From contig VAXU01000127.1 of assembly GCA_005885125.1 (NCBI GenBank), positions 1 through 36,302 of the forward strand: a DNA stretch of 36,302 bases, given 5' to 3'. The stretch's first letter is position 1. Each line of letters starts with the position of its first letter. The stretch comes from Actinomycetota bacterium. GTDB lineage: Bacteria; Actinomycetota; Thermoleophilia; Gaiellales; Gaiellaceae. The notes under the pieces were generated by a model, which saw only the letters and a program-made list of their open reading frames with translations, did no database searches and was not told where the DNA came from. Below are positions 1-36,302 of this stretch, piece by piece. The translations under genes were made by a program, and so were the position numbers.

Positions 1-80
1 GTTTCTTCACGAGGGTCCCGAGTGGGTGCGCTTCCGAGCATCCTCGGAAGCGCACCCACTCGGGACCCTCGTGAAGAAAC
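1..80. repeat. Perfect 38-bp inverted repeat (foldback) at the window edge
   Basis: Bases 1-38 are the exact reverse complement of bases 43-80, with the 4-nt spacer CATC between them. The right arm reads naturally as the continuing coding strand (minus) of the partial gene at 43-223. The left arm adds only its mirror image. A perfect long palindrome exactly at a sequence end is typical of a chimeric foldback read or assembly end. A real cruciform or hairpin terminator is the less likely alternative, because the arm lies inside coding sequence and has no U-tract. Confidence 0.9.
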
Positions 81-223
81 CCCTGCTCCCGCAGCCAGCG
101 GGAGAGGGCTGCCTCCTCCTCAGGCCGAACGAGCAGGTCGAGGTCTCGGCCCTCCGGCGGCGGCGAGCCTGAAACGAGGACCGCACGGGCGATCTGCGCG
201 TCGAGCTGCTCGGCGAGGGTCAC
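43..223 (-). CDS. Partial nucleotidyltransferase-fold protein (5' part only)
   Basis: This minus-strand reading frame starts at a GTG (223) and runs off into the palindrome at the window edge, giving about 60 residues. It contains VSGSPPPEGRDLDLLVRP, which fits the GS-x(n)-D-x-D signature of Pol-beta-type nucleotidyltransferases (family knowledge). The exact family cannot be fixed from this fragment; the uncharacterised nucleotidyltransferases found in polysaccharide clusters are one option. The same frame stays open past the stop of the upstream gene (255), so the true start could be further upstream, but no ATG, GTG or TTG is visible between 223 and about 305. The last codons before the edge (43-80) are real only if the palindrome's right arm is genuine. 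It is probably the last visible gene of the minus-strand glycan operon. Confidence 0.5.
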
Positions 224-252
224 CGTCGAATACTGCCCCGCATCCTCGCGAG

Positions 253-2223
253 TCAGACGACGAGACCCTGCTCGTCCAGGATTCGTGCGTAGCGTGCGAT
301 CACGTTCGGCGTCACATTGACGAGCCGTCCCGACGCGCCGCCGCGGACGACGAGCTTCGCGATTCTGAGCAGGTCGGAGCCGCGCTCTAGGATCTCACCG
401 GAGAGCGCCCACAGCGGCGCATCGATCGTTCCGACCAGCCAACCCGGTCTTCCTGCCCGCAGCAGTCTGTGCTCGGCCCGCGTCAGATCTTGTGCCGACC
501 CGACGGTGTAGAAGGGAGACCAGCCGTCCCAGTTTCCTGCCGTGAGCGAGAGGGCTACGAAGTCGCCGTCGCGGAGGAGAATGCGCGGCCGGCCGAAGCC
601 TGCCTTCGACCACATGTACGCGAAGCCGGCGTCACGCACGGCCCGGGCGACGCGCTCGTCGAGCTGCCCAGGCCGCTCGCCCTCGAACGGGCGCAGCTCC
701 GCGAACAGGCGCTCGAGGCGGGACCGGCGAACAGCGGCGCCGACCAGACCGCGGAGGTCGCGGCCCGGTCGGGTACTCGCACCACTCTCGTCCGCCGAGG
801 CGGCGCGCGGCCTGAACTGGAGCACAGGCCGGCCTGCACGGACTCCGATTGGCCACGCCCGGTGGGGGACGAGGGGCGCGTCGAGCAGCGGCCACCAGCC
901 GGTGGGAGCGAGGTGCCCAGGGAGTCGTTGCGATGCGTCGGCTCGCGCTTCGGAGAGCGTCCGCCTCAGGACGCCGTCCGGCATCAGGGTCTCGGCAGAG
1001 ACCCCGCGTCCGGTGCTTGCCAGGAGCGGCTCGAGCAACCCGAGAACCCCCCCGCGATTCACCGGGAATGCCAGCGGCGCCATTAGGGAGGCGCCGAGCT
1101 CGAGGCTTGTGGCCGTCAGTACGAGCCCCGCCCGGAGCTCGGTCGCGGCAACGAGATCGATCAGGCGCGGCACGCAATCCAGCTCACGCACCATCCCCGA
1201 CCAGATGAGAAGCGTCGATAGAACGCGCCCCTCGGAGGCCCAGGCCTCGAGCTCGGCGTCTTCGGGCTCGCCGCGCCCGGCCGTGCTCGCCACGGACGGG
1301 GCGTTCTCGCGCGCTGAATCGAAGGGCGGATCGGGATCCACGAGCTGAAGGCTCCGACCGAGCCGGCCCAGGGCGAAGAAGTCGCGGTCGTCGTACTGGC
1401 GCCCCCAAACCGGCTCCTCGCCGTCCCGGATTGCCGTCTCCCCGGCTTCGATCGCCTCGACCTGCGGGCGCCCGTAGAGCGGGAGCAAGCGAAGGCGGCG
1501 CGCACGCGGGAGTTGCGCCGCGACGAGGTCTGGGTCGCCCAGTAAGACGCCGCGACCCCATCTGGCGTAGCGGCGCGCGAGTGCGCTCGTGAGCTCGGCG
1601 TACGTCGAGTCGCCGACCTCTCCGTCCGTGCTTCGGAGCTCGCCGGCCACGCCGGGACCGACATAGAGGCCGTGGAGGTCGCCAACACCCAGGCGGCCAA
1701 GGCGCCCGACGAGCTCCCCGTCGGCGGAGGCCTCCAGGCCAAGGGCGGGCTCGCCGGCGAGGAATGCGGGGTAGAGGTAGGGCGCGACGACGAGCCCGCG
1801 AGGCCCCTGCGGCCGCGCATCGACCATGAGAACACGCTCCGGAAGGTGTAGCGCAAGCCGCTCGTAGGCGGCTTCGTACAGCTCGACGGGGTCGAGGGTG
1901 CGCGCGCATACCTCTGCCCCGGCCGCGTCGAGCGCCGGCCAAAGGACACACTCGGGGTCGCCGAGCGCGATCACGTCGTATCGGCATGCGAGTCGAAAGG
2001 CCTGCTCGCCGTGCCGCCCGCCGGCAACGAGGCTGCCGTTGGGCCAGCCCGGCCGAGCTCGATCGGGATCGCCGCCGCCGAAGTGGCGTCCCTGGCGCGG
2101 TGCGCCGTAATAGCACTCGAACGCCCAACCGCCGCGTTCGGCCGCCGCGGCGAGAGCCGGACCGACCGCAGTCCGCTGCGGGTCGCCCGCGTGGCTCAGA
2201 TAGAGGAGAAGCCGGTCCGCCAC
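253..2223 (-). CDS. Large protein of unknown function in glycan cluster (656 aa)
   Basis: I do not recognise this protein. It starts at a GTG (2223), only 4 nt after the stop of the glycosyltransferase-methyltransferase gene, so it is almost certainly cotranscribed and coupled with it. It has no signal peptide and no clear membrane segment, so it is probably cytoplasmic. The N-terminal half has alternating hydrophobic strands and Gly-rich loops of the alpha/beta type (for example the first 20 residues, MADRLLLYLSHAGDPQRTAV). The C-terminal 150 residues contain the stretch GFAYMWSKAGFG and a conserved-looking LSLTAGNWDGWSPFYTVG segment, faintly like the end of polysaccharide-deacetylase or glycosidase-type barrels. 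That comparison is weak and I do not assign activity. The context (flippase and glycosyltransferases) suggests a role in making or modifying a surface glycan. Confidence 0.75.
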   Translation of the reverse strand: MADRLLLYLSHAGDPQRTAVGPALAAAAERGGWAFECYYGAPRQGRHFGGGDPDRARPGWPNGSLVAGGRHGEQAFRLACRYDVIALGDPECVLWPALDAAGAEVCARTLDPVELYEAAYERLALHLPERVLMVDARPQGPRGLVVAPYLYPAFLAGEPALGLEASADGELVGRLGRLGVGDLHGLYVGPGVAGELRSTDGEVGDSTYAELTSALARRYARWGRGVLLGDPDLVAAQLPRARRLRLLPLYGRPQVEAIEAGETAIRDGEEPVWGRQYDDRDFFALGRLGRSLQLVDPDPPFDSARENAPSVASTAGRGEPEDAELEAWASEGRVLSTLLIWSGMVRELDCVPRLIDLVAATELRAGLVLTATSLELGASLMAPLAFPVNRGGVLGLLEPLLASTGRGVSAETLMPDGVLRRTLSEARADASQRLPGHLAPTGWWPLLDAPLVPHRAWPIGVRAGRPVLQFRPRAASADESGASTRPGRDLRGLVGAAVRRSRLERLFAELRPFEGERPGQLDERVARAVRDAGFAYMWSKAGFGRPRILLRDGDFVALSLTAGNWDGWSPFYTVGSAQDLTRAEHRLLRAGRPGWLVGTIDAPLWALSGEILERGSDLLRIAKLVVRGGASGRLVNVTPNVIARYARILDEQGLVV

Positions 2224-2227
2224 CCCG

Positions 2228-4039
2228 CTAGGAACTCACCGTCCACCAGACGTGCCACTTGGAGGCGAAGGGTGGGCCGAACCCGCGGAGATTCTCCACT
2301 CGCAGGCCGGCGGCCTCGATTGCCCGCCGAACCTCATGCGGGCGATGGTGGACGATCCGCCCGCGCCATTCGGGCAGCACGCCCCCGGCCAGCATCGTCA
2401 GGAGGAGCCGCTTCGGGCGCCATCCGACATAGCGTGGATAGGGCAGAACCCACCAGGGCGCCGCGTTCGTCGTGTCGAAGATGACGTCTCCATCGGGTCG
2501 CGCGACGCGACGCAGCTCGCGCAATGCTGCTTCGAGGTCTGGGAGATGCGGCAGCAGGTCGAGCGCGAGCACGGCGTCGAACGACTCATCGCGGAACGGC
2601 AGCTCTCGCGCGTCGCCCTCGACCACGTCGAGGTGCGGGTAGCGACGGCGCGCCTCCTCGAGCATCTCGGGGGAGATGTCTAGGAGCGTGACGTCATGTC
2701 GCTCCGAGAGCGGCCCGGCGAAGCGGCCGTAGCCGCCGCCGACGTCGAGGAGCCGCAACGACGTCATCGCCTGTAGGCGAGCGAGCACGTAGGAGCGCTT
2801 CGCCTCGTAGAGTCGCCGGAAGGGATCGCCCGAGTCCTCCGGATGGAAGTAGCGCCGATAGCCGTGCCGATAGATCGTTTCGTCGAAGGCACTCCGCGAG
2901 GCGGCGACTTGCTCGTAAAGTTCGACGAGCCGATCGGTGACCGACGCGACGTCTAGCTCTTCCGCACGCGCGGCGGCGCGGCGGCCGACCGTCGCGAGCT
3001 GGTCGGGCTCGCGGAGCCGGCGGGCCAGCTCGGCGGCGAGCGCCTCTGCGTCCCCGGGCGGGACGAGCCAGCCGGTCTCACCATGGTCGATCAGCTCCGC
3101 GAAACCGCCGGCGCGAGTTGCGACCACCGGCCGAGCGAGCACCATGGCCTCGAGGCACGCGTTCGCGAGGTTCTCCCAGAGCGACGGCAAGACGACGATG
3201 TCCGCTCGGGCGACGATCGGCAGCGCCTGCTCGCGCGGTAGCTCACCGACGACGTAGACGCGGTCGCGGACCGGCGCGACGTCGCGCCAGAAGCGCTCCA
3301 TCACTCCGCCGCCGTCCTCGCCGGCGTCGCGGCCGATCAACACTGCGTGTCTCGCCTCCTGATCGCCAAGCACGTGTGCGAGCGCGCGACCCAGCACGTC
3401 GATGCCCTTGCGCCGCTCCAGTCGCCCGATGAAGACGATTCCCCCCTGCGGAACGTCAGCAGGCGGCTGCCCCGCACCAGCGCGCCTCACGGCCTCGACA
3501 TCCACGGGGCTCGCGATCACCTCGATCCGCTCGCGGTCGAGCCCCCAGTCCCCTGCCACGCGTTCCGCGATCGCCTGGGTCGGCGCGAGGACGGCGCTGC
3601 TTCGACGTGCCTGTTCGCGCTCGAGCCGCCGTACGAGCTTCGTCCCGCGCCGGGGCCCGCCCGCGTTGAGATCGTCCAGAAGGTAGGTGGGCGTCGCGAG
3701 TCGCGTTATGAGTGGTGCCCCGCCAAAACGGGCGAGCCACCACGCTGGAGCTTCCCACTCGGGCGCCTGGACGATGTCGGGTTCGAAGCTGCGAGTCGCT
3801 TGCGCGACCTCGCGCGAGGCGAGCAGCCTCTCGGCGCGCCGGTTCGGGAGCCAGCGGGGGTCGAGGCGCCGAACGGTAACCCCACCCTCCTTCGAGGTGC
3901 CCGCTCCGCCGCGTGTGACCACGACGGCGACGTCGTGCTCGCGCCGCGCGAGCTCTCGGGCTACCGTCGCCGTGTTCGTCGCAATCCCACCGAGCCGATC
4001 GGCAGGCGGGTACTCCGGTGAGATCAGTACGATTCGCAC
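2228..4039 (-). CDS. GT4 glycosyltransferase fused to a SAM-dependent methyltransferase
   Basis: This bifunctional protein has about 603 residues. The N-terminal ~380 residues form a GT-B glycosyltransferase of family 4. They include the glycine-rich acceptor loop RLGGIATNTATVARELA near the start, a donor-domain segment GGIVFIGRLERRKGID, and the E-x7-E region in PSLWENLANACLEAMVLARP. The C-terminal ~200 residues are a class I methyltransferase with motif I LLDVGGGYGRFAGPL, an acidic post-II residue in VTLLDISPEML, and VVEGDARELPF. It probably transfers a sugar from a nucleotide donor to a lipid-linked glycan and methylates that sugar or a neighbouring one (inference). I chose the GTG at 4039 because GGAGGG lies 9 nt upstream (4049-4054) and the protein then begins VRIVLISPEYPP, the usual GT4 start. 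ATG 4066 is an alternative. A longer reading would run into the divergent GT2 gene. Confidence 0.88.
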   Translation of the reverse strand: MRIVLISPEYPPADRLGGIATNTATVARELARREHDVAVVVTRGGAGTSKEGGVTVRRLDPRWLPNRRAERLLASREVAQATRSFEPDIVQAPEWEAPAWWLARFGGAPLITRLATPTYLLDDLNAGGPRRGTKLVRRLEREQARRSSAVLAPTQAIAERVAGDWGLDRERIEVIASPVDVEAVRRAGAGQPPADVPQGGIVFIGRLERRKGIDVLGRALAHVLGDQEARHAVLIGRDAGEDGGGVMERFWRDVAPVRDRVYVVGELPREQALPIVARADIVVLPSLWENLANACLEAMVLARPVVATRAGGFAELIDHGETGWLVPPGDAEALAAELARRLREPDQLATVGRRAAARAEELDVASVTDRLVELYEQVAASRSAFDETIYRHGYRRYFHPEDSGDPFRRLYEAKRSYVLARLQAMTSLRLLDVGGGYGRFAGPLSERHDVTLLDISPEMLEEARRRYPHLDVVEGDARELPFRDESFDAVLALDLLPHLPDLEAALRELRRVARPDGDVIFDTTNAAPWWVLPYPRYVGWRPKRLLLTMLAGGVLPEWRGRIVHHRPHEVRRAIEAAGLRVENLRGFGPPFASKWHVWWTVSS

Positions 4040-4114
4040 GCCGCATGTCCCTCCGGTGACCGCCATGCCGTTCTCGAGGAATGATCCACTGCGTGCATCT
4101 TTCCAGGAGATCGG
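4040..4114. promoter_or_regulatory. Divergent intergenic region between GT4-methyltransferase and GT2 genes
   Basis: About 75 nt separate the two divergent starts (GTG 4039 on minus, TTG 4115 on plus). It contains GGAGGG for the minus gene (4049-4054, as its complement) and an AGGAG-type site just before the TTG of the plus gene. Promoters for both directions must lie here or overlap the coding starts. I cannot point to clear -35/-10 boxes. Confidence 0.4.
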
Positions 4115-5014
4115 TTGAGCCAGACCAGCCAGCGGATCGCCGCCGTCGTCGTTACTCGCGACCGCCCCGAACTTTTCGCACGGCTCGTCCTTCCGGGTCT
4201 CCACGAGCTCGCGCGGGGCGGTTTCCCTGTCGTCGTCGTCGACCAAGGTGAGGATGTCGAGACGGAGCGTCTTGTCCGCGCAGCGTCGGGCTTCGTCTAC
4301 CTAACCAGTCCACCGGGCCTCTCGCGCGGCCGGAACATGGCTGTCGAAGCGACGTCGACGGAGCTCCTCGCGTTCGCCGATGACGACGTCGTTCTCCCGT
4401 CGGGTTGGCTCCAGCTGATCGTCGATGCGTTCGACGGGCACTCAGATGCCGGCGCCGTCTGCGGCCGCGGCGTCACCCCCGCTGGCAGGCTCTTGCCCGG
4501 CCGCGACGCCGGCGTCTACCGCTTTCCGGCGAACCCGTTCGGGCTCGGAAGCGGTTTCAACCTCGCCTTCCGCCGCGCGGCGCTCGAGGCGGCCGGGCCG
4601 TTCGACGAGGAGCTCGGGGCTGGATCTCGGTTTCACGCAGGAGAGGACACCGACCTGCTCTATCGCGTCATGCGCGCCGGCTGGAGCGTTGTGTGCTCTG
4701 ACGAGATCACAGTCGTGCACGACGACTGGCGGTCCGGTGCCGCGGAGCTCCGACTCCACTTCCGTTATGGGTTCGGCGCGGGCGCGCAGACCGCCGCTCA
4801 CCTCGCCGCGGGCGACCGCGCCGCCTTTCGGATCGGGTTGCAAGAGGCATGGAAGCACGTCCGGACGTTCGCGATGTCCGTGCTGACGTTCCGCGTCCGC
4901 ATCGCGCGGCTCCAAGTGGCGTTCCTGGTCGGGCTTGTCGCAGGGTTCGCACAGCGTCGCCGCCTTGCCGGCCGCGCGCGCCCGGGGGAGGATCAGGCCG
5001 TCATCCGCCGGTAG
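4115..5014 (+). CDS. GT2 family glycosyltransferase (299 aa)
   Basis: This is a GT-A fold inverting glycosyltransferase of family 2. The start (residues 8-17, IAAVVVTRDR) is the nucleotide-binding first strand. LSRGRNMAVEAT (69-80) is the usual stretch before the metal-binding site, and FADDDV (87-92) is the DxD motif. GAGSRFHAGEDTDLLYR (168-184) contains the E-D catalytic-base region. The C-terminal ~90 residues include a hydrophobic segment (VAFLVGLVAGFA), possibly a membrane anchor. It starts at TTG 4115 with AGGAG a few bases upstream. It is the only plus-strand gene in the glycan cluster and converges on the next GT4 gene, with a 22-nt overlap of the 3' ends (4993-5014). The donor and acceptor sugars cannot be read from the sequence. 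Confidence 0.9.
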   Translation: MSQTSQRIAAVVVTRDRPELFARLVLPGLHELARGGFPVVVVDQGEDVETERLVRAASGFVYLTSPPGLSRGRNMAVEATSTELLAFADDDVVLPSGWLQLIVDAFDGHSDAGAVCGRGVTPAGRLLPGRDAGVYRFPANPFGLGSGFNLAFRRAALEAAGPFDEELGAGSRFHAGEDTDLLYRVMRAGWSVVCSDEITVVHDDWRSGAAELRLHFRYGFGAGAQTAAHLAAGDRAAFRIGLQEAWKHVRTFAMSVLTFRVRIARLQVAFLVGLVAGFAQRRRLAGRARPGEDQAVIRR

Positions 5015-6105
5015 AGTGCGAGCAGCGGCTCCGTCGCCCGCTCGGGGGTGTAGAGCCGCTCGAAGGCGCTTCGGACGGCCGATCCAAGGCGGCGGCGTTC
5101 GGCGTGGTCGAGGAGGAGCGCAGATGCAGCATCGGCGAGCTCCTGCGGCGACTCGCGTACAACCACTCCCTCGCATGGATCGATCCCTTCCGCGCCAGCG
5201 GCCGTGGTGACGACCGGGACGCCGCATGCCAGCGCCTCGAGCACCTTCACTTTGACGCCGCTTCCGCGGGCGACCGGGTAGAGAAGGACCGCGAGGCTCC
5301 TGATGAATTCCACCGCGGACGGCACGGCGCCTTGCACGTCGACGCCCTCGCCTCCGAGACCGCTGACGCCATCCATGCCGCGCCCCGCGATCGAGAGGCG
5401 GGCGTCCGGGACGTGCCGACGAACGAGCGGCCAGACCTCGGCCACCAGCCTCCGGACAGCGGCAGCCGTCGGCGGCCACACCGCAGTTCCGATCATGCCT
5501 ACGACCGGCGCGCCGTCGAGACTCGCGGGGGCGTAGTACGCGGGGTCGAGGCTGAGCGGGGCGAGCGCGATGTCGGCGAGCGGGGCGGCCCGGCGCAGCG
5601 CATCGGCTACGAGCGGGGAGCTTGCAACGAGGTGCCGGTGACGAGAAATCGCGGCACGCTCGGCTAGCGAGAACTCGAGCACATCGCGGAACTGCTTGCG
5701 CCACGGCGGGCCGAGCGATCGGTCTTGTCGGGCGAGGTAGTGGAGGTGGACGAGCGAGGGAGTCGCGATCCCCTCGTCCGCCCAGGAGGTCTGCGTCTCC
5801 TCGAGGTGGACGACGTCCACGTCCATCGCGGCCTCCGCGACGCGGGCGGCGAACTCCCCGCCGGCGAGCTCGCCGCGCGGCCGCACTAGGCGGGCCAGGT
5901 GGGAGCGGGGGGTTTGCGGCACGGGCACGATCTCCACCTTCAGGTCGTCGGGCGGCTCGCCTGGGACGGAGTAGTGCTGCCTCGCCGCGATCGCGCGCAC
6001 GTCAAGGCCGTGCGCGCGCAGCCCTCGAAGAAGCGCGACGTGGCAGCGCGCGGGGGCTTCGCCCTCCGGAAGTGGCGGCTGAGCAAGTACGACGAGGACC
6101 TTCAT
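4993..6105 (-). CDS. GT4 family glycosyltransferase (370 aa)
   Basis: This is a GT-B retaining glycosyltransferase. It begins MKVLVVLAQPPLPEGEAPAR, the typical first strand and loop. The donor-site region near the C-terminus reads GSGVKVKVLEALACGVPVVT, with the E-x-x-A-C-G signature of family 4. The ATG at 6105 overlaps the stop of the upstream flippase gene as ATGA, which supports this start over longer readings and indicates translational coupling. Its role is probably one sugar-addition step of the surface glycan exported by the flippase (inference). The 3' end overlaps the convergent GT2 gene by 22 nt, so the two transcripts form a short antisense pair. Confidence 0.9.
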   Translation of the reverse strand: MKVLVVLAQPPLPEGEAPARCHVALLRGLRAHGLDVRAIAARQHYSVPGEPPDDLKVEIVPVPQTPRSHLARLVRPRGELAGGEFAARVAEAAMDVDVVHLEETQTSWADEGIATPSLVHLHYLARQDRSLGPPWRKQFRDVLEFSLAERAAISRHRHLVASSPLVADALRRAAPLADIALAPLSLDPAYYAPASLDGAPVVGMIGTAVWPPTAAAVRRLVAEVWPLVRRHVPDARLSIAGRGMDGVSGLGGEGVDVQGAVPSAVEFIRSLAVLLYPVARGSGVKVKVLEALACGVPVVTTAAGAEGIDPCEGVVVRESPQELADAASALLLDHAERRRLGSAVRSAFERLYTPERATEPLLALYRRMTA

Positions 6106-7736
6106 GCCGACCGCGTCGTCTCCGGCTCTGGCATCCCGAAAGCGCAGCGCCTGCAGGCACGGCCAACGAGACCGCCGAGCTTCTCGCCCGCAAGGCCCTC
6201 GATCCAATTGGCGTCCTCCGAGGGAAGCACGCGGAGAAGCGGCGCGAGGAGGAGCAGCGTCGCGAACGCGGTGACGACTCCTAGCGCCGCCCCGGCTCCG
6301 CCTGGTGCAGCGGCTACGCCGCCCCAGGCCGCGAGGCCTACGCCGACGGCGAGCACGGCGGCGCGTGCGATGAAGGACGCGCGCAACTCGACACCGCCCA
6401 CTGCGTGGGCGGCGTAGACGAGGACAGGAAACGCGGCGACGAGCTGGGCACCTCCGTTCGCGAATGCCGCGCCGACCGCAGCGTGGCCGGGGATCACGAG
6501 CAGGTCGAGCGTCACGTTCGTCACGGCGGCGAAGACGCCAGAGAGGAGGATGAAGCGGACGCGTCCGAGCCCGTGCAGCAGGCCGGTACTCGTCCTCACG
6601 AGAGGAACCACGGGGAAGGTGGCGAGCATAATCACGATCACGGGGCCCGTTCCCTTGAACTGGTGTCCAAGCAGGCTAAGCGTCCGGGGCCCGACCGTCA
6701 GCGACGCTGCAGTGAGCGGCAGCGTCCCCAGCACGAGCAGGCGCAGGGCGCGCCCGTAGCCGGAACGTATCCGTTCGAACGCCTGCGCCCCGTAGAGCGT
6801 TGCCACGGCGGGCGTCACGACGCCTGCAACGGCCTCGAATATCTGCACGAGCGCGTTGATGACCGAGAACGAGAGCGAATAGAGCGCGATCTGCGTGTAG
6901 GTCGAGAACCGCTGGAGGAAGAAGAACTCGGACCGTCGCCAGACGATGAACGTCAACATCACTCCCACCGTCGCGAAGACGGCGTAGCGGAGGGTCTGCG
7001 CCTGAAGTGCCGGGTCGCGCGCTCGACTCGGTGTCAGCTCACCTAACGTCCGCTGGGCGAGCTGACTCGTCCACGCCAGGTTCGCAATTGACGCAGCCAC
7101 CTCGACCGCGAACATTCCCGTGATGCCGCCTCCGGCTGCGAGCACCGCGATCGTGGCGGGAGTGGCGATCGAGCCGGTGATCAGGCCCACGGTCGACGCC
7201 CGGCGCCAGCGCTGGGTGCCGATCAGGAGGGAGCTGGGGACCGTGTGGAGGATGCCGAGACTGGCTGCTACGCCCGCCAGGATCCACGCAGTCGTCGGCT
7301 GTGCACCGAACAGAGCCGCTCCGATGAGGACGGCGCCGCCGATGATGCAGCCGGCGAGCTCGATCGCCCAGGCCCAGCGGAGAAGGGAGCGCACCGCATC
7401 AGGCCGGCCCCGACCGAGCGTCTCGCCGATGTAGCGCGTGAGCGACATCGGCATGCCGCCGCTCACGAGCATCACCACCGAGACCTCGATGAACGCGATG
7501 TAGCTCTGACGCCCAAACTGCTCCGCACCCAGGTAGTGCGCTGCAGCGACGAGGATCGGCAGGATGTAGAGCTGCGGGAGCACTCGTGCCGCGGTAGTCC
7601 AGAGACCACCCGCCAGCAGAGAACTGAGTGTCGTGCGCGTAGCGGCGTCGGCCGTCAGCGCGGGCTCGGTCGGAGCAGGGGCGCCGCCGACGCTCTTCGG
7701 GGCAGCCCGATCGGCCGGTGGACGACGCCGGCTCAT
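6102..7736 (-). CDS. Flippase of the MOP/Wzx polysaccharide export type (544 aa)
   Basis: This is an integral membrane protein with about a dozen or more hydrophobic helices spread along its length, preceded by a ~35-residue polar, Arg/Pro-rich N-terminus. The first membrane block (SLLAGGLWTTAARVLPQLYI) followed by YLGAEQFGRQSYIAF is the pattern of the MATE/MOP superfamily branch that includes Wzx and related polysaccharide flippases. The family moves lipid-linked sugar units across the cytoplasmic membrane. It starts at ATG 7736 and is the first visible gene of the minus-strand operon flippase, GT4, (GT2 opposite), GT4-methyltransferase, unknown, nucleotidyltransferase-like. No polymerase (Wzy) or undecaprenyl-phosphate sugar transferase is visible, so those steps must be encoded beyond the window. 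Confidence 0.87.
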   Translation of the reverse strand: MSRRRPPADRAAPKSVGGAPAPTEPALTADAATRTTLSSLLAGGLWTTAARVLPQLYILPILVAAAHYLGAEQFGRQSYIAFIEVSVVMLVSGGMPMSLTRYIGETLGRGRPDAVRSLLRWAWAIELAGCIIGGAVLIGAALFGAQPTTAWILAGVAASLGILHTVPSSLLIGTQRWRRASTVGLITGSIATPATIAVLAAGGGITGMFAVEVAASIANLAWTSQLAQRTLGELTPSRARDPALQAQTLRYAVFATVGVMLTFIVWRRSEFFFLQRFSTYTQIALYSLSFSVINALVQIFEAVAGVVTPAVATLYGAQAFERIRSGYGRALRLLVLGTLPLTAASLTVGPRTLSLLGHQFKGTGPVIVIMLATFPVVPLVRTSTGLLHGLGRVRFILLSGVFAAVTNVTLDLLVIPGHAAVGAAFANGGAQLVAAFPVLVYAAHAVGGVELRASFIARAAVLAVGVGLAAWGGVAAAPGGAGAALGVVTAFATLLLLAPLLRVLPSEDANWIEGLAGEKLGGLVGRACRRCAFGMPEPETTRSA

Positions 7737-8117
7737 GGAGCCGAAGCTCGACTCAGCGGGCTTGCCCCCTCGACGAGACTGCGCCCCGGTGACACGGCGT
7801 CGACCCAGATTCGGCGAACGTCGCTCCCGTATCCCGGGACGAACTGCGTCGAGTGGTGCGTCGGTGAAAGGGTCGGCTTCATGCCCAGGGGCGTTGGAGT
7901 GTCTGCAGGAGGGGCCTGCACAATCCGGTCGTCACTGATATTGGCCGAATCGCGACCCAAATCGGACACCCGAATCGCGACCCAAAATCGGACACTGAAC
8001 GGTACTGGTGCAAGCCGGCTCCGTTTCGCCGCAAGGCGTAAAGGCTCCGTAAGGGGGAAGACACAGCCTCTGCACCCTGGGCTACGATGAGCCTTCCTCC
8101 CGGAGAAAGGACGCGGT
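7737..8117. other. Non-coding stretch with IS-like repeat, upstream of clpC
   Basis: These 381 nt between the flippase start and clpC show no convincing gene. A minus-strand open frame crosses most of it (7733-8194) but has no ribosome site or recognisable domain and runs into clpC. The stretch holds the tandem repeat at 7945-7995, described separately, and the leader of clpC. A TACGAT hexamer (8083-8088) could be a -10 box, but no good -35 is seen. I see no CIRCE, CtsR or HspR operator. Confidence 0.5.
7945..7995. repeat. Two tandem 25/26-bp units, resembling IS terminal repeats
   Basis: Unit 1 is 7945-7969 and unit 2 is 7970-7995. They are identical except for one extra A in unit 2. Read on the minus strand each unit starts GTGTCCGATTT and ends GGGTCGCGATTCGG. 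Multiple short direct repeats at an end are typical of IS21-type elements (family knowledge), but no transposase gene is present here. This may be a solitary end or relic left by an element (inference). Confidence 0.6.
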
Positions 8118-10598
<2,481 letters not shown>

Positions 10599-10605
10599 CA
10601 ATGAC

Positions 10606-10860
10606 GTGGCCGCCGCCTTGTTGCCACTGATCGTCCTGTTGTCCCTGATCCTCCTCGGAGTCGTGCAGGGCCGTGAGGATCGGGAAGGTTTCGCGGCGCT
10701 TCGCTGGGAAGGGTGGCAGCTTGTCGGTGGGTTGGTCGTGCTCGTCTTGTTCGCCGCCCACGTTGCACAGCTCGTCGCATTGTCGGTCGCGTTGCTGTTC
10801 GCAGTCGGCTTGCTCGCCCGCAAGCGGCTCGGCGGCGGGCACGCCGACGACTGGTTCTAG
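10606..10860 (+). CDS. Small membrane protein (84 aa), unknown
   Basis: It starts at GTG 10606 and ends just before radA. It has two hydrophobic segments (about residues 3-20, ALLPLIVLLSLILLGVV, and 38-70) separated by a short charged loop, and a polar end with RKRLGGGHADDWF. No known family comes to mind. The ribosome-binding site is weak. The base composition and third-position GC match a real gene, and it fits the gap between clpC and radA on the same strand. Confidence 0.6.
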   Translation: MAAALLPLIVLLSLILLGVVQGREDREGFAALRWEGWQLVGGLVVLVLFAAHVAQLVALSVALLFAVGLLARKRLGGGHADDWF

Positions 10861-10909
10861 GCACACATCCGGCACACTTGGCGTCGGGACCTCCTGCGAG
10901 AATCGCGGC

Positions 10910-12256
10910 ATGGCGAAGGCCGCTGTCCAGTTCGCGTGCACCGATTGCGGGTACTCCTCGGGCCGCTGGTTCGGGAAGTGTCCCGGCTGCGGCGAGTTCG
11001 GCACGCTCGTCGAGGACGTCCTCTCCGCCTCGTCCGGCGCGAAGGCACCTCCCAAGCCGCTGCTCCGGCTCGCTGACGTCCAGGTGGAGGAGGCCCAGCG
11101 GATCTCGACCGGTGTGCCGGAGCTCGACCGCGTCCTCGGCGGCGGGCTCGTGCCGGCCTCGCTCGTCCTGGTCGGCGGCGAGCCGGGCGTCGGCAAGTCG
11201 ACGCTGCTCCTGACCGCCCTCGCCGCGATCTCGAAGGAGCGGCGCGCGCTGCTGGTCACCGGCGAGGAGTCGAGCGCGCAGGTGAAGTTGCGGGCGCAGC
11301 GTCTCGGCGGGGCGGAACGCGTCGAGATCCTCGCCGAGACCGAGCTCGACAACGTGCTCGCGACGCTCGAGACCGAGCGGCCGGACGTCTGCGTGATCGA
11401 CTCGGTGCAGACGCTCTATTCGCGGGACGTCGGCTCGGCGCCTGGGTCGGTCGGGCAGGTGCGCGAAGCTGCCGCACGCTTGCTGCGTGCCGCGAAGGAG
11501 GCCGGCGTCGCGACGATCCTCGTCGGACACGTGACCAAAGATGGGACCGTTGCGGGCCCTCGCGTGCTCGAGCATCTCGTCGACTGCGTCCTGCAGTTCG
11601 AGGGCGACCGGTACCACGCGCACCGCGTGCTGCGCGCCGTCAAGAACCGGTTCGGCTCGACGAACGAGCTCGGCGTGTTCGAGATGACGGGCGCGGGGTT
11701 GAAGGGCGTCCCCGATCCATCCGAGGTTTTCGGGCGCACCGCCGGCAGCGAGGCCGGCTCTGCGGTCGCGTGCGCTCTGGAAGGGACGAGGCCGATCCTG
11801 CTCGAGATCCAGGCGCTTGTCGCGCCCACGGATCTTGCGATGCCGCGCCGCGTCGCGACGGGAGTCGATCCCAAGCGGCTCGCGATGATCGTTGCGGTGC
11901 TCGGACGCCACGCGCGGGTCGCGCTGGGCTCGGCAGACGTTTTCGTCAACGTCGCCGGCGGCGTGCGAATCGACGAGCCGGGCGCCGATCTGGCCGTCGC
12001 GCTCGCGATCGCCTCGGCAGCGAGGGGCGTGCCGGTGCGGGAGGGTCACGCCGCGTTCGGCGAGATCGGACTGACGGGTCGGCTGCGTCCGGCCGCACAG
12101 GCGGAGCGCCGGCTCGAGGAGTGCGCGAAGCTCGGGCTCACGGCAGCGATCGCACCCACGGGGACGCCCGGGGATGCGAAGCGCATCCGAGTCGTCGCAG
12201 TCGACACGCTGCGAGAGGCCGTCTCCGCCGGATTGGGCACACCCGACGGCGGATAG
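10910..12256 (+). CDS. radA: DNA repair protein RadA (Sms), 448 aa
   Basis: RadA is a RecA-like ATPase that helps process recombination intermediates and drives branch migration. The sequence shows an N-terminal C4 zinc finger (C10, C13, C24, C27), Walker A GGEPGVGKST (89-98), the RadA-specific KNRFG motif (245-249) and a Lon-protease-like C-terminal domain (ATGVDPKRLAMIVAVLGRHA onward, no proteolysis expected). Length is normal for the family. I chose ATG 10910 because it begins MAKAAVQFACTDCG, just before the zinc finger; longer upstream frames have no homology. Its place between clpC and disA is the conserved Bacillus-like order. Confidence 0.97.
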   Translation: MAKAAVQFACTDCGYSSGRWFGKCPGCGEFGTLVEDVLSASSGAKAPPKPLLRLADVQVEEAQRISTGVPELDRVLGGGLVPASLVLVGGEPGVGKSTLLLTALAAISKERRALLVTGEESSAQVKLRAQRLGGAERVEILAETELDNVLATLETERPDVCVIDSVQTLYSRDVGSAPGSVGQVREAAARLLRAAKEAGVATILVGHVTKDGTVAGPRVLEHLVDCVLQFEGDRYHAHRVLRAVKNRFGSTNELGVFEMTGAGLKGVPDPSEVFGRTAGSEAGSAVACALEGTRPILLEIQALVAPTDLAMPRRVATGVDPKRLAMIVAVLGRHARVALGSADVFVNVAGGVRIDEPGADLAVALAIASAARGVPVREGHAAFGEIGLTGRLRPAAQAERRLEECAKLGLTAAIAPTGTPGDAKRIRVVAVDTLREAVSAGLGTPDGG

Positions 12257-12265
12257 CCTGCGGAC

Positions 12266-13177
12266 GTGGTGCGCCGCCTCGACGAACGGCCGGTGCCGGC
12301 CGTCCTCGTCGGCGCGGTCGCGATCGCCTTCTCCGGGATCCTCTTCCGCGTCTCGCACGTCTCGCCGTCCACCGGCGCGTTCTGGCGTTGCGTCTGGGCC
12401 TTGCCTGCCCTCTGGTTCCTCACGCGCCGCGAGAACGAGCGCTTCGGTCCGGCGCCTCGCCGCGCGCGCATCGTCGCGTGGTGCGCCGGTGCGTTCCTCG
12501 CGGTCGACCTCGTGCTCTGGCACCGGACGGTCGAGCTCGTCGGCGCCGGGCTCGCCACGGTTCTCGGCAACACACAGGTCGTGCTCGTCGGACTGCTGGC
12601 GTGGGCGCTGCTCGGAGAGCGACCGCACCGCGGGGCATTCGCGGCGATTCCCGTAATCGGCGTCGGCGTCGTTCTCATCTCCGGGACGCTCGAGCGCGGG
12701 GCATACGGCTCGGACCCATCTCGCGGAGCGCTCTACGGCGTGCTGGTCGGCATCGCGTATTCGGGCTTCCTGCTCATGCTCCGCGAGGGAAGTCGCGACC
12801 TACGCCGCTCTGCGGGGCCTCTCTATGACGCGACGCTCGCCGGGGCACTTGGGTGTGCGGCGATCGGCGCAGTCGTCGGCAATCTGGACCTGACGCCCTC
12901 GTGGGCGGCGACCGGTTGGCTCTTCCTGCTCGCGCAGTCGTCGCAGGTCGTCGCATGGCTCCTGATCGCCGGTTCGCTGCCCCGCCTGCCCGCCGTCATG
13001 ACGTCGATCCTCCTGACCCTGCAGCCCGTGTGCTCGGTGCTCTTCGCGGGGGCGATCCTCGGGGAGTCCCCGTCGGCCCTCCAGCTCGGCGGCGCCGCTT
13101 GCATCCTCGCCGGCCTCCTCACTGCGACGATCGGCCAGCGGGCGCCGCCCATACCCGAGCCTGAGCTGGCTGGTTGA
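12266..13177 (+). CDS. EamA/DMT-family transporter (303 aa)
   Basis: This is an integral membrane protein with ten predicted hydrophobic segments in two similar halves, as in drug/metabolite transporters of the EamA type. Family-like stretches are AFSGILFRVSHVSPSTGAFWR in the first half and PRLPAVMTSILLTLQPVCSV in the second, the typical 'P(V)xxxL..PxxAxL' helix. The substrate is unknown. It starts at GTG 12266, 9 nt after the radA stop, and ends 18 nt before disA, so it is probably cotranscribed with both. It is an insertion in the usual radA-disA pair. Confidence 0.88.
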   Translation: MVRRLDERPVPAVLVGAVAIAFSGILFRVSHVSPSTGAFWRCVWALPALWFLTRRENERFGPAPRRARIVAWCAGAFLAVDLVLWHRTVELVGAGLATVLGNTQVVLVGLLAWALLGERPHRGAFAAIPVIGVGVVLISGTLERGAYGSDPSRGALYGVLVGIAYSGFLLMLREGSRDLRRSAGPLYDATLAGALGCAAIGAVVGNLDLTPSWAATGWLFLLAQSSQVVAWLLIAGSLPRLPAVMTSILLTLQPVCSVLFAGAILGESPSALQLGGAACILAGLLTATIGQRAPPIPEPELAG

Positions 13178-13195
13178 CGTGGCAGACTGAGGCGC

Positions 13196-14323
13196 ATGCA
13201 GGAAGCGCAGAGCGCACTCGGCTTCACGCGCACGCCGTCCGAGGACGACCCCCGTCGCGACCCGCAGTTGCTCGTCGCGCTCGAGCGAATCGCGCCGGGG
13301 ACGGGCCTCCGGCAGGCGATCGACGACGTGATCCGCTCTCGCGAGGGGGCGCTGATCGTGGTCGGCGACCCCGAGGGACTGAAGTTCCTCTACTCCGGCG
13401 GCATCAGGCTCGACCAGCCGTTCACGCCGCAGCTGCTGTACGAGCTCTCGAAGATGGACGGCGCGATCGTCGTCGACCCGAAGCTGACGAAGCTGGCGTA
13501 CGCGAACGTCCAGCTGATGCCCGATCCGACGATCCCGTCGAACGAAACGGGCACTCGGCACCGCACCGCCGAGCGCGTCGCCAAGCAGACCGGGGCGCTC
13601 GTGATCTCGATCTCGCAGCAGCGCTCGACGATCTCGGTCTACACGGGCCCCGCCCGTTACCAGCTCGACCCGGTGCCCGAAGTGCTCGCGAAGACGAACC
13701 AGGCGCTCGCGACACTCGAGACCTACCGGCAGCGGCTCGAGCAGGTGCTCACCCGGCTGACCGCGCTCGAGTTCCAGAACGCCGTCGTGCTCGACGACGT
13801 GCTCGTCGTCCTCCAGCGCGCCGAGATGACGACGCGGATGGCGGCGGAGATCCAGCGCGACTGCATCGAGCTCGGGACCGAGGGACGGCTGATCCGCATG
13901 CAGCTGGCGGAGCTGATCGGAGACGTGCCGGGCGAGCGGACGGCCGTCGTGCTCGACTACCACATCGACGGCGACGGCCCGAAGGCGCAGCTCGCGCTCG
14001 AGGCGCTGCACGCGCTTCCGTACCGGCAGCTGCTCGAGTTCGAGCGCCTCGTCGAGCTGCTCGGACATCCACACGACGTGAACCCGCTCGACTACTCGGT
14101 ATCGCCCCGCGGCTTCCGCGTCCTGTCCCACATTCCGCGTCTCCCCGACCAGATCGTGAAGCGGGTCGTCACGGACATGGACGGCTTGGAGGCGATCGTC
14201 CGCGCCTCCCAGCGCGACCTCGAGGCCATTGCCGGGGTCGGCGCGGTCCGGGCCCGGGAGATCCGGGAGGGCCTCCGCCGCCTCCAGGAGCACAACCTGG
14301 TCGACCGGTACCTCCAGCTCTAG
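13196..14323 (+). CDS. disA: Diadenylate cyclase DisA (375 aa)
   Basis: DisA makes cyclic di-AMP from two ATP and scans DNA for damage or branched structures. The N-terminal DAC domain carries the DGA motif (88-90) and RHRTA (121-125), the two catalytic signatures. A helical spine follows, and the C-terminus has the helix-hairpin-helix DNA-binding region (LEAIAGVGAVRAREIREGLR). Length is normal for the family. The spacing to the DMT gene is 18 nt. The radA/disA pairing is functionally sensible because RadA is known to limit DisA activity in Bacillus. Confidence 0.97.
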   Translation: MQEAQSALGFTRTPSEDDPRRDPQLLVALERIAPGTGLRQAIDDVIRSREGALIVVGDPEGLKFLYSGGIRLDQPFTPQLLYELSKMDGAIVVDPKLTKLAYANVQLMPDPTIPSNETGTRHRTAERVAKQTGALVISISQQRSTISVYTGPARYQLDPVPEVLAKTNQALATLETYRQRLEQVLTRLTALEFQNAVVLDDVLVVLQRAEMTTRMAAEIQRDCIELGTEGRLIRMQLAELIGDVPGERTAVVLDYHIDGDGPKAQLALEALHALPYRQLLEFERLVELLGHPHDVNPLDYSVSPRGFRVLSHIPRLPDQIVKRVVTDMDGLEAIVRASQRDLEAIAGVGAVRAREIREGLRRLQEHNLVDRYLQL

Positions 14324-14382
14324 ACTCGCCGGCCCCGAAAGCCCAGCGTGAGCAGGGGTTTTCCTTTACATAACCCAAAAAG

Positions 14383-14411
14383 TGGCCATTTCCAGCGCCT
14401 TTTGCTACACT
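14383..14411 (+). promoter_or_regulatory. Candidate promoter of carD
   Basis: TGGCCA (14383-14388) and TACACT (14406-14411) are spaced by 17 nt, with an extended TG at 14403-14404. The surrounding 14361-14412 is markedly AT-richer than its neighbours. The -10 region TTGCTACACTTC resembles the one before the sigma factor gene (22202-22212). The -35 box is a poor match, so this is a tentative call. Confidence 0.35.
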
Positions 14412-14421
14412 TCCGTCTCTC

Positions 14422-14446
14422 CGCCGGCGGGCTTTCCCTGCCGGCG
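14422..14446 (+). other. GC-rich hairpin in the carD leader
   Basis: CGCCGGC (14422-14428) pairs with GCCGGCG (14440-14446), and GGG/CCC extends the stem inside it, leaving a CTTT loop and one bulged T. It would lie in the 5' untranslated leader about 30 nt before the TTG start. It could affect mRNA stability or translation. No U-tract follows, so it is not a standard terminator. Confidence 0.4.
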
Positions 14447-14477
14447 TCGCGGTCACATAGGACGGAAAGGGGCGGGC

Positions 14478-15104
14478 TTGTACAAAGTCGGCGACAAGGT
14501 GGTGTATCCGCACCACGGGGCAGGTACGGTCGTAAAGAAGGAAAAGCGTGAGGTCCTCGGCGAGAAGCGCGAGTACCTGACGATCAAGATCTTGCACAAC
14601 GACATGACCGTCAACGTTCCGTCCGAGAACGCCGAGAAGGTCGGCCTCCGGAAGGTGATCGGCGAGGACATGGTCAAGGTCGTCATCAAGGCGCTCACCG
14701 GTGGCGGCACGCAGATGCCCAAGAACTGGAACCGCCGCTTCAAGCACAACCGGGACAAGATGAAGACCGGCGACATCCTCGAGTTGGCGGAGGTCGTCCG
14801 GAACCTGTCCCTGCGCGACCGCGAGAAAGGGCTCTCGACGGGCGAGAAGCAGATGTTCGTCAAGGCCAAGAAGATCCTGGCCAGCGAGCTGATGTACGCG
14901 AAGGACATGGACGAGGAAGCCACCTCCGAGTGGCTCGACGGCGTCCTGGCCGGCGCGAACGGCACGAACGGCGGCAAGAAGAAAACCCCCGCGACGAAGT
15001 CCACCGTCAAAGAGGTCGCCAAGACGGCGACCAAGGCTCCGGCGAAGAAAGCCCCGGCGGGCAAGCCGGCCGCGAAGAAGAAGGCGACAGCCGGCGCGCG
15101 GTGA
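14478..15104 (+). CDS. carD: CarD-family transcription regulator with Lys/Ala-rich tail (208 aa)
   Basis: CarD binds the RNA polymerase beta subunit and promoter DNA to stabilise open complexes. The N-terminal RNAP-interaction domain starts YKVGDKVVYPHHGAGTV; the helical DNA-binding domain follows (about 70-160), containing LSLRDREKGLSTGEKQMF. After about residue 160, where CarD proteins usually stop, there is a ~48-residue extension rich in Lys, Ala, Thr and Pro (for example KAPAKKAPAGKPAAKKK), like the tail of histone H1. I chose TTG 14478 because GGAAAGGGG precedes it and the protein then starts exactly at the family's N-terminus. Its stop overlaps ispD as GTGA. Confidence 0.94.
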   Translation: MYKVGDKVVYPHHGAGTVVKKEKREVLGEKREYLTIKILHNDMTVNVPSENAEKVGLRKVIGEDMVKVVIKALTGGGTQMPKNWNRRFKHNRDKMKTGDILELAEVVRNLSLRDREKGLSTGEKQMFVKAKKILASELMYAKDMDEEATSEWLDGVLAGANGTNGGKKKTPATKSTVKEVAKTATKAPAKKAPAGKPAAKKKATAGAR

Positions 15105-15766
15105 GCGTGTGGGCCGTCCTCGCCGCGGCGGGTAGCGGGGAACGGCTCGGCGCAGATCGGCCGAAGGCGTTCGTTCGCCTCGGCGAGCGCGTCCTGCTGG
15201 CGGAGAGCCTCGAGCGGCTGGACGCGTCCGACTGGGTGGACGCAATCGTCGTCGCTGCCCCTCCCGGCTGGGAGGAGCCGGTGATCCTGCTCGCGGAAGA
15301 GCTCGGCTGCGGGAAGGTGAGCGCGTGCGTGGCCGGCGGGCCGAGCCGCGGCGAATCCGTGCGGCTCGCTCTGGGGGAGGTCCCTGACGATGCAGCGGTC
15401 GTCCTGGTGCACGACGCGGCGCGGCCGTTCGTGGAGGACGGCGTGATCGCGCGCGTGCTCGCGGCGCTGAACGAGGGCTGGGACGGGGCGGTGCCCGTGC
15501 TTCCGGTCGCGGACACCGTCAAGCGCGTCGACGGCGAGCGCGTTGTCGAGACGCTCGACCGCTCGGAGCTGCGAGTCGCCCAGACGCCGCAGGCGTTCGT
15601 GGCCTCGGTTCTTCGCGACGCTTTTTCGGGCGACGTGTCGTCGGCGACCGATTGCGCGTCGCTCGTCGAGGCGCGGGGCGGGCGCGTGAAGGCGGTTCCC
15701 GGCGACGAGCGGCTCGTGAAGGTGACGGACGCGTCCGACCTCGAACGCGCGGCTGCGCTGCTGTGA
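15101..15766 (+). CDS. ispD: 2-C-methyl-D-erythritol 4-phosphate cytidylyltransferase IspD (221 aa)
   Basis: IspD converts MEP plus CTP to CDP-ME, the third step of the MEP isoprenoid pathway. The N-terminal CTP-binding motif AAAGSGERLGADRPKAF is intact. The family signature VLVHDAARPFV is present, and the conserved stretch ELRVAQTPQAF lies near the C-terminus. Length is normal. The GTG at 15101 overlaps the carD stop (GTGA). The 3' end overlaps the next gene in the same way, so translation is coupled through carD-ispD-PHP-ispF. Confidence 0.95.
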   Translation: MSVWAVLAAAGSGERLGADRPKAFVRLGERVLLAESLERLDASDWVDAIVVAAPPGWEEPVILLAEELGCGKVSACVAGGPSRGESVRLALGEVPDDAAVVLVHDAARPFVEDGVIARVLAALNEGWDGAVPVLPVADTVKRVDGERVVETLDRSELRVAQTPQAFVASVLRDAFSGDVSSATDCASLVEARGGRVKAVPGDERLVKVTDASDLERAAALL

Positions 15767-16578
15767 TCGTCGACTACCACATGCACCTCCGCAACGATCG
15801 CGGTGAGATCGCGCACGAGACAGCGGCGCTCGATCCATTCGTCGAGGCCGCGCGAGCGGCGGGCGTCGACGAGATCGGGTTCACCGAGCACGTCTACTAC
15901 TTCCGGCAGACGCGTTCGCTGTGGACCGTTCCGTACCACGTGGAGCGCTGCGTGTACGACATCGAGTCGTACGTGGATGCGGTCGTCACGGCCAAGGAAC
16001 GCGGGCTGCCCGTGAAGCTCGGGCTGGAGGTCGACTACGTTCCGGGACGCGAGGACGAGACGCGCGACCTCCTCGAGCCGTACCCATGGGACTATCTCCT
16101 CGGGTCGATCCACTGGCTCGACGGATTCGGGATCGACGATTCGCCGCGCCTGCTTGACGAGCTCGGCGTCGAGGGGAGTTGGCGCCGCTATTTCGAGGCG
16201 CTTGCAGGAGCAGCCCGGAGCGGCCTGTTCGACTCCTTGTCGCATCCGGACGTCATCAAGATCTTCGGCGTGCGTCCCGCGCGCGAGCTGGTGGAGGAGT
16301 TGCACGAGGGACTCGCGGGCGCGGTCGCGGATACGGGAGTCGCCGTCGAGGTGTCGACCGCGGGACTGCACAAGCAGGTCGGCGAGCTGTATCCGGATCC
16401 GCATTTGCTCGCGACATGTCGTGCCCGAGGGATCCCGGCGACGATGGCTTCGGACGCTCACTACCCGGATGTCGTCGGCCGTGACTTCGATCGCGCGCGC
16501 GAGCTGCTGCGTTCCGCAGGCTACGACACGATCACGGTCTTCGAGGCGCGCGAGGCGAGGCAGGTACCGTTGGGATGA
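15763..16578 (+). CDS. PHP-domain phosphoesterase, histidinol-phosphatase-like (271 aa)
   Basis: This is a metal-dependent phosphoesterase of the PHP family. The metal-ligand motifs are all there: DYHMH (HxH) at the N-terminus, FTEH, GLEVDY, GSIHWL, LSHPD, and SDAHYP near the end. The overall layout is that of the HisK/YtvP type histidinol-phosphatase, which hydrolyses L-histidinol phosphate. The true substrate is not certain, because PHP proteins also act on other phosphate esters. The GTG at 15763 overlaps the ispD stop (GTGA), and its own stop overlaps ispF (ATGA). Being wedged between two MEP-pathway genes is unusual. Confidence 0.85.
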   Translation: MIVDYHMHLRNDRGEIAHETAALDPFVEAARAAGVDEIGFTEHVYYFRQTRSLWTVPYHVERCVYDIESYVDAVVTAKERGLPVKLGLEVDYVPGREDETRDLLEPYPWDYLLGSIHWLDGFGIDDSPRLLDELGVEGSWRRYFEALAGAARSGLFDSLSHPDVIKIFGVRPARELVEELHEGLAGAVADTGVAVEVSTAGLHKQVGELYPDPHLLATCRARGIPATMASDAHYPDVVGRDFDRARELLRSAGYDTITVFEAREARQVPLG

Positions 16579-17057
16579 GCGACCTGCGGGTCGGGCTCGG
16601 TGTCGATGCGCACGCATTCGCGGACGGCAGTCCGCTCGTGCTCGGCGGCGTCCGCTTCGACTACCCGCGCGGTCTCGCCGGGCACTCCGACGGCGACGTG
16701 ATCACGCATGCACTGATCGACGCCCTGCTCGGCGCCGCCGCGCTCGGCGACATCGGCTCGCTGTTTCCGTCCGAGGGATCGACGCCGGAGGGAATCGATT
16801 CGCTCGAATTGCTTCGCGACGCGTACGCGCGTGTGCGCGAGGCGGGCTACGAGCTCGTCAACGCGGACTGTGTCCTGATCGGGCAGGAGCCGCGGATCGC
16901 CGACCGCCGCGGCGAGCTAGAGGCAAAGCTGTCGGAGGTCGTCGCCGCACCGGTCTCCGTGCGCGCGACGACGACTGACCACCTCGGCTTCACCGGCCGC
17001 GGGGAGGGCCTGGCCGCCCAAGCCGTGGCTCTGCTCGACGCCGTAAAGCGGGTCTAA
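16575..17057 (+). CDS. ispF: 2-C-methyl-D-erythritol 2,4-cyclodiphosphate synthase IspF (160 aa)
   Basis: IspF cyclises CDP-ME 2-phosphate to MEcPP with release of CMP in the MEP pathway; it works as a trimer with a zinc site. GLGVDAHAF (7-15) supplies the D-x-H zinc ligands. GHSDGDVITHALIDALLGA contains the third histidine ligand, and DIGSLFP and RATTTDHLGFTGRGEG are family signatures. Length is normal. It is coupled to the PHP gene by an ATGA overlap. It is the last gene of the carD-ispD-PHP-ispF run, followed by a hairpin repeat. Confidence 0.97.
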   Translation: MSDLRVGLGVDAHAFADGSPLVLGGVRFDYPRGLAGHSDGDVITHALIDALLGAAALGDIGSLFPSEGSTPEGIDSLELLRDAYARVREAGYELVNADCVLIGQEPRIADRRGELEAKLSEVVAAPVSVRATTTDHLGFTGRGEGLAAQAVALLDAVKRV

Positions 17058-17060
17058 CCA

Positions 17061-17113
17061 AAGGGTCAGACCCTTGGGATACAGGCAAGGGTCAGAGCCT
17101 CCGGGTCTGACCC
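17061..17113. repeat. GGGTCAGACCC-type palindromic repeat, copy 1 (compound, inverted)
   Basis: A 15-nt palindrome AAGGGTCAGACCCTT (17061-17075) is followed by a second hairpin, GGGTCAGA (17089-17096) pairing with TCTGACCC (17106-17113). The second part equals the reverse complement of copies 2 and 3 with one substitution. It lies between the convergent ispF and a membrane-protein gene, and could also act as a two-way transcription stop. Confidence 0.8.
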
Positions 17114-17161
17114 GCTCTCTGGTCGGCTGGTACCACCGCGCGCCTAGCCATTCGCCGGCTG

Positions 17162-17575
17162 CTAGCGGCGGCCGCCGCCGCGCTTGCGCGCGCGCTCGAG
17201 CTGCCGGCGCATTTGCCGGTTCATCTGGTCGGGTTGCGCGTCGCCCTGCTCTCCGGCGGCGTCGAGATAGGCGCGCCGCTCGGCGGCGGTCATGTTGCTC
17301 ATCGCGGCCTGCGCGCGCTGCGGATCACGCGTGGCTCCGTAGCGCTCGAGCTTCTTGATCGCGCTTGCAAGCTCTGGGTTCTGGCGCTCGAGCGCGGCCT
17401 GCGACGCCTTCTTCATCCCCCGTCCCAGCAGCGGGACCTTCAGGACTCCCTGCACGATCGGTTTCACGAACTTTCCGCCGGCGATCCGCGACAGCAGCGC
17501 GAAGATCCCGAAGATCAGAAGCAGGCCGGCGAGGACGTAGAGCGGGGTTAGGTAGAGCCAGATCGAGGCGGTCAC
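17162..17575 (-). CDS. Small membrane-anchored protein (137 aa), unknown
   Basis: One strong membrane segment lies near the N-terminus (about residues 5-30, IWLYLTPLYVLAGLLLIFGI). The rest is polar, with Ala/Gln/Arg-rich helices (RQNPELASAIKKLERYG, NMTAAERRAYLDAA) and a very basic end (RKRGGGRR). No named family is recognised. The likely topology is a cytoplasmic helical domain tethered to the membrane. It starts at GTG 17575, divergent from the small heat-shock-like gene with 45 nt between them. Confidence 0.7.
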   Translation of the reverse strand: MTASIWLYLTPLYVLAGLLLIFGIFALLSRIAGGKFVKPIVQGVLKVPLLGRGMKKASQAALERQNPELASAIKKLERYGATRDPQRAQAAMSNMTAAERRAYLDAAGEQGDAQPDQMNRQMRRQLERARKRGGGRR

Positions 17576-17620
17576 AACGCGGATCGTAACCTCCGATGCC
17601 GGAGCTAGGCTCGGCCGCTA

Positions 17621-18019
17621 ATGAGCTGGCTGAAGCGCCTCACGGGATCGACGGATGCGATCGAGGACGCGCGCAAGCGTGCGGCGCACGACTCGGAGCC
17701 TGTGCCCGAGAGCACCAGCGATCAGTCCTCAGCCTTGCCGGGAGGTTGGGGCAAGCCCGACGTCTCGGACGAGGGGAACGTGATCGTGATCGCGCTGCAG
17801 GCGCCCGGCCTCAAGGCCGACACGGTCAGCGTCGAGCCGAAGGGGTCGTCTTTGCAAGTCCGCGCCGAGGGCGAGCGCGGGCCGGGGGAGCACATCAAGC
17901 TCGACGAGGCACTCAAGTTCCCGGAGGGCAGCGACCTGAGCGGCGCGACTGCTTCCTACAGCGACGACAAGCTCGTCGTCCGGATCCCGAAGGCAGGAAT
18001 CAAGCAGCAGGCAGGCTGA
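17621..18019 (+). CDS. Hsp20/alpha-crystallin-like protein (132 aa)
   Basis: A disordered N-terminus (about 40 residues, Ser/Glu-rich) precedes a beta-rich core. The core reads VSDEGNVIVIALQAPGLKA, then TVSVEPKGSSLQVRAEGE and ATASYSDDKLVVRIPKAG, which fits the strand order of an alpha-crystallin domain (holdase chaperones for unfolding proteins). The A-x-x-x-n-G-v-L motif of classic small heat-shock proteins is replaced by ASYSDDKLVVRIPKA, a common variant. The family call is moderate. It starts at ATG 17621. The 3' end overlaps the convergent mutY by 20 nt (18000-18019). Confidence 0.72.
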   Translation: MSWLKRLTGSTDAIEDARKRAAHDSEPVPESTSDQSSALPGGWGKPDVSDEGNVIVIALQAPGLKADTVSVEPKGSSLQVRAEGERGPGEHIKLDEALKFPEGSDLSGATASYSDDKLVVRIPKAGIKQQAG

Positions 18020-18719
18020 CCCGTTTGCCGGCGACGGTGACGAGCCCGTCGGCGCGCAGCGATTCGACTGCCTCTTGGTCGAGCTCGCCGAGTGGTCGCT
18101 CGGCTGTGGCCACCAAGCGCAGTGTTGCGGCGCGCCGCTGACGGAACGAGCCTTCGAAGCGCGACTGCCTGCGGAGCGGCTCGTAGCGTCGGCCACGCGA
18201 GGGGCAGCGGGCGGCTAGCGGGCACTTGTCGCAGCGCGGGATGCGGGCGAGGCAGATTGTCGCACCGAGGTCCATGAGGGCCTGCGCCGCACGGGGTGAG
18301 AACGTGTGGCCGGTGCGCTCCTGGACGCGGCTGACGTTCGTATCGATCGGCAACTCACCGCGCCCGAAGGCGAAGTTCGCCAGGGCGGCGGCTGTGTACG
18401 GCCCGATCCCCGGGAGCTCGGTCAGATCGTCCGGCCAGCCGTGCTTCGCGACGGCGCGGGCGGCGCGGTGGAGGTTGAGCCCGCGCCGGTTGTAGCCGAG
18501 CCCCTGCCACTCGCGGATCACGTCGGCCGGCGACGCGGCGGCCAGCGCCTCGACGGTCGGCCAGCGCTGGCGCCAAGCGAGGTAGCGTGGGATCACGCGC
18601 TCGACCTGCGTCTGCTGGAGCATCACCTCCGAGACGAGAATCGCGTACGGGTCGCGTGTCCGCCGCCACGGAAGGTCGCGCGCGTGGTCCGCATACCAGG
18701 CGAGCAGGGCCTGTTCCAC
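18000..18719 (-). CDS. mutY: A/G-specific adenine glycosylase MutY, short form (239 aa)
   Basis: MutY removes adenine mispaired with 8-oxoguanine or guanine. The catalytic Glu is in SEVMLQQTQV (E31), the helix-hairpin-helix is LPGIGPYTA (102-110), the catalytic Asp is D126 in PIDTNVSRV, and the 4Fe-4S ligands are C156, C163, C166 and C172 with the correct C-x6-C-x2-C-x5-C spacing. The protein ends only ~65 residues after the cluster, so it lacks the NUDIX-like C-terminal domain that senses 8-oxoG in full MutY (~350 residues). It starts at GTG 18719, divergent from gltX with 25 nt between starts, so the two promoters must overlap. Confidence 0.92.
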   Translation of the reverse strand: MEQALLAWYADHARDLPWRRTRDPYAILVSEVMLQQTQVERVIPRYLAWRQRWPTVEALAAASPADVIREWQGLGYNRRGLNLHRAARAVAKHGWPDDLTELPGIGPYTAAALANFAFGRGELPIDTNVSRVQERTGHTFSPRAAQALMDLGATICLARIPRCDKCPLAARCPSRGRRYEPLRRQSRFEGSFRQRRAATLRLVATAERPLGELDQEAVESLRADGLVTVAGKRVSLPAA

Positions 18720-18744
18720 AGGCGGAATCTAGACTCCGGCCCAG

Positions 18745-19734
18745 ATGAAGCGCGTGCGATTCGCTCCCAGCCCGACGGGCTCGCTGCATGTCGGGAACGC
18801 CCTCAGCGCCGTCGCGAACCGCGCCGTCGGCGACTGGATGCTGCTCCGGATCGACGACACGGATCCGGCGCGGAACCTGCCCGGCGGGGAGGCGGCGATC
18901 CTCGAGGACCTCGAATGGCTCGGCGTGCGGTGGGACGAAGGCCCAACGCGGCAGAGCGGGCGGCAGGCGCGTTATGCGGAGGCCGGGGAGAAGCTCGGCG
19001 CCCGCTTCGACGGCATCACGCTCCTGCGCGAGGACGGAACGGCGACGTACCAGCTCGCCACGGTCGTCGACGACGTCGATTTTGGGATCACGCACATCGT
19101 CCGCGGCAACGACCACCGACCGAACGAGGCCCTGCACCGAAAGCTGTTCGAGGCGCTCGGTGCGCAGCCTCCCGAGTTCGTCCACCACGGGCTGATCCTC
19201 GGCGAGGACGGCAAGAAGCTCTCGAAGCGCGCGCCCGGCGCGACCGTCGCGTCGCTGCGCGAGGCGGGGATTCCAGCGGAGGCCGTGCGGCGGTACCTCG
19301 AGGAGCTCGGCGTCCCGAAGCACGACGTGCGCTACGACCTGCCGCGGATTCGCCGGCTCGCGATCGAGGCGATCTCCGCGCTGCCGGACGAGGAGCTCGC
19401 CGCGCGCGTCGGCGCACCGGTGGCTGCCGTGCCTGCGCTGCGCGGCGCGCGTGACCTGAAGGAAGCTCGCGAGTATGCGGCGGCGATCGCCGAGCCTCCG
19501 GCGCCGGCAAAGACGCAGGCTCCCGAGACGCTCGAGCGGTTCAAGGAGCTCGTGGAGCGCGCGAACGGCAACGTCGACGCCCGCGCGCTCGTCCGCGAGC
19601 TGAAGGCCGTCGGCGGCGACCTCCGCTCGCTTCGGCTCGCGCTGACAGGACAGGAACGCGGGCCCGAGCTCTGGACCGTGATCACCGCGCTTCCGCAGGA
19701 GGAAGCGCTCCGAAGGATCGATGCGGCTCTATAG
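18745..19734 (+). CDS. gltX: Compact glutamyl-tRNA synthetase (329 aa)
   Basis: This is a class I aminoacyl-tRNA synthetase charging tRNA(Glu). The HIGH motif is HVGN (15-18) inside APSPTGSLHVGN. RIDDTDPARN replaces the usual RIEDTD. ATYQLATVVDD and ITHIVRGNDHRPN are the conserved core, and KLSKR (159-163) is the KMSKS loop. Ordinary GluRS is ~470-490 residues. Here the ~80-90-residue insert containing the zinc-like region is reduced to a short link around residue 85, and the anticodon domain is also shortened, although the frame is intact throughout and the C-terminus keeps the GluRS ending. I believe short versions are normal in Thermoleophilia (memory, unverified). It overlaps cysS by 14 nt. 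Confidence 0.9.
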   Translation: MKRVRFAPSPTGSLHVGNALSAVANRAVGDWMLLRIDDTDPARNLPGGEAAILEDLEWLGVRWDEGPTRQSGRQARYAEAGEKLGARFDGITLLREDGTATYQLATVVDDVDFGITHIVRGNDHRPNEALHRKLFEALGAQPPEFVHHGLILGEDGKKLSKRAPGATVASLREAGIPAEAVRRYLEELGVPKHDVRYDLPRIRRLAIEAISALPDEELAARVGAPVAAVPALRGARDLKEAREYAAAIAEPPAPAKTQAPETLERFKELVERANGNVDARALVRELKAVGGDLRSLRLALTGQERGPELWTVITALPQEEALRRIDAAL

Positions 19735-20719
19735 CACGCTGCAGCGCGAGAAGGTCGAGCTCCCGCCGCCGCCGGGGCCGATCCGCATGTACTTCTGCGG
19801 CCCGACCGTCTACGCACGCGCGCACGTTGGGAACGCGCGGCCGTTCGTCCTCGGGATGTGGCTCCGCAACTGGCTGCGGTCACGCGGATACGACGTGACT
19901 CTCGTTCACAACATCACGGACATCAACGACAAGATCTACAGGGCGGCGGCGGGTGGCTCGAGCGCCGAGCTCGCCGAGCGCGCGACTCGGTGGTACCTCG
20001 AGGACGTCGCCGACCTCGGCCTTGGTCTCCCGGATCATCTGCCCAAGGCGACCGAATCGATTCCGCAGATCATCGGGTTCATCTCGGAGCTGATCGGCCG
20101 CGAATACGCGTACGACGCCGACGGGGACGTCTACTTTCGTGTCTCGCGCTATCCGGATTACGGCCAGCTGTCGCGACAGTGCATCGACGAGGTCGAGGGG
20201 CAGGACGAAGAGGACGTCCCGAATCCCCGCAAGGAGGATCCGCGCGATTTCGCGCTGTGGAAGGCGAACAAGCCGGATGAGGACACCTCGTGGGATTCGC
20301 CCTGGGGACCCGGCCGGCCCGGATGGCACATCGAGTGCTCGGCGATGGCAGAGGAGTTTCTCGGGCCCGTCTTCGAGCTCCACGGCGGCGGGCTCGACCT
20401 CGTGTTTCCGCATCACGAGAACGAGCTCGCCCAGTCGCGGGCTCTCGGCCACGAGTTCGCGCGCATCTGGGCCCACAACGGGATGCTGCAGTTCACCGGC
20501 GAGAAGATGTCGAAGTCCGAGGGGAACGTCGTCACGATTCGCGACGCTCTGAATCGCTGGGGACGCGAGACGTTGCTGTTGTTCTTCCTGACCGGCCACT
20601 GGTCCAAGCCGCTCGACTTCTCTGAAGAGACGATGGCGCGAATGGGACCGGTTCGTCGACGCGCTCGAGGACGACTTCAACACGGCGGAAGCCCTGGCGG
20701 TCATGCACGGTTGGCGTGA
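19721..20719 (+). CDS. cysS: Cysteinyl-tRNA synthetase, with internal deletion and frameshift
   Basis: This is a class I synthetase charging tRNA(Cys). Zinc ligand C26 and the HIGH motif HVGN (35-38) are in YFCGPTVYARAHVGN. WHIECSAMAEEFLG and HGGGLDLVFPHHENELAQS hold the other zinc ligands, and KMSKS is at 262-266. The frame is normal to LDFSEETMAR (about residue 306). The next ~25 residues of the usual connecting helix are missing, and the remainder (from WDRFVDALEDDFNTAEA) continues in another frame at 20643-20939. The open frame as read ends in an unrelated tail at 20719. This is a true lesion or an assembly deletion; the same kind of damage is seen in clpC. The start at 19721 overlaps gltX by 14 nt. 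Confidence 0.94.
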   Translation: MRLYSTLQREKVELPPPPGPIRMYFCGPTVYARAHVGNARPFVLGMWLRNWLRSRGYDVTLVHNITDINDKIYRAAAGGSSAELAERATRWYLEDVADLGLGLPDHLPKATESIPQIIGFISELIGREYAYDADGDVYFRVSRYPDYGQLSRQCIDEVEGQDEEDVPNPRKEDPRDFALWKANKPDEDTSWDSPWGPGRPGWHIECSAMAEEFLGPVFELHGGGLDLVFPHHENELAQSRALGHEFARIWAHNGMLQFTGEKMSKSEGNVVTIRDALNRWGRETLLLFFLTGHWSKPLDFSEETMARMGPVRRRARGRLQHGGSPGGHARLA

Positions 20720-20939
20720 TCACGAGCTCCTGATCCGCGGGCTCGAGGTCTTCGGGCTCGCCTCGCTGGCGGAGCGCGCGGACGCGCCGCCGGAGATCAT
20801 CGAGCTCGCGGAGCGGCGACGCCTTGCGCGCGAGTCGCGGGACTTCGACGAGGCCGATCGCCTGCGGGCCGAGATCGAGGCGGCAGGCTGGGAAGCGCGC
20901 GACGTCGCCGACGGCTTCCAACTCGTGCCGTTGCGGTGA
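20643..20939 (+). pseudogene. cysS: Out-of-frame C-terminal part of CysS
   Basis: From 20643 the frame reads WDRFVDALEDDFNTAEALAV, then RLARESRDFDEADRLRAEIE. Both are hallmark segments of the CysS C-terminal helical domain that recognises the tRNA anticodon stem. It is shifted by one base relative to the upstream cysS frame and has no start signal of its own near the join, so it belongs to the same gene. It ends at TGA 20939, overlapping the rlmB start as GTGA, which argues that the intact gene once ended here. Confidence 0.85.
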
Positions 20940-21649
20940 CGCGCGATCAGGTGTACGGGCGCCGCGCGGTGCGGGAAGGCCTGCGCGGGCGCCGCGAGGT
21001 GCTCGAGCTCTGGGCAACGGAGCGGGCCGTGAAGGCCGAGCCGTGGCTGCGCGATGTCGATCGGCCGCGCGTCCAGGTCAAGGCGGAGCGCGAGCTCACC
21101 GAGGCGGTCGGAACGCGCGATCACCAGGGTGTCGTCGCGTGGTGCGAGCCGTACAAGTACGCGGACGCGTGGGAGCTCGCGGCGTCGGAGCGTCCCTTGC
21201 TCGCGTGCCTCGACCAGGTCACGGATCCGCGGAACCTCGGCGCGGTCTGCCGTAGCGCCGAGGGCGCCGGGGCGACCGGCGTCGTCGTTCCCGCGCACGG
21301 CTCGGCGACGATCACGCCCGCGGTCGCGCGAGCGTCGGCCGGCGCGATCGAGCACCTACCGGTAGCCGTTGTCCCGAACCTGGCGCGCTACCTCGCCGAA
21401 GTGAAGCGCGGCGAGCTGTGGATCTACGCGGCCGCCGGCGACGCGGACGCGTCGATGTGGGACACGGATCTGAGCGGCGGCCTCGCCTTCGTGTTCGGTG
21501 CGGAGGGCAAGGGTCTGCGACCGCTTGTCCGGCGGACGTGCGACGCGGCCGTCTCGATCCCCCTCGCCGGCCACGTCGAATCGTTGAACGTCAGCGTCGC
21601 CGCGGCCGTGCTGCTCTACGAAGCTGCTAGGCAACGCCGGCGGTCCTAG
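20936..21649 (+). CDS. rlmB: SpoU-family rRNA/tRNA 2'-O-methyltransferase (237 aa)
   Basis: This is a SPOUT methyltransferase. The N-terminal substrate-binding domain starts VYGRRAVREGLRG. The catalytic knot carries motif 1 LDQVTDPRNLGAVCRSAEGAG, motif 2 LAFVFGAEGKGLRP and motif 3 ISIPLAGHVESLNVSVAAAV (here VSIPL). This is the TrmH/RlmB type that methylates the 2'-OH of a guanosine, G2251 of 23S rRNA in E. coli RlmB; the exact target here is inferred. It starts with GTG overlapping the cysS stop (GTGA), as in the Bacillus cysS-mrnC-trmH-yacP order but without mrnC. A hairpin repeat follows 3 nt after its stop. Confidence 0.92.
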   Translation: MTRDQVYGRRAVREGLRGRREVLELWATERAVKAEPWLRDVDRPRVQVKAERELTEAVGTRDHQGVVAWCEPYKYADAWELAASERPLLACLDQVTDPRNLGAVCRSAEGAGATGVVVPAHGSATITPAVARASAGAIEHLPVAVVPNLARYLAEVKRGELWIYAAAGDADASMWDTDLSGGLAFVFGAEGKGLRPLVRRTCDAAVSIPLAGHVESLNVSVAAAVLLYEAARQRRRS

Positions 21650-21652
21650 GGC

Positions 21653-21677
21653 GGGTCAGACCCGGAGGGTCTGACCC
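21653..21677. repeat. GGGTCAGACCC-type palindromic repeat, copy 2
   Basis: GGGTCAGACCC (21653-21663) and GGGTCTGACCC (21667-21677) form a perfect 11-bp stem around the loop GGA. It is identical to copy 3 at 26852-26876. It sits between rlmB and yacP, both on plus, directly after the rlmB stop. No U-tract follows (CTTG CCAGG). Confidence 0.9.
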
Positions 21678-21705
21678 TTGCCAGGCACACTTCCGTCACG
21701 CGTCC

Positions 21706-22140
21706 ATGGCCAAGTCCACCCTGTACCTCTTCGACGGCTACAACCTCCTGCACGCGGGCGCCTACGAGGACGCCCGCGAGCTTCGGGACACACTCGCGAG
21801 CTTCGTCGCGCTGAAAGGGGCCCGCGGCGTTCTCGTCTTCGACGGGGTAGGCGCGGACGAGACCCACGGGCCGCTCGAGATCCGCTTCGCCGAGCCCGCC
21901 GACACGCTCCTGGAGCGCCTCGCGGCCGAGAACCGCGACCGGCACCACGTCATCCTGGTCTCCTCGGACGTGGCCGTACGGGGCACGTCGGGTCAGGAGG
22001 TGCAGAAACTCTCCTCACGGACCTTCCTGGGCGACCTCGAGGCGGTCGAGCACAGCGAGGAAAAGCCTCAGCGCATCCGGGACCGCCTCGATGCCGCTAC
22101 GCGGGCAGCCTTGGAGCGAATGCGGCGCGGTGAGGACTGA
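21706..22140 (+). CDS. yacP: YacP/Rae1-like NYN-domain ribonuclease (144 aa)
   Basis: This is a small PIN-like NYN nuclease. LYLFDGYNLLHAG at the N-terminus carries the first catalytic Asp; VLVFDGVGAD, HVILVSSDVAVRG (second acidic site, SSD) and SSRTFLGDLE complete the pattern. The Bacillus homologue (Rae1) cuts mRNA at the ribosomal A site; the same role is inferred. Length is close to the family's. It starts at ATG 21706, 28 nt after the hairpin repeat. It is followed 1 nt later by the SOS-type box and then the sigma gene, as in Bacillus (yacP-sigH). Confidence 0.9.
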   Translation: MAKSTLYLFDGYNLLHAGAYEDARELRDTLASFVALKGARGVLVFDGVGADETHGPLEIRFAEPADTLLERLAAENRDRHHVILVSSDVAVRGTSGQEVQKLSSRTFLGDLEAVEHSEEKPQRIRDRLDAATRAALERMRRGED

Positions 22141-22141
22141 C

Positions 22142-22155
22142 CGAACATGTGTTCG
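22142..22155. promoter_or_regulatory. Candidate LexA (SOS) box, Gram-positive type
   Basis: CGAACATGTGTTCG matches every fixed or degenerate position of the Bacillus-type SOS consensus CGAAC-R-N-R-Y-GTT-Y-G, and also the inner part of the mycobacterial box. It begins 2 nt after the yacP stop and lies 27 nt upstream of the -35 of the sigma gene promoter. A site upstream of -35 is not the most usual place for a repressor, so either the box blocks another start or it acts in another way. Binding is inferred from the match. Confidence 0.6.
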
Positions 22156-22182
22156 TAGCATCCTGGGTCCACCGCAATAACC

Positions 22183-22211
22183 TTGTAAAGCCGGGCGGAC
22201 CTTGCTATCTT
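22183..22211 (+). promoter_or_regulatory. Promoter of the SigH-like sigma gene
   Basis: TTGTAA (-35, 22183-22188) and TATCTT (-10, 22206-22211) are separated by 17 nt, with an extended TG at 22203-22204. This is a good match to the housekeeping sigma-70 consensus. Transcription would start near 22218, leaving a leader of about 74 nt before ATG 22292. The local AT-rich stretch stands out in this GC-rich DNA. Confidence 0.6.
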
Positions 22212-22291
22212 CCCCTCAACCTTAGGGTGAGAGTTCGACGCCGGTGCCTGAGAACCGGCCGCCGAGCCGCCCACGAAGCCGGGGGACTCCG

Positions 22292-22948
22292 ATGGCCGCA
22301 CGGCCCGCGACCGCAGCGCAGAAGGCCCAGCGAGAGCTCGAAGACCTCCAGCTCGTTCTCCGCGCGCGCAACGGGGACGGCTCTGCTCTCGACGCACTGA
22401 TCCGCCGGTACACCGGCTTCGTCCGTCTGAAGGCGAGCTCGTACTTCCTGGCAGGCGGCGACTCCGAGGACCTGATCCAGGAGGGCCTGATCGGCCTCTA
22501 CAAGGCGGTGCGCGACTTCCGCGCGGACAAGGAGACCTCCTTCCGCAGCTTCGCCGAGCTCTGCGTCACGCGGCAGATCATCACCGCGATCAAGACGGCG
22601 ACCCGCTTCAAGCACGCGCCGCTCAACACCTATGTCTCGTTCAGTCACACGCCGGCCGGCCAGGACGCGGACAGCGAATGCACCCTCGGCGACGCGCTCC
22701 CGGGCCCGGGCGTCGACGAGCCGTCGGTCTGCGTGATCTCGACGGAGGAGCTCCAGAGCCTCGTCTTCACGCTGGGCACGGGCCTGTCGAAGCTCGAGGC
22801 CGACGCGCTTCGCCTCTACCTCGAGGGCTCGTCCTACGAGGAGATGGCCGAGGAGCTTGGCTGCGACACGAAGACGATCGACAACGCGCTGCAGCGCGTC
22901 AAGCGGAAGGTGCTGGCGCACCAGAAGACCCGCGAAGTTCTGCTCTGA
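22292..22948 (+). CDS. sigH: SigH/Spo0H-like RNA polymerase sigma factor (218 aa)
   Basis: This is a sigma-70-family factor of the sigma-H (Spo0H) type. Region 2 is ALIRRYTGFVRLKASSYFL followed by DSEDLIQEGLIGLYKAVRDF, the core-binding and -10 recognition helices. Region 4 is GLSKLEADALRLYLEGSSYE then MAEELGCDTKTIDNALQRVK, the -35 recognition helix-turn-helix. Starting at ATG 22292 gives 218 residues, the typical SigH length, with GGGGGA 5 nt upstream. GTG 22244 in the same frame is a possible longer start. Its place after yacP is the conserved one. It has its own promoter and lies downstream of a SOS-type box. The last 50 nt overlap a convergent endonuclease gene. Confidence 0.92.
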   Translation: MAARPATAAQKAQRELEDLQLVLRARNGDGSALDALIRRYTGFVRLKASSYFLAGGDSEDLIQEGLIGLYKAVRDFRADKETSFRSFAELCVTRQIITAIKTATRFKHAPLNTYVSFSHTPAGQDADSECTLGDALPGPGVDEPSVCVISTEELQSLVFTLGTGLSKLEADALRLYLEGSSYEEMAEELGCDTKTIDNALQRVKRKVLAHQKTREVLL

Positions 22949-23369
22949 CGCTCACTTGCCCAACTTCGTAGCGTGCGGCTTGGCGGATGAGCCTCCGCTG
23001 CCGGTTACGGGCAGGGTCAAGGCGGATCGACGCCTTTGTCTTTACGGGTACGTCCTCGATTGGCACGAGATAGACGATTCCCGTTTCGCGGCAGTAGACG
23101 CCGAAGTTCTCGATCTCCCCCTGATAGTCGAGTTTCCTCTTCTTGGGATTCGGGTGGTGGGCATAAGAGCTGCACGTGCTCCAAACCAGCGCACCGTTAT
23201 ATAGCCGGCCCGTCTTGCACTGCACTCGGGCGAGCGATTCGCCATCGTCGATCACAAGGTCGTAACGCGTGTTCTCGCCGAATGGGACGAGAACGGCGAG
23301 CCCAGCTTCCCTGAGCGCGAACATCACCGCGAGCTGTGTTCGATCGCCAACGTCCTTCGGATGCTCCAT
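22899..23369 (-). CDS. PD-(D/E)XK endonuclease, group-I-intron-associated type (156 aa)
   Basis: The protein has the pattern of the free-standing PDDEXK_5 family related to the homing endonuclease I-Ssp6803I. It shows an N-terminal helix GDRTQLAVMFALREAGLAV, then VPFGENTRYDLVIDD (E32, D37) and ARVQCKTGRL (Q50-x-K52), which supplies the E-D-QxK active site. HHPNPKK and EIENFGVYCRETGIVYLVP follow, as in relatives. It would cut double-stranded DNA; whether it is a homing enzyme or has been recruited for repair is open. It starts at ATG 23369. Its 3' end overlaps the convergent sigma gene by 50 nt, and its start is 76 nt from tRNA-Thr, which carries no intron. Confidence 0.82.
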   Translation of the reverse strand: MEHPKDVGDRTQLAVMFALREAGLAVLVPFGENTRYDLVIDDGESLARVQCKTGRLYNGALVWSTCSSYAHHPNPKKRKLDYQGEIENFGVYCRETGIVYLVPIEDVPVKTKASIRLDPARNRQRRLIRQAARYEVGQVSVRAELRGSSGAPAPSA

Positions 23370-23445
23370 CTGAACACCGTGCCTGGCGCATCGGCTGGGC
23401 CGTGGCCGAATAGGACGGGTGCAGACGTCGCTACGATTGCCCGGC

Positions 23446-23518
23446 GCCGGAGTAGCTCAGTTGGTAGAGCATCCGATTTGTAATCGGAAGACCGTGGGTT
23501 CGAGTCCCACCTCCGGCT
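23446..23518 (+). tRNA. tRNA-Thr (anticodon UGU)
   Basis: A complete cloverleaf is visible. The acceptor stem GCCGGAG (23446-23452) pairs with CTCCGGC (23511-23517), and the D arm contains AGCTCAGTTGGTAGAGC. The anticodon stem TCCGA/TCGGA (23472-23476, 23484-23488) encloses the loop TTTGTAA with anticodon TGT (23479-23481). The T arm contains GGTTCGAGTCC. The discriminator base is T at 23518; no CCA is encoded. There is no intron. A tRNA near sigH is part of the conserved neighbourhood in many relatives, but the usual rpmG-secE-nusG genes do not follow here. Confidence 0.97.
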
Positions 23519-23787
23519 TACTGGAAGGGCACCGGTTCGGCGGCCAGCAGGCCGGGCAACGCTTGTCGGCTTGGAACTGCATGGCCCGGGGCTAGGAAGA
23601 AGCCTCTCCTCCTGCGAGCCTCTTCGTAGCGAAGCACCTCCACCTCGACCCGCCCGCGGCAGTCCTCTTGGCCGCATTCGCAGATGAGGCGATACGTCCC
23701 CTCCGGAGTCCCGAACCGGTCGCTGATCTCCCGGATGCGGGCATTCACGGCTCGCAGCAGGAGCTGCTGCTTGGGCTCGGCGGCCAT
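23518..23787 (-). CDS. Small conserved protein with CxCxxxxC motif (89 aa)
   Basis: I cannot assign a function. An N-terminal helix (NARIREISDRFG) is followed by YRLICECGQEDCRGRVEVEV, a C-x-C-x4-C pattern suggesting a metal or Fe-S site, and then RYEEARRRRGFFLAPGHAVP. Proteins of this layout are common in Thermoleophilia as small hypothetical genes (memory). It starts at ATG 23787 with GGAG 8 nt upstream. Its TAA stop shares base 23518 with the discriminator position of the tRNA-Thr on the other strand, so the transcripts converge directly. Confidence 0.72.
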   Translation of the reverse strand: MAAEPKQQLLLRAVNARIREISDRFGTPEGTYRLICECGQEDCRGRVEVEVLRYEEARRRRGFFLAPGHAVPSRQALPGLLAAEPVPFQ

Positions 23788-23860
23788 GGTCGTGACTCCA
23801 GCAGATCGCTCCACTTCCGACAAGACACGCTTGGGCGCGAAAACTTGCACCGGCTGCCCC

Positions 23861-24145
23861 ATGGCATACGCTGAGCCCGTGCTCAGCCCGTCGCACGTCT
23901 CGCGCTCCCTGCTCGTCTTCGTCGCCGCGATCGTCCTCGTCGGCGTCTTCATCGGGCACGCGCTGACCGCGGCGGCGATCGCGCTCTTCCTCTTCCTGCT
24001 CGCCGCGATCGAGGGCAAGCCGTCTTGGAAGCGGTTCTTCGATCCGGATCGGGGCGACGGCGGCATTCTCAGGTTCATGAGCTGGAAGCGCGTGCTCGCC
24101 CGCCCGGGTGATCGCGGCGACCCGACGGTCCGGCCCCGGAAATGA
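23861..24145 (+). CDS. Small membrane protein (94 aa), unknown
   Basis: The protein has one long hydrophobic region, probably two helices (SLLVFVAAIVLVGVFIGHA and TAAAIALFLFLLAAI), followed by a cytosolic tail (EGKPSWKRFFDPDRGDGG, then RVLARPGDRGDPTVRPRK). Either ATG 23861 or GTG 23879 could be the start; both are in frame, and neither has a strong ribosome site. It is divergent from the CxCxxxxC gene (73 nt between the ATG starts) and ends right at a strong terminator. No family is recognised. Confidence 0.65.
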   Translation: MAYAEPVLSPSHVSRSLLVFVAAIVLVGVFIGHALTAAAIALFLFLLAAIEGKPSWKRFFDPDRGDGGILRFMSWKRVLARPGDRGDPTVRPRK

Positions 24146-24146
24146 A

Positions 24147-24180
24147 GAAGCGCCCCGGCCGAGACCGGGGCGCTTCCTTT
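24147..24180. terminator. Rho-independent terminator between convergent genes
   Basis: GAAGCGCCCCGG (24147-24158) pairs with CCGGGGCGCTTC (24165-24176), a perfect 12-bp stem with a 6-nt loop, followed by CTTTCT on the plus strand. It begins 1 nt after the stop of the small membrane protein and lies 27 nt before the 3' end of the convergent MMPL gene, so it may serve both. Confidence 0.8.
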
Positions 24181-24202
24181 CTCCGCGAAGGAGCCTGCGG
24201 GA

Positions 24203-26434
24203 CTAGTCGACGAGCACCGGCTTCGCCGTCGCCTTCGGAGCGGGGGCTGCGGGCTCGTGGTCGAGCCGCGGCAGCCACTCCAGCCACTTCGGCAGGTACC
24301 AGTTCGCATCGCCGAGCAGCTTCATCGTCGCTGGCAGCAACACCGCGCGGACGATCGTCGCGTCGATCAGGACCGCGGCCGCGAGGCCGATGCCCATCTC
24401 CTTCATGTCGAGGATCGGCATCAGCGCGAACACTGCGAACGCGCCGACCATCACGAGCGCGGCGCTCGAGATCACACCGGCCGTGGTGGTGATGCCGTGC
24501 GCGACGGCGTCCTCGGTCTTCATGCCGCGGTCGAACGCTTCCCGGACGCGGCTGAGGATGAAGACGTGGTAGTCCATCGACAGCCCGAACAGGATCACGA
24601 ACATGAAGATCGGCAGCCACGAGGCGATGCCGCCGTTGCCCTGGAAGCCGAGCAGTCCCTCGCCCCAGCCCCACTGGAAGACGGCCACGAGCACGCCGTA
24701 GGCCGCTCCGACGGAGAGCAGGTTGAGCACGATCGCCTTGAGCGCGATCACGATCGACCGGAACGAGACGAGCAGTAGGAGGAACGCGAAGACAAGGACG
24801 AACCCGAACACGATCGGTGCCTTCGCCTTCAGCAACGTGTTCTCGTCGACGGAGTTGGCCGTCGGGCCGGTGACTGCGTACGTCGCACCGGACACCTTGC
24901 CGATGGTCGCCGGCAGGACCTCGTTCCGGAGCGTGGCGAGTGCCGCATTCGACACCTTGTCCGTGCCGTCGCCGGCCAGCGGGATCGAGATCCGCGCGAC
25001 CGTGTGGGCGTTGTTCACCTCGACGTCGATCGGGCCGTGCATCTGACCGGTCGCGATCGCCTTCGACTTCAGGTCGGCGAACGCGCGATGCGCCGCCGGT
25101 GAATCGGTGTTCGTCTTGACCGCAACAGTCGCAGGCGAGAAGTCACCGTTCGAGAACGAGTCCTGGATCTTGTTGATCGTCCCGACGGTCGGTGCACTGT
25201 TCGGGAGGGCGTTGAGGCCGCTCTGCGACGTATGCAGATGCAGGGCCGGCAGCGCCATCGCGACGAGCACGGCGCCCGCGATCGTCGCGGCAATTACCGG
25301 ACGTCGCAGGACACGCGTGATGATCGCCCTCCAGAACCTGTTCTCGCCGTTCTCGCGCCGGAGCCGCTGTAGGAACGGGATCCTGCCCTTCTCGATCTTG
25401 TCGCCGAGTCGCGAGAGCAACGCCGGCAGCACGGTCAGCGAGCCGAGCATCGCGATGCCGACGACCATCATCGTCGCGATGCCGAAGCCCAGATAGGCCT
25501 TGTCGCCGGAGAACATCATCCCGGCCATCGCGACCATCACCGTGATTCCGGAGATGAGCACGGACCGGCCCGAGGTTGCGGCAGCGGCTTCGAGCGCCGC
25601 ACGCGGCCCGCGGCCTGCGGCCCGTTCCTCGCGTTCACGCTTGAGGTAGAAGAGCGAGTAATCGACGCCCACTGCGAGTCCGATCAGCAGGACGACCGCG
25701 TCGACGTTGGAGTCCATCGGCACGATCTGGCTCGGCAGGGAGACCAGGAAGACGGTCGCGATCACCGACGTCAGCGCGAGCAGGAGCGGAATGCTGACCG
25801 CGACGAGCGCACCGAAGACGAGCAGCAGCACGATGATCGTGATCGGGATCGATCGCTCACCGGCCAGCTTGAGCTGATCGCTGAACATCTTGTCGAGTGC
25901 CTTGCCCGAGCTGACCGAGCCGGCCTCGTCGACGTAGAAGCCCGGGTGCCGGTCGCCGACGTTCGCGATCGATCCTTCGATCGCGTCGATCTTCGTCTTC
26001 GCCGAGTCGTACTTACCCTTCATGTCCCAGGTGACCATCACGGAGTGCCGGTCCTTGGAGACCTGATCCACGTTGGCGGGGTCGAGCGGCGACTTCAGGT
26101 TCTTGATCGCCGGATTGGCCTGCACCGCGCTTGCGACGTCGTTGACCGTCGCGCGGAACGCCGGATCGTCGACCGTCTTGGTCGAGCTCTGCACGAGCAC
26201 GATCTCGGTCTGCGGATCCACCTGTGGGAACGCCTTCTTCAGGATCTGGTCGGCCTTGTGCGACTGGCCAACGCTGGCGTCGTCGTTCCCGATGGTCTTG
26301 GTGCCGACCTGCATACCAATGGCGCCCGCAAGGACGACGAATGCAAGCCAGCCGAAGACGGCGGTCTTCCAGTGGCTCGCGCTCCAGCGACCCATGCGGG
26401 CCGCCAGATTGTTTGAACGTTTGAGGGGGGACAA
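24203..26434 (-). CDS. MMPL-family RND transporter (743 aa)
   Basis: This is a large inner-membrane exporter. The first membrane helix (WKTAVFGWLAFVVLAGAIG) is followed by a large extracytoplasmic domain, then a helix block containing GLAVGVDYSLFYLKREREE. A second extracytoplasmic domain (about 400-530) and a second block follow, with FGLSMDYHVFILSRVREAFDRG. The paired G-x-D-Y-x-x-F motifs in the two blocks are the proton-relay region typical of MMPL proteins, which export lipids or lipid-like compounds in actinobacteria. The substrate here is unknown. It starts at TTG 26434 with GGAGA 9 nt upstream. It lies 27 nt after the 85-aa gene and is probably cotranscribed with it. Confidence 0.93.
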   Translation of the reverse strand: MSPLKRSNNLAARMGRWSASHWKTAVFGWLAFVVLAGAIGMQVGTKTIGNDDASVGQSHKADQILKKAFPQVDPQTEIVLVQSSTKTVDDPAFRATVNDVASAVQANPAIKNLKSPLDPANVDQVSKDRHSVMVTWDMKGKYDSAKTKIDAIEGSIANVGDRHPGFYVDEAGSVSSGKALDKMFSDQLKLAGERSIPITIIVLLLVFGALVAVSIPLLLALTSVIATVFLVSLPSQIVPMDSNVDAVVLLIGLAVGVDYSLFYLKREREERAAGRGPRAALEAAAATSGRSVLISGITVMVAMAGMMFSGDKAYLGFGIATMMVVGIAMLGSLTVLPALLSRLGDKIEKGRIPFLQRLRRENGENRFWRAIITRVLRRPVIAATIAGAVLVAMALPALHLHTSQSGLNALPNSAPTVGTINKIQDSFSNGDFSPATVAVKTNTDSPAAHRAFADLKSKAIATGQMHGPIDVEVNNAHTVARISIPLAGDGTDKVSNAALATLRNEVLPATIGKVSGATYAVTGPTANSVDENTLLKAKAPIVFGFVLVFAFLLLLVSFRSIVIALKAIVLNLLSVGAAYGVLVAVFQWGWGEGLLGFQGNGGIASWLPIFMFVILFGLSMDYHVFILSRVREAFDRGMKTEDAVAHGITTTAGVISSAALVMVGAFAVFALMPILDMKEMGIGLAAAVLIDATIVRAVLLPATMKLLGDANWYLPKWLEWLPRLDHEPAAPAPKATAKPVLVD

Positions 26435-26461
26435 TTCAGTTTCTCCTTCGTGGTAGGTGGG

Positions 26462-26719
26462 TTAGACGGGGAGTGCTTCGGTTTCGGTGGGCAGGCGCGT
26501 GCCGGCGACGAAGTGCACGCCACGGTTCGCTGCGTATGCGTAGGGGTGATGGAACGCGTCCGTGGCCTCCGCCGGATCGACGTCAAGGTCGAAGTCGTCG
26601 CCGGTCTTGGCGTCGTAGACCGAGACCGTTACGCGATTCGTCTCGGGCTGCCAGAGCAGCGCGACCTCGAGACCGTCGTTCGAGCGGAAGTCCAGTTCAA
26701 GTGTCTGCGTGCTCGCCAT
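26462..26719 (-). CDS. Small conserved protein (85 aa), unknown
   Basis: The reading from ATG 26719 has a near-perfect GGAGG 6-7 nt upstream; a longer open frame upstream has no such signal. The sequence is acidic and beta-rich (TLELDFRSNDGLEVALLWQP then NRVTVSVYDAKTGDDFDLDV) and ends with PAEATDAFHHPYAYAANRGV. There is no signal peptide and no membrane segment. It is reminiscent of small actinobacterial proteins that end in 'HPYAYAA', but I do not know their role. It precedes the MMPL exporter by 27 nt. Confidence 0.75.
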   Translation of the reverse strand: MASTQTLELDFRSNDGLEVALLWQPETNRVTVSVYDAKTGDDFDLDVDPAEATDAFHHPYAYAANRGVHFVAGTRLPTETEALPV

Positions 26720-26851
26720 GTCTGCCTCCTGAGTGCTCTGCATTGCGACCTCAGCGTCCCATCGTGGGAAGCGCATCGGTATGCGGGGCGCCGGTGTCTT
26801 TCCGGTGGCAAACACGCTTCCGGCAGTACGGTTATGCGAACCCTCAAAAGC

Positions 26852-26876
26852 GGGTCAGACCCGGAGGGTCTGACCC
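26852..26876. repeat. GGGTCAGACCC-type palindromic repeat, copy 3
   Basis: GGGTCAGACCC (26852-26862) and GGGTCTGACCC (26866-26876) form an 11-bp perfect stem with the loop GGA. The 25 bases are identical to copy 2, 5.2 kb away. It lies between two minus-strand genes, 4 nt from the U-tract of a terminator. Confidence 0.9.
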
Positions 26877-26880
26877 CTGG

Positions 26881-26915
26881 AAAAAGGGAGAAGCCCGCCG
26901 GGGGGAGCGGGCTTC
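26881..26915 (-). terminator. Rho-independent terminator of the 63-aa gene
   Basis: Read on the minus strand, GAAGCCCGC (26915-26907) and GCGGGCTTC (26898-26890) form a 9-bp stem with an 8-nt loop, followed by TCCCTTTTT. This is a standard intrinsic terminator 25 nt after the stop of the minus-strand gene ending at 26940. Confidence 0.8.
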
Positions 26916-26939
26916 ACGTCATGCGGGAGGAGAGATGGC

Positions 26940-27131
26940 CTACGCGGCCTGGGGGAGAGGGAGTGGCTCGGGGTTGTGGCTCTCGATCAGCGCGTGCGAG
27001 AGCTCCCACTGGCGGCGCACGATCTCGAGGCGATTGCGCTCGAGGTCGGCGGTGCTCGCGCCGCGGTCCCGAAGCGACTGGCGCTCCAAGACCAACCGGC
27101 GAAGCCTTTCCGTGAGCTGCTCGACCTTCAT
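26940..27131 (-). CDS. Small coiled-coil protein (63 aa), unknown
   Basis: From ATG 27131 it reads MKVEQLTERLRRLVLERQSL followed by ERNRLEIVRRQWELSHALIE, a continuous amphipathic helix with Leu/Arg heptads, then a Pro-rich end. I take it as a small helical or coiled-coil protein. A longer start at 27167 is possible. The ribosome site is weak for both. The terminator just after it supports a real transcript. It lies 69 nt downstream of the cyclase-receiver fusion gene, on the same strand. Confidence 0.68.
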   Translation of the reverse strand: MKVEQLTERLRRLVLERQSLRDRGASTADLERNRLEIVRRQWELSHALIESHNPEPLPLPQAA

Positions 27132-27200
27132 GGGGAGAGCTTGGCTCTTCGCGCGCCGCCCCACCATGCGGCCCGCAGGCGTCTCGAGGTACGGCTAGCC

Positions 27201-28406
27201 CTACGACCGCAAAAACGTAAGGACGGCCAGCACACGGCGGTGGTCCTGGTCGGTCGAGGACAGCCGCAGCTTCCCGAAGATGCTCGTGACGTGCTTCTCG
27301 ACGGCGCGAAGCGTGATCACCATCTTCTCGGCGATCGCCTGGTTCGACTTCCCCTCGGCCATCAGCTCCAGCACCTCGCGCTCGCGCGGGGTCAGGGCCT
27401 CGAGCGGGTCGTCCCGGCGCCGCCGCCCGACGAGCTCGGAGACGACCGCCGGGTCGAGCGCCGAGCCGCCCTCGCCGACCCGCCGCACGGCCGCGGCGAA
27501 CTCGTCCACGTCGGCGACGCGGTCCTTGAGGAGGTAGCCGACTCCTTCGGCGTTCTGGCCCAGCAGCTCCATCGCGTAGCCGGGCTCCACGTACTGGGAG
27601 AGGACGAGGACGCCGCAGTCGGGGAAGCGCTCCCGGATCTCCTGGGCCGCGCGCAATCCCTCATCCGTCTGGGTCGGAGGCATGCGGATGTCGACGAGCG
27701 CGACGTCCGGCTTGTGCATCGCGACGTGCCGCAGCAGATCTTCGGCCGTGCCGCCCTGGGCGACGACGTCGAAGCCGGCGTCCTCCAGCAAACGGGCGAC
27801 GCCCTCACGCAGGAGGACCGAGTCGTCGGCGAGGACTATCCGCATCCCGCGCAGCCCTTTTCGCGAGAACTTGAGCGCCGGGAAGCGCTTCGGGAGGCCC
27901 GGGACCGCGAGCTGGAAGATGTGCTCCGGCTCGGGGAGCCCGTGCAGCTCGTGGACGCCCAGATCCTCGAGCTCGTGCTGGCCGTCGAGTGCGTCCCGAG
28001 TCTCCCGCGACAGGAGCACCTGTCCGCCGTGGCCTGCCTGGCAGATCCGGGCCGCGCGATGGACGTCGAGGCCGAAGTAGCCCTCCGGCCGGACCGAAGG
28101 CTCCCCGGTGTGCATCCCCATGCGGACGCGCACCTCCACGCCGTCCGGCCACGCATGCTCGTTGAACGACTGCTGAGCGGCGAGAGCCGCCGAGACCGCG
28201 CCGTTCGCATCCGGGAAGACGACGAAGAACTCGTCCCCGCGGCAGTCGACCTCGTGGCCCGCGGCTTCGGCGACGGCGCCACGGATGAGGCTGCGGTGGT
28301 CGTCGAGGACGCGTTCGTACCGGCTTCCAAGCTGCTGGACGAGGCCCGTCGACCCCTCGACGTCCGTGAACAGCAGCGTGACAGTTCCATGGGGAAGCTC
28401 CGACAC
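27201..28406 (-). CDS. Cyclase-homology domain fused to a receiver and LuxR-type HTH (401 aa)
   Basis: Three domains are joined. Residues ~6-165 are a class III nucleotidyl cyclase homology domain: FTDVEGST gives metal Asp 1, and CRGDEFFVVF gives metal Asp 2. The usual substrate Lys of VKTxGDG is Asp here, and the transition-state Asn of VNxAAR is His (LDVHRAARI), so catalysis is doubtful. Residues ~188-305 are a response-regulator receiver (LADDSVLLREG, phospho-Asp in ALVDIRMPP, Lys in YLLKDR). Residues ~330-400 are a NarL/LuxR helix-turn-helix (LTPREREVLELMAEGKSNQA). It starts at GTG 28406. An internal ATG at 27845 with AAAGGG upstream could give a separate ordinary NarL regulator. It pairs with the kinase gene 13 nt upstream. 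Confidence 0.9.
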   Translation of the reverse strand: MSELPHGTVTLLFTDVEGSTGLVQQLGSRYERVLDDHRSLIRGAVAEAAGHEVDCRGDEFFVVFPDANGAVSAALAAQQSFNEHAWPDGVEVRVRMGMHTGEPSVRPEGYFGLDVHRAARICQAGHGGQVLLSRETRDALDGQHELEDLGVHELHGLPEPEHIFQLAVPGLPKRFPALKFSRKGLRGMRIVLADDSVLLREGVARLLEDAGFDVVAQGGTAEDLLRHVAMHKPDVALVDIRMPPTQTDEGLRAAQEIRERFPDCGVLVLSQYVEPGYAMELLGQNAEGVGYLLKDRVADVDEFAAAVRRVGEGGSALDPAVVSELVGRRRRDDPLEALTPREREVLELMAEGKSNQAIAEKMVITLRAVEKHVTSIFGKLRLSSTDQDHRRVLAVLTFLRS

Positions 28407-28419
28407 GGTCGCAGACAGC

Positions 28420-30501
28420 TCAGCCTACCCCCAACGGGATTTCGGCCCGGATCGTCGTTCCCTCGCCGGGGCGGCTCTCGACCTCGAGCGTTCCGTTCAG
28501 GGCGCCGACCCGGTCGGCCAGTCCCCGCAGGCCCGATCCCTGCGCGGGATCGGCCCCGCCGACGCCGTCGTCCGAGACCTCGACGTACGCGGCGCCGTTC
28601 AGCTGGGCGACCTTGACGCGGACGAACGAGGCCTGCGCGTATTTCGCGACGTTGGCGAGCGACTCCGAGACGACGTAGTAGGCCGCTGCCTCGACGGGCG
28701 GGGGCAGGCTCGTCTCGCTGCGCTCGATCTCGACAGGCAGCGGCACTCGCGAGGCGAGTGCCTCCAGGGCGGCGTCGAGGCCGCGGTCCGTGAGGATCGC
28801 CGGATGGATGCCGCGTGCGAGCTCGCGCAGCTCCTCGAGCGCCTGCGAGAGCTCCTCGCGCGCCGAGTCGAGCAGCTGCTCGGCGACCTCGGGGTTCTTC
28901 TGCAGCTGGGTCTGGGCAAGCCGAAGCGACAGCGACAGCGAGACGAGCCGCTGCTGGGCGCCGTCGTGCAAATTCCGCTCGAGGCGCCGCCGCTCCTCGT
29001 CACCGGCCGCGACGATGCGCGCGCGTGAGGCCTGGAGCTCCTGGTCCTTCAGCTTCCGCTCGGTGATGTTGCGCACGATCAGGAGAAACTCGTCCTCGCC
29101 GCTCGCTGCGATTCGCCCTTCGTAGTCGCGCATGCCCTCCCCGAAGCCGAGCTGGTACTCGAGCGTCTCCACCTTGCGCTCCTCGACCGCGCGCCGCCCT
29201 GCGGCCATGATCCGCTCGGCAAGCTCCTCGGGCAGTCGCTGCCAGACGGTCCTGCCGATCACCTCCGTCACCAGGAGGTCGTATTCGCTCGGCGCCCGGT
29301 AGTCGAGGTAGCGGCCGTCGGTCGAGATCCGGAAGATCAGGTCCGGCATCGCGTCCAGCAGCGCGCGGTTGCGAATCTCGGTCGCCCGTAGCGCCCGCTC
29401 GCCGCGATCCTTCTCCAGGCCCATGCGGACGACGCCGACGACCTCTTCCAGCATGTCCGGGTCCTCGAGCAGCGCGCGATCGTGCAGGAGCGCGGCGATC
29501 GGCTTGTCGTTGTAGTTGACCTTCGTCGTGACACGTGTCGGCGTGTCCTCGGGGATGACGAACGGCTTGCCGCGGACGTTCACGTAGCCGTGCATCTCGT
29601 CGAGCCAGTACCCGAGCCGAAGCGTCGGATCGTCGAGCGCTTCCCGGAGCCCGCGTTCCGCTTCTCCAAGCGACAGCTCATCTGGCGACTCGACGATCAT
29701 GCGGAGGATCCCGGCCCGCTGGAGCCGGATTCGCAGGAGGCCGACCAGGAACGCGAGCGGCACCGTCCCGAACGACACGAGGACGAACCAGTTGATCGTG
29801 TGGGTCGCCTGCGCGCTGATCCAGGCCGCGAGCAGCATGGCGGCGATCAGGACGAGCGTGACCGTCGAGGTGATCACGACCGGGGCGAGCGAGCGGCGCG
29901 CAGCCGGCGTGGCGTTGCGGAAGCGCCGGTAGAGGACTGCGAAAGCCGCCCAGAGGAGGGCGAGACCGATCCCGCGCTGGAGGCTGATGAACGCCTCGCC
30001 GGCCCAGTGCTGCTGCGTGACGGCGAGGAGGTTGTCGGGGCACTCCGCGCACGGCCTGTTGGCGTTGCCGATGTGGTCGCGGGTGAGCATGTACGCCCAC
30101 TGCACGACGGTCACGTCGAAGTACGCGAGCACCACGATCGCGCGCGCCATCGGCGTCTCGAGTTGCCCGTTCGGGAACGAGAGGATGAGCTGGGCGAACG
30201 CCCCGTACACGAGGAGGCTGAGGGCGGTGCCGACCGTGTAGACCGTGGCGCTGTTCGCCTCCGCCAGCGAGCTCAGGAACCAGAAGAAGCCGACGATCGC
30301 CATCAGCACGCCGATCCTGTTTTCGGGCCGGCGGACAGTCGCGACCAGGCCGCAGCCGACAAAGATCAGGCCGAGGCCGACGATCAGAGCGGCGCGCGCG
30401 GCGGGGTCGTCCTCGTGGTTACTGGAGAGGACGAGCGCAAGCGATGCCGCGGCTGCCGCCAACGCGACCGTCCACGCCGCGATCAAGAGGCGTTGGGTCA
30501 C
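28420..30501 (-). CDS. Membrane NarL-type sensor histidine kinase with PAS domain (693 aa)
   Basis: The N-terminal ~280 residues hold about eight hydrophobic helices, with QRLLIAAWTVALAAAAASLA first. A cytoplasmic linker follows, then a PAS domain (RALLDAMPDLIFRISTDGRY onward to LIVRNITERK). A HisKA_3 dimerisation domain carries the phosphorylated His in ERRRLERNLHDGAQQRLVSL. The ATPase domain has ESLANVAKYAQA and SDDGVGGADPAQGSGLRGLA. This class phosphorylates NarL/LuxR-type regulators; the partner is probably the downstream cyclase-receiver-HTH protein. GTG 30501 overlaps the stop of the upstream receiver gene (GTGA), which fixes the start. The signal sensed is unknown. Confidence 0.92.
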   Translation of the reverse strand: MTQRLLIAAWTVALAAAAASLALVLSSNHEDDPAARAALIVGLGLIFVGCGLVATVRRPENRIGVLMAIVGFFWFLSSLAEANSATVYTVGTALSLLVYGAFAQLILSFPNGQLETPMARAIVVLAYFDVTVVQWAYMLTRDHIGNANRPCAECPDNLLAVTQQHWAGEAFISLQRGIGLALLWAAFAVLYRRFRNATPAARRSLAPVVITSTVTLVLIAAMLLAAWISAQATHTINWFVLVSFGTVPLAFLVGLLRIRLQRAGILRMIVESPDELSLGEAERGLREALDDPTLRLGYWLDEMHGYVNVRGKPFVIPEDTPTRVTTKVNYNDKPIAALLHDRALLEDPDMLEEVVGVVRMGLEKDRGERALRATEIRNRALLDAMPDLIFRISTDGRYLDYRAPSEYDLLVTEVIGRTVWQRLPEELAERIMAAGRRAVEERKVETLEYQLGFGEGMRDYEGRIAASGEDEFLLIVRNITERKLKDQELQASRARIVAAGDEERRRLERNLHDGAQQRLVSLSLSLRLAQTQLQKNPEVAEQLLDSAREELSQALEELRELARGIHPAILTDRGLDAALEALASRVPLPVEIERSETSLPPPVEAAAYYVVSESLANVAKYAQASFVRVKVAQLNGAAYVEVSDDGVGGADPAQGSGLRGLADRVGALNGTLEVESRPGEGTTIRAEIPLGVG

Positions 30502-30845
30502 CCCAGGAGCGTAGTGAGCAGTGCACCCGAGAGCTCGCCCTTCGGCACGAAGCCGCGTGCGCCGCACTCACCGACGCACTTGCCGTAGTCGACGCTGTCC
30601 CTGCTCGAGGTGAGGATCACCTCGGGCGCGTTATCGCTCGCTGCCAGCCGCTTTGCGACCTCGAAGCCGTCGAGGTCCGGCAGCTGGACGTCGAGCAGGA
30701 CAACGTCCGGATGCAGCTGTTCCGCGGCCTCGAGCGCACCGGCCCCGTCCGCGGCTTCTCCGACGACGTCGTACCCCTCCGACTCGAGCAACTTCCGAGC
30801 GCTCGCCCGAAAGCTGGGGTGATCGTCGACGATGAGGACTCTCAC
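30498..30845 (-). CDS. Single-domain response regulator (115 aa)
   Basis: This is a lone receiver domain with no output domain. Acidic residues are in LIVDDHPSFRASA, the phospho-Asp is in VVLLDVQLPDLDGFEV, a Ser pair takes the Thr/Ser switch place in VILTSSRDS, and the Lys is in GFVPKGEL. It may act as a phosphate shuttle or sink between the kinases around it. It starts at GTG 30845 and is coupled to the kinase downstream by GTGA. The 66-nt gap upstream (30846-30911) separates it from the large REC-PAS-GAF kinase on the same strand. Confidence 0.9.
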   Translation of the reverse strand: MRVLIVDDHPSFRASARKLLESEGYDVVGEAADGAGALEAAEQLHPDVVLLDVQLPDLDGFEVAKRLAASDNAPEVILTSSRDSVDYGKCVGECGARGFVPKGELSGALLTTLLG

Positions 30846-30911
30846 TGTCTCATCGTCGCAGGGGAGCAGCGGTCTCTGAATACGGTTAGCCGCACTCTTT
30901 TCGACCCCCTT

Positions 30912-33332
30912 TCAGGCCCTCGCGGCGGCCTGTTCATGGGGTCTGACCCCTGCGGCCTCCCGTGCGAACGGGATCTCGACGTAGAAGACGGATCCCCGGC
31001 GGTCGTTCGCCTCGACCCAGATCCGGCCGTCGACACGACGGACCAGCTCGCGGCAGATGTAGAGCCCGAGGCCCGTCCCTCCGATCCCGCCGGCCATGTC
31101 TGGATCGACTCGGTAGAACTTCTCGAAGATCCGCCGCTGCTCGGAGGCCGGGATCCCCAGACCTCGGTCGGCGACCGCGAACCGCAGATGTCCCTCAACC
31201 GGCTCGAGCGTGATCCTGACGTCGCCGCCCCCGGGCGAGTACTTGACGGCGTTGTCGACGAGGTTCGCGAGCACCTGTCGCAGCTGTCCCTCGTCGGCGG
31301 CGACGGGCGGGAGCTGATCCTTCGGCTCCTCCAGCTCGAGCATGACCCCGTCGGGGAGGTGCGTGCGCGCTGCATCGACGACCCCGCGGGCAAGCTCGAC
31401 GGCGTCGCAGTGCACGATGTTCACGATCAGGCTGCCGGCATCGAGCTGACTGGCGAGCAGGAGGTCGTTGACGATGTCCGCGAGGCGCGACGACTCCTCG
31501 TGGATCACCTCGAGCAGCTTGTTCTGCAGCGACGGCTCGAGGGCCAGGTCCTCGCGTCGCAGCGTGACGGCGGAGCCGTAGATCGCGGCCAGAGGCGTCC
31601 GCAACTCGTGCGAAACCGTTGCGACCAATTCCTGGCGGATCTGCTCGAGCGCGCGTTCCTCCGTCAGGTCGCGGAACGCATACACGATTCCGTCCTCGTA
31701 GCCGACGCCGGAGATCGAAAGCCACAGCTCGCGGTCGCCGATCTCGATCGGAACCGTCTGGGCGCTTGCCGGGTTCCCCGACGACGTGACCGGGATCCGC
31801 TGCAGGTTTTCATGGAGCCCGGGGAGCGCGTTCGCGGCGCGCCGGCCGAGCACGGCTTCGCGACGGACGCCGGTGATTGCTTCCGCCGCCGTGTTCCAGA
31901 GACGGATCACCCCGCCGGCGTCGATCAGCACGACGCCGTCGCCGATCGCGGCGAGCACTCGCGCTGCCTGCGCCCGCTCCTCGACCTGGTGATAGAGCTG
32001 GGCGTTCTCGATCGCAGTTCCCGCACGGCGCGCAAGCTCCTCGGCGAGCAGGAGATCGCGGTGCTCGTAGCGACGCCCCGACTCGGCTGCGACGAAGGTG
32101 ATGGCGCCGACGACTCGGTCGCGCGTTGGGAGCGGCACGCACATGTACGACTTCAGGCCGAGCTCGCGCAAGAGATCGAGTTGGAGCTCGTCGGCTGCCG
32201 CTGCGACGAGGTACTCGTCCGGGATCTCCGTCACGAGCTCCGGCTCGCCCGTGCGGATCACGCGTGCGACTCCGCGGTCATCGTCGGCCGAGGTCGGGTA
32301 GCGCTCCTGAAGCTCGCGGCCGAACGTGACCTTGGCGGGATCGGCGTGGGCGAGCGCGAGCGAGCGAATCGTCCCTTCGTCCTCGAGCAGGTCGATCGCA
32401 CACCAGTCGGCGATCTCGGGGACCGCGAGCTGCGCGACCGCCTGGAGCGTGCGCCGGTAGTCGAGCGACCGGGTGAGCTCGAGGCCTGCGCGCAGCAGGA
32501 AGTCCTGTGACTGCTCGGTGCGCTTCTGCGCGTCGATGTCGGTGGCCGTGCCCACCCAGAAGTCGATCTCCCCGCTGCGGTTGCGGAGGGGGACTGCACG
32601 GCCGAGATGCCAGCGGTAGCTGCCGTCTGCAGCCTTGAACCGGTACTCGACCTCGAACACCTCGCCGGTCTGGAGGGTGGCGCGGCGCCGCTCGATCGTG
32701 GGGCCGAGATCGTCCGGATGCACGACCCTGATCCACTCGTCGCCCTGCGGAGGGCCCGGCTCGAGGCCCGTGTACTCGAACCAGCGACGGTTGTAGTACG
32801 TCGCCTTGCCGTCCGGCCCCGCGGTCCAGACGATCTGCGGCATCGCGTCCGCGAGTGCTCGGTAGCGCGCCTCGCGTTCCCGAATTGCCTGGGCCCGGTC
32901 GTGTTCGCGCAACAATTCGCCCTGCAGCCGCAGCTGCGCGTTTTTCCGGTGCAGCTCGATGAAAACGGAGACCTTCGAGCGCAGGACATCGGGCTCGAAC
33001 GGCTTCGTCAGGTAGTCGACGGCGCCGCTCGAGTAGCCGCGGAAGACGTGCTGCTCCTCCTTCGAGATCGCCGTCAGGAAGATGATCGGGATCGACCGTG
33101 TCTTCTCGCGCTGTTTGATCAGCGCGGCGGTCTCGAACCCGTCCAGGCCGGGCATCTGGACGTCGAGCAGGATCACGGCCACGTCGTGCACCAGCAGCGT
33201 GCGCAGCGCCTCCTCACCGGACTTCGCGCGGATCATGTTCTCGTCGAGCGGCTCGAGGATCGCTTCGAGCGCGACGAGGTTCTCCTCGTTGTCATCCACC
33301 AGCAGGACGTTGGCCTTCGGCTGGACGCTCAT
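30912..33332 (-). CDS. REC-PAS-GAF-PAS sensor histidine kinase (806 aa)
   Basis: This is a soluble kinase with an N-terminal receiver domain (about 8-125: VLLVDDNEENLVAL, VILLDVQMPGLDGFE, YLTKPFEPD). Then come a PAS domain (YRALADAMPQIVWTAGPDGK), a GAF domain (about 270-430), a second PAS (AARVLAAIGDGVVLIDAGGV), HisKA (VATVSHELRTPLAAIYGSAV, His in the H-box) and HATPase_c (LANLVDNAVKYSPGGGDV, GTGLGLYICRELV). No membrane segment is seen. Its receiver may be charged by the upstream three-receiver kinase (inference). ATG 33332 overlaps the cheB stop (ATGA), which fixes the start. Its last ~12 codons contain a GGGGTC-GACCCC repeat copy that has replaced the natural C-terminus. Confidence 0.93.
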   Translation of the reverse strand: MSVQPKANVLLVDDNEENLVALEAILEPLDENMIRAKSGEEALRTLLVHDVAVILLDVQMPGLDGFETAALIKQREKTRSIPIIFLTAISKEEQHVFRGYSSGAVDYLTKPFEPDVLRSKVSVFIELHRKNAQLRLQGELLREHDRAQAIREREARYRALADAMPQIVWTAGPDGKATYYNRRWFEYTGLEPGPPQGDEWIRVVHPDDLGPTIERRRATLQTGEVFEVEYRFKAADGSYRWHLGRAVPLRNRSGEIDFWVGTATDIDAQKRTEQSQDFLLRAGLELTRSLDYRRTLQAVAQLAVPEIADWCAIDLLEDEGTIRSLALAHADPAKVTFGRELQERYPTSADDDRGVARVIRTGEPELVTEIPDEYLVAAAADELQLDLLRELGLKSYMCVPLPTRDRVVGAITFVAAESGRRYEHRDLLLAEELARRAGTAIENAQLYHQVEERAQAARVLAAIGDGVVLIDAGGVIRLWNTAAEAITGVRREAVLGRRAANALPGLHENLQRIPVTSSGNPASAQTVPIEIGDRELWLSISGVGYEDGIVYAFRDLTEERALEQIRQELVATVSHELRTPLAAIYGSAVTLRREDLALEPSLQNKLLEVIHEESSRLADIVNDLLLASQLDAGSLIVNIVHCDAVELARGVVDAARTHLPDGVMLELEEPKDQLPPVAADEGQLRQVLANLVDNAVKYSPGGGDVRITLEPVEGHLRFAVADRGLGIPASEQRRIFEKFYRVDPDMAGGIGGTGLGLYICRELVRRVDGRIWVEANDRRGSVFYVEIPFAREAAGVRPHEQAAARA
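30938..30950. repeat. GGGTCAGACCC-type repeat, copy 4 (half-copy inside coding sequence)
   Basis: GGGGTCTGACCCC is a 13-nt near-perfect palindrome with the same core as copies 1-3 but without the second arm. It lies within the last codons of the REC-PAS-GAF kinase, encoding part of the non-conserved end after the ATPase domain. Confidence 0.65.
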
Positions 33333-33910
33333 CTCTGGGTCACCGCGGGAGTCACACACAACCCGTACAGGAACTTGCCGATCTCCTCCAGCGGCAGAAC
33401 CGCATCGGCGACCGTCGCCGCGAGCGCGGCGTCCGGCATCACCCGACGCTCGGCGCCCCTCGGGTCCTGCACGATCGCGACGCCGCCCCGTGCCTTGATG
33501 CGGGCGAGGCCCGCGGCGCCGTCCTCGTTCGCGCCTGTGAGGATGACGCCGATCACCCGGTCGCCGTACGCGTCGGCCGCCGACTCGAACAGCACGTCGA
33601 TGGACGGCCGCGCGAACTGGACCCGCTCGTCCAACGAGAGGGCGAACGAGCCGGGCTCGACGAGCAAGTGATAGTCGGGCGGGGCGAGATAGACGCGGCA
33701 GGGCTCGATCGGCGTCTTGTCCTCGACGTCGGTGACGGGTCTGCGGATCTGCAGCGCGAGCAGCTCGCGGAGCGTTCCCTCGAGCGCGCCCGGATGGCGG
33801 TGCTGGGCGATTGCGATCGGCAGTGTCACGTCCTCGGAGATGTCGGCGAGCAGCCGCCCAACTGCGCTGAGGCCTCCCCAGGACGCTCCGATGCAGATCA
33901 ATTCGTACAC
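33329..33910 (-). CDS. cheB: CheB-type protein-glutamate methylesterase domain, no receiver (193 aa)
   Basis: This is the catalytic domain of CheB alone. The triad is visible as S10 (GASWGG), H37 (AQHRHPG) and D129 (TGANEDGAAG). In chemotaxis CheB removes methyl groups from receptor glutamates and is switched on by its own receiver domain, which is missing here; control may come from the neighbouring receivers (inference). It starts at GTG 33910, 4 nt after cheR, and is coupled to the kinase downstream by ATGA. No receptor, CheA or CheW gene is in view, so the substrate may not be a chemoreceptor. Confidence 0.92.
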   Translation of the reverse strand: MYELICIGASWGGLSAVGRLLADISEDVTLPIAIAQHRHPGALEGTLRELLALQIRRPVTDVEDKTPIEPCRVYLAPPDYHLLVEPGSFALSLDERVQFARPSIDVLFESAADAYGDRVIGVILTGANEDGAAGLARIKARGGVAIVQDPRGAERRVMPDAALAATVADAVLPLEEIGKFLYGLCVTPAVTQR

Positions 33911-33914
33911 GGGA

Positions 33915-34775
33915 TCACACGACCTTGCGGTACAGCTTCTCGCCGTTGTCGAGCTCCTCGTAGCGGTCCTCGAACGGGCTGAAGCGGATCGACTCCTTGT
34001 GGCCGAGCGCGAGGATCCCGAAGGTGGGGAGGCTCTCGTAGAAGAGCCCGTGCACGTGATCCTGCAGCTTCTTCTCGAAGTAGATCATCACGTTGCGGCA
34101 GACGATCACGTGGAACTCGTTGAAGGAGCGGTCAGAGACGAGGTTGTGCTGCGCGAACACGACGTTCTCGATCAGCGAGCGCTGGAACTGGGCGCCGTCG
34201 TAGGCAGCGACGTAGTACTCGGAGAACGCACGCGTGCCGCCTGCCCTGATGTAGTTCTGCGTGTACTCCCTCATCTTCTCGAGCGGGAAGACACCCCCTC
34301 GTGCGCGGTCGAGCACCGATTCGTTGATGTCGGTCGCGTAGATGCGGGCGCGCTCGTAGACGCCCTCCTCCTGGAGGAGGATGGCGAGCGAGTACACCTC
34401 CTCACCGGTCGAGCACCCCGCAACCCAGATGCGGGTGAACGGGTGCGTGCGGAGGACGGGGACGACCTTCTGTCGGAACGCGACGTAGAACGTCGGATCC
34501 CGGAACATCGCGGTGACGTTGACGGACAGGTCGAGCAGCAGCCTCTCCATCGTCGCCTCGTCGTGGAGGAGCTTCTCCGTCAGCCCGGAGATCGTCCCCA
34601 GCCTCTCCGCATGCACGCGCCGCCAGACGCGACGGCGGAGGGAGGCCGGCGCGTACTCGCGGAAATCGAACCCGTAGCGGCGGAACACGCCCTCGAGCAG
34701 GAGCCGGAGCTCGAGGTCCTCGAGCTCCTCGCCCCCCGCCGGGCGGGCGCTCTGCGAGGGCTCGACGGAGGTCAT
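33915..34775 (-). CDS. cheR: CheR-type SAM-dependent methyltransferase (286 aa)
   Basis: The N-terminal helical CheR domain (about 20-90, RRYGFDFREYAPASLRRRV) is followed by the catalytic domain with SAM motif WVAGCSTGEEVYSLAI (117-132). RIYATDINESVLDRARGGVF and VIVCRNVMIYFEKKLQ are family hallmarks. It methylates glutamate side chains using S-adenosylmethionine. Length is normal. It lies 3 nt after the stop of the three-receiver kinase and 4 nt before cheB, in one operon. There is no C-terminal receptor-tethering peptide or TPR. Confidence 0.95.
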   Translation of the reverse strand: MTSVEPSQSARPAGGEELEDLELRLLLEGVFRRYGFDFREYAPASLRRRVWRRVHAERLGTISGLTEKLLHDEATMERLLLDLSVNVTAMFRDPTFYVAFRQKVVPVLRTHPFTRIWVAGCSTGEEVYSLAILLQEEGVYERARIYATDINESVLDRARGGVFPLEKMREYTQNYIRAGGTRAFSEYYVAAYDGAQFQRSLIENVVFAQHNLVSDRSFNEFHVIVCRNVMIYFEKKLQDHVHGLFYESLPTFGILALGHKESIRFSPFEDRYEELDNGEKLYRKVV

Positions 34776-34778
34776 GCT

Positions 34779-36302
34779 CTACTTGTAGAGCCAGACCCGC
34801 ATCAGAGACAAGAGCTGGTCCGTGTCGACCGGCTTGGTGATGTAGTCCGAGGCCCCGGACCCGATCGACTTCTCACGGTCGCCCCTCATCGCCTTGGCGG
34901 TCAGCGAGATGATCGGCAGCTGCTTGAACTCGTCCCGCCGGCGGATGGCACGGATCGTCTCGTACCCGTCCATCTCCGGCATCATGATGTCCATCAGGAC
35001 GAGGTCGACGTTCGGGTTGGCCTGCAGCGTCTCCATCCCGTCCTTGCCGTTCTCGGCGTAGAGGACGTCCATGCCGCTCGCCTCGAGCACACTCGTGAGC
35101 GCGAAGACGTTCCGCACGTCGTCGTCGACGATCAGGATCTTCTTCCCTCGGAAGATCTCGTCGGCGGAGTGGAGCTGTTCGAGCATCCTCCGTTTCTCTT
35201 GCGGCAGCTTCCGCTCGATGCGGTGCAGGAAGAGCGAGGTCTCGTCGAGCAGCCGCTCGGGTGAGCTCGCGTCCTTGACGACGATCGCATCGGAGAACTT
35301 CTTGAGCTGCGTCTCCTCTGCGCGGGTCAGCTCCTTGCCCGTGTACACGATGACGGGAATCGAGGAATAGCGCGAGTCTTCTTTCAGCTTCTCGAGCAGT
35401 GCAAAGCCCGTCATCTCCGGGAGCTTCAGGTCGAGCACCATGCAGTCGACGCGGTTCTGGCCGAGTGCCTCCAGGGCTTCCTCGCTGGAACCGACCGCCG
35501 TGACCCGCACGTCCTCGCCGGAGCCGACGAGCTCGACGATCGCCTGACGCTGCGACTCCTCGTCCTCGACGACGAGCAGGTGCCTGACGCCGCGGTCGAT
35601 GAACGTCTGGATGTCGGCGAACGCGTCCTCGAGCCCTTCCTTGGTGAGCGGCTTCTCGAAGAACGCGACCGCGCCCGCCTTGAGCGCATTCTGGCGCCCG
35701 TTGCCGGCCGACACGATGTGCACCGGAATGTGCCGCGTCTCGGGGTGGTGCTTCAGATGGTCGAGCACCGACCAGCCGTCCATGATCGGCAGCGCCATGT
35801 CGAGGATGATCGCGTCGGGCTTGAACTCGTGCGCGAGCGCGAGCCCGGAGTCGCCTCTGAGCGCGACGATGCCCTTGAAGCCGCGGGCGCGCGCGACGTC
35901 GAGCTCCGTCTTCGCAAAGTCGGCGTCGTCCTCGACGATCAGAACGACGCGGTCTCCTTCGTTGATCTCGTCCCGGTCGTCCCGTACCTCGCTCGGCAGG
36001 AGGACGCTCGGGTCGAGTTCGGGCGGCTCCGGCGGCGTCCCCGCCGTGCCGTTGTCGTCGGACGGGAAGAGCACCGTGTCGGCGAACAGCTCGCCCGGCT
36101 CATGCGCGACGTGCTGCCAGGTCGAGGGGAGGAAGAGTGTGAACGTGCTTCCCTTCGCGGGCTCGCTCTCGACGTTGATCTCGCCGCCGAGCAGCCGCGC
36201 GATCTCGCGGCTGATCGAGAGACCAAGACCGGTTCCACCGTAGCGGCGGCTCGTCGTACCGTCCGCCTGCTGGAACGCCTCGAAGATCAGGCGCAGCTTG
36301 TC
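34779..36302 (-). CDS. Hybrid histidine kinase with three C-terminal receivers (partial at the window end)
   Basis: The coding frame enters from the window's right edge, so the N-terminus (sensor, HAMP, HisKA) is outside. The first visible residues are the end of the ATPase domain: IFEAFQQADGTTSRRYGGTG and GLSISREIARLLGG. Three receivers follow in series: REC1 (VVLIVEDDADFAKTELDV, Asp in AIILDMALPIMDG), REC2 (LLVVEDEESQRQAIVELV, Asp in MVLDLKLPEMTG) and REC3 (ILIVDDDVRNVFALTSVL, Asp in LVLMDIMMPEMDG, Lys in YITKPVDTDQ). All three keep the phospho-Asp. It is the first visible gene of the minus-strand operon and ends 3 nt before cheR. This architecture is common in large phosphorelay hubs. Confidence 0.93.
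   Translation of the reverse strand, partial: DKLRLIFEAFQQADGTTSRRYGGTGLGLSISREIARLLGGEINVESEPAKGSTFTLFLPSTWQHVAHEPGELFADTVLFPSDDNGTAGTPPEPPELDPSVLLPSEVRDDRDEINEGDRVVLIVEDDADFAKTELDVARARGFKGIVALRGDSGLALAHEFKPDAIILDMALPIMDGWSVLDHLKHHPETRHIPVHIVSAGNGRQNALKAGAVAFFEKPLTKEGLEDAFADIQTFIDRGVRHLLVVEDEESQRQAIVELVGSGEDVRVTAVGSSEEALEALGQNRVDCMVLDLKLPEMTGFALLEKLKEDSRYSSIPVIVYTGKELTRAEETQLKKFSDAIVVKDASSPERLLDETSLFLHRIERKLPQEKRRMLEQLHSADEIFRGKKILIVDDDVRNVFALTSVLEASGMDVLYAENGKDGMETLQANPNVDLVLMDIMMPEMDGYETIRAIRRRDEFKQLPIISLTAKAMRGDREKSIGSGASDYITKPVDTDQLLSLMRVWLYK

Follow-up and report, generated by a model that had tools for sequence, protein, structure and literature searches.

A predicted LexA operator upstream of the Spo0H-type sigma factor gene sigH in Gaiellaceae

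The gene of the alternative sigma factor SigN (ZpdN) on the B. subtilis plasmid pBS32 is repressed by LexA and induced by mitomycin C (PMC6751061). In C. glutamicum, a putative SOS box overlaps the -10 element of promoter P4 of the ECF sigma factor gene sigH (PMC3489674). The SigG of M. tuberculosis is also induced by DNA damage and has been described as part of a RecA-independent response and not of the classical LexA/RecA response (PMC3776920). For LexA of Streptomyces venezuelae, the sections of the study drawn on here give the motif as tCGAAC-N4-GNNCGa and report a validated LexA box 162 bp before the start codon of recA (PMC9380542). The initial annotation of a 36,302-nucleotide stretch of Gaiellaceae DNA (contig VAXU01000127.1; hereafter the window) had put forward the link between a sigma factor and DNA damage as a new regulatory wiring. 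As LexA control of a sigma factor is already known from pBS32 SigN, and putatively from C. glutamicum sigH, that claim was given up for the kind of link itself; as far as the literature was searched, the novelty lies in the family of the targeted sigma factor, in the lineage and in the placement of the box upstream of the promoter. That literature yielded no account of an SOS regulon in Gaiella and none of LexA in Thermoleophilia.

The box at sigH and the SOS regulon of the host genome

A pattern search of the window returned CGAACATGTGTTCG as its sole zero-mismatch CGAACNNNNGTTCG, located between yacP and a Spo0H-type sigH; its start is one base past the stop codon of yacP and 150 bp upstream of the ATG of sigH. 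The full match to the Gram-positive SOS consensus that had been claimed for this site was thus confirmed as exact. The claimed SigH-like nature of the downstream gene was also borne out, as its product scored 242.8 bits against the curated SigH family model NCBIfam NF006148 (cut-off 208) and is of the Spo0H/SigH type; against TIGR02859 it scored 233.1 bits, under the cut-off of 294.8. The ATG at 22292 was taken as the start of sigH because a gap of ~26 bp, found in seven congeners among the ten genus genomes aligned, separates it from the GTG at 22244, which was ruled out. An ORF with a PDDEXK_5 endonuclease domain (window 22899-23369, minus strand) is convergent with sigH and overlaps its 3' end. 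The genes for DisA and RadA are present in the same gene block as sigH, and their proximity had been read as a further link to DNA damage. The order clpC-radA-disA-...-rlmB-yacP-sigH is ancient and also found in Firmicutes, and the clpC-radA-disA ... yacP-sigH region of B. subtilis is the same gene neighbourhood as here. Given the age of this order and its occurrence in Firmicutes, the nearness of disA and radA was dismissed as evidence for a damage link.

The host assembly (2.83 Mb, 77% complete) encodes one clear LexA, which contains the PF01726 (LexA_DNA_bind) domain with an E value of 4e-25 and a Peptidase_S24 domain (Pfam), scores 224.4 bits with TIGR00498, and carries the AAGG, GDSM and VKR motifs of a self-cleaving repressor. 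The promoter of its gene contains CGAACACACGTTCG (start at 41 bp upstream of the ATG), which ruled out that the host genome uses another SOS motif. Furthermore, a perfect box was present at lexA in 31/31 Gaiellaceae genomes examined (the host and 30 others). The initial annotation had pointed to lexA and recA of the same genome for comparison; the agreement was complete for lexA, in the host as well as in its 30 relatives, and did not extend to recA. No perfect SOS box was found on the recA contig (C145, locus L013), and the best site in the 3.8-kb recA locus had one mismatch and was located inside recA itself. The recA gene is preceded there by cinA and a thpR-like gene, and no PafBC-like site (TNTCRGT..TANNNT) was found at recA. 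As its contig is without a perfect SOS box, the damage control of recA may differ in this host.

Pattern searches for the regulon gave 10 perfect sites in the whole host assembly, compared with 2 for the reversed control pattern. Judged by the flanking DNA, eight of these are located at lexA, sigH, dinB, uvrA and ssb, at genes for an imuB-like product and a DEDD exonuclease, and at a YneA-like LysM gene. The remaining two (L006 and L009) have centres that do not follow RNRY and look like chance matches. The L006 site (contig C101, 10812-10825) is CGAACCTGGGTTCG, about 30 bp ahead of a small ORF, which is itself followed by an ECF-like sigma gene; the match is probably due to chance given its non-RNRY centre. 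The small LysM protein (L002; contig C51, box at 2556-2569) scored 33 bits with the YneA model, for which the cut-off is 60, and is a probable SOS cell-division inhibitor in Gaiellaceae. In four congeners (G006, G007, G010 and G012), sigH was boxed in 4/4, and lexA, dinB, uvrA, ssb, imuB, the LysM gene and the exonuclease gene were each boxed in at least two, counts which rest on a subset of the box sites of these genomes. By every available sequence test, the palindrome is a LexA-type SOS box.

Promoter architecture and distribution of the box

Table 1. Features of the sigH upstream region and its flanking genes (window coordinates)
Feature	Position	Strand	Basis or remark
yacP-like NYN-domain gene	21706..22140	+	Pfam NYN_YacP; stop ends 1 bp before box
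LexA (SOS) box CGAACATGTGTTCG	22142..22155	+	exact motif match; lexA motif identical; family conservation
GGGTCCA..GCAA module between box and -35	22165..22177	+	genus and family alignments; tandem duplicate in genus g8
-35 hexamer TTGTAA	22183..22188	+	17-bp spacer to -10 in 74/74 genomes with the pair
GGACC, inverted arm to GGTCC of the module	22197..22201	+	conserved in alignments
Extended -10 TGC TATCTT (TGC 22203-22205, TATCTT 22206-22211)	22203..22211	+	family conservation
Palindrome-like element CTCAACCTTAGGGTGAG (CTCAACCTNAGGGTGAG), imperfect, over predicted transcription start	22215..22231	+	conservation upstream of sigH
sigH, Spo0H-type sigma factor, 218 aa	22292..22948	+	NF006148; Pfam Sigma70_r2 and Sigma70_r4_2; genus alignment for start

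The TTGTAA-17-TATCTT promoter begins 27 bp past the box in the window, and a TTGT[AG]/TGCTA pair was found at the corresponding place in 74/90 family genomes with invariant hexamer spacing. The pair in the window falls below the 9-of-12 threshold of the promoter scanner and was not listed by it. The box had been described as sitting just upstream of a good -35/-10 pair; the promoter is indeed present, but the box is not directly adjacent to it and is centred near -70, given a predicted transcription start near 22218. A promoter overlapping the box, with TAnCAT after the box as its -10, was not adopted, as no conserved -35 was found upstream of the box. A search for a terminator-like site between yacP and sigH found none.

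The conserved GGGTCCA..GCAA module is probably the site of another regulator. Its GGTCC and the GGACC form an inverted pair that flanks the -35 (window 22165-22201). Among the 43 genomes in which both the box and the promoter pair were found, 38 had a gap of 26-28 bp from the box to the -35. In the remaining five, which belong to genus g8, the gap was 55 bp and the module was doubled, with the end of the box still 10 bp before the outer GGTCCA. The distance of the box is therefore tied to the module and not to the promoter. One clade of genus g32 without the box (L027, L036 and L038) apparently has a doubled module as well. The element over the predicted transcription start has a similar sequence in 70/90 family genomes and looser counterparts before sigH class-wide, its sole perfect match in its own genome is at sigH, and it resembles an operator to which a dedicated regulator would bind.

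When the upstream DNA of 90 Gaiellaceae sigH genes was compared, 46 of them had the core GAACNNNNGTTC (GAACN4GTTC) at the corresponding position, and the 14-mer was perfect in 29. From the frequency of the core elsewhere in the same loci, which is one match per 244,170 positions, only ~0.04 matches were expected in total. The four centre bases, which had been excluded from the site search, followed the Gram-positive RNRY rule, with R at position 6 in 46/46 and Y at position 9 in 44/46. Within the genus, a perfect box was found in 10/10 members, though the DNA upstream of the box could not be aligned. The core box was absent at sigH in 44/90 family genomes, and several box-less clades retain the core promoter and sigH. 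The lexA promoters sampled from box-less clades kept a perfect box. As sigH without a box and lexA with a box occur in the same clades, sigH is an optional member of the SOS regulon. The conservation on which the initial proposal had been made to depend was thus complete in the genus and partial in the family, where several clades are without the box.

The comparison was extended to 40 sigH loci from elsewhere in the class. In the sister family of the same order, two genomes (G126 and G127) were boxed, one of them with an outer-base mismatch, and no box was found at the corresponding place in the other sampled sister-family genomes or in more distant families of the class. In a tree built from 100 sigH genes, the presence of the box required 12 changes compared with 33.7 in shuffles. 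This distribution suits an old site that was lost several times, on a tree which cannot separate gain from loss.

Proposed control of sigH and competing explanations

The site, the motif it shares with lexA, the regulon and the conservation were computed directly from the genomes, and they suggest that the 14-bp palindrome is likely a functional LexA operator that brings sigH into the Gaiellaceae SOS regulon. We infer from the same data that LexA binds the box, that damage induces sigH, and in what direction and by what manner of repression LexA acts. In the undamaged cell, LexA would occupy the box beside the GGGTCCA..GCAA module, some 70 bp ahead of the transcription start, and hold sigH down. 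Most likely, it would deny an activator, or the alpha subunits of RNA polymerase, access to the upstream part of the promoter, and it might also halt read-through from the rlmB-yacP operon. Upon DNA damage, activated RecA would promote the self-cleavage of LexA, the box would be vacated, and sigH would rise along with dinB, uvrA, the imuB-like gene, ssb and the YneA-like division inhibitor. The -70 position is outside the classical zone where LexA excludes RNA polymerase, though the recA box of S. venezuelae, at 162 bp from the start codon, has been validated (PMC9380542). Because the box is centred there, plain promoter occlusion appears to fit less well than interference with the GGGTCCA module or a block to read-through, and the latter is possible since the box directly follows yacP with no terminator-like site detected in between.

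The same position raises the question of whether LexA might act mainly as a roadblock against rlmB-yacP read-through, with the TTGTAA-TATCTT promoter little affected and only a modest change of sigH under SOS. A box immediately past the yacP stop, upstream of the promoter and near -70, would suit such a role, as would the lack of a detected terminator-like site. We nevertheless consider it rather unlikely, as the constant distance from the -35 (26-28 bp) and the outward shift of the box with the duplicated module both suggest coupling to the promoter architecture. A site that LexA binds with little effect on sigH and with no regulatory consequence would explain why the box is repeatedly absent in clades that retain sigH and the core promoter, and would agree with its distance from the promoter. 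Complete conservation in the genus next to unalignable upstream DNA, together with the fixed spacing and the RNRY centres, makes a tolerated site of this kind improbable.

The host genome has many copies of the motif with a single mismatch (357 compared with 134 for the reversed control), which could favour the view that the palindrome arose by chance or is bound by some unrelated factor. The excess of cores at a fixed place before sigH over the expected number and the identical motif at lexA in every genome examined argue strongly against both; chance was ruled out on these two grounds, and the two possibilities together are given hardly any weight. Thus, the predicted SOS control of sigH by LexA appears well supported but lineage-specific.

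SigH in B. subtilis functions at the entry into sporulation. For Gaiellaceae, the position of the box before sigH suggests that DNA damage probably helps to switch on a second-tier expression programme of SigH. It is conceivable, and proposed here only tentatively, that in much of Gaiellaceae and part of the sister family an entire transition-state programme of the Spo0H type is turned on by DNA damage, with LexA acting upstream on a multi-input sigH promoter; the outputs of such a programme could be, for example, competence, dormancy or stress survival. Genome-wide searches for Bacillus-type SigH promoters (AGGA-N-GAAT) gave 2 to 8 per genome, with none common to four congeners, and no such promoter was found at comEA-comEC in the genus. 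On these two results, a competence link was ruled out as a supported output. SigH drives competence genes in S. aureus (PMC3486894) and L. sakei (PMC3364868), and by analogy competence may serve as a lead only for Gaiellaceae. If the proposal is true, the SOS response would run as a cascade of two tiers, the second being a chromosomal sigma factor.

Comparison with known systems

The sigH product of Gaiellaceae belongs to the same protein family as Spo0H/SigH of Firmicutes, and we know of no LexA control of Spo0H in that phylum. If the predicted control is true, the SOS response is wired into a SigH-type sigma factor in abundant and hardly studied soil actinobacteria, which would offer an entry point to the roles of Spo0H-type sigma factors outside spore-formers, and the sister clades with and without the box would constitute a natural experiment.

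The LexA regulon of S. venezuelae, in the sections of that study drawn on here, resembles the one predicted for Gaiellaceae in the type of motif and in the overlapping targets lexA and uvrA, and differs from it in that recA is boxed in Streptomyces whereas the Gaiellaceae host recA is without a perfect box, and in that a sigH-type target is not named in those sections (PMC9380542). The SigG of M. tuberculosis shares with the proposed scheme the induction of a sigma factor by DNA damage, but has been described as part of a RecA-independent response (PMC3776920). The C. glutamicum sigH is alike in having a putative LexA box before an actinobacterial gene of the same name, whereas its product belongs to the ECF sigma factors, has an anti-sigma factor and is unrelated to Spo0H (PMC3489674). 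The pBS32 SigN is like Gaiellaceae SigH in being an alternative sigma factor whose gene is under LexA control, which is predicted in the present case. SigN is plasmid-borne, tied to cell death and positively autoregulated, as shown by experiment (PMC6751061), whereas the sigH of Gaiellaceae is a chromosomal, actinobacterial gene of the Spo0H type with its box upstream of the promoter, and its control by LexA is a prediction from sequence.
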